Shown: piece after piece, positions 1 through 64,000 of the stretch
How the letters are laid out: the number at the start of each line of letters is the position of its first letter
Position numbering within the stretch: position 1 is the stretch's first letter
DNA from: Crossaster papposus
Taxonomy: Eukaryota > Echinodermata > Asteroidea > Velatida > Solasteridae
Length of the DNA stretch: 64,000 nucleotides
Assembly: GCA_037893245.1 (NCBI GenBank)
Contig: JBAIAA010000352.1
Location: forward strand, 124,001-188,000
Reading direction: 5' to 3'
Position numbers and translations under genes: made by a program
Notes under the pieces: model-generated
What the model was told of the DNA's origin: nothing
Databases searched by the model: none
The model's input: only the letters and a program-made list of their open reading frames with translations

Positions 1-82
1 CGATTGCCGGTCAATACAAACGCAACTGCACACATTCCCCATAACTCGGTGTATGCCTACCCTTCAAATCTACGATTGATGT

Positions 83-3000
83 CTAGAATCTCGATGTGTC
101 TCGGCCAAACAACAGCGTCTTGGTCCAATCGATGGGGACCTGCATCCGTAGTCTCCAACTACCCAGACGGGTCAGGTACGCAGAGCGCCACAGCAGCCAG
201 GAGTAGAACCCTGTACCAACACAAAAAAAGATTGCGTCCAGAAGGTGAATTTGGGTTGCGTCTTGGCTACTTCGGGGATTCCCAGCATTTTACGGAAAAC
301 CTGATTTCCCAAAGAATATTCTCACTTTAACAAGGCTGCAGCAAAGTGGTAACAACTTAATAGACACATATACCCCAACCACAAGGGTTTGGTGAAATCC
401 AGCTGTAATAGTGCACAGTTCAATAGCACAGTTAAATAGCACAGGGTGTTGGGATTTGCAAGGATGAGAAAGGTTCCTAGTAAATCACCAAAAGGAGTTA
501 GGGTTAATGTACTTAGGGTTAACCCTAGCCCTCCAGGGTATTTTGGTTAGCCCTGCCAGACGCAACAGATTGCATATACTTTGTCACATTGACTTGTGTG
601 CAGAGTCCAGCAAGGTCAAGCAGTCACCACAGATGCACTGTGCTGGATCTGGCAGGGTTAGGGTCAATGTAATTAGTTGATAGAACATGTAGCATCATTG
701 TAAAAAATGCTGAATAATCACAACAATATTTTCTCTAACCTTGATTCTTGATGACCGGAGTGTTAGTCAGGCCCTTGTAGTCTCCTACATAGGCCAGCAT
801 ACCCATATTCTGGTACTGGAACGGAGGACAATCTTTCCCCGACTTCGTGCCAAGGGACTGGGCCAAATATCTGCCTTGCCTCTCTGCAACCTATGGAACC
901 CGATCAGCACAAGAAAAACTATCCAAAATTACAAAGTCAAACTAAAACCCATTCCATCTGCTTTTACAACTTGACCTCAAATGACCTTTTACCTTTGACA
1001 TGACCATCATAGAAAGACAAGACATCACGGAAACAAAGATTAAACGCAAGCACCTACCTGTGCTGTACAGGGCAGACTGAGGTTCTGTATGTCGGCACAG
1101 TCACCGATGGCATAGATGCTGCCGCTCTGGTCGTCCAGGACTCTCAAATACTCATCAGTAAGAAGCTGGCCCTGTTTATTCTTGGAGAATGGAAGCTGCT
1201 TCACAAAGGCTCTGGCAATTGAAAGGAATTATATTTTGGTATAGATACAGAAAGATCAAGTTGCTCGGGTAGATAATACAAAATGTTTTAAAGCTACTAG
1301 TGCATCAGTGCCTGTTCAAAATGTGCCTGTTCGGAATGGGCAAATTCAGTGGTTCCCCCTTCTTGGAATGGACTGACCATGGAAACAGTTCCGTGAACCA
1401 TACCACTAGCTCACTGGGGAGATCCTGCCATCGCTGAGGTGACCTTGTCCATGCTGACACTAAAGATAAAGCAAAGGTCCCTCCCCCATCCCCATTCATG
1501 GGAATAGACTGACCTTGGGTAGAGTCCCGTGGACCATACCACTAGCTCGCTGGGGATGTTCCTGCCATCGCTGAGGGTGACCCCGTCCGCTCGGACCTCG
1601 GTCACGTTGGCGGTGATCAGCTCCATCTGCCCCCTGCTGCGGATCTTGGCCGTGGCGTACTCTTGCTGCTTTGGAGTAAAAGAGGACAGGATCTGACGTC
1701 CCTCGATGAGGGAGACACGCACTAGCTCTTGCTCTTCCTTGTAGAGACGGGAAACATCCTAAAAAGATGGATGAAAGATTGGCTCACAAAAAATGAAAGG
1801 CCCTGAATATATTTATCCTTTGAATTCTTCTTAAAGCAGTTTAGTATCTCGATGAAGTAGTAGTCCCGTTCAAAGGTTATTCAGGGTACAAAATTACCAC
1901 AATAGGGAGGTACTTACTCAACAGGACCCAACAAACACAAAGTTTACAACCGTTTCAGTGTTTCAATCATTCAAAAGGTATCTTTAAAAGATTACTATGT
2001 TCATATACATTTTCAAGGTTTGACAAAAATTCATTTTCTATTGGGGGATCTAGTAGATGAATTGTTACTCTGATGAATTATATTATCAGCCACAGCAGTA
2101 AGCCGGTCCAGCGTACCTCCCGGACAAAATCGTACAGCTCCGCCCCGAATTCCACCCCAGTCGGTCCACCGCCTACGATGATAATGTGCAGCAGTTTCTC
2201 CCTGTCTTCTTTTGAGATGCCGGGATGCAGGGCATACTCAAAGTTGTTCAAGATACGATTCCGGATGAGACGGGCATCGCGTATCTCCTGGATAAAGAAA
2301 AAGGAAGCAACTGTAATTGTAAATTAGAAGAGAAAACAAAAACCCATTAACCAGTTCGCGCCGACGCGGGGAATTATTTTTAACAAAACTCGATCCGAGG
2401 CAGGTTCAGGCCGATAGTACCGGGAAGCACACCCACGCATTTCCGGGAACACCCATTCTGCCGACAGACATTTACGGCCATGCTCGTGGCGTGTTTATGC
2501 GTCATCCGTTTTGAATCAGGGGAAAACTTTGCATTTATATACATCATCCGGCACGAACTGGTTAAAACATTCTCTGAACTTATACATATGTGTGTGTTAT
2601 TTAAAAAGAAAAAAATGTAGAAAAAATTACTTTTGAGGCGGAACCAGGCTTGTGCTCAGGTAGTACGCACACTTTGGGCTTCTTCGTCTAATAGGGTTAC
2701 CACAATATAATGTTTATAAAAATGTTATCGAAGGGCAAAAAACTCAATACTGATTTCACATTGCCAAACGCAAATTACATCTTATAAATGGTTTAGTTGC
2801 ATCTGTCGCTATATCAGATACGAACCATCCAGCCGACCCCAGGAAGCTCGGTGGCCGAGTAGTACTAGTAAGACAATTGGGTTTACCTGACATACGGACT
2901 GTGGACATTCCTTTGTCTTTGTGTTGTTAAAAAAGGTTGACTAAATACTCATTTTTTTGCTTCCCCAAAACAAATTGAACCTTAAATGTTGATTCTGGGC

Positions 3001-6000
3001 CTCTCAGCTGTTCCTCCTATCTTTTCTATATATAACCCTAACCCGTTTTTCCTCTAGCGCTCTTTTTCGGAGACTGAAAAACGGATTGTGGACCTGGCCA
3101 AGTCCACAAACCGTAACCTTTTCCCGCATCGTGTGGACGTATATTGTTCGGAGGTCCACAGTGCGTATGCAAGACTAACTCATCTGCACTAGCAAGCATG
3201 AGGTCATGGGTTTAGAATGTTTTTTCCCTAAAAATTTACATCCCGACGCCAATTCTATCTTACGAATATTGAATTGATAGTCGCGCACCTTGAGAAAGAA
3301 AGCGTGTTCCGTCACTCCCGGGACGCCAAAGGTGTTACTGACAGCACCGACGCCGATAGCCAGCTTGTCGTAGGCGAGGACGTACATCATGTCTGGCTTA
3401 ATCACACTCTGACAGCGCAGCTCCTGCAAAGATACACAAGACAAGGCATGGATAGCCTAGTAAGGGTAATCCCTGGGCCATAGTATTCAATTGATTAGAC
3501 GTCTTTCATGCAACACAATTGGCCAAACACTGGCGTTAATTCTCATTACATGCTTTGGCCAGACTACATGTAGATAGGCCAACTGTAACTGTTATATTTA
3601 TTCAACGCACAGTAAATAGTAATCTGATATTCAGCAGAGTTGTTGGAACTTTTCTCAAATTTTTTAACAATATAAAACCTAATGGTGGTCGTATGAAGTA
3701 AGGTAAAAAATCAAGCTTGTTGTCGACTTGTTGTTTTAAAGGTAGTATACATCATTGGTAATTGTTTGAATTATCAGGAATGGGTGGATTTGGGGGGTTG
3801 TATTTCATAGTAAATATCGTTTAACTGACCTGTCCGAAGTTTTACAATCATGGTTGCTGAGAAAAGCAAGATAAAAGACGTTCGTTTTCAACCGGAGTCG
3901 GGCTGTTTTTCCTATGTTGTTTTGGTTTTTTTCTCGATCGCCGTCCGGCGATCATGAATTTTGGTTTATACAATTCAATTTTTCGAAACATTTACAGGAT
4001 ATCTAAGGCAATCATTTTGCTGGATGCCTACAATCATTATTTACTTTCAAATAAGTAAGATATTTTTTAATAATTCGGTAGTAAATTTGTTTGATATCTG
4101 CAAATGGTGTATCCTACCTTTAAGTTTCAATTGCAATCTACGGTGAATCCTATTTAGCTATTTTTATTTTTGTGGTATAAAATTGGGTATGAAAGGAACC
4201 ATCAAATTTTTCGTCAATCCAAAGACGCGTTGTAACTAATACGACATGTTATCAAGGAACTTGCAATGTGTTCAACACAACGCAAGTTTCGTGAAATGGA
4301 CTGTACGACACGTTGTGAGTTGCGACGTGTTAATTATTATTATTGTTATTCATTTTTTTCTGGTAATAAAACTAAGGATCCCTCAAAAGTGCTCTAGGCA
4401 CTGTAGCTCGCAAGCTTGAAGAAACCTGTAGAGAGAAGACAATGAGAAGAAGGTACAGTTTTAGAGGTGGAAGGAAAACCCCAGAAGAATATCCTGGGGA
4501 AACCCATGGAATCAGGCAGAGACTGAAAACCCAATCCAAACCCAATCCAAATATTGGCTCAGGCAGGGTTCAAACCCGAGTCACAGCGGTGGAGGGCGAG
4601 GAAATAAACGCTACGCCAACCTGGCTCCCCTGTTGCATCATAGTATTGTGTGAAATCAGGTGCAGGCACGTACCTTTTTGTCAACATCGAGACTAACAGC
4701 TTCGCTCAAATGAAAATGATCAGTTTTCCTAAAGCCGGTGTTCCTCACTGGTTCAATGATGCTCCTGGCAATAAAAAAAACCAACCAATTTGGCATGTTA
4801 CTTTTAAAGAAAGTTGTAAAGATATTAATCCTAACTCCTTGGATACCTTTACTAGAAAGTATCCTGAATCCGCTAAAATTCCACCAATTCCACCAGGCAC
4901 AAATTGTTGCTCAATATGGAGGCATCATAAATCCACTGAGAGTTTAGTAGCATTTCAGGGAGGAAATGCTACTAAACTCTGTAAAATTATTTCTTCTGGG
5001 ATGCTGTAATTTTGAAGAAAATAATATATAAGAAGGTCATTTCCAAAGATGCGCCTCGGAGATGTATTTTTGAAAATCGGTTTTGAGTCGGTTTGAAGTC
5101 TGTGATTGGCATGCACAAGCATTGGCATGATGACGATGTAACAGTTAATTGTCAGTTCAGTGCCTCACACGTGGGTAGCTGCAAACGGCTGAATGAGAAC
5201 GTGCCCCAAAGGAGAACGTGCCCCAAAGGAGAACATGCCCCAAAGGAGAACGTGCCCCAAAGGAGAACACGCCCCAAAGGAAAACGTGCCCCAAAGGAGA
5301 ACGTGCCCCAATGGAGAACGTGCCCCAAATGAGAACGTGCCCCAAAGGAAAAACGTGCCCAAAAGACGAACGCGCTCCAAAGGAGAATGTGCCCCAAAGA
5401 AGAATGTGCCCCAAAGGAGAACGTGCCCCAAAGGAGAACGTGCCTCAAAGCCGAACGTGCCCTAAAGGAGAATGTGCCCCAAATGATGACTCAAATTTAG
5501 ATTTAAAATCAAAATCCTAAAATTTGGTTTCCCTGGAATGAACAGCATTTACAGAGATAAAACTTTATCAAGTTAGTTGTCGAGCGCCCGACTTTAGATT
5601 TTGAGCACTTTTGTTACATTTGTAATTGCTTCTCCTGATAAAAATCTACAACTAACAAATGTTAATGGTCTGGAAAGGTAATTTGAAGAAAAATAAATAA
5701 TCAAAGCTAAGAAAAACACAACATAAACCTGAATTCCAGAGTTCCAACCGTTGTACTGGCTAACAGAGGCGTAAACAAAAAGTGGTTGCGGGGACTGACG
5801 ACGATGACATCATACAGCTTCTTGTCTATGTTCTTGAGCACACTGTAGCTGCTCCAACCAGTTCCCAATATCAGCAGTTTCTGTCGTTTGGGATCCAAGT
5901 TGGATACTGACGGCTGGCTTGCAAATCCACGAAGGATTAATGTTTGGAGCTTCTTCAAGTTATTCGGAGGATTGTTCGGACGACAAGATGAAGAAAGTGC

Positions 6001-6048
6001 CACTGCTGATCTCCATGCAAGTAACGATCTGCGCCATAGTCCTCTCAT
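83..6048 (-). CDS. NDH2: Type II (alternative) NADH:ubiquinone oxidoreductase, mitochondrial, 8 exons
   Basis: Single-subunit, rotenone-insensitive, non-proton-pumping NADH dehydrogenase that passes electrons from NADH through FAD to ubiquinone at the inner mitochondrial membrane. Exons in coding order: 5729-6048, 4674-4764, 3289-3423, 2117-2287, 1514-1758, 1058-1211, 740-890, 83-210. They sum to 1,395 nt (464 aa plus TAG), all junctions are GT-AG and all phases match. Residues 1-45 are Arg/Ser/Leu-rich without acids, like a mitochondrial presequence. The first Rossmann motif is GTGWSS (62-67), followed by [14 protein letters not shown]. The second is [10 protein letters not shown] (about 220-229). 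The third flavin motif is IYAIGDCAD (353-361). The C-terminus carries the family pattern [20 protein letters not shown] and [16 protein letters not shown]. There is no EF-hand insert. Length is normal for the family (about 450-550 aa). The ATG at 6048 is the first in a frame that gives a good presequence. Plants, fungi and several invertebrate lineages have this enzyme and vertebrates lack it. Transcript ends and promoter were not identified. Confidence 0.93.
1361..1446 (-). pseudogene. Partial duplicate of NDH-2 exon 5 end, inside the next intron
   Basis: About 85 bp of the 3' end of NDH-2 exon 5, including its GTCAGT donor, recurs roughly 140 bp downstream in the following intron. One frame still reads [14 protein letters not shown] against [14 protein letters not shown] in the real exon. 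A one-base deletion and further small gaps break the frame, and the 5' part of the exon is absent, so this is a decayed local duplication and not a usable alternative exon. Confidence 0.8.
2347..2565 (-). mobile_element. TTAA-flanked palindromic MITE, family A
   Basis: About 220-240 bp element bounded by TTAA-CCAGTTCGCGCC and its inverted partner (GGCACGAACTGG-TTAA in this copy). It lies in an NDH-2 intron in inverted orientation. The interior has two tandem blocks containing GCAAGGCCGGAAATG, shared by all copies in the window. No coding capacity. Confidence 0.85.
2880..3168. repeat. Interspersed repeat, GGACTGTGGACATTCC family, copy 1
   Basis: Begins near ACGGACTGTGGACATTCC and ends with GGTCCACAGTGCGTATGC. 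The same order of segments (CATTCCTTTGT, CTCATTTTT, CTGGGCCTCTC, ATAACCCTAACCC, GGACCTG-CCAAGTCCAC) recurs at 45305-46003 and 49735-49945. A nonautonomous DNA transposon is likely, but its class was not determined. Confidence 0.7.
3736..4123 (+). mobile_element. TTAA-flanked MITE, family B, copy 1
   Basis: About 388 bp element with terminal inverted repeats AGGTAGTATACACCATTGG and its partner ending CTACCT, bordered by TTAA on both sides. The centre holds a short GC palindrome, GATCGCCGTCCGGCGATC. Intronic in NDH-2. Confidence 0.85.
4350..4632 (-). mobile_element. tRNA-derived SINE, copy 1
   Basis: Reverse orientation. The tRNA-like head (about 4555-4630) carries a B box, seen as GGTTCAAACCCGAGTC on this strand, and an A-box-like GTTGGCGTAGCG on the other. 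The tail contains TCTTCTGGGG and GGTTTCTTCAAGC, shared with the copies at 27205-27480, 40984-41085 and 47985-48186. Confidence 0.75.
5193..5488 (+). repeat. 17-bp minisatellite in NDH-2 intron 1
   Basis: About 17 tandem, slightly diverged copies of GGAGAACGTGCCCCAAA. Because 17 is not a multiple of 3, all three frames stay open for long stretches on both strands, giving spurious low-complexity ORFs. These are not genes. Confidence 0.95.
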
Positions 6049-6335
6049 GTTGAGTTAACTTTTATCGTCTGAAGCATTTTTCAAAAGGTGGTTCAAATTT
6101 GTCAAATTGTCTTACTCCAACTGACTTTTCTACTACTACTAGTAAAAGAAAATCAAAAAAATAATTTGTTATATCTAGCAGAAGCCTTTTCAGCAGGTAT
6201 TTTTACCTCCGGCCGGCCATCCCCAATGACGGAGGTTATCTGTCTGTCTGTCTGTCAGGCTGTCGGGGTGTCGGGCTGTCTGTCTGTCTGTCTGTCGGGC
6301 GGGCGGGTTTTTTGTTTGTTGGTCTGTTAGGATTA

Positions 6336-6514
6336 CCATGGAGGAATAAGAAGGAATTCCTCCATGGGATTACAGACAAAATAGTCTCACTACTGGCACT
6401 GCCCCCGGTATATGCTGTGCCAGTGCGCCTGTATATTATTATATTAGTGCAGCATACCTGCCCCTAGTACCGGGGGCCGGGGCACACTAGTGGGACTATC
6501 ACCCCCTTCCCCCT

Positions 6515-6546
<32 letters not shown>

Positions 6547-6790
6547 CCCTCCCCCCCCCCCCCCCCCCCTCTTCCTCCCCCCCTCCCCCTCTTCCCCCCC
6601 CCCCCCCCCCCCCCCTCTTCCTCCCCCCCCCCCCCCCCCCTCTTCCCTTACATGCCTTACGCTTTCTCACCCAAGATGTGGGGAGTGTCACCTTTATTTG
6701 TAGTTGCGATAATCGTAACCCACCATCCTCCCGACCGGACTTCGACCGTCCGGAGGATGGTGGGTTACGATTATCGCAACTACTTTATTT
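6336..6790. repeat. Hairpins and C/CT-rich simple sequence upstream of NDH-2
   Basis: Three adjacent features: a CCATGGAGGAATAAG hairpin at 6336-6368, a C-rich (CCCCT)n tract at about 6502-6650, and an inverted repeat at 6703-6781 with arms GTTGCGATAATCGTAACCCA and complement. Immediately before these, 6236-6310 is a TCTG/GGGC microsatellite. The long proline- or glycine-rich ORFs here are artefacts of the C tract. Confidence 0.85.
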
Positions 6791-7085
6791 GGAGTGACAA
6801 AATCCCCACACGGCCTGGGGCAACATTTTAGTTGCCATTAACTAATCTACCTCCATGAACTAAACATTGCCAAACTTCACGAGCAAAGCCAGCATGCGCG
6901 GAGCTAGCCCAGGTTGGACTCCTCCGTTGTGTACAACGCGACGTCGTAATGCAATGAAAAACTTCGTCCAACATTTTCGTTGTACGTGTTCTACGCCTAG
7001 CCTAGCGTACATGTACATGCATGTGTGTGCAACTTGACCGAGGTAATGCCGTTGCTAAGGTGGGCGGGGCTTATGGTCAAATCCT

Positions 7086-7175
7086 ATTCTGAGTTACTGG
7101 GCCCTAGTTATTGCTTATCGCCAGATCACGTACAAATGTTTAAAAAAGCGATAACTAGAGTCCAGTAACTCAGAC
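7086..7175. mobile_element. Short palindromic element
   Basis: Inverted repeat of about 30-bp arms, CTGAGTTACTGGGCCCTAGT and its complement, separated by a short spacer. No coding capacity. The motif CCATGGAGGAATAAGAAGG follows directly, as it also does at 6336. Confidence 0.65.
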
Positions 7176-7564
7176 CATGGAGGAATAAGAAGGTTCCTCC
7201 GGAGCTCCATGCTCAGACTTACCATCGAGTACGAAATCTCACTGGTGATATTTAATGCCATTTCGAAAGCCGAGGTTTCAACTTGCGATTTTGTTTACTA
7301 GATATAGAGGGCGCTGTTTACACTAAGCAGTGAGAACTTTTTGTCCCAGAATTGTGTAAAATACAACCGAGTAGTTGAACATGGCTATCATCCGGAGACA
7401 ACAATACAGTACCATGGCCAATTTTACATTTGTGTTCATTTTTTTTTAAATCAATTGGAATTGATGAACTTGTGTGAATATGTTGTTTAAACAAAGATTT
7501 GGCTGGTTCTGTCAAATGCCAACATTTGAAATATTTCCACATGAACCATATTTATTATATTTTT

Positions 7565-7795
7565 CTGTCAGGAACATGGTGTTTGTGCCCTTGGGCAAGA
7601 CACTTAACTACAATTGCCTTTTTCAACCCAGGAGTATAAATGGATACACGTGAAGGTCAAGGTCGATTGAGTGCCTATAGTATAAATGGCTGCTGCGTAG
7701 TCCAGGGCCTGATGAACAGGGCAGGGTAACAATTGTAAAGGACTTTGAGATTGTTGATACGATGAAAAGTACTATATAAACACGATTAATTATTT
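7565..7795 (+). mobile_element. Deu-type SINE body and tail
   Basis: Contains the segments typical of deuterostome SINEs: CCTTGGGCAAGACACTTAAC, CCCAGGAGTATAAATGG and a 3' end reading GACTTTGAGATTGTTG followed by TACTATATAAA. A tRNA or 5S head was not clearly seen. Assignment rests on motif memory, not alignment. Confidence 0.65.
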
Positions 7796-7910
7796 TTTAA
7801 TATTTCACATTTGTTTTTTAAATTAAATCGTTTGCATTACTGCAGGGTTTTATCCAAGTTGTTTTCTCTCTCCCTCCTGATCCTCCCCCCCCCCCACCTC
7901 ATTACTCCAG

Positions 7911-8120
7911 GATGTGAACCAGATCTCACCTAGTACTAACACCAACCCAGCACCCACCAGTGCTAGTCTGGTAACACAACTCGTGATCCCCCAGTCCCGG
8001 CAGCCATTGGAGATAGATGCACCATCCCCAGGCTATGAGCAGACCGACGTGCAGGAGCCTCAGCTCGACTACAGTACGTCTGTGTCAACGATCCGAGCCA
8101 GATCGCTGCCATTGGGGAAG
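7911..8120 (+). CDS. Orphan putative internal exon, unknown gene
   Basis: A 210-nt open stretch (70 codons) preceded by a long pyrimidine tract and a CAG acceptor, and followed by an AAG|GTATAAG donor. Both ends are phase 0, so it is a symmetric exon. The frame with codon-like character reads DVNQISPSTN to RSLPLGK and is rich in Ser, Pro, Thr and Gln, suggesting a disordered segment. I do not recognise the family, and found no partner exon on the plus strand within the window. It could belong to a gene with very long introns, or be a relic. It runs antisense to the neighbouring genes. Confidence 0.4.
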
Positions 8121-8630
8121 GTATAAGCTGTTACAAAACCCAAGGAATATTCAAGGTGGAACAAACCAAAAAGTAATCAAAAAGTATCCAAAAAGTAACC
8201 AAGAAACTGTTGAAAAGCTAACTTGTTGAAAAGATATCGACTATATTATAAAACTCCCTGTGAAATTATTCCTTCTGGAATGCTGTCATTTTGAAGGAAA
8301 CAACAACAAAAGAATGTCATTTGCAAATGCTGTGCACAAGCGTTCTAACGACGCACACCGTTTATGCCACGCGTGCATGGATCGCTATTGTTGGTCTATT
8401 CAGTGCGTGACATGCGAGTAGATGCAATCGGATGAATGAAACGCACCTTGAATGCAGATTGTGGTCGCATTTCAAATTGTGACTTCAGCAATCTTTAAAT
8501 TGAAATCAAAATCTTAGAATACTGTTTCCTTTACAGAGCTAAAACTTCCTAAGGTCATTTTTGCTGCTTCAAACGATACAAATGTCCCTTAAAAAAAATG
8601 TACTTCTCCCTCGACCGTTTTTGTCCTCTA

Positions 8631-8823
8631 GGGCCAATTTCATAAAACGTGTAAGCACAAAAATATGCTTAGCACAAAAAGTCTTGCTTAGTAAAAAAAG
8701 GTTACCATGTGCATGTCATGCTAAGCAAATTAAGCTGAAAATTTTGTTTGTAATCCTGTTTTGGCCAAGAAAGAATTTTCCTGCCAAGTAAATTCTGTTT
8801 TAAAAAACATGAAATTGGCCCCT
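8631..8823. mobile_element. Palindromic MITE, family C, copy 1
   Basis: Termini GGGCCAATTTCATAAAACG and the complementary end CATGAAATTGGCCCC. The interior repeats GCTTAGCA/TGCTAAGC motifs. The same termini occur at 10362-10622, 34521-34784 and 42551-42797, with fragments at 16795-16880, 30796-31170 and 46851-46915. Confidence 0.8.
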
Positions 8824-9366
8824 GGTAAACAGTTGTCCTAATTGAGAAACCAGACGATGTAAGCAGAGGGGGTTTGGAGGACTTGACAACTGCTGCTGCA
8901 TGAACTTTATTGCAAACTGAAAAATCTTAAAACAAAATATTTTACCATTGCTTCATTTATTGTAATTAGCACCGTAAAGAGATAAAAAATTTGTTTCACA
9001 GTCAAAATACCCAAACAGGGACTACAAAAAGGTGACTATTTTATAAATAACCAGAAGAGAAAAGAAATAAATTATGAAACATCAATGTGGAATAAGAAGC
9101 CCTCTTGTGTCATGATTGGAGGGTTGGAACACAGTACTATGCATTATCAGCAGTGAATCTGAAACATTCATTATAAAAACGAGATAAATATCATTTTTTA
9201 TGTTTAAAAATACCAAATAGTCAGTAATGACTGTTATTATAACTCTTCATACATATATAGCACAATTAATATTTGCATTAATATATAATATATGCCAATA
9301 GAAATATAATTTTTCTTCATAGTTGCTTAAATATATATTCTAATGCACGTTAAACACCACTCCATC

Positions 9367-9790
9367 TGTGACCTGTTCCAACGAAACCCGGACAAAGTCG
9401 CACAATGTGTTTTGTCACAATGTACTCCTGAAGTCATTTCTGGATGGATTTTACCATTTTGAGGTTTCAGGTTTTCCTAAGTCACTCACTATTAATCTAC
9501 AATCTCCTCAAATTTGAACAAAATCCGTCTACCAGAAGTGTGTTTTTTTGTCAATTTTGTGAAACATTTGTGTATAGAAATAATACGCTTTTCTGAACTT
9601 CAAAGCTGTTTATCTCATAATTAGGTTGTCAGGGTTTTATCACTAAATCCAGACCCCAGGGAAGATAGGGTGGGGGTACATATGTAAATGATACATCATT
9701 TTAAAGCTGAGAACCTAGAAAATTTGAAAAAAGCAAAATCTGAAAAACTAAAAAGTCGACTTTGTCCGGGTTTCGTTGGAACAGGTCACA
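9367..9790. mobile_element. TGTGACC-terminated element, copy 1
   Basis: 424-bp element whose ends are inverted repeats of at least 34 bp. They begin TGTGACCTGTTCCAACGAAA and run on to CGGACAAAGTCG. No coding capacity. Related termini are at 47501-47905, 54805-55818 and 21453-21609. Confidence 0.85.
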
Positions 9791-10361
9791 TCTTTGGAAT
9801 TTGTAATCGAAAAAAATCTAAAAGAAGTGACTTGATTAATGTTTAATACAGGTAACTATATGTCATGCATATATTATAAAATCTAGGACAGTTTTTATTA
9901 GGTTTATTGCAAATGTGATTACGAGATACCAAGATGTTATTATAGGTCCAAGACTGAGTGCAATAGACAATTTCATTAAAGGAGTACATTTCTGAACACA
10001 AAGTGTCGCAGTTTTGTTTTTTATCAGACATCATGTATTTAAAAATGTTTAGCCATTCCTATTGGTCGTGAGCCCGACACATGGGTAAGTTTAAACGGCC
10101 GATAAAACATGGCCTATTGGACTCCAAGGAAGTCTGGTACATGGACCCTTTCGCTGGTTTAAACTTGACACGGCATGAGCAATATTACAATTAGTCAGAT
10201 TGCCTTTTGGGTTTATTTGAAAATGTATGATTTTTTTTCTGATCTTCTCCGAGTGATTTTCCGTTTGACGTTGCCCAAGTTTGGACCATCGTGACTTTGG
10301 TCCCCCTTGGACAAAGACGGTGACAAAATGTGGAATCGCTAAACATAGGGCTGGATAGGCC

Positions 10362-10622
10362 AGGGGCCTATTTCATAAAACAAGTAAGCACAACAATTTG
10401 CTTAGCACAAAAATAGTTTTGCTCAGTAAAAAACAGATTACCAGTCAAAACACCATGTGCTTTTTTCATGCTAAGCAAAAACTATGCTAAACAAAAGACT
10501 GAATATCAGCCACAAACAATAAACATCACCTGAATATTTGGTTTGTAACCTTGTTTTCCCCCAAGAAAGAATTTTAATGCTAAGCAAATGTTTGTGCTTA
10601 CATGTTTTATGAAATTGGCCCC
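10362..10622. mobile_element. Palindromic MITE, family C, copy 2
   Basis: Starts GGGGCCTATTTCATAAAAC and ends CATGTTTTATGAAATTGGCC. It lies about 210 bp beyond the stop codon of the PhnD-like gene and may contribute to its 3' region. A SINE head fragment (CGCTACGCCAACCTGACTC) follows at 10645-10685. Confidence 0.8.
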
Positions 10623-10832
10623 AGCTTAGTTGATAGAGGTAAGAACCGCTACGCCAACCTGACTCACTAAACCTGACTCCCTTCAACTTCATCAGTCTGT
10701 ATGTCCTATATACACTACAGACTATTGTTTTCTATCACGAACCCATAGTTATCTAAAAAGAATTCCTGAGATTCCCAAAACACAATGACCAACAAAAAAG
10801 AGGGGGGGGGGTGTTCAATGGTTCATATGTTA

Positions 10833-13800
10833 TTACAACAAACCTTGATACTGATCCAGTGTAACTGGCACAAATTTGGACACCATGTAATGGTTTAGTT
10901 TAGCTTCCCACTTGGAGTCTTGATGCATGTCGAGAAGATGCCTGGCGATAGATGTCTTGAGATCCTCTGAGAAAGAAAAAACACAACAAGAGTAAAATAA
11001 TTTGCCTTTAAAAAGGGTTGTCCATTTTGTACGCAACATTACTCTCACCCAAAACTCACTACTAACTGATGCTGTTCACCTAGGATTTGCATTTGCTATT
11101 AAAAAGTGCTTCGTAACACTTCCATTTTGGCAGTACTTTTAACCCTAACTCCCTAGTGTAATTTACTAGAAATCATACCCATTCTTGAAAATTCCAACAC
11201 CATATGGCAAACTCTACACACAAACTGTTGGACTCCCAAAAGTCCAACTTTAACCCTCTCGTAACCATTAAAGGGTTACTTTTGCCTAGAATCCACCTGC
11301 CACTCACCAGGCAACGCCGTGTTGACTACCCCTGGGTAGACAGGCAGCGGCCCCCAGGAGGTGACCACGTGAAGCTTGTCTTTCAGCTCAGGGTGGGCCT
11401 TCATCTGCAAGGCCAGGGTGTTGCAGTCGATGCCAGTTCCCTCAGCCCTCTTAGCAAGAATCATCTCGATAGACTTCAGATGGGAACCTGGGCAGAATAA
11501 AAGGTCTCTACGAGATGAACAATTATCCCTTTGCAGACATATTTTACAATCGGAGTTGTCCAACGGCTTACTTGGGTGGGACTTCTTGCAAACAAACAAA
11601 CTTGCGGTGCCCGACCCTGGCAAGCTCGGTGGTCGAGTGGTGAGAAGTATGCACTAGTAATAAGAAGGTTGTGGGTTAATGTTGTGCAAACCAGATAAAA
11701 AACCGAAGGGTGGGTCAGTTTTCCTTATCCTTTTAGTCGAGTCGAGTTAGGTCGGATTCGGTTTTGCACTTTCGATTTTTAAGTCGCGTCTGGTTGGTTT
11801 AGCCATCTTGTAAAAAAGAAAAAAGAAAAGAAAACCGGACCCCCAAAAAATGACGCAGTGAGTGATGATACTATCGCAGAGTTGCTGCATTACTGCATTC
11901 GTATTATCGCATCAACCCCCATGCAATTGTGAGATTTGCGGTACGACGCACGCGCTGTAACGTGTAGACCTACGGGTAGGTCACGTTAGGAGTGTTCCTC
12001 ATTGACTGACAGACAACGGTTCTCATGAAATATAGGACGATTTGCCTAAGCCAGATACTCATTTTTTTTTTTTTCTCTCGAATTGGTTTTGGGTGGTTCT
12101 GGTCATTTTGCTGTTTTTTGGGGTCCAGAGTTTTCATAAATGTTTGAGTCTTACCCGATTGGATTACTTTGCCAAAGAAACTGTCCTTAGTCTCTCCTAT
12201 CTTTTTGAGTTCGCGATGGGTAATCCCAAATCCGCTCAGTGAATGGCCATCGTTGTAGGCCCACACAGATCCCTGTAGGTCTTCAAACACTTTATATCTG
12301 TCACTGAAACGTAATCAATGCAATGAGATTAGCACTGAAACACTAAAAAAAAAGTATCAAGGATCGAGGGAGGGGAGGGGAAAGGGGAAAGAAGTAAGAG
12401 GTGGTCAAATGTCAGGGCTTGGGATGGGAGTTATAGTTCCCCTCCTCCATCCTCAAATTAAAAAAATAGACAAACTCGCATTGCCTTTTCCCCATTTTCA
12501 AATGTGTAGATTTAGCCTCAATTCCTTCAAAATCATCGGTTATTTCCTGCATTTGTTCAGTGGAGGGTGACCATTGCCTCAATCCTTCCAAATTATCCAA
12601 CTATCACTGTAATATCTTGAGACAGTGAGGGTGACGTTCAAAGACAGTGAGGTGACGTTCAGAGGCAGTGCCGGTGACATTTAGAGACAATGTGGGAGAA
12701 TTTTAGAATGCAGGGCTCAATTATATGCACAGCTGAACATAAATATAGCAAGGTACATCCTATGAACATCCTCCAAAATCAACCCACACTTTTTTGCCAT
12801 TCAACATCAATCCTACACAAAAATTTGGGGACAAAATGACTGAAGGCTTTGATGATTTAGGATAGCCAGGTTATATTTTAAATAAAACTTGTTACATTTT
12901 AACAATTTACCAATTGTCTTTGTTGACTACGACTTGTGTGTAATAGACTGGGAGGTCACGGCCGTGGAAGTTAATGTATGCAGGAGCAATGCCGAGCAGT
13001 GCGGCCTTGCTGTTCGGTTTACAGTACATGCGTTCGAATGTAGGGGCACATACAAACCCTGTCCAGATAAAAATAAAATAAAATATACACAAGTGTTAGA
13101 AAAAAAAATGAAATTAGGCCAGTGTTGACAAATTTTGTTGGGATACACCATTTGCAGATATCACAAATATTTACTACCGAATTATTAAGAAATTTCTTTT
13201 GAAAGTAAAAATTGAAAGTAAATAATGATTCTAGGCATCTAGCAAAATAATTGCGCTAGATATCCTCTAATTATTCCGAAAAATTAAATTTTATAAAGAA
13301 AATTATTAAAGAAAAAACAAAAATAACATAAGAATAACTGCTCGACGCCAGTTGAAAACAATCGCTGTTTTTCATGCTTTTCTCGGCATCCATGGTTGTA
13401 AAACTTCGGACAGGTCAGTTAAACGATAAGATACAACCCCTCAAATTTACCGATTCATGATAATTCAAGCAATTACCCATGGTGTTTCCTACCTTTAAGA
13501 TCAATCAGTGCTAAAATATTGAAAAGACGTGAATCTGGGACGGAGAAACATTTTCAATTTTGTTTGAAAATACTTTTCTGGACTCTCTATAGACTTTGTA
13601 CACAAATGAAGTAGTGTCACTGGATACTACATCCTTTTCTTTTTGTTAATTGGATTGTCAAGTTTGTTTTTAAATATTACACTCAAGACCTCGGACTGGT
13701 TCTTGCCTATATCGGCATCTCCCGTTGTGAAAGGGTCAATGCGGTCACCCGGGGGACCAGACCACCGGCTCTCGCAGATGAGGTAGACGTAGCAATTCAA

Positions 13801-13917
13801 CTTCTCTTCGAGGTATTCCTTCAGCACTTCAAAGTACTCCATCGGGATGCTGGGGGTGAGGTAGGTGATGAGGCGTAGCCTCCGTGGGTAGTTTTCTTCG
13901 TGGTTATCGTTCATCAT
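10833..13917 (-). CDS. PhnD-like phosphonate-binding-fold protein, cytosolic, 5 coding exons
   Basis: Animal member of the PhnD / phosphonate-binding family (periplasmic-binding-protein fold), known in bacteria as the solute-binding part of ABC importers. Coding exons: 13707-13917, 12911-13058, 12155-12303, 11308-11487, 10833-10966; 822 nt, 273 aa plus TAA, all phases consistent. Family landmarks in order: RLRLITYLTPSIP (strand 1), GDADIGFVCAPTFER (about 66-80), VYYTQVVVNKD (108-118), DLQGSVWAYNDGHSLSGFG (128-146), QSGSHLKSIEMI (168-179), GTGIDCNTL (186-194) and PVYPGVV (218-224). Ser141/Ser143, His172 and Asp190 fall where bacterial PhnD contacts the phosphonate, so the pocket looks intact. 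There is no signal peptide or lipobox and the protein starts almost at strand 1, so a cytosolic location is inferred. No permease or ATPase gene is nearby. Intron 1 appears to use a GC donor. An AG precedes the start codon by six bases, implying an upstream noncoding exon. An ancient bacterial origin is plausible; the introns show it is a true animal gene. Confidence 0.88.
12601..12690. repeat. Short degenerate tandem repeat
   Basis: Three to four imperfect copies of a roughly 25-bp unit around AGACAGTGAGGGTGACGTTC, in an intron of the PhnD-like gene. The rest of 12304-12910 shows nothing recognisable. Confidence 0.5.
13136..13498 (-). mobile_element. MITE family B, copy 2
   Basis: Inverted copy of the AGGTAGTATACACCAT element in intron 1 of the PhnD-like gene. 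The outer end matches ACCCATGGTGTTTCCTACCTTTAA. The left terminus is degraded. It retains the ATCTAGCGCAATCATTT core in diverged form. Confidence 0.8.
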
Positions 13918-14260
13918 GCTGACCTAGGGATGTAGTTTATGTTATCGTAAAGCCTTTAGCAAGAAAACAAAAACAACAATTACTGGCTTAACTATAGAAC
14001 TTTTATTTGCCCTATGACATAGAATGGAGTGGCCCTGTATTCTATGGGTATTGGGCCGGGTACACAGGGTTATGGTTAGGGTCAGTCCATTCTATGTCCT
14101 AGGGTGAATAAAGTCGAGAGTTGTCAGTGGGCCCTGCATAATTGCTCCCAATTACTTTAGGCAATTTAATGCAAGCCGGTGATGGCGGCGCGATTTTCTG
14201 CACATCTCTTTCAAAACCGTGTCCTTTGCAATATATCCTTTGACACGGTGAGAATTGTAT

Positions 14261-14502
14261 TTAACCAGTTCGCGCCGGATGACGTATATAAACGCAAAAA
14301 TGTCTCCAAATTCAAAACGGATGACGCATAAACACGCCAAGTTCAAGTTCGGAAACGTATGCCAGCAGCGAGCAAGGCCGGAAATGCGTGGGTGTGCTTC
14401 CCGGCACTATCAGCCTGAACCCGCTTCGGATCGAGTTTCGTTAAAAATAATCCCGCCCCTCGGCTCGGCGATGTTAAAATAATCCCGGCGCGAACTGGTT
14501 AA
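14261..14502 (+). mobile_element. MITE family A, full-length copy
   Basis: Complete 242-bp copy: TTAA, then CCAGTTCGCGCCGG, interior, CCGGCGCGAACTGG, TTAA. Best reference copy in the window together with 26359-26599 and 36096-36338. Confidence 0.9.
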
Positions 14503-15778
14503 ACTTGGGTAGCTGTATTGTTTCCATTACTTTAATGATAAATAAAACAAGAAATATATTCACAACTTACATATTTAGACTTAAGTTATAGTGAAATTGA
14601 ATAGTCCTTTGTTAGTAATAAATGAGTAATTGTTAGTAATAAATGAGTACTTATTTACTAAAATGTCAATAACTTCCGAATGCACGATTCATACACATTT
14701 CTTCCTGGTTTTAAATGACTGAAATTGTTTCTCACCACTAGCACTGGAGTATCGTGCATCTGCCCAAATCCCAAACGATAAAATGGGTTTTACAGTAGGC
14801 CTCTGTTTTCCTACCGTAATTCCATACTCGCAATATTTGCTGAATCATCACTATAGTATTACACTAATGATAATGTAAACATTAGCCTCTGTCATGAAAT
14901 GACGAAAATCAACCGAAGAGGGCATTTGCGGAAATTTGTCAATATGGCTTCCGAGCTCGCGCGTAAAACTAACGTAAGTAGCTATACCATGGAGGAAAGA
15001 CAACAGATATTTAGTGAATTGCGGGGAAATATGGCCAATCATAAAACTAGATTTTCTTTCCTGCACTTGAAAAGACCCGCCGTGTATTTATGCTTCTTAG
15101 AAAACCGGTTAGGCCCAATTAACATTTAAACAAAACAAAAAATTCAGTGGCACTGAACTGAAGCTTTATTTAAAAGCCATATTTGAATGCCATACAGTAA
15201 ACAAATCCTGGGGCCAATTCATACAACTTGATACATGTACAAGCAATATTATTTTTGTATTTTTTATTATTTTTTGACATCAAATATAAATTTGGGGCTT
15301 TACACACAAGCACTTGGTTCACATGGACGTTAAACCTCAACATTCCTGATCCTGCAATGTTAATTTAAAAACCAGTTTTAAATACTGTCACATTAAATGT
15401 ACAGACGCCTGTGAAATCTAGTAATATTTTACCCTTTTATTGACTGAAACCTGACATTAAAAGAAGTTCGTAAATATTAAACTTGGATTTTTCAAGAATT
15501 ATTCAATTGCGCCACGACCAATTAGGGAGCACTCGGTAGATTGTGTGCCATGATTTCTGGACGCCACCGTTTCATTGGGTTTTTTTTCGGACTAAGCTTA
15601 CACCTAAATTGTTAACAGAGGGTAAATAGCAAGCATTAATAACATTAACATGGTAAAGGTACAATGAATTTGCAGTTTGTCAACAAAGGAGTATGGCAAC
15701 ATTGCATGAGGAAAGTCGGCCCAACATTAACTGTTTATAAACAATGTAAACGTCGAAGTACAGCTATAGCTCTCCCAA

Positions 15779-16460
15779 AGGTCGAGTTGTCTCAACGGGC
15801 GAGTTGTCTCAACGGTCGACTTGTCCCGAGTCGAGTTGTCTCAACGGTCGACTTGTCTGACATCCGCTAGCTACGCACGTACGTATATACTAGCGCAGCA
15901 CGCTTTCACAAACTGACCATTTTTTCAGTCGCTGTTTCTTTCTCTTTCGTAATTTTACGGTTTTGGATGACATTTAGCCTTATGCCTACGGTTTATCCTT
16001 TCGAAATAACCACAGCCTTTAGAGCTCCGTCGTAAGCCATAAAGTTCTGACATCGACGACACACGTGTTGCTGTTGGTAAGCGCCGCCATTTTGACAATT
16101 TTCCTCGCGTTGACCTTTTAGAAAGGTCATGACAGAGGCTAATGCCCCGCCCCCCACGTGCGCACGCGCGCCGCGCCATACCGCCCTCTCTAGGCCTGAG
16201 TTTTGGCCAAGCAACTCAAGAGGGGGATCAAGTGGGGGGGGGGGGGGGGGGGGGGGTACGATGAGGCTGTGGCTTCGCCTCGGACTAAACGAAAATAATG
16301 TTGTTAGCTGAAGCACAACCAGAATGTACCTAGCCGGATAGTTGGGAGCGAGCGAGCCTCGAATCGTACGTCTTAAGCATATTAACACGAAACGAAGCCA
16401 AATATTCGAAAAGGCCCTACGTACTTCACTAGCAGACGACACTACGTTCACGTTGGCACC
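15779..16460. promoter_or_regulatory. CpG-rich block with short tandem repeat, putative promoter region
   Basis: 15779-15862 holds three to four imperfect copies of GAGTTGTCTCAACGGTCGA. Downstream, 15980-16460 is enriched in CpG relative to the AT-rich surroundings and contains CACGTG boxes (16062, 16155), a G homopolymer (about 16236-16257) and, on the minus strand, AAAATGGCGGCGCTTACC. It lies 2.1-2.5 kb upstream of the PhnD-like start codon and could hold its promoter and noncoding first exon. This is inferred from base composition only. Confidence 0.35.
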
Positions 16461-17817
16461 GCAAAATTACGGAACAGTCACGTAATGATTACAGCACAGC
16501 CGAACTTAACTTAAGGCGCCAAAACGATAGAATGCGAACCGCACTTGGCGTACCCGTACCGTACCCCTTACTGTACCAACATTAGTTTGAGTGTATTGTA
16601 CTTTCTTATCTTCTGCGGCCTCCGTCGCGGATACCGTGATATATGCCGGTATAACCGTTTTTTTAACCTTTTTTTTTTAGTGCGACGGAACCATTTTTTG
16701 CTGGCAGTTTTTCCGCAGTTTGGAACCTAAAATAGCCTTAAGCTGCACTGCCACTTAGAGCCTCGTTCCGAGTAACCTGTTTTACCATATCATGGAGGAA
16801 TGGTTTTACTGAGCAAGATTTGTTTTGTGCGCTATTAAGCAAATTTGTGTGCTTAGGAGCTCCATGAAATTGGCCCCAGGAGTCACCATAGTGGGGCAGG
16901 AGTCGCCAATAAAGGGCAGTGTTTGCAATCGACAGCGGGATTATCTGAGGTCATGCTTGGCGGCGATGATAAACACTCAATTCTATAGTCACGGGTTGAT
17001 ATTTTATTACAATGCATGCATCTTGTACATGTACTTACGTCAGAGAGAGAGACTTTAACTTTTTTTATAAGAATTTGAGATCATGAAAATCGGACTAATC
17101 AAACTGAAAATACACTCCGCTGTGTTAGAGATGAAAAAACGTGCGTGTAATGGAAAGAAGCACAAATATTCTCTCGTCTGTTATTCTTGTCTTCCCTCCT
17201 CTTTGTAACTTTCTTTCAAAACTGTTTTATGTTAAATTAATTTTAATCTTGTTTCACCTTATTGACAGCGACATCTTTATGTTTTGCGACAAAACAGTAG
17301 TCCGATGAAAATGATTTGAACTGTGCTGTACAGCTCCAAAGTAATAGTTTTACTTCTTTCCATCATAATTATATAAAAACAAATTCACTTTCTTCTATAA
17401 GTATGAAATCACTATTTCTAACCAAATTGAGTTTATTTTTAGTGTGGTTACTCCAATTTTAATAAACTGTTTGTTACAGTATGTCAAAGTTGATTATTAA
17501 AACAACGAACCCTAATGTCATTGATTTTCATGGTGAAGTGAATTAAATAAATTTTGGGCATTGATATATTATACATGTACGTCCATGTATAAGTACTAAA
17601 CACTATGGGACAGCCTTTATAATGCTGTACCGTGTACACACGCTAAATGTTTTTCAAAGTTAAAAACTTATTTACATACATTTTCTGAATACAGACAGGT
17701 GTACACCTTGCCCCTTTCAGTCCCTTATATTTAAAAGAAGAATTTCTTCCATAAACATTAATATCACGGATTGCTTACTACAAAGTTCAAAACAGAACCT
17801 CTTTTTTTTTTTTTTTT

Positions 17818-18025
17818 GGTAGGACAAACCATTTGCAGATATCGAAATGTTTACTACCAAATTATTCAGAAATATTGTACTTATTTAAAAGTAAATAATG
17901 ATTCTAGGCATCCAGCAAAATGATTGCGCTAGATGTCCTCTAGATATTTACTATAAAATACAGCCCCCCAAATCCACCCATTCCTGATAATTCAACCAAT
18001 TACCAATGGTGTATCCTACCTTTAT
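17818..18025 (-). mobile_element. MITE family B, internally deleted copy
   Basis: Retains both ends (ACCATTTGCAGATATCGAAA and CAATGGTGTATCCTACCTTT) but lacks about 180 bp of the centre, including the GC palindrome. It ends 77 bp downstream of the UNC5C-like stop codon, so may lie within or next to the 3' UTR. Confidence 0.8.
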
Positions 18026-18101
18026 AAGTAATATCTTTTGTAGTATAATTGTAACAATGCCTGCATTATATTGTTCAAAAGCAGAATTCTGACATCTAAT
18101 G

Positions 18102-20216
18102 TTAGGATTCGTTATTTATGCAAGTATTGTCCGTTTTGTTTGCATACTTCATGATGACATTTGCTGCGTCTAGTCTCTTAGCTGTTACCATAATCGAAGC
18201 CATCCACTCCAAACTCTTAGCCTGGTGCTCAACCTCTTCCAGGAGGGTCTCGGTGGGGTTATACGTCGGCGTGTTCTTAAGCAGAGGAATGATAGAGTCC
18301 ATCTCTAAGGCAGATGCCAGCACGCGCCAGTCGTTGCCTAAGGGGGCTAAGGGGTCCAGGAGTATGACAAGCTCCATGCAGAGTTCGTGGGGGATTGTTC
18401 GCTTGTTGGAGACACAAGGGAGACCCCCAGCAGGCGAGGGATGGATATGTATCTGCATGTTCTGGATGCAGCTCTGTTGTTTGTCTTGGTCTTCCGGTTT
18501 ACTGGTTAAGTCTATATCCTCACTGGTGTCGTCAGAAGTTGAATGCGAGGAACACGAGGATGATGATGAAGAAGTCATACTAATGTCTGTAGATGCTCGT
18601 GAGCGGATGCTGGCTGATGAGCTCCTACTCGAGGTGCTTTCACTATGGAACCGTTTCCTCTTTCCGTGCCTACTTGGCGGGAACACCTGAATGACCGCCT
18701 GAGTGTTCCCGGTGGAGCTCTGGTCAAAACTTTGTCTTTTTGATGCCGACCTCATTGAAGCCAGGACTTTCAGGATCGTCTTCTCTGATTCGTTATATTC
18801 CCCGCCTCGCTGGCAGACTGCAAGTCTGATGTCAATGTCCCGCACGTGCTCGCTCTCGTGCTTGAAGATGAAAGAGACATTGGGGCATTTCCCGTGCCAT
18901 AAGCTCAAGAAAGGCACCACTTCCTGTCGATCGTCAAGCCGATGCGACCATCCCTCGTTGACGTGTTGGATCACGGCTACGATGTCATCCCCGTCACCGT
19001 GAAACAGGAACTCCTTGCGGGGACACAACTGCCTGAAGTGATTCTTGGCTTCGTTCTGAATGGCAAACTGCAGGGCGCACGGTGTATTGTTCAGAAAATA
19101 GACTCGGATCTCGTACCGACGTTTGGCTCGCATTTTCCCACCGAATACGGCCAGCTGCATCCACTTCTTGGTAGCAGTTTTTCCCTCGGCCAGACAGGTG
19201 TAGAGTGTGAAGTGGGACACCTGTATCTGTACTTCGTTCTGCAAGATATTGTACGGTTTGTTGCAGTCGTCTCTTTCGCAAACCTGTCGCCAATCTTTAG
19301 TCTGCATTAGATGCGTCTCGCTAGCCACCAAGGCCACGTCCCCGCGATCATACGCGCAGTGTTTGTAACTCAACACAGCGGGTTTGTTCAGCTTCAGTCC
19401 GTGGGGACCGCAGTGCACAACGGGGCCTATAATGGTCTCCTCGTCCGTCATCCCGGGAAAGTCTCCAAGGTCCCAGTCAAGGATGAGAGAGATGAACTCG
19501 GTACGTCCAGCCTCGATCGCATTGGGAGGAATTGTTAGGGATATACCCATATCCGTTAGGACCAAGGTGTCTCCAAGATGACTCACCTCACGGGAGATGA
19601 AAACCACGAGTTTGCTGCCCACTGTGGTAGTCTCGCTTTGCGTCATCCCAGTTCTGTGTAGCTCCTGGAGACGGTGGTCTTCCCGGAAGGCGTCATCCGA
19701 CTCGGAGCCCGGCCCAATCGGCACGGCGGACGAACTCGGCGGTAGTCTAAGCTGTCCGTCGTAGATGTACCTATACTGTTGAGCAGGTGGTGCGACCCCG
19801 GCTTTGGGGTTTATTCTTTCGCCAAAATCCCAGTTATTAAAAGGCTGTCCAGAGAATGGGATGGTGTAAATAGAATCATCTGGCGTGGGCGTGAAGCACC
19901 CGTTTAGACCAAACAGGGCCAGGTTCGTACGCTTCGACATTTTGCCGGCTTTGGGCTGCGAATCACATATTATGACATCCTCAATGTCACTCTCCACCGC
20001 AGCTGTAGAGGACAGGTCATCTATCTCACGGACGACCCTACAAGTCCTGCCGAACCATTTTCTGCACACAAACCACAAAATACAGGCGACAAGAGCCAAC
20101 GCCAAAACGGTACCCAGGATGCTGAATATTATGAGCTTGGTTTCTCTGTCAAAGTCAGATACATCACCTCCCTCAACATCGTCACTGTCACCAAAAAGAT
20201 CAAGATGACGAGTCAT
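18102..20216 (-). CDS. UNC5CL: UNC5C-like protein (TM, ZU5, UPA, death domain), intronless
   Basis: A 704-residue single-exon ORF with the cytoplasmic architecture of netrin receptors of the UNC5 group but no Ig or thrombospondin ectodomain, as in UNC5C-like. Residues 1-27 are acidic. One membrane span covers 28-50 (LIIFSILGTVLALALVACIL), followed by a Cys/Arg-rich stop-transfer. The ZU5 domain is at about 205-300 (LVLTDMGISLTIPPNAIEAG, then IIGPVVHCGPHGLKLNKPAV). The UPA-like domain is at about 350-480 and includes a DDRQEVVPFLSLW stretch. 525-565 is a serine-rich low-complexity linker. The death domain is at about 606-692 (ELCMELVILLDPLAPLGNDW, RVLASAL, then SLEWMASIM). In the known family member this layout signals to NF-kB/JNK from a membrane; the same role here is inference. 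Absence of introns in a 2.1-kb ORF suggests retroposition or an intron-poor lineage-specific family. The start codon is the first in-frame ATG and keeps the acidic N-terminus short. Confidence 0.9.
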   Translation of the reverse strand: MTRHLDLFGDSDDVEGGDVSDFDRETKLIIFSILGTVLALALVACILWFVCRKWFGRTCRVVREIDDLSSTAAVESDIEDVIICDSQPKAGKMSKRTNLALFGLNGCFTPTPDDSIYTIPFSGQPFNNWDFGERINPKAGVAPPAQQYRYIYDGQLRLPPSSSAVPIGPGSESDDAFREDHRLQELHRTGMTQSETTTVGSKLVVFISREVSHLGDTLVLTDMGISLTIPPNAIEAGRTEFISLILDWDLGDFPGMTDEETIIGPVVHCGPHGLKLNKPAVLSYKHCAYDRGDVALVASETHLMQTKDWRQVCERDDCNKPYNILQNEVQIQVSHFTLYTCLAEGKTATKKWMQLAVFGGKMRAKRRYEIRVYFLNNTPCALQFAIQNEAKNHFRQLCPRKEFLFHGDGDDIVAVIQHVNEGWSHRLDDRQEVVPFLSLWHGKCPNVSFIFKHESEHVRDIDIRLAVCQRGGEYNESEKTILKVLASMRSASKRQSFDQSSTGNTQAVIQVFPPSRHGKRKRFHSESTSSRSSSASIRSRASTDISMTSSSSSSCSSHSTSDDTSEDIDLTSKPEDQDKQQSCIQNMQIHIHPSPAGGLPCVSNKRTIPHELCMELVILLDPLAPLGNDWRVLASALEMDSIIPLLKNTPTYNPTETLLEEVEHQAKSLEWMASIMVTAKRLDAANVIMKYANKTDNTCINNES

Positions 20217-21452
20217 TTTGCTTTGTTTAACTTTAGGACTAGACCAGTCAGTGAGGGTTGATACAGACGGCTAAGTTATAAGCAATCCCGACAAGTGAAA
20301 TGGTCACAGCCAGTCTGCCAAATTAAACCCTAAGCGTTGAAAAGTGGACTGCAGCAATCCCTTGGTACTGGTATTTTTCGTTGTCGCAATGACTCACGGT
20401 TACTATGTGAGACTTTGAAGTACTATAGCTGCCATGCTATGACAGCTGATGTAAATGTACATGCAAACATACTTAGCTACACGAATAAAACTGTTTGTTA
20501 GTTGGTTAAGTCGTTAAGGTTATAATGCAGTAGTGTCTGTACATCACGTTACAACTATGGTAGGCCTACTCAGAGATCTGGGTCTTGATAATGCGCACAA
20601 ACGGATTGAATTTCGAAATATTAAAACTTAAAGCTAAAGTTTTATACTGCGTGTCTTGATTTGGTAGTAAAAACAACAACTCCAAATCTAATTTAAATTA
20701 TAGAACTTTTGAGACATGTATGAAGATTAACGCAAATGCTAAAAACCCATCTAAAACTCCAAATCGCACTGATTCAAGCAATTTGATGTTTTGTCAATGC
20801 ACGCCGCAATTTGTAGATAAAAAAACACGTATTTAAAAGTGGCATATCATAAATATCTAAATGTAACTGGACTCTTCGGCCATGCATATCGCCTCTATAC
20901 GATCACATCCTAATTAAACGCCAATTAAAAACTTGCTTCTCATATGAAAGTACGCTTTATTAATTTTGTTTAGAGTGACTTGGATTTTTGGAATGTTCTT
21001 GCAGTAGACGATGCCTTTAATTCTCTTCCTTTCTGGACTCTGGTCTACGAGGTTGTTTAGAGCAGCGGTAGCACGTTATCTTATGTCAACTTTGTTCGAA
21101 GCCCACACGGACACCAAAAGGAACGTCCCATTTGATTCACGATAGCCTTTGGACCTTAATTATTCGCCCTGTATCAGATCGTCAGATAAATAGGCCTACA
21201 CCGTATTGGCATTTGGCAAACAAAGGTTTGGTTGCCTGGTAACCCTACTTTTGGGTGCTGAGGAGAAAAGTGGAGGGAAATCCCCATATGATCGTTCTAT
21301 TGTTTGTCTCGTCACCTTTGCTCCTGTTTTGATACAAAATACTGCAACTAGCCACATCAACAACACCGATTCGAAGAAAATAAAAACTGTACAATTACAA
21401 GGCGGGTCAGAAACTAGTCTTGTTTGTATTGTCGTTTGCAAGTGTGTGCATT
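20217..21452. other. Intergenic stretch without recognised features
   Basis: Upstream of the UNC5C-like ORF. It should contain that gene's promoter and 5' UTR, but I recognise no TATA-like or other element with confidence. No coding exon or clear repeat was seen. Confidence 0.5.
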
Positions 21453-21609
21453 TGTGACCCAGCACGAGTAAATGAGACACTTTGAGGCAAAAATGAAAAT
21501 TGAGATTTTGATTTCATCATTTAAAGCTAAACAAGCTTTAAATGATGAAATCAAAATCTCAATTTTTTTGTTTGCCTCAAAGTGTCTCATTTACTCGTGC
21601 TTGGTCACA
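21453..21609. mobile_element. Near-perfect palindrome with TGTGACC ends
   Basis: 157 bp made almost entirely of two arms of about 70 bp (TGTGACCCAGCACGAGTAAA, then GAGACACTTTGAGGCAAAAA) meeting at AGCTAAACAAGCT. Expected to form a long hairpin as RNA or single-stranded DNA. The ends match the TGTGACC-terminated elements elsewhere in the window. A G homopolymer of about 18 lies at 21821-21838. Confidence 0.9.
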
Positions 21610-22565
21610 TTTGTTCAACAGTGATACGCATGCGTACTTCTCTTGCGCATCATTGTTAATCAATAGTTATACAAAACACACCCTCAAAGATGGCCGCTGA
21701 ATGCAATAGGTCTGCGAGTCGGTTAAAGTTGGTCCCTACATGTATTTGAAAATTTGGTATTATGCACCATCAAGTTATCAAGCAAAAAAAAAAGTCACGA
21801 ATTTCCTGGAGTGTGTGTGGGGGGGGGGGGGGGGGGGGTGTTGGTAGTGGGAAGGGTAAAAACAAAAAGCTAGAAAAACAGTAGGAATAGTTGAAAGCAA
21901 GCCTGATCATCATGTATTTGGAATGCGATATAAAAAATACCCAAATAGTGATTCACAGACTACCATTTTTTCTATTTATAGACATTGTATTTGCTAGATA
22001 AATATATATATACATGATATCTTACACTAATTCTTTTCTTCAATCCAGCTATAGTACTTTATGTACAATTAATTACACTTTTGAAACATCTGTAAACACA
22101 AAACTCAAGAATTGCAAATGTTTGTTTTAAGCTCACGTCCACCAGATGAAAAGATTAATATGATTTGGAACAAAAAAAACAACTACATGTAGCAAAACGA
22201 TCTGAAAACAACGAAGTACACGAAGTACACAACTTAACTATAGGGTCATGAAAAAGTATATTAAAAATATAGTCAAAATATTATTAGGTATTTTATAACA
22301 CAGAAGACAATTTTGTTTCCAAATTAAAATATATATAAGAAAACAATATGAAATAATACAAGTAAGATTGTGATTGTAAAATAGAAATACCATTCACCTG
22401 AAATGTTATTGATATCTGTACAAGATCTTTGGACAAAATATTCTCCACTAAGATATATTCAATGTATATACACAAAGGTAATGCTACTTACAACCCCTCA
22501 CCTCACTCAATCCCCCCCCCCCCAAAAAAAAGGACTTACTGGGACTCAAATACAACACTATGTAG

Positions 22566-22933
22566 TTAAAGGGATCCTATACGTTTGGTAATTTGAACCC
22601 ACTGTTTGTTTCCATCCTATATAGTTATAGATATATACCATAAAACTAACCTGTACAAATTTCATTTTAAAAGGTGGTAGCGATTTTGAGATATTGCCGA
22701 AAATCTGGAGCGGTTATGTCCACGCCGGAAGAATAATCTGCATTGGAATACACAATCTTCTCAGGTTCAAATCTTTGGGGATAAAAAGTGATATCTTTTT
22801 CCATAATCGCAGTACTTCGAAGTGAAAAATTTCTAAAAATGCATTATACTATTCAAAGCTGCTGTACTTCTTAACAAGTAACTTTTTATTGCCATTAATT
22901 TTTTGAGTAATTACCAAACGTATACGATCCCCA
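22566..22933. mobile_element. MITE with GGGATCCTATACGTTTGG ends
   Basis: Termini GGGATCCTATACGTTTGGTA and the complementary TACCAAACGTATACGATCCC. The interior carries GTGGTAGCGATTTTGAGATA and GCGGTTATGTCCACGC. A second copy, inverted, runs from 59886 to about 60255 and is cut by the 1.7-kb duplication. Confidence 0.85.
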
Positions 22934-23069
22934 AGCACACAGGACCACTAGTGAGAAAACTTTAAAAAACATGCAGCAATGTACATGTATTCAAACAAAA
23001 AAGCCATTTTGCGCCACGCTTATTTTTAACAATGACCTGTGACAGGTGCGAGATAGTTTTTTAAAAACC

Positions 23070-23200
23070 TCAATCTAAGACGTCTTCAGGCCAGCATCTG
23101 TGGGTAGCAACCCTAATATTTCCGGCCTCGCTCGCTGCGAGCCGGTCGCTGACAGGTAAAATGTGCATGTATAAACAGCATCCGACACGAAACTGGTTAA
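23070..23200 (-). mobile_element. MITE family A, truncated divergent copy
   Basis: Right part only, ending CGACACGAAACTGGTTAA. It belongs to the subfamily with GGCCAGCATCTGTGGGTAGC in the interior, shared with 50704-50935 and 56259-57741. Confidence 0.75.
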
Positions 23201-23292
23201 GCAAAGTGGATTTTTCAAGCATCCACAAATGGTACCTATGGACTCTGTGGAGTGCATTGCACCAAGCAAACTTTACATGGAAATACGCATAG

Positions 23293-23935
23293 TATTCTGG
23301 AGCTAATTCCATAAAAGTATTCTAAGCCTAGTTGGTTGCTAACTTCCTTTCTATCTCTAGTTACTTGCTAAATATATTCCATAAAACCATTATACGCTCA
23401 GCAAGGTTCCTAGTAGCTTGCTAAAATTAGAATAGGTTTGGGTATGTCTAAATCCTTAGCACCATTCTAAGTCACTTTCAATCTTTCATCTTTTGGGAAT
23501 TTGTATTGACATCCTTATGCGCAGAGTCAAGGACAGATTTTCCTGAGTCGAGTAATTATAAGACTTCTTTCCTCTTTTTTGATTTGAAACACTCTCTGAA
23601 TTAGCCATTTCTGAAACATGTGCTTAGGCCGATACAAATGTACATACCCTAAATAGGGTACAGAGGAATGCATTGGCAATACAACCCACAGCATGACCTG
23701 ATTTGAACGCTTTCCCTATTGTTTACTCAAACTGACCATGTAATTTGGCGATTATGCAAACCCCACACCATTCTAGCAAGCTGCAAGCAAGCAACTAGTA
23801 AGAATGTTTCATAGAATGGTGTTATGGAATGCGATTTAGTTGATTGCTAGCAAGCAACCAACTAGGCATTTGGAATCTTGCTGAAACCTAGTAATATACT
23901 AAGTTAGAATGCTTTTATGGAATTGGGCCCCGGTC
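23293..23935. mobile_element. Inverted-repeat element with AATTCCATAAAA ends
   Basis: About 640 bp with inverted ends: GCTAATTCCATAAAAGTATT plus CTAAGCCTAGTTGGTTGC on the left, and the complements (GCAACCAACTAGGC, then GCTTTTATGGAATTGGGC) on the right. The termini resemble family C (GGGCCAATTTCAT), but the interior, rich in GCTAGCAAGCAA-type motifs, differs. Confidence 0.75.
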
Positions 23936-24116
23936 TCTACTGAGCTGGTCTAACGGAACTCAATTCTCGTCTGTCGTTAGTGCAGGGACACTGTACAAGT
24001 AACTTTGGAGTCTCACTAAAGTTCTGGGGAGAAAAATAAACAGAGACAGCGAACACAGGAAAGATTTACTTCCGTGAAGTTTGTGTATGTGTCAAAACAA
24101 TTTAATGGTGGCCACA

Positions 24117-24345
24117 CTAGGAGAATTTAGGGGAGTGTGGCCTATAGTGGTTAGAGTTCGACATGTGATTATACTGGGTTAGGGGTTCGAAGCCAGCTGC
24201 TGTCATATGTTGTGTTCTTGGGCAAGCCACTTCATCTTCACCTACCTCTCTCCACCCAGGAGTATAAATGGGTACTGGCATTAGCTGGGGAGTAACCTGC
24301 GATGGACTAGCATCCCGTTCAGGAGGGAATAGAAACATTCATCAG
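24117..24345 (+). mobile_element. tRNA-derived Deu-type SINE
   Basis: The tRNA-like head includes GGCCTATAGTGGTTAGAG (A box region) and GGTTCGAAGCC (B box). It is followed by GTTGTGTTCTTGGGCAAGCC, CCACCCAGGAGTATAAATGG and a unique tail. The body matches the SINE at 7565-7795. Confidence 0.8.
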
Positions 24346-24429
24346 TCGTTTTATGCTACTGATACTAGAGTTAAACACTAGCTTGATGAGCCATAGTGGT
24401 TATTTTTCTTTTTTATTTATGTCATATTT

Positions 24430-24780
24430 AAGTGTAAACTCCAATCAGTGCACAGCACTGCTTTCCATGGATGCCCTTAGGTGCTGAATTGCGAAGGACG
24501 CGGCTACAACGTGGTCGAGCCGCTGGCACGTAAAGGCGCCTCTGGCAGCCGGCCACATCGACTCATATACGACTACAGAGCACATCCTGAGATCCAAAGT
24601 GTTTGATTTTTCCAGAGGGAGGAAAACCGGAGGACCCGGAGAAAAACCCTTGTGACACAGGAGAGAACCAACGCACAACTCTACTCACATAATGGTCCGG
24701 GCCGGGAATCGAACCCGGGCCACATTGGTGAGAGGCGAGCGCTTTACGCACAAGCCACCCATGCCACTTTGCTTTTAATT
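24430..24780 (-). mobile_element. tRNA-derived SINE, second family
   Basis: On the minus strand the 5' head reads GGCATGGGTGGCTTGTGCG followed by a B box GGGTTCGATTCCCGG. The body includes AAACACTTTGGATCTCAGG. Intronless and noncoding. Confidence 0.8.
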
Positions 24781-25017
24781 TACATTGAGGAAATATTTGG
24801 TCAAATAACATATGACTTATATGCAAGTAGCCATTAGGGGAACAATGTGTACAACATTTATCTACTTGGTGCAATTGAAGATTGTGCAATTTGAACAACT
24901 GTATGAAGGCTGTTCTGAAAACTATTAAAGGCACGTGTATATTGCTGTGGTAGAATGATGCAGTGATGTGGACTATGTAAGGGCAGTTAATAAATTGCTT
25001 TAAGGTGACTGTTATGC

Positions 25018-25232
25018 AGGGACGTAGTCGAGTCCATCACAAGTCCCTGCAAGTCCCTGCAAGTCCATCACAAGTCCTCCAGTTCCAATTAAAATCATAA
25101 GCTATTCACATAAGCTTTGACAAAAGCATTCCTTTGTCATTGTTCATCTAGTTACTTGTGACTGCCTTTATGAAGGGACTTGTGACTGGCTTCACGAAAG
25201 GACTTGTGAACGGACTTGCAGGGACTGTGACT
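25018..25232 (+). mobile_element. GTAGTCGAGTCC-terminated MITE, copy 1
   Basis: Ends with AGTCGAGTCCATCACAAGTC and an inverted GACTTGTGAACGGACTTGC segment. Composed of repeated AAGTCCCTGC and GGACTTGTGA motifs around a unique core. The second copy is at 29979-30232. Confidence 0.8.
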
Positions 25233-25535
25233 TGGATATAGCATGAGCAGTATATCTTAAAATACATGACAACTTTTAAAATAGTGAAATCAGCGAAACA
25301 CTCGAGTGTGGAGTACATATTACAATTGGATGATCGTATTTTTAAATGGTGATTCGAATGTCAATGAAAACAGTTCTGAAACGGCGACAAGCGGTGCAGG
25401 TACGGAAGATTTCAGATTTTCGATTGCATAAAATGAAGCATGACGATGTGACGGTGCACAGCAGTCTTCAGCTGATGAGAGGCATGACAACACTGTGGTG
25501 TGAAGCTGGCAAGCACGACATGGCGCGTGGTATGC

Positions 25536-25688
25536 TTACTGCCTGAAGAAGGGCACCAGTCTCGCGTTGGTCAACGGCGGACCGCTGGTACTCTTGTCGG
25601 TCCTCGGTTTCTGGTCCTCGAGCGCCTTCTGTCGCCGGGTGTAAAACGCACGGGCGTTTTTGTCCCATTTGGAGCGGTTTTTCAAGAT
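25536..25688 (-). CDS. Last coding exon of the Munc13-4/BAIAP3-like gene
   Basis: Fifty codons plus TAA after a CCCGTATAG acceptor. Starts ILKNRSKWDKNARAFYTRR, the family's conserved stretch after C2B (a hydrophobic pair, then Arg, Asp, Ala, Phe and basic residues), and ends in a proline/threonine-rich tail. This fixes the gene's 3' coding end. Confidence 0.85.
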   Translation of the reverse strand: MLKNRSKWDKNARAFYTRRQKALEDQKPRTDKSTSGPPLTNARLVPFFRQ

Positions 25689-28600
25689 CTATACGGGAAA
25701 CAAAAAACAAAAAAAAGCTCTATTCTCGACACTATATGCCAAAATAGAAGGCACCACGATATTCAGAAAATAGGAACATTTTAAACGATCATCCCATGAT
25801 CTAGTAGTCCTTTGTCGCCAAGAAAGGTTAGGCCGTCTCCAAAACAGGCTTCTGGATAGAGCTAAGGCTACGGATATTGTCAGTATTTCTCTACGTAGTT
25901 GTAATGCATGCACACCTAGACAATAGCCCTAGACTAGACAAGAGTTTCAGATGCGGCTATAAACTTACATCGAAGGGACCGCAGTTAACGGCCTGAGGGC
26001 GTTTGACCGCCATCATGATGACCGGGCACTGGTCCACGGACTGGTTCATGCTGATTGGCCGAGCTTGCTGGAGTGGTATGAAGGCCTCGCCGATGAAATC
26101 GTTGCTCCAGAGGACGTCGTGGTCCATGACTGTCAGGCTTATGGCACCGCCGGCCTCAATCAGCTCCAGGGGAACAGAAGGACTGCCAAGAAGAAAAAAA
26201 TAGTTGGGAAAAATTTGAAAAACAGGTCTGTCACTCTTTTGTATTGTTTTACGTGACAGCTTTTTAGTTGTAAGATTTCTGAAGCATGAGAAATGTTGTC
26301 AAAGCCTCGCAGGTTTTTGTAAAATCATTGTTACAATAAAATAGCATTCTTCCTTTGATTAACCAGTTCGCGCCGGATGACGTATATAAACGCAAAGTTT
26401 TCCCCAAATTCAAAACGGATGACGCATAAACACGCCAAGTTCAAGTTTGGAAATCTCTGTCAGCAGCGAGCAAGGCCGGAAATGCGTGGGTGTGCTCCCG
26501 GCACTATCGGCCTGAACACGCTTCGGATCGAATTTCGTTGAAAATAATCTTGCCCCTCGGCTCGGTGATGTTAAAATAATCCCGGCGCGAACTGGTTAAA
26601 CGAGAAAATATAGGGCAATTTTATGCCAATATTTGTATTTGTTGTGACACTTTCATCATAATTCCAAGTCTGTATTAGTCTTGGGCTAAGAGAACAGTTA
26701 TCAATATTTGATTATGCGAGTCACGTAAACAATTGTACGCAGTGAGCCTGCTACTAAAATGATTAGACTAGCTCTCCCAATCTAACCATCGTCTTGGCAA
26801 ACCTGCGCCAGCTGTTTAACTTCTTCTTTATTTCTCTGCAGGCTTTCTAAAGGAAGCAGTCATGTTTAAAGTCGCTTGCACGATGATGAGCGTCTGACGT
26901 GGATGGTCAAGCACTGCGGGCAAATGTGAAACAAGCCTTTTGGGGGCAGTTCATAGTATAACCGCACCAAGTTCTGTCCAATTTGACCAGAATGCCTCAA
27001 AAATGTTCAACCGATGTCTCACATTTGGAAGGTTTCATCAAACACAGGGTTGAGGTTGTGCTGTATGTGTCTTGTCTGTTGGACCAGGGGCTTGTCGAAG
27101 GCTGTCTCCGGTAGGATCTCCACGATGACAAAAGGATCACTGGTACCACTCCTGTCCATGCCTGGCAGATCCACTGCATTGCACACTGTGGGAAAGAAAG
27201 GGGTACCAGGGAAGTCAGGTTGGCGAAGCGGTTCTTTCCTCGCCTTCTACCACTGTGACCCGGGTTGGAATCCCGCCTGGGCTAATATGTGGCTTGGGTT
27301 TTCAGTCCCTTCCTGATTCTGTGGTTTTTCCCCAGGATGTTCTTCTGGGGTTTCCCTCCCACCTCTAATTATACCTTCTTCTCATTATCTTCTTTCTACA
27401 GGTTTCTTCAGGCTTGCCAGCTACAGTGCCTGGGGAGCTCTTGAGGAATCCTTGGTTTCATTTCCAGAAAGAATGAATAAATATGCAGATTCCAAACCAA
27501 CTACTAATGGAAATTTCCAAAAATGTTTCGAAAATGACAGCATGCCAGAAGGAATGATTACACAGGAAGTTTAGTGTTAATAATATCTTTAGAACAAGTC
27601 TAAACTTTTCAACAGTATTTTGGTTGGCAATACTTTATGGAAGGCTGCGGAAGCTATACTTCAGCTTTCAATTAGTGGTACACAATTAAAAAAGAAATCT
27701 CCACGCATGCACAATCCTATTCATACCCACACCACCGTGAAATAATGCTTAACCCTAACAATCATAAACCCTCTAAATTTAATACAATTTGGCACACATC
27801 CAACTGTCTATTACAGATAATGCCAAACTTTTCAACCATGCCATGAAAATGTCGGCAGGTTTGTGGCCAAGAGCGAAACCCCCCTACCTTTGATGATAAT
27901 CGTCTTCCCGCCTCCCGTCTCCTCCTTACACGCCATCCTGATCCCAAGATGCCCGAAGTACTCCCCGGGTGTGGCCATGTCCGTTGCCATCTCCTTGTAG
28001 TACCTCAGCATCAGGTCGTGGGTGTTCAGGGAGTTCAGGTCCAGCTGGCCCATCAAGAAGGAGCACTGGGTGCCGTGGATTGTGGAGGGATCCAACGCCA
28101 GGCCGGGACGCTGGAAGTAGCTCTCTAGGGCCTCCAGACTCTGCCAAGAAGAACAACAGGCATTCTTAAAGATAAACTATACCTCTTGCAGCTCTCCGAC
28201 AAGTAACCAACCAAATTTTTTACTACTTCCAAGGTTTACAACATTGCTAATGTTGCTAAGATCGCGAATTTAGACGTGACCCCTGGCGAACATGGCAATG
28301 ACGGGTTTGTGACTTCAGACTAGCTAGCACTCCCTGAACAAAGATATTGACTAATTTGGGAAACTGCCAACACAGAGCCCCCGGAAGGCCAATTCGGAGG
28401 CCACAAGTTCAAGTAGGACTCGACAACAAAAATGTTTAGTAGTTGTTTTCGTCCACAGCATCATTTGGCATGTTCTGTACTTGCAATACTTGTGCCTCTC
28501 ACTCAACTAAACTCTTGGAAGTACAGTTGCAGTACTTCTGTTCCCGAAGCCAGGAGCACTGTCCAAGTCAAGCCATTCATTGTGTGATTTACAGTGTGTA

Positions 28601-31600
28601 ACAATTTAATTAAAACAAATTCACTGAGATTTGTTTTTTCCGAAATGTGGGGCAAAAACCAGTAGGGAATATTATAAATGTTAAGACAAAAGTAGAAAAA
28701 GTAAAAAAAAAAAAAAAAAAAAACTAAAACAAAATAAACTAGACATGTGTTTGTGGACAAACACAGAGCTGTTTCGAGTGTTTAAAATTACTTTCAATAT
28801 GTGCGTGGTGGTCTTTTGTGTGTGCCAAGTCTCAAGTCGATCAGATTTACTAAACTGTCAAAGCCAATAGTCTAAAGAAAAACGTGTACAAAACCAATGG
28901 GAGAAAAATATGAACCTTTAATGTGACGTCACGTGACCTTGAATGACGCAATCGTGCCGAATTTCTTTCAGAAACATCTGGGGGTGGTGTTCTATTGTGT
29001 ATGCCAAGTTTCAAGTCGGTCGGATTTACCGAAGTGCCAAAGTCAATAGTCGAAAAAAACGTGTACAAAACCAATGGGAGAAAAATGTGAACCTTTAATG
29101 TGACGTCACGTGACCTTGAATGACGCAATCGTGCCGAATTTCTATCAGAAACATCTGGGGGTGGTGTTCTAAGTGTATGCCAAGTTTCAAGTCGGTCGAA
29201 TTTACCGAAGTGCCAAAGTCAATAGTCTGAAGAAAAACGTGTACAAAACCTATGGGGATAATTAAACCTTCAACGTGACGTCACGTGACCTTGAATGACG
29301 CAATCGAGCCAAATTTCTTCTAGGACCTTCTGTGGGTAGAGGTCTAAGTGTATACCAAGTCTCAAGTCGATTGGATTTACCAAAGTGCCAAAGTGTATTG
29401 GCAGAACAAACGTGTGTAAATCCTATGGGTAAAAACACTGAAAGTGGAAAAAAAAAAAAAAAAAAAAAAACTTTAACGAAAACAAAAGCTGTTTCGGTGA
29501 AAAACCGAAACAGCTAAAAATGGAAAAGTAGGAAAGGTGAAAGCCTTGTAACGTTGCTACATTCCGATGAGATTTGAAGGTTTGCATAGTTTGCAACGTT
29601 TCAGACAGTATGCTCTGCCTGACATCAAGCGTCTCCGGACGACAGGTAGATCGACATTCTGTCTAAAACGTTGAGTTCTCTCCAGTTCCTTTCAGAACCA
29701 CACAAACTAGAAAAAGAAAATTATCACACAGTGCTACCGCAAACAACTTATCTTATTGCTGCATTCCATCAACTGAGCTACCCCCCAATCATCAGTGTCT
29801 CCGGACGACAGGCAGAGCAATCTGTCTAAAACATTGAGTTCCCCCTGGTTCTTTCCAGAACCACACAAACTCACAAAAGAAAATTACTACACGGTGCTAC
29901 CACAAACAACTTATCTTATTGCTGCATTCCATCAACTGAACTACACCCCAATCATCAGTGTGAAATCTACCTACCTCAAGGGATGTAGTCGAGTCCATCA
30001 CAAGTCCCTGCAAGTCTATGTAAGTCCCTGCAAGTCCCTGCAAGTCTATCACAAGTCCTTCAGTTCCAATTCAAATCATAAGCTATTCAAATCAGCTTTG
30101 AGAAAGGCATTCCTTTGTCATTGTTCATCCAGTTACTTGTGACTGCCTTTATGAAGGGACTTGTGACTGGTTCCACGAAAGGACTTGTGAAAGGACTTGT
30201 GAAAGGACTTGCAGGGACTCGACTACAACCCTGCCTACCTCTCTAAGCTCATGGTAGTACTGGGGCTGTTTGCCGATGTACATGAGGGAGACAATCCCTC
30301 TCAAGAGGGCATTCCAGACTTCCTCCACGATGCGAGGGAAGATCTGTGGCATCAGCTGCTTGTAGAGAGTCTCTAGGTTCTGGTCGATGTACGTGAAGAA
30401 CTCGTCTAGATGCTGCGGACACACACAGGGAATGCACGCGAGACTCAATATCAGAACCAATATTCTCAGCAGCGAATTGGGAAAAACCTCCCATTTCGTT
30501 TAGTTATTTTTTTTTTAACTAAAAAACCGCAGAGTCCCAATTTGTAGGCGCTGTTAACCAGTTCGCGCCGGATGACGAATATAAACGCAAAGTGTTCCCC
30601 AGATTCAAAACGGATGACGCATAAACACGCCACGAGCAAGGCCGGAAATGTCTGTCAGCAGCGAGCAAGGCCGGAAATGCGTTGGTGTGCTTCCCGGTAC
30701 TGGCGGCCTGAACCTGCTTCGGATCGAGTTTCATTAAAAACAATCCCACGCGTCAGCTCGGTGATGTTAAAATAATCCCGGCGCGAACTGTTTAAGCACA
30801 GAAAAATGCTAAGTATGGAAAATATTTACAGGTTATCGGGTTAAACAGGTCATCAGCCAAAATGTCATGCGAAGCGTATTGTTTATGACTTGTTCTCAGC
30901 AGATTTTCGCTGATACCAGTTCCTTTTAATACCAGTCACAAACAATATACATCACCTGAAAGTTTGTTTTTGTAACCCTGTTTTTGCCAAGAAAGAATTT
31001 TCATCCTAAGCAAATTTTGCTAAGAACATGTTTCTTTTAATACCTGTCACAAACAATATACATCACCTGAAAGTTTGGTTTTGTAACCCTGTTTTTGCCA
31101 CGGCAGAATTGTCATGCTAAGCAAATGTTGGCGCTGTTTTAGCAGCTTCATCAAAATGGCCCCCAGTCATGTGTGGAATCTTCTTGAAACCCGTTATCAA
31201 GCTCACCTCCTCCTTAGCCCCTCCTTCCCCCCTCGGGTTGACCACCTTCCCCAGCACCTTGAGCACCTCCTGACACATCTTGTCGGCGATCTTCCGCTCC
31301 AGCAGGCCCGACATGTTGATGATGTCGCGGCTGGCCTTGGTGGTCATCCGCTGCAGGGTGCTGTAGGTCAGCTTGCCGGCGGTCAGGTTGTCGTGGTGGC
31401 TGGCCAGGCTGTTGACCGCACCCTCCCAGTCCAGCAGGACGGGCAGTTTGTCCAGGTAGGTGCGGACGTGCTCTATGTTGTTCAGGGTGATGCACAGCTG
31501 ATTAAAAGGGGGGCAGATGGAGGAAACAGTGATGCGATCAGGTTGGGAATTCTGATTTTGAGATATATTGGCTAGAATATCTAAGTGAACAAAGAAATCT

Positions 31601-34600
31601 GCAACATCCGGAACACCGGACCGGCGCTTTACCAACTGAGCTGTCTTGCCTTATGTTGGTGGTCTTCCAAATTGTCATTATCTTTGTTTGAGGGCGCTAG
31701 TCAGAAATCATAAACACCAGAATGCCGTGTGGCCAGGGATCACGCCCGATTTTACGATACAACCTGGGAAGCAACATTGTGGGGACTACTCAATGAGGAT
31801 ACGACTTGTTATCTTATTAAAAAACAAAGTCGAGAAATGTCCGTATCTGACGCAGTGTTTAATTTATGTACTGTTCTATTAACATACAAAGTTTTGCCAC
31901 ACTTTTGCTAGTGACTTTGTTCTAAGAACTTTGTTCTAAGAACTTTGTTCTAAGAACTTTGTTCTAAGAACTTTGTGGCGCCGGAGGACGTATATACCCG
32001 CAAAGTTTCCCCAGATTTAAAATGGATGACGCATAAACACGTCATGAGCAAGGCCGAAAATGTCTGTCAGCAGCGAGCAAGGCCGGAAATGTTATGGTGT
32101 GCTTTCCGGTAGCATCGGCCTGAACCCGCCTCGGACCAAGTTTCGTTAAAAATAATCCCCCGCCTCGGCTCGGCGCGAACTGGTTTGTCTATTGTTAATT
32201 GTCTATGTTACTGCTCCTAATGTTACTGTTAAATCTCTCCTTACACATACACCGCATTACCTTGTCCTTGATGTCAAACTGCCCACTATTGCTGCGATAG
32301 AAACCGTTTTTCTCCAGCTTCTTGTGAATTGAGGCAGCGTATAACTTGGCACCTTCACAAATCAACTGTGGAAATTAAAAATATTGCCAAAAAAACCCTA
32401 TAAAGTTTACATTCCTCTCCATTTGAATAGTCAAAAAATTTACTTTAGAGTCTTTTAAATTCCCATAAAAAAAATATTTAAAAAAGAGGATGGTGAGAAC
32501 AGACAAAGGAAAAATAATTATGATGGTTGGAACACATAAAGAGACAGCAAACCTCTCAGAAAATTGCCCGTTGTTAAACAGAGAAACGAAATGATTGCTC
32601 ACATCTGTAATTTTAGTGATGGCCATACACCGACTGTCTACTCCTTCAAAGCCTATCTTGTGCCATTCCTCCGTTACCTTTTGAAAGAAAACCCGACACA
32701 GTTAGAATTTGTAATAATTATGAATGTAATTTATATGACCCTTAAACAAGTGATCTTCGGAACGCGAGTGTCGAATAAGCCATTTGCGCGTGACCCCGAG
32801 TTAAATTTAAATAATATCTGGTACACTGACTTGTTCACACAGCTTGGCACAGTTTAACTTAAAATTCTCCAGACCAAAGACACTGTTGCTATATCACGTG
32901 ATTCGGGGCAAGCTTTTGCATAGTTACGTAAGAGAGGAATGTAAACGCACCAATACATTGTTTACAATGGGTGAGAATGGCAAAAAGACACCAGACCATT
33001 CCAGAGCTGGGGGTTGCTAGTGTATGACGCGCAAGGCTTGCCCCGATTCACGTGATATAGCAACAGCGTCTTTGGTCTGGAGAATTTAAAGTTAAACTGT
33101 GCCAAGCTGTGTGAGTAAGTCAGTGTACCAGATGTTATTCAAATTTAACTCGGGGTCACGCGCAAATGGCTTATTGGGTCTTCCCACTCAAAGGTCAACA
33201 CATCTAAGTTTCATTGAAATACAATTGTTTTAACTTCACCTCAAACTTTAACATACGTACAATGACCTCTAATGACCCCTACGTGACCTTTGACCTCAGT
33301 AATTTGATGAAGAAATGTGTCTTTCCACCCAAGGGTCACTGCATCCAAGTTTCATCATGGTAGAGCACCAGCTTAAAAATCGCAGCTTCACATCCTATAA
33401 TCTAATCTCTCTTTCTTTCTTTTTGTACAGGGAAACAAAAACAAGGGCAACTAGAATAAGAATTTCTGATTCGGACCTTGGCAAAACAGGACTGGGCATC
33501 GACGGCCGAGTTGGAGTACTTGACCACACTGTGGACCAGCGCAACATCCTTGTCCATTTCAAGGGCTCTGCGGACGCGGTCAAACGTCTCGTACTTGAAG
33601 GTGACCAACCAGAAGATGAGGCCCTCCTGGAACCAGGTGTGGTAGTTGGTCATCTCAAGACCATCACTGCGCGGGAGAGGAAACAGAAAAAAAAGGATGG
33701 TTCTTGAACCACGAGCCTCGCCTACTTTCGCGATTACCCTAGACTGGGTTAATTCAAGCGGTCTGTTCTTGATGACACCACGGAACTCGTTCTCGGGCTC
33801 GATCCGCGGAAACGCGACCCAATTAAGAATATTGCCCTTGGAACAGGATCACACACCACCTATCCATTGTGGTTTTGCACGAACGAGTTTCGCGTGTCAA
33901 GAACAGACCGCCCAAACCCAGCCCTATTTTACAACTTGACCTCAAATGACCTTTGATCTTAGTACTTGACCTTTGACACGAGCATCAATAATAAAGATTA
34001 CAATATTGCATGCATGGTTCAAGTTTGATTGCAATTGGACTTTAAGTTTGCATATAAAACCATTTTGTTTTAAACTTTAACCAAAATGACACATACACGT
34101 TAAGTATAGATGTATGTACAGACGGACAACATACGGACTAAGGCATAAAAAAAAAATATGTTATGTTGGCGTAACCCGACCGACCCTAAAAATACGGCCG
34201 ACCCTGGATATTTTTTTTTCAAGGGACGAAATTGAATGATTAAAATCTATATAAATCTAGTTATAAATACGTTTGAAACCATTTCTGACCGTTTCTCATT
34301 GTTGTGTGTGTGGATTGTGAAAATATTGAACCTGGCCACGCTATCATGTATCACTACCGGCTTAAACAATTAGACAACATATCATTTTCATTGCTGGGAG
34401 AAAAAGAAAAAGAAAAAAAAAAAAAAAAAATCCCGACCTACCTACCCTATTTTTTGGGGCCCGTTACGCCAACATAACATTTTTTTTTTTATGCCTAATA
34501 GTGATTGCACTGGTTTTTTTCTGGGTCCAATTTCACAGAGCTGCTTAAGCATAAAAAATGCACAAAACATTCTTGCTTAATAGTAAAACCAGCTTACCAG

Positions 34601-37600
34601 CCACAACTCCATGTGATTTATATTGTTTGTGATTGGTGCTTAGCTGTTGTTAGCTTAGCTCAACAATCGCATAGAAATTCGGTCCCTTTAAACCTGTTTT
34701 ATTAAGCAAGGGTTTTTGTGCTTAAGCAACATGTTGTGCTTAAGCAACATGTTGTGCTTAAGCAGCTCTATGAAATTGGCCCCTGAACTTTATTCAGGCG
34801 AGGCAAAAAGGAAACGAGTAAGCAAGTCATTGCAACGCAGCCTTAGACATTTTAGTCCCAACGAGTAAACGAATAACGTACCATGTGTGGTTATTAGTCT
34901 TCAGCACGGAATACATCTTCTTAACAGTCATGTACAGCTTGAGGCTGGCCTTGCTGGATTCAGCGATGTTCTCGGCAAACTTCTGGTAGCGAACCTGGTA
35001 CTGGTTGAGCTGATTCAGAACGGCTTGCAGACTGGCTGATATCCTGTGGTCCATCTCGCCGGCCACCACTTTATTGTAGTCAACAGTGAACCTGTCAGGA
35101 TAAAACATACATTTATAATTTAAAGGTCGTATACACCATCGGTACATGTAAGTGCTTGAATTATCAGAAATGGGTGGATTTGAAGGGTGAATGGATGCCG
35201 GGAAAAATATTAAGTAAAAACGTCATTTGTTTTTCACCGTCGGGCAGTTATATTTATGTTATGTTTCGCAATACTGTGGTTTTTTTTATGAAATTCAAAC
35301 TTTTGGAACAATGACAGGATACCTAGTGTAATGATTTAGCAGGATGCCTAGAATCACTATTTACCTTTAAATAAGTAAGATATTTCTTAATAATTTGTAT
35401 TTAATTCCTAATTTCCTAATAATTCAATATTTCTTTAAAATGTCTGCAATAGGTGTGTATATATACGACGCAGCATGCATAACAAATTATGGAGTAACTT
35501 GCACAGTCAATTTAGGTGGGATAAGTTGTGGCATAGCCACTCAAAATGACATTTTTAACCAAATCGTGATTGTCATGGAGCCTGTCATTGCTATTACGTA
35601 TCAATCTGGATAAATGACACTCACAGCCTTGTGTTTAAAGTGAACAAATTGTCTTTTTACCCATGACATAATTTTTTGATTTTTCTGCAGCAAGTCGGAC
35701 AAAACTTTCAAAATGACGGTCGGAGGTGAATCAACGGCTTTTTTTATGATAAAAACACAATTATACACAAACTGCCATCGTAAATGGCATTATTATCCTC
35801 GTCCAAGATGTTAAGATTATTAAAAACGTTGCGCAGCTAAGCCAAGTTTCATAAAATCGATTGCGAACCTACACAACAAATTTGTTGCGCAAGTTCTACG
35901 CATGGCGCAAGCTGCCCACTTTTTCATGAAATCGACTGCTGTAGACTTACTTCATGAAGAAGTTCTGGTATTCCTTGGTCGGTCTGAGTAGGGCCATCAT
36001 GTCACCCATCCCCTCTCCAATTCTGTCTAGCAGCTTCAGCAAGTCAGCTGGCTTCTAAAACAAAACCAAAAACCACATAGAACAACGGTATTTGCAATAA
36101 CCAGTTCGCGCCGGATGACGTATATAAACGCAAAGTTTATCCCAGATTCAAAACGGATGACGCATAAACACGTCACGAGCAAGGCCGTGAATGTATGTCA
36201 GCAGCGAGCAAGGCCGGAAATGCGTGGGTGTGCTTCCCGGCACTATCAGCCTGAACCCGCCTCGGATCGAGTTTCGTTAAAAATGATCCCACGCGTCGGC
36301 TCGGTGATGTTAAAATAATTCCGGCGCGAACTGGTTAATGGTTTGTGGAATGTTTCATTGGCAATGAGCTGAGTAATAATGATGTAGTGCCTTGAGTTAG
36401 CTGTCAGGGTGCTATCAGTGCGAGGACCCGGTTATTACTGCGTGATAATGACCGGGTTGGGGGATGACCGCTGGTAATGGATCGAGCCGAAGGCGAGGTC
36501 CATTACCAGCGGTCATCCCCCAACCCGGTTATTATCTTGCAGTAATAACCGGATCCTCGCACTGATAATATTACCTTTAATAAATACCTTTTTAACGAGA
36601 AAAATTGTGAAAATGCTCCAAATTTCGTGACTTTTATTTTGGCTATATTTTTAGCGTTTTGTGTTCATGTTTAGGGGCCATGTTTTAGCTTATGCATGGT
36701 ACCCTGTCTCTTCAATATGTGTTGTTATTATAACCCATACTTTGAGACCAGACTAGCTGACCACTGATGCCCACCGTGCATAGCAACGCGCTAGCGTTAA
36801 TAGACGACACGCGCATTTTAAAAAAATGCCGCGCGTATAGATACAAACGTTCTACGCGTACATTTATAGCGCGCAGTATCAAGATTTGACGCGTCCTTGT
36901 TACAAGTTACCGTAGAACTGTTGCATTCGGCCAATCATTGGCTTCCATGATGCTTGATCAATGCTGGTTCAGGGAACATTTATTTGCTTCTTCTTGAAAG
37001 CACATGAAATTACTACCTGATAATCCACTCCACGTGATCGAGTCTCGACCAATCAGAAGCCAGCAACTCTCCTAGGTATTTATTAATACTACACTACATG
37101 ACACCCTTACCAGTGATCCAGGCTGGGGTAGCTCCTCCAACCTATTACTGAGCCACTGCCGTGCGTCAGATTCGATGGCCTCTTCCAGAAGTTTGCGGAC
37201 TCGCTGGTGAGGGATTGAGTTGCGGTCCTTCCACACTTTCATCTGCAGCAGGCTTGAGATATTGCTCAATCTGCGAAAAGCGAAATGCAGACAACATTTC
37301 TTGTTTCAACTCTTGCAGCTTACTTTTGCTATGTCACGGCTCTTATTAGGGATGGTCATTTGTTTGCAAAATTAACAAATAGCTAGCAATATTTAAAAAA
37401 AATACAGTGCACACAATGATAATGCAAAACAGATAATGCCCCCAAAACAAATTATTAATTGTCATGATCAACTCATTTACTATGAACTAATGATGTGCAA
37501 ACCCGAAACGTAACGAAACCGAAACTTGCCCGACCCAAAGCCAAAACCGACTTCGGGTGTTAAAATATAGGACAATTGCCCAAGCCAAATATTTGTTTTT

Positions 37601-40600
37601 TTGTGGGTTTAGTTCTGTTTTCTCTGGGTTTTTGTTTACTTATTTTTGTCAGGTCGGGGCGAGCCAGTTTCCGATTTGGTTTTTATCTTTCATGTCTCAA
37701 GTGGTTCAGTTCTGTTCTCTCTTGGTTTTGTTTCCTTATTTTTGTCAGGTCGGGTCGAGCCAGTTACAGATTCGGTTTTTATCTTTCATGTTTCAAGTCG
37801 GTTTAAACTGATCAACCCAACCTAATGCCCATTGTTATTTTGAACTAAGACAAATGAACTGAAACATAGTCATTCCTTATACGTTTCTTGTGACAGCACG
37901 GACATGTGAGCCGACTTGTAATTTCGTCGTTTCTAAGCTTAACGGTAGAGCCCTTCAATAGTGACTTTGTCTCTGTTGGGTGATTCTTCAGCAGCTGTTA
38001 GGTCTGTTTTGTTTTCTGATGGTTGTTCTTAATTTGTTTGTCTTTGGTTTTGTTGCTTATCCCATAGAGCTATATTAAATTACGATGTAGAAAGTGATGC
38101 CTGCTGGGCGCATCCATGTTTGTGCACAAACCGATGCGAGCTGGGCGCATCTATGTTCGTGCACAAACCTATGGAAACCTCAACATTTTGTACGGCTTTT
38201 GTACAGCTATTTGCATATCTGTGTTTGTATTCTATACAGTGCGTTACCGAAGCCGATACGCCAAAAACCAAAACGCAAGATCAGTAAATGAGCACAAACA
38301 TTGCAATTGCACGTGCGTATCCGCGCGCTGCAGTTGATTTTGCGTTGCGCGTAAAGTTGTTTGCGTCTGTTCTACATGCACACGCGTTGCATTATGTTCT
38401 AATTCAAAATGTCTGCGCTCAGAATGGATTCAAAGTATTTACGCGCGTAAGAATGAAGAGTTAGTGTCTATTAATTTAATATAGCTCTATGGTTTATCCC
38501 GAGAAATAAATTAAAGTAAAGTAAAGTAGCTACTCTACCATGCTTACCTGCATTTTGACTTGAGGATGTCCAAGACTTGTACGTTGGAGGGAGGGAAGAG
38601 TGCGGGGCAATCCACCACAGGCGCCATACAGTAGTCAATGTAGGTGGCTATCGATGACTCTGTCACCTCAAGCTATTCAAACAAAAAACATCTCCTCAAA
38701 ATAAAATATAGAAGTATTAAGCCCGGTTCATAATCAGCACAAAAGCAAACACGAACGTAAAATTGTGACGTCAAATTTTCGTGTAAAAAATTTGCAAAAG
38801 TTTTTGCCAACTCCGGCGAATGTTGGCAGCGAATGCTTTGTGATGTCGAATTCGTATCGAATTCGTTTTTTTGCATAAAGTATGAACCATCCTTGAACAC
38901 GGTTTGAAGGTGGGTAGTTGAAAGTAGTTCCCTGAAGTGTTTAAAAGTTGACAAACTAGTTCCAAAGGCAAAGCTGAGGGAACTAGTCTGTCAACTTCCA
39001 ATATGGAGTAGAGCTAATATCAACTACCCAACCGAAAATAAACCATGTTATATTTGTTTTACTCTACCTTATACATCATGTACCATTACGAATCACTGAA
39101 GCTTGTGGAAACGCTGATTTACTTTTAGCGAGTCAATAGACCATGTGCCCCCTGTTTACATCTATATTCAAATGTGTACATCAATATGCGCACACATCGT
39201 GTTTTGCATACAATTTGGTTGAGGAGTGACGCCACAGGTCAGACCACCTTTGAATTATGTGACTTCTGATGTCGCCTCTTAACCAAATTTATGTAAAACA
39301 CAATGCATGTGCATATTGCTGGGCACATTTGAATATAGATGTAAACAGAGGGCACATGGTCTATACTGTACTGATTCCATCTTTATCATGCAAAACAGGT
39401 TGTTAGATTTGGGTAGATATTGGATCGTTAGGTTTTATCGAGGAAAAGCAGAGGGGAGGGGAAGAAGTTAGTTTATATTTACACGCAGGCAAACAAAAAA
39501 TTAAAAAAAAATTAAACCATACATTACAATCCACAATACCCACCAATAGTCTTGTCAAATTCTTGTTTTAATTTCATGTCAAATATTAAGAAAAGTAGAG
39601 AGGTTTTGTTTAACTCATGCAAAGAAGTAATGTAAACCAATTAAAACAATGAGTGCAAATAATGGCAAAATGAAGAGTAGAATACTCCACACAATGATCA
39701 TGCAAAGTAAAAACCTGTCAAATTTGTACCGAGGACATATATACACACACACGCAAAGTTTTCCCTAGATTCAAAACAGATGACGCATAAACACGTCACG
39801 ATCAAGGCCGGAAATGTCTGATTTAACATTTAAATGTCAAATGTCAAAGCATGCAGAACGAACAGGAATAAATGTTAACAGGTGCAAGATTACACACAGA
39901 CACATGTTAATAGGACTTCCAACTATTTTTCGTCACCTTGTTGTTGGTTCCATTAAAGCCATGTGTTTTATCAGTCCTGCCAGGAAAATACATTGAATAC
40001 ATTTATAGGAAAAGTATGGGCTGTAAGCTGTAAAGGCATTTGTAGATATATAAACTTGGATTTTTTGACTGGTTAAATTATCACTTAAATTCATAACGCC
40101 TGGGCCAATATGTGACCTAACATCACAAAATAAGCAAAAAAATTAGAAATTGTCATTTTGCTTTTTTGTTGTTTTGTTTTGGGGTTTTTATGAGGGGGAT
40201 TTCTGTTAACCAGTTCGCGCCGGAGGTTGTACATGTATTATACACGCAAAGTTTTCCCAAGATTCAAAACGGATGACGCATAAACCCGTCACGAGCAAGG
40301 CCGCAAATGTCTGTCAGCAGCGAGCAAGGCCGGAAATGCGTGTGCATTGTGCTTCCCGCGCCTCGGCGATGTTAAAATAATCCCGGCGCGAACTGGTTAA
40401 ATTATCACTGAAATTCATATACAAACCAAAAAACGCATGGGCCAATATGTGACCTATTACCACACAATTAGAAATTGCCATTTTGCTTTTTTGGTTTGGG
40501 GGGGGGGGTGGGGGTGGGGGGGGGGGGGCATTCTGTTAAACGTCTCTAATATTTTATCATTTTTTAAAGAGTTGACTGTGCATTAACAGTATTACACAAC

Positions 40601-43600
40601 TGCATGTTTTTTAATGCCATTTTCTCAAGAATCAGTTTTACCACTTCAGTTTTACCACTTCAGTTTTACCACTTCAGTTTTACCACTGCAGTTTTACCAC
40701 TGCAGTTTTACCACTGCAGTTTTACCACTGCAGTTTTACCACTTCAGTTTTACCACTTCAGTTTTACCACTTCAGTTTTACCACTTCAGTTTTACAACTT
40801 CAGTTTTACCACTTCAGTTTTACCACTTCAGTTTTACCACTTCAGTTTTACCACTGCAGTTTTACCACTTTAAGTAATTGGTGTTGTATACCATTGGGTT
40901 TTTAGTGCCCGCCTAATTTAGTAAGTACATTTTTCAAACAAAAAATGTTGAGGGCGTTTCCTTTCCACCTCAAAATCCGTACCTTCTTCTCACTATCTTC
41001 TCTCTACAGGTTTCTTCAGGCTTGCGAGCTACAGTGCCTCGATCGGGCACTTTTGAGAGAGTGTTTTGGTTTCATTACACAAAAAAATTAATTAGAATAA
41101 TTATCACAGACAATACGAAGTCTTACCTCATATGACAGGAACTGCGGGTTGTCGGTATAGATCTGAGTGACGTCCTTGGCCTCGTTGCAGTAGATAGAGA
41201 AGGTGGTCTCGGCAATCATTTCGGCGTGGACGTGGAACATGGCCTCCCGTAACGCACGGTCCATCAAGGAGGCATCGGAATCTTCTTTGCCCTGCAGAAG
41301 AAAAAGTATTGCAAACAAACTTTAGGTAACCTGGATATGAACTTACAAGCTCAAGAAAAAAACTGACAATAACCCTTTGGGCATCGCTTTTTATTTCTGT
41401 GGTACAGATATATTATCGGTAAGTCAACTGCATCTAGCCAAAATGGTGCAAGAACTGCAGATAATACGTACGCAGGTCCTCATCTTTGGAACAAACTACC
41501 CCTCAGCATTTGAAATATCTCATCGCTTTCTGAATTTAAAGTTGCCCTGAAGACCTATTTGTTTCAGACCACTCAGAATATTCTCGTTTAGTTAAATTTA
41601 ATTGTTTTGTTACTTCTGATTTGATATAATTTTTGTTTGCGCCATGAGCGTCATTTTCTGGCGGATAATGGCGCGGTATAAATTTCCTTTATTATTATTA
41701 TTATTATTCTCATAATTTAATTTAGACATCTAATCTGGTGGAGTTACAGTTTAGTTTTTCCCTTTAGATTTTTAAATCTTTTTCCGAACCATAGAAATAA
41801 AAAGGAACGCTCTTATGACAATGCCGACAATCGTGACCACAATAACCCTCAATACAAAGGTGACAGATGTGACTATTACCCTAACGATAACGGCGACATT
41901 TGTGACAATAAACACAGTGACAACGGTGACATTTGTGACAATAAACACAGTGACAACGGTGACAGATGCAACAATAAACACAGTGACAACGGTGACACTT
42001 GTGACAATAAACACAGCGACAACGGTGACATTTGTGACAAGTAACAGCAAGACACGGATGATCCGACAATCGACAGTGACACCGACCTTTTCCTCTCCCG
42101 GTTTCATGTTGGTGTCCTTCTGTCCTTTCTCCTCCCCGGCCCTCTGGATGTTGTCCAGGGACTCTGGGAGGCTATTGACGGATGCTGCGTCTGCCTCGTC
42201 TCGCCCTAGACTGGTTATGGACAGCCTGGCGAAGGACAGCAAGTCATAGGCCGGGGAACTCTGGTGGTGGTGAAACTCCAAGAGAGACGAGAGATTTCTA
42301 CATAGTAAGAAGAGAGAAGAGAAAAAGCAAAAACTGTAAACATTATTGCTGAAGTTTACCATTTGGGCGCGATCGGTGGATCTAAGCACGCCCCACGCAT
42401 TTCCGGCCTTGCTCGCTGCTGACAGACATTTCCAGCCTTGCTCGTGACGTGTTTATGCGTCATCCATTTTGAATCTGGAGAAAACTTTGCGTGTATATAG
42501 GTCCTTAGGCGCGACTTGGTTAATTAGAAAAAACAAAAGCCACTAAAACCCAGGGCCAATTTCATAGAGCTTCTAAGCACAACAATTTGCTTGGCATGAA
42601 AATTTGTCCTTGGCAAAAACAAGGTTCCAGACCAAATTTTCACGTGGTCTTTATTGTTTTTGATTGATAATCAGCTGTTTTTTTGCTTAGCATGAAAAAC
42701 ACGTAGATTTTTGGCTGGTAACCTGTTTTTAATGAGCAAGACTTTTTTGTGCTAAGCCAATTTTTGTGCTTAGCAGCTCTATGAAATTGGCCCCTGGCTA
42801 TATGATTGGTGTGTCACTCACATGAGTGTCTGTGAGAGTTTTGAGATGCCTTGTTGTACGGCGAAGCAGTTCAGCATGTGACGGCTGACATCGGGCAGTT
42901 TACCATCCCACGGACCTTTGGCCTCCTGCAACACAGTCAAATACACACAAAAAGTGCAGAACAACTTGAATGAAAAAAAGAAAGTTTGTGTGAAACGCAC
43001 AAAACATGCAATATACATGGAGGTATAGTGGAACGCCGCTATAACGAACATCACAGATTACATAGATTTTGTTTGGTATATCAACCGTTCGGTATAGCGA
43101 TTTTTAGCCGCCGATTCATTAGGTGCTCTCTTTTAACATAAACCACTGTTAGTTTGACGTTCGGGAATTAAAAACGGCCTAAATAGTGTTCAAATATACC
43201 AAGAAGACTTCTAGAACACGTGGGAGACAGCCAACAATAACATAGGGCAAGATAGTTCAGTTGGTAGAGCACCGTTCCGGTATTTTGGAGGTCGCAGGTT
43301 TGAGGTCGCAGGTTTGAGATCGCAGGTTTGAGGTCCGCCTTGCCAATTTGAGTTTTGAAATTTATGCAAATATACCTAGTCAGTTTCCCTTGTGGTTTAT
43401 TTGTGCAAGTTTGTTGACATTTGTTCAATAACAATGTTTGGTATGTTTGGACACAAAAATTGGGAGCAAAGGACGTTGGATTTTGTTAAATTCATTGACT
43501 TTTTTCATCAACAATGTTCGGTTTTTTTACATAAACATCGGCAGCCAAGGATGGTGTTTGGTATAGCCGAATGTTCGGTATAAGGGTGTTTGATATAGCG

Positions 43601-46600
43601 GCGTTCCACTGTATTTGCAAATACACCAAAGAGTGACTGTTATATAAACCAGAGTTATAGATATATAACCTTATTTTGTGGTCAGTCGGTAGCATGCAGG
43701 GATGGTTTGTACAATAAATCTTGCAAATTGACCAAACAAACAAAAAGTAAAAGAAGCAGGGTGTCCCTAATTACTACATTGGAGTCCTAAAAATTGTCAT
43801 GAAATGTCAAATTTCTCTGGAGACTAATGTTGGAATGGCACAAAATGTGCCCAAATCTGTCTAACATCCAAGACAAATATCGGGAATAATTCCTCAAATA
43901 ATTTAGACGACAGGTGGCACGTAACTAGAAATGTAACAGAATGTTACACTGTGTGTCCCGACTTCATGGAATGACTCATATTTCTGTAAACTTGGAAACT
44001 CGGAGAATGACCTTCAACAGGCCTTCATTTTGAAGGAGCGCGATCGTGCTCGCGCTCCTCCGCGCTCCTTAAAATTTTTAAGGAGAGCAAAAAAAAGCGC
44101 TCCTTACAATTTTAACAAGAGCAAAAAAAACACAAAAAAAAAAAAAAAAACACAAAAAAAAAAAAAATAATAATAATACGGACCCAATATAAATAATATG
44201 GCTAAGTTCCAAATACCTGGAATTCACGTTCATTGATTGTACCACACCAAACCCACACACCTTGCGAGTTAAAACCGATTCCTCACCATGGAATCACCTA
44301 CCTGCAACTGATGAGTGTCATAACAGTAAAGACACGAAAGCATTGCTATTGCTAACACAAGAGAATTTGCGATTACAATACTCTCCTCGCACCCCCAAAT
44401 AAAATCACATCAGATTTATCTTATACCAACAACGGTCATCTAGTCTTTCAGGTTCGCCCATTCCATTTATTTCGGACATAACGGGCCTAGACTAATTCGC
44501 GCTTAATTAAGCCATACAAGTCACAGAGAGAGAAATGTCACTGGATGGGAAAGCGCCAAAAGTTGAACTACTGGTGAATGTTGTGTTCCTTCTATTTAGT
44601 ATGTGTTTATTAAAGGCATAGACACCTTTGGTTGTCATTTTGAGTAACTACAGATAGTGTCCAGGGCCTTTAAACTTGCGTTTTGTTAGCGAGAGCAAAT
44701 CACTCTCCTTAATTCATTGTTTTGATTTAAGGAGAGCGATTTAAAAATCACTCTCCTTAATTCACCTTTTGATTTAAGGAGAGCGATGCACAGCTCTCCT
44801 CAGATTTATTAAAATGAAGGCCTGCTTCAATCTAGAATTGAACAAGGATATTTTCACAATCTAGGATACATACAGTAATGTATTTCTGGCCTTCGTATCG
44901 GTAAACGTTTGACGCTAACTGATGGTAGTATGTCAGCATGGAGTTTCCTGCCTTAGAGTAATCCTGAAACAACACAAATCAGAAATATGTTTTTAGTTTT
45001 TATTAAACGTACTACAAGCCATTTTTTGTGTAATTCTAAAACAATACATGTATTTTCCTTGTCTAATCCCTTTAATAATTCCTTTCGGTTTTTACAACTT
45101 TTTCTGCCGAAGAGATTTTGTAGCATGCATGTAACATGTAGCCTTACGTAAAATGTGATTGTGATGGATTTAAAGGGACTCGAATAAAACTCTGCGAAAA
45201 TCTGATATAAAATATATAGCCCTTTATGTACAATTTGCAGACATTAATTGGTCCCCAACAAAAGGAAGCCAGAAACTGGTTGGGTTTCATTGAGATAGAC
45301 TACGTGGGTACACTACAGCTTTATTTTCCCTACGTACTGTGGACATTCCTTTGTTATTGTGTAGTTAAAGGTAGTATACACCATTGGTAATTGCTTGAAT
45401 TATCAGGAATGGGTGGATTTAAGGAGGTTGTATTTTATAGTAAATATCGTTTAACTGACCTGTCTGGAGTTTTACAATCATGGATGCCGAGAAAAGCACG
45501 AAAAACAGCATTTGTTTTCAACCGACGTCGAGCAGTTATTCTTATGTTATTTGTGTGTTTTCGCAATCGCCGTCCGGTGATCGCGAATTTTTCTTTATAA
45601 AATTATATTTTTCAGAAAAATTACAGGATATCTAGCGCAATCATTTTGCTGGATGCCTAGAATCATTATTTACTTTTAGACGAGTAAGATATCTCTTAAT
45701 AATTTTGTAGAAAATATTTTCGATATCTGCAAATGGTGTATTCTACCTTTAAGAAAACGTTGGCTAAATGCTCATTTTTCTTGCTTCCTCCCAAAAAAAC
45801 AAATTTACTGCAAATGTTGAATCTGGGCCTCTCAACTGTTCCTCTAATACCTTTTCTATAAATAATCCTAACCCGTTATTAGAACTCTAAAACGTTTTTT
45901 TCAGAGAGGGCAAAACGGACTGTGGACCTGTCCAAGTCCACAAACCGTAACCTCTTCCCGCATCCTGTGGACGTCAATTGTTCGGAGGTCCACAGTGCGT
46001 ATTAAATATTATAACACCTCACTCACAGATTCTGTGTCTTGATTGGCCGAGAGCGCGTCACGTGTCACTTGCAATTTTTACTATTTTTTACTTGCGCTCC
46101 AAAAAGACTATACCACGCAGCCTCGTTCTGAAAAAGTACTATGCGCATAGCAACACACGTACTATGCGTATAGCAACGAAAGCGTGACTGAAACCCAGAC
46201 GTGTGTTTCGGTGCATTGCGTAAACATTGCTCTATCACCCTCGCACCCGTTCATCAAGGCAACAAAGTACACGTATGATCGAGAGACGTATAATTTAGAG
46301 ATTTTTTGTCATTACTATACTTTCAGGAAGCTTAAATTGTGCAGAATCTGTGAGTGAGGTGTTATAAAACAAATATTGACAGCTTTATTTCGCGGTATAG
46401 TAAAACTAGCCTCCCTCGGTGATCCATGGAGCATTCTATTTTCCCTCGGCTTCGCCTCGGGAAAATAGAATGCTCCATGGATCACCTCGGGGGGCTAGTT
46501 TTACTATACCACTCAAAGCAATTAATATTTGTATACTAACTAATGCATATCACTTGAAAAACAGTTTGTATAGCCCTGACGGGCAGCTCAAACCTTTTAC

Positions 46601-49600
46601 AATGCCCATACCTCTTCCCGGACAAACTGCAGTCGTATGTGGCACTTCCCCCCGCTACTCGGTCCCGATCCTTTGGAGTTGATATGCAGTGTGTACCACT
46701 GATCCACGCGGGTCGCTGCGGGAAGGTCGACCAGCGAAATAACGACCTGACCTAAAAAGTCGTCCGTATTCTTGTTGATGCCATGCTTGATGTGGCGGAA
46801 CAGACTGCAAAGATTAAGACTTTCACTTCAGTTTTCTCTTTTTAAACTAACAAGGAGATTTTTTCATGCTAAGCAAATTGTTGTGCTTAGCAGCTCCAAA
46901 AAATTGGCTCCAGACAGATCCTACCACGAACCAGCTACCGGTAGCATTGATTTTATATTTGACTTGTTGCATACATACATGAACATTGAAAAAGTGCGAA
47001 GTACCCCATAATGTAAAGTTTTGGCCCCATACGCATATCACACACAATACACAGCCCGCAACCCACATGATACATGGGTTACGTCTCGTGACTCATGATA
47101 GAGCGATCGACCTCTGTAAGAAATCCAGTTATTGCTGAAAAACTTTGCCGAACAAGCGACCCACAGATCGCGAGTATCACTTTTTCCTGTGGTCGATTCC
47201 TATTTTTTTTTTTTTTTTATAAAGTCAAAATGTGTCCATTTTCTAAACCCTAAATGACCCCTAGATGACCTTTGATCTATTTCAAAGGAGTTGTGATGAA
47301 CCCTAGTAAACTCTATTAAATTTTGTAGAAACATACATTAGAAGCATATTGGAACAATGACCTAATGACCCCTACGTCCTTTAACCTAAAGTAATCCGAT
47401 GAAGAATAATCTTTTAGCTTTTACTGTGGCAACATTTCACCTGCACTGATAATCCGGCAGCAATTGAACATTGCTGATTGAAACAAAAGAGATGTACATT
47501 TGTGACCCGCTCCTACGAAACCCGACATAAGTCGCACAGGCTATTTCGAGATACAGATCGTCAAAGTTGAAATGGGGTGAAAAATCTTGCGGACATCGAT
47601 TTTTGTTTTCGTTATTTTTTTATTCTTTAATATGTATAGGCATACTTTAACCCTTAGTTAAACAAAATCAACTTTATTGATGAGAAAGTACAAAAATCAT
47701 GCATTTATTGAGGCAAACTGTGTCCTAAGTGGTAATTTATCTACCAAATACATCAAAATAAATTCCTCATAAAATTGGAAGTATGTATGGTATAAAGGTG
47801 GTTTTGGTACCAAATGAAAGCTGAAGATGTATACTAAATGGAAATAACAATATCTCACTTTAAAACAAAAACCACTTATGTCTGGTTTTGTGGGAGCAGG
47901 TCACATTTATGTATTTCAATTTTTATTTATTTATTTCAACATCCAACAACGAAATAGCGCCAATTACAGGATGGATTAAAGGATAGATAAGTGAGAGAAG
48001 GCAATGTGAAGAAGGTACAGTTTTAGAGATGAGAGAACAAAATACCAGAAGAATATCCTGGGAAAAAGCCACGGAATCAGGCAGGCTGGCACCCAATCCA
48101 CATTATTGGCCCAGGCGGGCATTCGAACCCGGGTCATAGCGGTGGAAGGCAAAGAAAGAATCGCTGCGCCAATCTGACTCCTCCTGTACTTAACCTACTT
48201 TTTGATGCCCGCCATTTTGTGTTCTGACTCCAGACTTTTGCAGGCCTGCCAGAGACTGGTTTCCTCGTCCATATCCCACATCGTTAGAGTCAGCTCTGTG
48301 TTTTGTATGGACGATATCGAGCTAAAGGAACAAAACAAAACCATCAGGGAGAAAAAGGTTTGATTAACCAGTTTGTGCCGGGATTATTTCAACATCACCG
48401 AGCCGGGGGATTATTTTTAACGAAACTCGATCCGAGGCGGGTTCAGGCTGATGGTACCGGGAAGCACACCCATGCATTTCCGGCCTCGCTCGCTGCTGAT
48501 AGACATTTCTGGCCTTGCTCGTGTCGTGTTTATGCGTCATCCGTTTTTTTATCTGGGGAAAACTTTGCATGTATATACGTCCTCCGGCGCGAACTGGTTA
48601 AAGCTTCAGCAAAAATAGTGGGGCAGATAGGAAAATGTTTGTGAGAATTGTGCCTTTGATGATACAAGCATAAAATTAGGCATACAATCGGCTTGTTGTT
48701 CTTTTATTAAAGTTAGTCAAGCGCATCAATTTGTTTACCATTGGAAAACTTCCAGAGCAGAACAAATGAAATGATTTTTTATTTTTTATTTTTTTTTAAA
48801 TCAAATTATGGGCACAAAAGCAAGAGAGGAGATACAAAGTCACATTAATCATGTTCATGTAGTAATTTATTTTATTAACTTAGCTAGACTTTCACAGAAA
48901 CATGCAAAAATGAACTGGACCCCCGGCCGTGAGGCGCGAGAGCTGCGCTCGCTGCGCTTCGCAATCTGATAATTTACCCGGCACTAAAAAGGTCCTAGCT
49001 AGAACCCTGTTCCAGACCCGCCTAGCTGCCTGGTAATTGCAGGGCTGGTACTGTTATGAAATTACTTGTTGTTACCAGGTGAACTTACTGAAGAAGGAGG
49101 GGGGAGGGGAGGCTTGGCCTTACATATCGGGGATGAAAGGTCAAAGTGCCTTACATGTCAAAGCTTTCGTTCCACACGGGATGCAGTGTGGCCTTCTGGC
49201 AGGTAGTCTTGAAGACGCACTCTGCCTCCAACGACTGGCTGTGATGTACCGCGGAAGCCCTCGGCGACGCGATGCTGCTCCCGTCCGCAGAGTTCTTGCG
49301 CTTGTTCAGCTTGCTGGTCATCGCCAGCGAGTCCGATCTCTGCTTCTGGGAAGAGGCCGAGTTGGCCAAGGCCGAGTTGGCCGTGGCGTCGTCCGATTTC
49401 TTCCGCCCTGATTTCTTAAAGCTCCTCCTACCGTCCGAGTTCCTCCGGGAGACCTTCTCAAAGCCGGGGACGGCGGGGGTCGGGGTGGGGCTCATCACGG
49501 GGTCGTCTGGGAAGGAGTTCCAGTGGGTGAGGAGCGGGTGTTTCTCGTGAGACGGGGAGTGGTGGTGTTCGTTTTTGCACACGGTCAGAAGGCAATAGGG

Positions 49601-52600
49601 ATCACTCATTCCTAATAACAAAAACAATCAGGCAGATGCTAGAAAATGTATTGAACTTTAAAATAAAACTAGAGCAAGCTTACAAAAGAGACTAAATTCA
49701 CATAAATGAAAAAAATGAAAACAAAACATGCGCACTCCATACCTTAAGTACTGAAGACATTCCTTTGTCTTCATGTAGTTAATTGGCTAAATTCTCATTT
49801 TTCTCACTTCCAATTTTTGTTTTTCAACAACAATTTTTTTATCTGGGCCTCTAAGGTCTTCCCCTTTATTTATCTAGAGATAACCCTAACCCCATTTTTT
49901 CTCTAAAGCTCTTTTTTCAGAAAGAAAGAAACGGACTGTGGAAGTAAGCAAATCACTTATTTTGCTGCAAGAAATTTTGTTTAAGAAATTCAATATTGTT
50001 TTAGTCTTACCATTTGCATCCATGCCAAGGATGTCCCTAGCCTCGACCACTGTGACCTTCAGCATACAAGCGGGCGGCTAAAAGATACCGTGGATACAAA
50101 GTTAATGTAATGGAATAAAAGAAGCCTTCTAATATTGTATTTGCAATCAATCTCCTTTTTAATTTACAATTTAAGCTTGAAATGTAATGTTTTTTGTCAT
50201 ATATTTGCCACAGGTAGCAGGCTTAAGGGCCTGTGAGTGACCAGAAGGGGTCCTATTTCCCGAGGCTGAAGTCCATATATGTGTATAATATCACACATCT
50301 TAGCAGTCAACAGTTGTTAAACTATTTACCTTATTTCCCAGTTCATCTTGCATCATTTCAACGTGGATCTCATTGGGTACATTAAAAACCTGACACACAC
50401 ACAAAAATGGAAAAAAAATGCAATTTACAATTTCTGACTCACACATATTGCATCATAATAAACCTGCTTTGTTTATGTTGTTTTTTTTTGTTTTTTTACT
50501 GGTATGTTAATTGACACAAGCTAATATATTGGCGCTGGATACTGGCAATTTGTTTCAGGCATTGGTGAATTTACGACAAGTTAAGACAAATTATCTTATG
50601 TAAATAGCTGATAAAATTGGAATACTAGCCTATTTGACTAGAATTTGGCCCAGTTAACTCGTCATCATTACAACTTTTTACTCCAGGTATCAAACACACA
50701 CATTGCGTCCGATGACGTGTATACACGCAAAGTTTGTAAAAGGGATGATGGATAAACACGTCACCAGCAAGGCCAGGAAATACCTGTCAGCAACAGGCTC
50801 GCAGCAAGTTAGGCCGGAAATATCAGGGTGTGCTACCCACAGAGGCTGGCCTCAACCTGTCTCAGATCGAGGCTCGTGAAAAACAATACCGCATCTGGGC
50901 CCGGTCAACAATTAATCCTGGCGCAAACTGGTTAATCAATTCGCGCCGGATGACGTTTATAGTTTTCCCCAGATTCAAAACGGATGACGCATAAACACGC
51001 CACGAGCAAGGCCGGAAATGTCTGTCAGCAGCCAGCAAGGCCGGAAATGCGTGGGTGTGCTTCCCGGTACCATCGGCCTGAACCCGCCTCGAATCGAGTT
51101 TCGCAATATGCGCTTGCAATATGCATATTAAAATCAAACTTGGCGGGAACTTAGACATTCTGCCAGTGAAATATCTGAAATATTTTTACCTTTTGCAAAT
51201 TTGCGGCCAACTGAAGCGGGTTTGCAACACTGGTGTTCATTTTCCCGAGGGGATGAAGTAACGTCTGCAACATCTTGGTGTAGAAACCCACAAACTATCA
51301 AAGAAAACATTGCCATTGTTGATTTTAATAACAAATTACGATTCTTCCAGTGTTTACATTGGTAACAACTTAAAAATACAAACCGCTTTCAATGTTATGC
51401 CTGATTAAATTCTCTTTATTTTGTTCCGGGTCATTAAAATTGAGGCACAAAGATGTGCATTGTGGATAGATAATGTTTCAAGTAAGATACGCACTGTGTA
51501 ATATTGTTTGTTTTGTGTTTTTTTTTGTATTTTTAGTTGTTTTTGTGGGGGGAGTGGGGGGGGGGGGGGGGGGGGGAGAGAGGAGATTGGTTTATTTTTT
51601 AATATCCTTGAAGCGTCCTTGAATCCCAAAACTATTTCAGTAACAATCAAGTGAACAAGAAATTAAACAAAAATAATAAAAAAAATAAGTAAATTAAGAG
51701 AGCCAAATAATTTGATCTTAACCAGTTCGCGCCGGGATTATTTTAACATCACCGAGCCGAGGGGCGGGATTATTTTTAACGAAACTCGATCCGAAGCGGG
51801 TTCAGGCCGATAGTGCCGGGAAGCACACCCACGCATTTCCGGCCTTGCTCGCTGCTGACAGACATTTCCGAACTTGAACTTGGCGTGTTTATGCGTCATC
51901 CGTTTTGAATTTTGGGAAAACTTATATACGTCAACCGGCGCGAACTGGTTAACAAGATCATCTTCAGAGGCAAAACGACAGTGTTAATAAAACAGACATG
52001 AAAGGGAGACAGAAGCACTTGGAGTTGGGAGGAGAAACAAACAAAGAAAGGATTAAAAGGAATGGAAATCCAAGAAAGAGGGGATTAAACCGAGAGGGAT
52101 TATCATTAACTGAAGAAGATTAGAGTACACATGGTAAAGATTGAAGAATGGATTAAACTTCTTATCATATCTCTGCCAGTTTAAATGTGAAAAATGACAT
52201 TGAAAAACTATCTCAGTACAAGTGAGGGAAAAACAATATAAAAATCAAGTAAGAAAAGAATTAAACAAACTAATTAAAATATATTAAAATATGTAACCAA
52301 AAAAATTGTTACCTCTGGTTTGAGAGCATGCTTGTGGTTGCAACCTGGTTCCACCTTTGTTGCCTGGAGAAAAAAAAAATCATGAAAGTTTAAGTTGATT
52401 CTGAAAAGACTGCATTTGTTTTATGTCAATTGCTTACGATTCCAACTCATTCCAAATCTACAATGAATCGACTTGAAAATAGAAAACGATTTAGACAGTT
52501 ATCACACAGTCAATACAGTATTTGGTGCACAACTATAAAACAATTTCAAAGCAAACTAGAAATGTGATCTGAAATTCGGTACCCTCTGGAGACCTGAACA

Positions 52601-55600
52601 CAATGTGTATAATGGAGACAAAACGTCTCCGAAGGGTAAATTTCTATAGATGAATAGGTCTCCACTGGGAATTTCACGAATTAGATAAGATTTTTGGAGT
52701 GTACTCAAATTACTCAAAAACTAGGTTTAGGATGTGGGTTAGGGTTAGTGTTTGGGTTAGGGTATAATATAGGGTATATTGGGTCGAAATTTCAACCCAG
52801 GAAATTAATTGTGGTTGAAATAGGAGCATTTTGAAAAAGGTGCCCGACTTTTTAAGCAGTTTGTACACGAAAACAAAGAGATGTCTCCACTAGGATACAA
52901 ATTTGAGAGTTCGTGTTTGTGGACAAACACAGGGCTGTTTCGAGTGTCTAAAATTACTTTAAATAGGTGTGGTGGTCTAAGTGTGTGCCAAGTCTGAAGT
53001 CAATAGTCTGAAAAAAACGTGTACAAACCCTAAGGGAAAAAAAAATTCACTGTTCATGTGACGCCCTGTGACCTTGAAAAAATTTTTTTATAGGAAAACA
53101 AAAACTGGCAGAAAATTAATTTCAAATAGCTGACTTTCTTTTTTTGACAGTTTTTAGGCAATTTAAACAGAAAGCTTTGCTTTGCCATTTGATAAAATGA
53201 TTGCTACACATCCCGATATATCATAATAAGTATAGACACTGCAGTAAAAACAAAAGTGAAATTTGTTTTTAACTTCGACTTATTTGCAGATATCGAAAAT
53301 ATTTACTACCAAATTATTAAGAAATATCTTACTCTTTTGAAAGTAAATAATGATTCTAGGCATCCAGCAAAATGATTGCTCTAGATATCCTGTAATTATT
53401 TAAAAAAAAATAAAATAACATAAGAATAACTGCTCGACGCCGTTTTTCGTGCTTTTCTCGCTATCAATGACTGTAAAACTTCTTTTTTTAGGTCTGTATT
53501 TAATTGTAAAGAAGTCAACCTCTGACTCAAAATTGGCCAGTTGAATGGAAAACAGTACCTTAACATTAATGGATAATTGAAATAGATAACATTTTTGTGG
53601 TTTGTGAAAAGCTACTACTGGTACTTCAAAATGACAGAGGGTCTGTGGTTTTATTGGTTTTGAAAACTGTTTTTTTTATCATACTCAAACTTTGGGTGCC
53701 ACCCTGAGGTTACATAATGACCTACATCACATCTCAATCAACAGGAAATTATTGATCCTGAAAAGTGCTAAAAAGGAAAACAATTTACAAAGAATTACTC
53801 ATGGTGAAAATTAAAAACAAACCTGGACTTGCCCGTCAAATTGAAAAAAAGAAAGAAAAAAAACCAGACAATGGGAGAAGTACGAATGTGTGAAATTTGT
53901 TTCAACCGCTTTCGTTTTGTGGTTTAAAGGTAGTATACGCCATTTGCAGATATCGAAAAAAAATTATTAAGAAATATATCTTACTTATTTGAAATCCAGC
54001 AAAACGATTGCCCTAGCATCCAGCAAAACGATTGCCCTGGATATCCTGTAATTGTTCCAAAAACTTGAATTGTATAAACCAAAATTCATTATCGGCGGAC
54101 GGCGATCTCGAAAAAACATAAGAAAAACAACATAAGAAAAACTGCCCGATTGCTTTTCTCAGCAACCATGATTGTAAAACTTCGTACAGGTCAGTTAAAC
54201 GATATTTACTATGAAATATAACCCCCTAAATCCACCCATTCATGATAATTCAAGCAGTTACCAATGGTGTATACTACCTTTAATACAGATTTTTGTTCCC
54301 ACACACTGTCAGATTAGAGTGAGGTTTCCGGTGAACGAATCGAGGGAATTACGCCTTTAATTCAGCACAGACTATCAGGTTGATCCATACTAAACGTGGG
54401 CAATTTACTGGACAAGAATGGCCAAGGTCGGGGCAGTATTCGTTTTCTATTCAGCAAACACGTCAAACTTGTTTTCCGTCACAGGTTGTCAGTGTTGTTT
54501 GGGAGGTCCGTTGCTGGAGCCAGTTTATATTTAGGCCACTTTGCTTTCACAGTGCACCGGTTATAGAACCCTGGTATTTTGTCAACCTTCTAAGGTTCTA
54601 TATCGGAGATTGAATGCCCAGAGTTCCCGAGTTGACAATTATACGCTGCATCACTGACTGAACAAATTTCCAAACACTTCTTGCCAGTTGATTATTGTGA
54701 CTGAACTCACGAACATCCAATATTTTGACAACTTTAATTTTGACAACTTTAGGGCGACACTAAAGTGCCTATTTTTAGCATAACCTTGGAAGCATATACC
54801 GGTATGTGACCTGTCACCACAAAATGAGAGTAAAGTCGCACAATGTGATTCAGAGATATGGCCATCCAAAGTCAAAATATGAAGGGGTGGTCAATTTTAA
54901 GATTTTGCATAATTTGGAAAGCCCAAGTCCTCCTCTACATATTCCCATTTTTTGGTGAGATCAGATGATCGAAAACCTTTTAATTACGCGAGTTTGCGTA
55001 GTGTTTGCGTAGTTAGTGTTTGGATTAAAGTCCATTAGTGGTCTAATTAACACGGTAATTCAATATGCAAATCAGGTCCTGGTAAGTATTTTTCGTTTTC
55101 GAAATTTTGATATTTTGTTGTTTATACAATAGTTTGTATGTGTTGAAAATTTTAAGAAGAAATAATGATTAGAGCCGTTGCTATGCTCAACCGAACCTTA
55201 CTTGTCCTGTTTTGTAATCTTTTGCGTGTTTTGCTTAAAGGTAGTATACACCATTTGCAGATATCGAAAATATTTACTACCGAATTATTAGGAAATATCT
55301 TACTCATTTGAAAGTAAATAATGATTGTAGGCATCCAGCGAAATGATTGCGCTAGATATCCTGTAATTATTCTGAAAAGTAGAATTTTATAAAGAAAAAT
55401 TTGTGATCGCCGTCCGGCGAGCTCGAAAAAACAAAGATAACATAAGAATAACTGCTCGACGCCGGTAGAAAACCAACGCCGTTTTTCGTGCTTTTCTCGG
55501 CATCCATGATTGTAAAACTTCGGACATGTCAGTTAAACGATATTTACTATAAAATACAACCCCCCAAATCTACCCATTCATGACAATTCAAGCAATTACC

Positions 55601-58250
55601 AATGGTGTATCCTACCTTTAAGATGTTTAAAGTAAGTTTTCTCACAAATACGTTTTGTGAAACCCATGACTTTCTAAAGCGCTGTAAAAAGTATTTATTG
55701 CAAAACCCCAAAGTGTTATGTACCATTGGAAAGCTCTCTTTCTCAAGAATTTAAAAATACCAATATCTCAATTTTCAATATTTCCGACTTTACTCTCATT
55801 TTGTGGTGACAGGTCACATATTTGTCTTGAGGACACAGTAGTTTTTGTTTCTCTAAACTTTCATCAACATTTTTGTGCTGTTTACATTTCTGGTTTGTCA
55901 AAGATATTCTCACATAATATTTTTGTGTTTACTTCATGTTTCCTCTGCTTTTGCGATAAACCCATAAACCTGTACATGTCGCTTGTAAAAGGGAAATAGT
56001 TTCCCAAAGCAAATTTTTTACAAAAACTAAATTCCATCCATACAGCCAAACTCTATTCAGCACATTTCAATTTTTCATTTCGGTGACAAATGCACACGTA
56101 TGCAGTGGCACGCAATTTCTTTAATAAAAACATCAAGAGGTGACAGCATGATCAATCAAATAATTCTCCATTAATAATAAAATTGTCAAGCAATCTGGCG
56201 CCAACTTCTAAGTTTTGCCCCACAAAACTTCTTTCTCTGCTATTCCCCACTGTTTCTATTAACCAGTTTGCGCTGGGATTATTTTGACATTGACCCGGCC
56301 CAGGTGCGGGATTGTTTTTCACGTACCTCGATCTGAGATGAGTTCAGGCCAGCATCTGTGGGTAGCACACCCTGATATTTCCGGTCCCCTCATCCATGGG
56401 CGGATACAGGGGGGGTTCCAAGGGGTCCGGACCCCCCCTTTTTTCTTGAGTGAAAAAAAAACGAAAAAAAAAAAAAAAACGAAAAAAAAAAAAAATGTAT
56501 TTCACCTAACAAGCAACGTACATACATGTACACACATACATACGTGTATTATTCTCAAACCACACACACAAAATAACAACCATATAGACTATGATTTGAC
56601 TTTTTTGGCTTAGTTTGTTTATTCCTTCTTATTGCATTTCAGGCAATACATATTTAATTTTTTTAAACGCTTTCATAAGCTTGAACGGGGCAGGCTTGCC
56701 CCAAATGCCATGCTTGGCTCACCACTGGGCCTATTTACTTGGCAGACTTGCCAATAAAAACACTGGAATTTCACCGTTTGAAGTGACGGTTGAGTAGCCC
56801 CAGCAGAACGAGTGCAATAGGCGCTAACCACAGTGTTTATATATTTGTCACGTGACCTAAATTTAAGCTAAATTTATGTAAATTACTAAACACTAAATTG
56901 GAACAAACACGCCGCTTTTTCCACCGTTTGTAGAGACGGTCGGAATAAACCCCGCTAGCACAAGCGGGCGTTTGGCGTGTAGTTTTTTAAAGATTAAACA
57001 CAACTTGTAACATTTTATTTTAACATACAACTTTAATTTAAACCTACTTAATAACTATTAGGGCTTGTAATTTGTTTATTATTTTAAATGGAGTCACTGC
57101 CGGTCGCTCCCAGCCAAATCCTGCCTATGTTAAGTATGCCTAAAGTTTATGACCAATTAACCGTTACCTCATTTTACACGTAGTGTGAGTCAGTGTGCGC
57201 TGTTTTTAAATCCAAACTTCCAATACCGGTATCCATAATATACTCCTCTGGTCAAAATTTATTTCAAGTTATCATTCCAGATAAAAATGGTAAATATTAG
57301 ATTTTAAAAAAAAATGGTATAAAAATCAGGCTTCATATTGCCACAACATTAACAAAAAATAGGTAGAAATTGGCCTCAGATTGCGCCAGCGAGCACCTAA
57401 TAAACCAAAAAATTTCAGGGCCCTTAAGCGGGCCCTCAACCCCGGCCGCAGGGACTTCGCGCTACGCGCTCGTGATGTGCGCTTCGCGTACATGCTTCCA
57501 AGTTACATGTACTCAAATTGTTACACACCCACATTTTTTTTTTACACACCCAATTCAAACAATCCTGCCTAAGACCTTGGGTGGACCCCCCCTTTAAAAA
57601 AATCCTGGATCCGCCCATGCCCTCATCACTGGGAGCCAGTCGCTGACGGATATTTCAGGTCTTTATCCGTCATTTGTTTTGAATTCCGTGAACAATTGTG
57701 CGTGTGTGTACATACACGTCATCCCGACGCGAACTGGTTAACCCTATTCACCCCAACCCTTCAAGATCTAACTGCACATTTTGTTGGAATCCGTTGGGCC
57801 CAGTCAATGTCAAAATAATCCTGGTACGAACTGCTTAAACTTATTGAGCTTCACTTAGAGCTTCATGCACTGTTATATGTTCCAGCACTGACATCAGATT
57901 ATAATATACTGTGTTTGAATTAAGTCTTTTTTTTAAATTAAAACAAAAAAGTTTGAAAGCAGAACTTTCTTTGTGCAATTCAGCCTAGATAATGTACAAT
58001 ATACAAATCAAGTAATGCACAACATGGGAGCATTTTTATTTCTGTGACCAATAATCTAATTAATGTCAGGTTTTAAGTTTTGTTTTTCTATAATACATAT
58101 TTTAATAATTTTGTTTGGGTAAATCATGCGTTTAGTCTTTTGTTCTTTTGAGTTTATATTCCTTGATTTTTGGTCCGACTAAAGCGGCGCAAGGTACCAC
58201 TAATGTAAAACAAATCATAATCTTTAACCTACCCAAATACATGAAGACAT
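25536..58250 (-). CDS. BAIAP3/UNC13D-like: Munc13-4/BAIAP3-type C2-MUN-C2 protein, about 25 exons
   Basis: Calcium-regulated priming factor for vesicle exocytosis: the MUN domain acts on SNARE/syntaxin and the C2 domains bind calcium and acidic lipids. Exons, coding order: 58233-58250(start, weakest), 52313-52363, 51190-51294, 50330-50389, 50011-50077, 49155-49611, 48199-48321, 46612-46804, 44874-44963, 42822-42925, 42087-42297, 41127-41291, 38548-38672, 37111-37270, 35951-36054, 34882-35091, 33477-33666, 32603-32677, 32261-32365, 31207-31497, 30239-30412, 27888-28140, 27023-27185, 25969-26182, 25536-25688. Sum 3,861 nt, 1286 aa, every phase compatible. C2A about 80-358, MUN about 500-1025, C2B about 1105-1225, then a basic tail. 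The short N-terminus and two flanking C2 domains place it with BAIAP3 and UNC13D, not classical Unc13 (no C1). I could not separate BAIAP3 from UNC13D by eye. The family role in dense-core vesicle or secretory-granule release is known; function here is inferred. Confidence 0.88.
25969..27185 (-). CDS. C2B module exons of the Munc13-4/BAIAP3-like gene
   Basis: Exons 27023-27185 and 25969-26182, joined to the end of exon 27888-28140. Residues about 1105-1225 read KTIIIKVCNAVDLPGMDRSG, then TSDPFVIVEILPETAFDKPL, HNLNPVFDETF, LELIEAGGAISLTVMDHD and WSNDFIGEAFIPL. The five loop acidic positions typical of calcium-binding C2 domains are present (Asp in GMD, Asp in SDP, Asp-x-Asp in MDHD, Asp in SND), so calcium binding is likely. 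Confidence 0.9.
26359..26599 (+). mobile_element. MITE family A, full-length intronic copy
   Basis: 241 bp, TTAA at both ends with intact CCAGTTCGCGCCGG termini. Lies between the two C2B exons. Confidence 0.9.
27205..27480 (+). mobile_element. tRNA-derived SINE, intronic, best copy
   Basis: Head reads GTTGGCGAAGCGGTTC (A box area) and CGGGTTGGAATCCCGCC (B box). The body carries CAGGATGTTCTTCTGGGG, CTTCTCATTATCTTC and GGTTTCTTCAGGCTTGCC. It begins about 20 bp upstream of the C2B exon acceptor, on the opposite strand to the gene, so it sits inside the branch-point zone. Confidence 0.8.
27888..28140 (-). CDS. Exon joining MUN and C2B, Munc13-4/BAIAP3-like
   Basis: 253 nt with a TTCTTGGCAG acceptor and AAAG|GTAGGG donor. 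Encodes SLEALESYFQRPGLALDPST onward, then YYKEMATDMATPGEYFGHLG, which is the linker ahead of C2B, and the first C2B strand. Confidence 0.9.
28705..29515. repeat. About 177-bp tandem repeat array with hairpin ends
   Basis: Four head-to-tail copies (about 28805, 28983, 29160, 29337) of a unit containing GTATGCCAAGTTTCAAGTCG, AAACGTGTACAAAACC, TGACGTCACGTGACCTTGA and GACGCAATCGTGCC. It is flanked by AGCTGTTTCG motifs (28752 and 29487), the latter forming a hairpin with CGAAACAGCT. Poly-A tracts lie at 28706-28728 and 29450-29470. One diverged unit recurs at 52915-53085, so the array is a mobile unit that has expanded locally. The units carry palindromic TGACGTCA. Confidence 0.85.
29597..29963 (+). 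repeat. Tandemly duplicated about 172-bp sequence
   Basis: Two copies (about 29627-29797 and 29799-29963) share GTCTCCGGACGACAGG, CAGAACCACACAAACT, CAAACAACTTATCTTATTGC and GCATTCCATCAACTGA. The first is preceded by a hairpin whose arms are AACGTTTCAGACAG and CTGTCTAAAACGTT. Retroelement class not determined. Confidence 0.7.
29979..30232 (+). mobile_element. GTAGTCGAGTCC MITE, copy 2, inserted at a splice donor
   Basis: Ends GGGATGTAGTCGAGTCC and GGACTCGACTACAACCC. Its right end falls at 30232, six bases into the intron after the donor of exon 30239-30412 (intron begins at 30238, GTAGGC). The element therefore supplies everything beyond position +6 of that 5' splice site. Confidence 0.85.
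30239..42297 (-). CDS. MUN domain exons, Munc13-4/BAIAP3-like
   Basis: Eleven exons (42087-42297 down to 30239-30412, listed in the gene entry) encode about residues 424-1026. Landmarks: ALREAMFHVHAEMIAETTFS, PALFPPSNVQVLDILKSKCR, KLLEEAIESDARQWLSNRLE, LLRPTKEYQNFFMKFTVDYN, TWFQEGLIFWLVTFKYETFD, LCITLNNIEHVRTYLDKLP, MSGLLERKIADKMCQEVLK and FPRIVEEVWNALLRGIVSLM. These are the alpha-helical MUN segments; the Asn-Asn-Ile-Glu pair in the second half is strongly conserved in the family. Exon 31207-31497 is the most GC-rich. Confidence 0.88.
30554..30795 (+). mobile_element. MITE family A copy with duplicated internal block
   Basis: TTAA-CCAGTTCGCGCCGG start and a degraded CGCGAACTG-TTTAA end. The GAGCAAGGCCGGAAATG block is present twice. 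Confidence 0.88.
30796..31170. mobile_element. Family C derivative with internal 110-bp duplication
   Basis: GCTTAG/CTAAGC-type sequence with two tandem copies (about 30921 and 31031) of a segment containing CACAAACAATATACATCACC and TTTTGTAACCCTGTTTTTGCC. The right end is a degraded CATCAAAATGGCCCCC. Confidence 0.65.
31615..31665 (-). mobile_element. tRNA-like SINE head fragment
   Basis: On the minus strand reads AAGGCAAGACAGCTCAGTTG followed by GTAAAGCGCCGG, matching a tRNA D-arm/A-box region. No acceptor-stem pairing or B box was seen, so it is a SINE or tRNA relic, not a tRNA gene. Confidence 0.55.
31908..31976 (+). repeat. 14-bp tandem repeat
   Basis: Four to five perfect copies of AACTTTGTTCTAAG, ending exactly where a left-truncated family A MITE begins (31977). 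Confidence 0.9.
31977..32187 (+). mobile_element. MITE family A, lacking its left terminus
   Basis: Starts at GGCGCCGGAGGACGTATATA and ends GGCGCGAACTGG. The TTAA-CCAGTTC start is replaced by the 14-bp tandem repeat. Confidence 0.85.
32774..33175. mobile_element. Long-armed inverted-repeat element
   Basis: About 400 bp. Arms of about 160 bp start AATAAGCCATTTGCGCGTGA and end with the complement. Each arm also contains CTCCAGACCAAAGACACTG and GCTATATCACGTGATTCGGG or their complements. The centre is only some 70-80 bp. It lies just upstream of exon 32603-32677 in the gene's sense. Confidence 0.9.
33176..33365 (+). repeat. Repeat rich in TGACCT half-sites
   Basis: Contains ordered TGACCT-type hexamers, including TGACCTCTAATGACCC (4-bp spacing) and TGACCTTTGACCT (1-bp spacing, 33284-33296). 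Similar sequence occurs at 33930-33985, 965-1010 and 47250-47400, showing a dispersed repeat. Confidence 0.6.
34140..34498. mobile_element. MITE with AGGCATAAAAAAAA ends
   Basis: Ends AGGCATAAAAAAAAAATATG and its complement. Next inside each end are TTATGTTGGCGTAACCCGAC on the left and the complement of GTTACGCCAACATAAC on the right. About 360 bp, A/T-rich centre. Confidence 0.85.
34521..34784. mobile_element. Palindromic MITE, family C, copy 3
   Basis: Left end GGGTCCAATTTCACAGAGCT, right end AGCTCTATGAAATTGGCCCC. Interior with GCTTAAGCA motifs; one short segment (AGCAACATGTTGTGCTTA) is tandemly doubled near the right end. Confidence 0.85.
35120..35398 (+). mobile_element. MITE family B, right-truncated copy
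   Basis: Begins TTAAAGGTCGTATACACCAT about 30 bp inside the intron upstream of exon 34882-35091. Diverged and missing the terminal CTACCTTTAA. Confidence 0.75.
36096..36338 (+). mobile_element. MITE family A, near-complete copy
   Basis: Left ATAACCAGTTCGCGCCGG (first T of TTAA mutated) and right CCGGCGCGAACTGGTTAA. 40 bp upstream of exon 35951-36054 in the gene's sense. Confidence 0.88.
36413..36567. repeat. Long perfect-type palindrome
   Basis: 155 bp. Arms of about 65 bp begin TATCAGTGCGAGGACCCGGT and continue through GGGTTGGGGGATGACCGCTG. The loop is the GC-rich ATCGAGCCGAAGGCGAG. Arms differ at only a few bases. Confidence 0.92.
38063..38492. mobile_element. Inverted-repeat element with ATAGAGCTATATTAAATTA ends
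   Basis: About 430 bp with TIRs of about 20 bp. The interior has a 45-bp direct repeat (GCTGGGCGCATC, then GTGCACAAACC) and CpG-rich right-hand sequence. Noncoding. Confidence 0.8.
39136..39364. mobile_element. Inverted-repeat element, ATAGACCATGTGCCC ends
   Basis: 229 bp. Arms ATAGACCATGTGCCCCCTGT, ACATCTATATTCAAATGTG and TATGCGCACACATCGTGTTT pair with their complements on the right. The centre is about 60 bp. Confidence 0.88.
39727..40540. mobile_element. MITE family A (40206-40400) plus truncated copy and flanking direct repeats
   Basis: 40206-40400 has both TTAA-bounded ends but an internal deletion. 39727-39821 is a left-half fragment of the same family. Two about 130-bp imperfect direct repeats (about 40071-40200 and 40393-40510) share ACTGGTTAAATTATCACT, GGGCCAATATGTGACCT and TTAGAAATTG. 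Both begin with the right end of the MITE, so MITE plus flank was duplicated as a unit. A G-rich tract lies at 40498-40530. Confidence 0.75.
40628..40872 (+). repeat. 14-bp minisatellite
   Basis: About 17 copies of CAGTTTTACCACTT, with a block of four to five CACTG variants in the middle. The two long overlapping ORFs here are artefacts of the repeat. Confidence 0.95.
40984..41085 (+). mobile_element. SINE 3' fragment
   Basis: Matches the tail of the 27205-27480 SINE: CTTCTTCTCACTATCTTC, CTACAGGTTTCTTCAGGC, AGCTACAGTGCC. The head is missing. Confidence 0.75.
41421..41707 (+). pseudogene. 3' end of a non-LTR retrotransposon (LINE)
   Basis: Reads GARTADNTYAGPHLWNKLPL, then after an in-frame TGA (41511-41513) NISSLSEFKVALKTYLFQ and a terminal stop. 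This is the typical C-terminus of many LINE reverse transcriptases (LWN-LP, then F-LKT-LF). It is followed by AATGGCGCGGTATAAATT and a (TTA)n tail, as expected for a 5'-truncated LINE insertion. The reverse transcriptase core is absent. Confidence 0.8.
41868..42045. repeat. 33-bp intronic minisatellite next to a splice donor
   Basis: About five copies of a 33-bp unit containing AATAAACACAGTGACAACGG. It starts about 40 bp into the intron after exon 42087-42297. The unit length is a multiple of 3 and the minus-strand frame stays open from the exon into the array, giving a hydrophobic 11-residue repeat (VTVVTVFIVT-type) if the intron were retained. Confidence 0.9.
42390..42523 (-). mobile_element. 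MITE family A, truncated copy
   Basis: Inverted orientation. Right half only, ending GGCGCGACTTGGTTAA. Confidence 0.85.
42551..42797. mobile_element. Palindromic MITE, family C, copy 4
   Basis: Left AGGGCCAATTTCATAGAGCT, right AGCTCTATGAAATTGGCCCC; about 247 bp. Its right end lies 25 bp from the donor of exon 42822-42925. Confidence 0.88.
43024..43613. mobile_element. pogo/Tigger-like nonautonomous element
   Basis: Ends TATAGTGGAACGCCGCTATA and its complement TATAGCGGCGTTCCACTGTA, the hallmark of pogo-like Tc1/mariner elements with TA target sites. Subterminal GGTATA motifs recur. No transposase frame remains. A tRNA-derived fragment is inserted at about 43245-43345. Confidence 0.85.
43245..43345 (+). 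mobile_element. tRNA-derived SINE or tRNA relic nested in the pogo-like element
   Basis: GATAGTTCAGTTGGTAGAGC is a near-canonical tRNA D-arm/A box. The region normally holding the B box is expanded to three copies of GAGGTCGCAGGTTT-like sequence. No acceptor stem or CCA-compatible end, so not a functional tRNA gene. Confidence 0.65.
44015..44826. mobile_element. Inverted-repeat element, AGGCCTTCATTTT ends
   Basis: Left AACAGGCCTTCATTTTGAAG, right AAAATGAAGGCCTG. The interior has several AAGGAGAGC/GCTCTCCTT motifs and an A-rich tract (44105-44170). About 810 bp, intronic, ending 48 bp before the donor-side edge of exon 44874-44963. Confidence 0.75.
45305..46003. repeat. GGACTGTGGACATTCC repeat, copy 2, split by a family B MITE
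   Basis: The repeat resumes after 45752 exactly where it stopped at 45364: TGTGTAGTTA on the left and TTAAGAAAACGTTGGCTAAAT on the right, compared with the uninterrupted copies near 2925 and 49780. Confidence 0.85.
45365..45752 (+). mobile_element. MITE family B, full-length nested copy
   Basis: 388 bp with TTAA at both ends, AGGTAGTATACACCATTGG left terminus and GGTGTATTCTACCT right terminus. It gives direct evidence for the target-site rule of the family. Confidence 0.92.
46009..46510. mobile_element. Two inverted-repeat elements side by side
   Basis: 46009-46368 has 26-bp ends (TTATAACACCTCACTCACAG and complement) with a CpG-rich interior. 46394-46510 is a hairpin-like palindrome (GGTATAGTAAAACTAGCC, TCCATGGAGCATTCTATTTT, loop CTTCGCC). 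Neither encodes protein. They precede exon 46612-46804 on its 3' side. Confidence 0.88.
46612..50077 (-). CDS. C2A module exons with long serine/lysine-rich insert
   Basis: Exons 50011-50077, 49155-49611, 48199-48321 and 46612-46804. C2A starts PPACMLKVTVVEARDILGMD, then NGMSDPYCLLTVCKNE. After a roughly 110-residue insert it resumes ATLHPVWNESFDI, ELTLTMWDMDEETS and KNTDDFLGQVVISL. Calcium-loop acids are present (Asp in GMD, SDP and WDMD). The insert, about residues 115-225, is basic and Ser-rich with a protein-kinase-A-like RRNS site, and makes exon 49155-49611 the longest of the gene. BAIAP3 and UNC13D also carry basic loops here, but this one looks longer. Confidence 0.88.
47501..47905. 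mobile_element. TGTGACC-terminated element, copy 2
   Basis: Left TGTGACCCGCTCCTACGAAA followed by CCCGACATAAGTCGCACA. Right ACTTATGTCTGGTTTTGTGG followed by GAGCAGGTCACA. About 405 bp, noncoding. Confidence 0.85.
47985..48186 (-). mobile_element. tRNA-derived SINE, copy 3
   Basis: Reverse orientation. ATTCGAACCCGGGTCATAGC is the B box region and CGCTGCGCCAATCTGACTC the start of the head. It ends about 13 bp from the donor of exon 48199-48321. Confidence 0.78.
48364..48601 (-). mobile_element. MITE family A, full-length inverted copy
   Basis: 238 bp between TTAA sites, ends CCAGTTTGTGCCGGG and CCGGCGCGAACTGG. Confidence 0.88.
49735..49945. repeat. GGACTGTGGACATTCC repeat, copy 3, truncated
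   Basis: Diverged copy from CTGAAGACATTCCTTTGTCT to AAACGGACTGTGG. It has an uninterrupted TAGTTAATTGGCTAAATTCT at the point where copy 2 carries the MITE. Confidence 0.75.
50704..51105 (+). mobile_element. Two family A MITEs in tandem, different subfamilies
   Basis: 50704-50935 is the diverged GGCCAGCATCTG-type subfamily (here AGGCTGGCCTCAACC) with its left end lost. 50932-51105 is a common-type copy lacking its right end. They share a single TTAA at 50932-50935. Confidence 0.85.
51540..51585. repeat. G homopolymer-rich tract
   Basis: GGGGGGAGTGG followed by about 20 G in a row, in the intron upstream of C2A. Length in the assembly is unreliable. Confidence 0.9.
51718..51952 (-). mobile_element. 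MITE family A, full-length inverted copy
   Basis: 235 bp, TTAA at both sides, CCAGTTCGCGCCGGG and CCGGCGCGAACTGG. Interior nearly identical to the 14261-14502 copy in reverse. Confidence 0.9.
52313..52363 (-). CDS. Short N-terminal exon of the Munc13-4/BAIAP3-like gene
   Basis: 51 nt, phase 0 at both sides, TTTTTCTCCAG acceptor and CCAGAG|GTAACA donor. Encodes ATKVEPGCNHKHALKPE, read directly into FVGFYTKMLQTLLHPLGKM of exon 51190-51294. The next exon upstream is at least 5.8 kb away. Confidence 0.7.
52915..53085 (+). repeat. Single diverged unit of the 177-bp tandem repeat
   Basis: Shares GTGGACAAACACAG-GCTGTTTCGAGTG, GTGTGTGCCAAGTCTGAAGTC and AAACGTGTACAAACC with the array at 28705-29515. 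Confidence 0.75.
53276..53490 (-). mobile_element. MITE family B, truncated copy
   Basis: Inverted. Retains TTTGCAGATATCGAAAATAT and the ATGATTCTAGGCATCCAGC core; the outer right end is missing. Confidence 0.75.
53924..54283 (-). mobile_element. MITE family B with internal 26-bp duplication
   Basis: TTAA at both ends. CATCCAGCAAAACGATTGCC is present twice in tandem (about 53995-54040). Confidence 0.88.
54805..55818. mobile_element. TGTGACC-terminated element, copy 3, split by a family B MITE
   Basis: Left TGTGACCTGTCACCACAAAA then TGAGAGTAAAGTCG. Right CGACTTTACTCTCATTTTGT then GGTGACAGGTCACA. Total 1,014 bp, reduced to about 627 bp when the MITE at 55235-55621 is removed. Confidence 0.88.
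55235..55621 (-). mobile_element. MITE family B, full-length nested copy
   Basis: 387 bp between TTAA sites inside the TGTGACC element. Carries the central GATCGCCGTCCGGCGAGCTC palindrome. Confidence 0.9.
56259..57741 (-). mobile_element. MITE family A (divergent) split by a larger element
   Basis: Left part from TTAACCAGTTTGCGCTGGG to about 56392, right part from about 57625 to CGCGAACTGGTTAA. The inserted element is listed separately. A further family A end fragment is at 57795-57840. Confidence 0.8.
56393..57624. mobile_element. GGCGGATCCAGG-terminated DNA element nested in a MITE
   Basis: About 1.23 kb with inverted ends CATGGGCGGATACAGGGGGG and CCTGGATCCGCCCATG. Subterminal GGACCCCCCCTTTT and its partner GGACCCCCCCTTT. 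The interior holds poly-A, two CACCGTTTG-to-GACGGT hairpins and a CpG-rich stretch (57430-57500). No intact transposase seen. Confidence 0.8.
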
Positions 58251-58310
58251 CCTTGTATGTGTGTAGAAGATCTCGCATTGACTTGTAAGTTGCTCCCAAA
58301 ACAACAAAAT
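58222..58310 (-). CDS. Candidate first coding exon of the Munc13-4/BAIAP3-like gene
   Basis: Between a GTTGTTTTGGGAG acceptor-like site and a TTTGG|GTAGGT donor. ATG at 58248-58250 would encode MSSCIW in phase 0, which joins exactly to exon 52313-52363. A second upstream ATG (58275 region) is in another frame, so the choice is uncertain. A noncoding role for this exon is equally possible. Confidence 0.4.
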
Positions 58311-58734
58311 GAAACATTTACGACTAAAACACACCAACAAATGTATCATCAGTGGAACAAATCGACACAATGATACGTCTGCCTATACATGCACCAACAT
58401 GTCACAAACTTGTAATCTACAGGTAGTTTAGCAGAACTTTAGAATTCTTATCTCCATTTAATCTGCGGGTACATATACTCACCGTACCATGGTTACTAAC
58501 TTACTAGCCAGATAGAAGTTTCTAGTCAGCGTTATTGTTATTCTTACATGTAAAACCACAGCCTAAAGTGTGGTATAAGACATACCGGTAGCACAGCTTG
58601 AATACTTCGTGTGTTTTTATAATTATTGTCTTAAGTTTATTGTTAAAGACAACACACCCCCCCCAAAAAAAAAATTTAAAAAAAAATTAATAAATAAAAT
58701 AATAATAAGTCCCTAATCACATTACCTAGCGCTT

Positions 58735-58960
58735 AACCGAACGATCGAGGACAAAATTCGGACAAAGAAACAGAATCCGAGGATTCTTTGTTCTCTTTTG
58801 TGTTTCGATCCTCGGTCGGTCGTAATACGATACAAGAGCAAACACACGTGTGCAGCAGACACTACCAAAAGAAAAACGCCGGAAGTAGATGACATTGGCA
58901 TATTTTCAATATTGACTTTATGATAATAACACCCAATTTGGGTCTTCCTGACCATGGGAA
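58735..58960 (-). other. Putative first exon or promoter-proximal exon on the minus strand
   Basis: CpG-richer than its surroundings, with a good GCGCTAG|GTAATG donor at its downstream end (exon end about 58735). One open frame starts MPMSSTSGVFLLVVSAAHVC and continues to the donor; it could be 5' UTR. It is placed to act as exon 1 of the Munc13-4/BAIAP3-like gene. Confidence 0.35.
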
Positions 58961-59128
58961 AGCGCTGCTTTCCGACAAACTTGTTTCGTTTTTACTACAT
59001 GTTCCACTCGTGTTTGTTGACTTAGATGACCATCAGTGCTTATCCATTTAACAAAGATGGCTGTCAAATGATAGCACTGTGTGCACATTATGAGCAGAGC
59101 TAAACAAACAAAAAAGTACAAAGGTACA

Positions 59129-59861
59129 CTTAAGCCGTGTTCCCATTGGACTTTTTCTTCCGCGGCCACGCGGAGACTTGCCGCGTCATTCCTTAGCGTG
59201 AATCTACCGCGCGTTCCCACCTGGACTTATATTCCGCGACGGAACGGTACATTCGCTGTTCGAGACTGGCAGAATGTCACACATTGCGGGCACTGTGCAC
59301 AGTCACCTTTGACCTATGCGGGATATGACGTGCCTGTGACGTATTTTTCGCGCGCTAGACTCGTTGCCACGTAAACAACATACAACAACACTGACGCGAC
59401 AAGTCAAGTAGCGAAACTGCAGCAACTGGACGAGATTGAAAAAAGCGCTGACCGTATTGCATTATACACACTGTAATTCCTACACACGCTGCGTACGGTA
59501 CATACCACACCGCCATCATGCAAACGAGACAGGGAACCATACTACCATTTTCGCGCGAGTTCTGTGTATAGTTGTGACGTATACAGGAAGTGTTGTTGTT
59601 TGCATAGCGTTTTACAGCGTGGTCGCGGTAGTTTTACAGCGCGGAGCGTTCCCATTGGACTTTTTAGCGGCCCTGATAATTTACCGTGGCTGCGCGGAAC
59701 TCTCCCGCGACATCTTTCGGCCTGTTTTTTTTACATCACGGTCGCGGTAAATAGACAGGGAGGTGTGTTTACCGTGCGTTCCCATTGGACTTAATTTTGT
59801 CGTTGTGAAGAAAAGTCGCGGTACTCTAACAAAATTAAGTCCAATGGGAACATGCCTTAAG
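59129..59861. mobile_element. CpG-rich element with CTTAAGCCGTGTTCCCATTG ends
   Basis: 733 bp. Left CTTAAGCCGTGTTCCCATTG then GACTTTT. Right AAGTCCAATGGGAACATGCC then TTAAG. The motif GTTCCCATTGGACTTT or close variants recurs at about 59137, 59212, 59648 and 59780. ORFs inside look non-protein-like. Confidence 0.85.
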
Positions 59862-59885
59862 TCAAGACTGGAAAAAAGTACAACT

Positions 59886-60255
59886 TAAAGGGATCGTATA
59901 CGTTTAGTAAATACTCCAAAAAGTAATGGCAAAAAAATTACTTGGTAAAGAGTACAGCAGCTTTGGATAGTATAAAGCATTTTTAGAAACTTTTCACTTT
60001 GAAGTACTGCGGTTATGGAAAAAGATATCACTTTTTATTCCCAAAAATTTGAGAAGCGTTACTGCAGTGACGTTTCTCAGATTGTGTATTCCAATGCAGA
60101 TTATTCTTTCTGCGTGAACATAACCGCTTCAGATTTTCGGCAATATCTCAAAATCGCTACCACCTTTTGAAATGAAATTTGTACAGGTCAGTTTCATGGT
60201 ATATATCTATAACTATATAGGATTGAAACAAACAGTGGGTTCCAATTACAAAACA
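59886..60255. mobile_element. GGGATC-GTATACGTTT MITE, inverted copy 2
   Basis: Matches 22566-22933 in reverse: GGGATCGTATACGTTTAGTA, GAAGTACTGCGGTTATGG, CAAAATCGCTACCACCTTTT. The tandem duplication unit starts inside it at 60171. Confidence 0.85.
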
Positions 60256-61054
60256 TGTCTAGTAAAACTGGTCCAAGACCAATTTGGTAGTAGTAATCTT
60301 TTCAATTTTTTTCATCAAGTTCCTTTTTCATGTTCTTATTTGTTTAAATCTAACGTCCTACTAGAGGTATTCATTTGAGGTACAGTATACACAAAATACT
60401 ACCCAATTCCCATAGTCCAGTGTAGTAAAAGTACTGCATACTGCAGTTTACTCAAGTAGTATTTTGTAGTATTGGTTGACATTAATTAATAAAATCATGC
60501 ACAAATGAAAATCATATGCACCTAACCCAACAAAAATAACAAAAAAAATGGAAATAAAAATAAAATAAAAAAATAAAACAATCTGTTTTGAAAAAAACAT
60601 TTAGTCTAAAGCCTTTATAAGTTTATTCTTAATTCAAAATCTGCTAAATGCAACAACAGCACTGAAAGGAAAGATATGCATCATAAATTATGCGAAAAGT
60701 AGGGTTTTTTTTGTGCTGTTTCAATATTGGACATTGCAATTGACAGTGTACAATAGTAAATAATAAATAGAGATCTGATCGCCCGACACCCACATACATA
60801 ATTAGATTCACTGTTTGTTGTGTTTAGTCCAAAGTCCGGCCTTTAATAACTTAGATTTGTTCTAGTCCCAACTGGTGTCACAGTCCAAATCATCATAACC
60901 TACCAAAGTACCATTTATACTTAAACGTTGAACTGTTTAGTGTTTAGTTTTACTGCTCAGAATCACAATAATGCAATAGGGAGCGGCAAGTTTGAAATTT
61001 TCTCTTCAATTCTTAATTTTTATTTTTATATCTGCAAAATGGTGAAGCCTACCT

Positions 61055-61443
61055 TTAAAGGTAGTATACACCATTGGTAATTGCTTGAATTATCCTCAAT
61101 TGGTAGATTTGGGGGGTTGTATTTGATAGTAAATGTCGTTTAACTGACCTGTCCAAAGTTTTACACTCATGGATGCCGAGAAAAGCACGAAAAACAGCGT
61201 TTTTTTTCAACCGGCGTCGAGCAGTTATTCTTATGTTATTTGTGTTTTTTCGCCATCGCCGTCTGGCGATCGCGAATTTTTTTCTTGATAAAATTTAATT
61301 TTTCAAAATAATTACAGGATATCTAGCGCAATCATTTTGCTGGATGCCTAGAATCATTATTTACTTTCATATGAGTAAGATATTTCTTAATAATTCGGTA
61401 GTAAATTTTTTCGATATCTGCAAATGGTGTATACTCCCTATAA
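61055..61443 (+). mobile_element. MITE family B inside duplication copy 1
   Basis: Starts TTAAAGGTAGTATACACCAT and ends GGTGTATACTCCCTATAAG with a mutated right end. The preceding 40 bp (TATCTGCAAAATGGTGAAGC, CTACCTTTAA) is the right end of another family B copy, so two sit back to back. Confidence 0.85.
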
Positions 61444-61590
61444 GTTACATTTAAAGTCATATTTTGACTGGTCCCTTGGCTGATTATGGCTTGCCTTCCC
61501 TGCAGTAGAGAACCAGCCACTTTCAAATCAATTGTGTTCAAAAAACAGGGGTTAACGAGTAAAAACTCAGATTTCTCTCAATAAAGGGGT

Positions 61591-61757
61591 TGCATTGACG
61601 TCACGCGCGCTACGCGTACGCGCGCTACGCGTACGCGCTAATCGCACGTACAACCATGCGGAGCGGTGAGGTCAAACAAAGTGTGTTTGACCTCACCGCT
61701 CCGCCCGGTTGTACGTGCGATTAGCGCGTACGCGTAGCGCGTGTGACATCACATGCA
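61591..61757. repeat. CpG-rich palindrome with ACGCGT steps
   Basis: Arms of about 75 bp, TGCATTGACGTCACGCGCGC and complement, with GCTACGCGTACGCGC repeats and GGAGCGGTGAGGTCAAACA near the loop. Repeated identically at 63303-63469. Confidence 0.92.
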
Positions 61758-61882
61758 TTAACTTTATTGTTTGCCCTAAGAGTAAGAAGATCTTAAAAAC
61801 CACTTGTGCCTACATTTAGATTGTGTATATAAAGGACAAATTAATTTCTGTGTTTCGAACTTTACCTATTTTACTACTTAGT

Positions 61883-63594
61883 AATGAAATTTGTACAGGT
61901 CAGTTTCATGGTATATATCTATAACTATATAGGATTGAAACAAACAGTGGGTTCCAATTACAAAACATGTCTAGTAAAACTGGTCCAAGACCAATTTGGT
62001 AGTAGTAATCTTTTCAATTTTTTTCATCAAGTTCCTTTTTCATGTTCTTATTTGTTTAAATCTAACGTCCTACTAGAGGTATTCATTTGAGGTACAGTAT
62101 ACATAAAATACTACCCAATTCCCATAGTCCAGTGTAGTAAAAGTACTGCATACTGCAGTTTACTCAAGTAGTATTTTGTAGTATTGGTTGACATTAATTA
62201 ATAAAATCATGCACAAATGAAAATCATATGCACCTAACCCAACAAAAATAACAAAAAAAATGGAAATAAAAATAAAATAAAAAAATAAAACAATCTGTTT
62301 TGAAAAAAACATTTAGTCTAAAGCCTTTATAAGTTTATTCTTAATTCAAAATCTGCTAAATGCAACAACAGCACTGAAAGGAAAGATATGCATCATAAAT
62401 TATGCGAAAAGTAGGGTTTTTTTTGTGCTGTTTCAATATTGGACATTGCAATTGACAGTGTACAATAGTAAATAATAAATAGAGATCTGATCGCCCGACA
62501 CCCACATACATAATTAGATTCACTGTTTGTTGTGTTTAGTCCAAAGTCCGGCCTTTAATAACTTAGATTTGTTCTAGTCCCAACTGGTGTCACAGTCCAA
62601 ATCATCATAACCTACCAAAGTACCATTTATACTTAAACGTTGAACTGTTTAGTGTTTAGTTTTACTGCTCAGAATCACAATAATGCAATAGGGAGCGGCA
62701 AGTTTGAAATTTTCTCTTCAATTCTTAATTTTTATTTTTATATCTGCAAAATGGTGAAGCCTACCTTTAAAGGTAGTATACACCATTGGTAATTGCTTGA
62801 ATTATCCTCAATTGGTAGATTTGGGGGGTTGTATTTGATAGTAAATGTCGTTTAACTGACCTGTCCAAAGTTTTACACTCATGGATGCCGAGAAAAGCAC
62901 GAAAAACAGCGTTTTTTTTCAACCGGCGTCGAGCAGTTATTCTTATGTTATTTGTGTTTTTTCGCCATCGCCGTCTGGCGATCGCGAATTTTTTTCTTGA
63001 TAAAATTTAATTTTTCAAAATAATTACAGGATATCTAGCGCAATCATTTTGCTGGATGCCTAGAATCATTATTTACTTTCATATGAGTAAGATATTTCTT
63101 AATAATTCGGTAGTAAATTTTTTCGATATCTGCAAATGGTGTATACTCCCTATAAGTTACATTTAAAGTCATATTTTGACTGGTCCCTTGGCTGATTATG
63201 GCTTGCCTTCCCTGCAGTAGAGAACCAGCCACTTTCAAATCAATTGTGTTCAAAAAACAGGGGTTAACGAGTAAAAACTCAGATTTCTCTCAATAAAGGG
63301 GTTGCATTGACGTCACGCGCGCTACGCGTACGCGCGCTACGCGTACGCGCTAATCGCACGTACAACCATGCGGAGCGGTGAGGTCAAACAAAGTGTGTTT
63401 GACCTCACCGCTCCGCCCGGTTGTACGTGCGATTAGCGCGTACGCGTAGCGCGTGTGACATCACATGCATTAACTTTATTGTTTGCCCTAAGAGTAAGAA
63501 GATCTTAAAAACCACTTGTGCCTACATTTAGATTGTGTATATAAAGGACAAATTAATTTCTGTGTTTCGAACTTTACCTATTTTACTACTTAGT
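61883..63594 (+). repeat. 1,712-bp tandem duplication, copy 2
   Basis: Base-for-base repeat of 60171-61882 as far as I can read. The only difference noticed is C at 60392 against T at 62104. It contains the second family B MITE (62767-63155) and the second palindrome (63303-63469). Confidence 0.95.
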
Positions 63595-63599
63595 AAAAT

Positions 63600-63623
63600 A
63601 AATAAAATAGGTGCGTAACCCCC

Positions 63624-63654
<31 letters not shown>

Positions 63655-63840
63655 ACCCAAAAAAAGTTACGAAAAGGTCCACATTTTTCGGGGTAAATAA
63701 TGGTATTTAGATGTAGAAATAACGGTACTGGCACACCAAAAATGTTGGTTTCATTTTTGGTCCCATTAATTTTTGAACAGTACAAATTCGCAACCCCCCC
63801 CCCCCCCCCCCAACCAATAACAAATCCTGCGTATGGGCCT
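63600..63840. repeat. Element with poly-C / poly-A boundaries
   Basis: C homopolymers at about 63619-63644 and 63796-63811 flank a core reading ACGAAAAGGTCCACATTTTT and TTTTTGAACAGTACAAATTC. The whole lies between GTAACCCCCC and AATCCTGCGTATGGGCC. Probably a further DNA element. 63841-64000 shows nothing recognisable. Confidence 0.5.
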
Positions 63841-64000
63841 GTACTAACTTAAGTTAAACTCACTTACCCAAATCAAAGGCATTTCGATTAATCAATCAGT
63901 GGTCCTCCGAAACAAAACTCTATTTAGGCTTAAAGTTAAACTTGGCTCGATTGTCAGCTAATCCTGGAGATAGAATGTCACGATCGCATTCACAGTCGCC

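Follow-up and report, generated by a model that had tools for sequence, protein, structure and literature searches.

Among the described binding proteins of Pfam family PF12974, the arsenic-oxyanion sensors AioX, ArrX and ArxX carry a periplasmic leader, and their genes lie beside those of a sensor kinase and a regulator. The structural work on AioX places the ligand residues at Tyr88, Cys106, Tyr131, Ser161, Ser163, His192 and Asp210 and describes AioX and ArrX as having a common pocket but different oxyanions (PMC5908839), so the residues do not fix the ligand. A phosphate ion was seen in an AioX crystal, although calorimetry showed no phosphate binding by AioX (PMC5908839). In PhnD of E. 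coli, a secreted importer subunit, the positions of AioX Cys106 and Asp210 are occupied by Gly65 and Asn175, and 2-aminoethylphosphonate is bound at its amine by Glu177 and Asp205 (PMC5700983 and PMC5908839). The phosphite and phosphate binders PtxB and PhnD1 are secreted ABC-transporter subunits with a Ser-x-Ser motif and a His in the pocket (PMC5700983 and PMC10284923). PF12974 domains also occur in the tetrathionate sensor TtrS and in a sensor of thiosulfate (PMC5408782 and PMC11293645). BstB, a member of the same family, takes up sterols in a hydrophobic cleft (PMC10942540). No description of an animal PF12974 protein appeared among the open-licence papers listed by our searches, most of which showed only the highest-ranked entries.

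The gene analysed here lies on the minus strand at positions 13917–10833 of the window, by which we mean the whole 64-kb stretch of DNA, in an assembly of 1.02 Gb and 1841 contigs. When rebuilt from the sequence, its five exons joined in frame to encode 273 amino acids and a stop codon (Table 1), reproducing the span, length and consistent exon phases that had been reported in the earlier note on this DNA. The donors of introns 2–4 were GT and the acceptors of all four introns were AG. Intron 1 was of the GC-AG type, with the donor context AG/GCAAGA. An alternative GT donor for exon 1 would give a protein of 281 amino acids with eight extra residues ahead of FVCAP; the GC donor gives DIGFVCAP, which aligned without gaps with DLAFICGLP of a bacterial relative. 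In tblastn searches with bacterial relatives as queries, exon 3 was matched down to an E-value of 2e-11 and exon 4 at approximately 1e-8. As the two exons were matched separately, the similarity is independent of the way in which the exons are joined. The five-exon gene is real and its match is far beyond chance. A tblastn scan of the 64-kb window for further copies of the gene returned only its own exons. A PF12974 search of the gene's own assembly missed even the exons in the window and is therefore silent on paralogues.

Table 1. Exons and codons of ligand-pocket residues of the gene, in window coordinates.
Feature	Position	Strand	Remarks
Exon 1	13707..13917	-	Codons 1-70 and first base of codon 71; GC donor
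Exon 2	12911..13058	-	In-frame rebuild
Exon 3	12155..12303	-	In-frame rebuild; matched alone by bacterial relatives
Exon 4	11308..11487	-	In-frame rebuild; matched alone by bacterial relatives
Exon 5	10833..10966	-	In-frame rebuild; holds stop codon
Cys74 codon (AioX Cys106 by alignment)	13048..13050	-	Alignments; codon checked
Ser141-Leu142-Ser143 codons (putative oxyanion loop)	12234..12242	-	Alignments; codons checked
His172 codon (AioX His192 by alignment)	11480..11482	-	Alignments; codon checked
Asp190 codon (AioX Asp210 by alignment)	11426..11428	-	Alignments; codon checked

Eight open reading frames of the window were scanned for known domains. The upstream neighbour of the gene (18108–20270, minus strand) matched ZU5 and UPA and, weakly, the Death domain; farther along the window, C2 was matched. 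Because of the ZU5-UPA neighbour and the introns, the contig looks like animal DNA. Such a gene seems out of the ordinary in an animal. That it is a bacterial contaminant or a dead gene is highly improbable. Contig C8 of this assembly does have a bacterial-looking stretch, but the gene has four introns with matching phases, a frame that is open across all five exons and six intact pocket residues (see below), and the ZU5-UPA gene is adjacent. The gene model begins with MMNDNHEENYPRRLRLITYL, and residues 1–30 contain three basic and five acidic residues. No signal peptide was evident from inspection and net charge, used without a dedicated predictor, so the absence of an export signal described previously holds for the gene model. 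A possible splice acceptor, CCCTAG/GTCAGCATG, precedes the ATG by six bases, a T-rich tract lies farther upstream, and the reading frame is open from this acceptor. A 5' exon may therefore exist. If it encoded a signal or transit peptide, the protein would be secreted or organellar, which we regard as unlikely: the 4178 bp upstream contained no signal-peptide-like first exon under strict criteria (an ATG exon, a hydrophobic core and a phase-0 donor), the charged residues 1–30 do not suggest a leader, and the best-scoring bacterial relatives are also leaderless. Given a mean of 0.42 candidates in shuffled sequence, the empty scan is mild evidence against a hidden leader, not proof.

The family assignment was clear. 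Residues 65–269 matched PF12974 with 85.5 bits against a cut-off of 27 (E = 4.6e-24), which bears out the family membership implied when the protein was first called PhnD-like. For the PhnD equivalog TIGR03431 (NCBIfam), the score of 74.4 bits fell below the cut-off of 261.1. When the animal protein alone was compared with the PDB, it matched AioX (1.2e-11), ArrX (5e-10) and PtxB-type chains (1e-4 to 5e-4), besides a hybrid-cluster protein (0.37); E. coli PhnD was missing from the eight PDB sequences matched at E-values up to 10. A profile of 17 rows was also searched; as it consisted of the animal protein and 16 leaderless bacterial rows, its matches are mostly a statement on the bacterial relatives. 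ArrX (9.2e-39) and AioX (2.9e-38) were again the best matches among solved structures. The matches to PtxB (8.2e-21), E. coli PhnD (6.5e-15 to 1e-14), PhnD1 (2e-12) and HtxB (approximately 2e-7) were weaker, and part of transferrin was matched as well (from 2e-7). Judged by these comparisons, PhnD is the wrong name and 'AioX/ArrX-like' a closer one, although the gene model has no leader for the periplasmic location of AioX-type proteins.

Alignment with AioX of strain NT-26 and with E. coli PhnD placed Cys74, Tyr109, Ser141, Ser143, His172 and Asp190 of the animal protein at AioX ligand positions, so that six of the seven residues of the AioX pocket were identical. All six were also identical in each of the 56 bacterial rows of the pocket alignment, which included locus L059 and from which proteins shorter than 250 amino acids and loci L039 and L042 were left out. 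Among 53 rows, Tyr109, Ser141 and His172 were kept throughout, Cys74 in 50 and Asp190 in 51, and position 143 was Ser in 49 and Thr in four. The position of AioX Tyr88 was occupied by Trp52 in one alignment, on the basis of spacing, and by a different residue in another. This Trp, whose position depends on the alignment, was common only to the animal protein and loci L005, L085 and L100 (four of the 53 rows), which we refer to as the W type. The animal protein further differs from AioX in having Tyr220 in place of Pro240. Tyr at this position was found in the animal alone among the 53 rows and, by alignment alone, corresponds to the capping Tyr of phosphite binders such as PtxB.

These residues allowed a closer look at the 'apparently intact phosphonate pocket' of the earlier note. 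The oxyanion-binding part, with the Ser, Ser, His and Tyr of the family, is indeed retained. Of the four residues originally named as PhnD-type, Ser141, Ser143 and His172 align with ligand residues common to PhnD and AioX; Asp190 does not belong with them, as E. coli PhnD has Asn175 at this position and AioX has Asp210. Together with Cys74, which stands where PhnD has Gly65, Asp190 matches AioX. The PhnD residues that contact the amine of 2-aminoethylphosphonate, Glu177 and Asp205, are replaced by Asn192 and Tyr220. A strict phosphonate-pocket reading was thus rejected, both residue by residue and by the equivalog score.

The best-scoring relatives came from bacteria, for the most part cyanobacteria, and lacked a leader. 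Among 62 records from a search of plasmids, the best three were cyanobacterial. A scan of 84,980 prokaryote genomes, filtered with two peptide patterns biased in favour of the cyanobacterial rows, yielded 57 loci, 55 of which we take, from record titles, to be cyanobacterial. In whole-genome samples, 27 of 398 genomes from the phylum of a Duganella locus (E up to 1e-8) and 18 of 386 from the phylum of locus L005 (E up to 1e-10) contained a match. From the cyanobacterial rows of the latter sample, only L085, L087, L088, L090, L093, L100 and L101 were added later. Some genes may be represented in both the 57-locus scan and the L005-phylum sample; one identical pair was present among 83 rows. Two scans of viral contigs returned no relative. 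The best E-value among the relatives was 4e-37 (L004). Full-length identity of the animal protein did not exceed approximately 31% with any relative and was approximately 24–31% with the leaderless ones. Closer relatives than the sampled phyla gave may exist elsewhere.

In 40 of the 63 rows outside the Pseudomonadota set (L064–L083), fewer than 20 residues separated the upstream in-frame stop from strand 1, which leaves hardly any room for a leader. Among the same 63 rows, a hydrophobic stretch before strand 1 was seen in L101 only. In the control, the Pseudomonadota set, it was seen in 18 of 20 rows; this set is labelled 'secreted' below by its origin. Since the absence of a leader is common to the best-scoring bacterial relatives, this feature alone is no sign of a new role in the animal. 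The leaderless cyanobacterial proteins (among L001–L058, with the W-type loci L005, L085 and L100) resemble the animal protein both in this respect and in the six pocket residues, and the W type also in the Trp at the position of Trp52 in one alignment.

The bacterial genes have conserved neighbours. A convergent gene for a tetratricopeptide repeat (TPR) protein was located within 1.5 kb downstream in 42 of 59 loci, mostly cyanobacterial. A gene for a small membrane protein with one helix was present just upstream on the same strand in 29 of 59 loci, two further loci being too short to judge, and 26 of these 29 genes overlapped the start of the longest frame. In this the bacterial loci differ from the animal gene, for which no counterpart of either neighbour is known; two of the TPR proteins, used as tblastn queries against the 64-kb window, gave no match. 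An organosulfur context was considered and rejected: luciferase-like monooxygenase genes occurred in 15 of 59 loci when whole flanks with linked clusters were counted, and in four of 59 within 6 kb on a stricter count. No arsenic-specific family was detected in 20 scanned open reading frames (19 neighbours and the L005 protein itself). In the W-type locus L100 (within L103), inspection by eye showed a kinase gene and a regulator gene in the same orientation, separated by a single gene, and a regulator lay approximately 7 kb away in L102. The 4.9-kb contig of L005 showed none of these genes. No partner of the aioS/aioR type is known for the animal protein, in contrast to AioX, ArrX and ArxX.

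A phylogeny was constructed from 86 aligned rows, thinned to 53 at 75% identity. The animal protein was placed inside the leaderless clade with a support of 94/94, just under the level marked with a star by the tool, on a long branch of approximately 2.6 changes per column. In topology tests with the 53 rows, a placement of the animal protein with the secreted side was rejected (p = 0.030), and a placement with L005, L085 and L100 was not (p = 0.216). A second, thinned tree was built without four long bacterial rows (L059, PhnD, L080 and L082) and without every second cyanobacterial row. Here the split between leaderless plus animal rows and the rest was supported with 100/100, L005, L085 and L100 no longer formed one group, and the animal protein joined to the secreted side was not rejected (p = 0.423). 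The phylogeny with bacterial homologues proposed in the earlier note therefore places the animal protein in the leaderless clade on 53 rows, and does so with less certainty after thinning. A bacterial ancestry of the animal gene is likely from these comparisons, and we infer the direction of gene transfer.

On balance, we consider it somewhat more probable than not that the gene belongs to the nuclear genome of the animal, descends from a bacterial gene and encodes a leaderless binding protein or sensor of the AioX/ArrX type (PF12974) for a small oxyanion. This estimate covers the class of leaderless oxyanion binders; a reading with a different ligand, discussed below, overlaps with it, and the likelihoods expressed here do not exclude one another. 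From the family match we infer a two-lobe fold. A small oxyanion would be enclosed between the lobes and contacted by Ser141, Ser143, His172 and Tyr109, and putatively also by Asp190 and Cys74. Without a leader, the protein would most likely bind, buffer or sense its ligand in the cytosol, and the change in shape between the bound and unbound forms could be relayed to some partner. Its pocket looks suited to a small intracellular oxyanion, arsenite or phosphate for example, rather than to a phosphonate. Arsenite is possible because of Cys74, which, by analogy with AioX Cys106, could take thiol-reactive species. Phosphate or phosphite is possible because Tyr220 aligns with the capping-Tyr position, and a sulfur oxyanion is a further possibility, given the PF12974 domains of the sensors for tetrathionate and thiosulfate. 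The most specific version, in which a captured bacterial arsenic-oxyanion sensor serves the animal as a cytosolic arsenite/arsenate receptor, Cys74 takes arsenite as AioX Cys106 does and the closed form passes a signal or its ligand on to arsenic detoxification, is speculative and, in our view, doubtful.

The remaining explanations concern what the protein does with its pocket. The earlier note stated that marine invertebrates contain 2-aminoethylphosphonate lipids, and on this basis proposed a role in phosphonate handling. Binding of 2-aminoethylphosphonate or another phosphonate, with a function in phosphonate-lipid turnover, would agree with the PF12974 membership and with the Ser/Ser/His/Tyr part of the pocket held in common with PhnD. 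It nevertheless seems quite unlikely, considering the replacement of both amine-binding residues, the equivalog score and the far better match to AioX and ArrX. An enzymatic function has precedents in Thi5/NMT1 and MqnA/MqnD, which are enzymes on a binding-protein fold, and a leaderless protein with conserved Cys, His, Asp and Tyr in its cleft would fit such a role. The same residues, however, bind the ligand in AioX, which is a sensor, and no such enzyme was among the 38 PDB matches of the profile at E-values up to 1e-3, a sequence-only comparison in which transferrins were listed; we therefore consider an enzyme improbable. A binder of phosphate, phosphite or a sulfur oxyanion (thiosulfate, tetrathionate), and not of arsenic, is a more serious possibility, though still a minority one, and overlaps with the preferred reading, which does not fix the ligand. 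It is suggested by Tyr220 at the capping position described for PtxB (PMC5700983), by the PF12974 domains of TtrS and the thiosulfate sensor (PMC5408782 and PMC11293645) and by the phosphate in the AioX crystal. Against it stand the pair Cys74 and Asp190, present in AioX and absent from PhnD, the calorimetry in which AioX did not bind phosphate (PMC5908839), and the fact that the capping-Tyr correspondence comes from the alignment alone.

The comparison has also brought to attention a leaderless group of the same kind in bacteria, with conserved neighbours. If the reading as a leaderless oxyanion binder is confirmed, the animal would have retained an oxyanion receptor domain from bacteria as a protein free in the cytosol. 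This would provide a concrete protein with which the intracellular sensing of arsenite, phosphate or sulfur oxyanions could be studied in an animal.

In cyanobacterial loci such as L013, L017 and L027, fetched in the searches for relatives, the gene for a short one-helix membrane protein runs a few bases into the start of the leaderless gene. This overlap suggests that the two genes are translationally coupled in such loci. The gene of the arsenic-oxyanion sensor AioX adjoins a sensor kinase and regulator pair.

In the window, the five-exon PF12974 gene is adjoined on its upstream side by the ZU5-UPA frame, in which the ZU5 and UPA domains were present and the match to a Death domain was weak. 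Among the exons resembling type II NADH dehydrogenase, the one at 1414-1758 (minus strand) gave a weak Pyr_redox_2 match, below the cut-off. The arms of the small element (9367-9400 and 9757-9790) are complementary over their full length and enclose a spacer of 356 bases; the element is perhaps a MITE. The stretches at 8640-8830 and 10363-10624 resemble each other, both containing the motifs 'TTTCATAAAAC...TAAGCACAA', and by eye represent a dispersed repeat.

Features neighbouring the PF12974 gene in the window
Feature	Position	Strand	Basis
Exons resembling type II NADH dehydrogenase	1414-6054	minus	by eye
Small element with terminal inverted repeats	9367-9790		complementary 34-base arms
ZU5-UPA gene (UNC5-like)	18108-20270	minus	intronless 721-codon open frame, domain matches

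Another contig of the same assembly (G000:C8) carries, around locus L063 (~2522542), intronless genes that looked bacterial when read by eye; one of these encodes a solute-binding protein whose start is hydrophobic, and another resembles a methyltransferase gene. This contig may derive from a symbiont or a contaminant.
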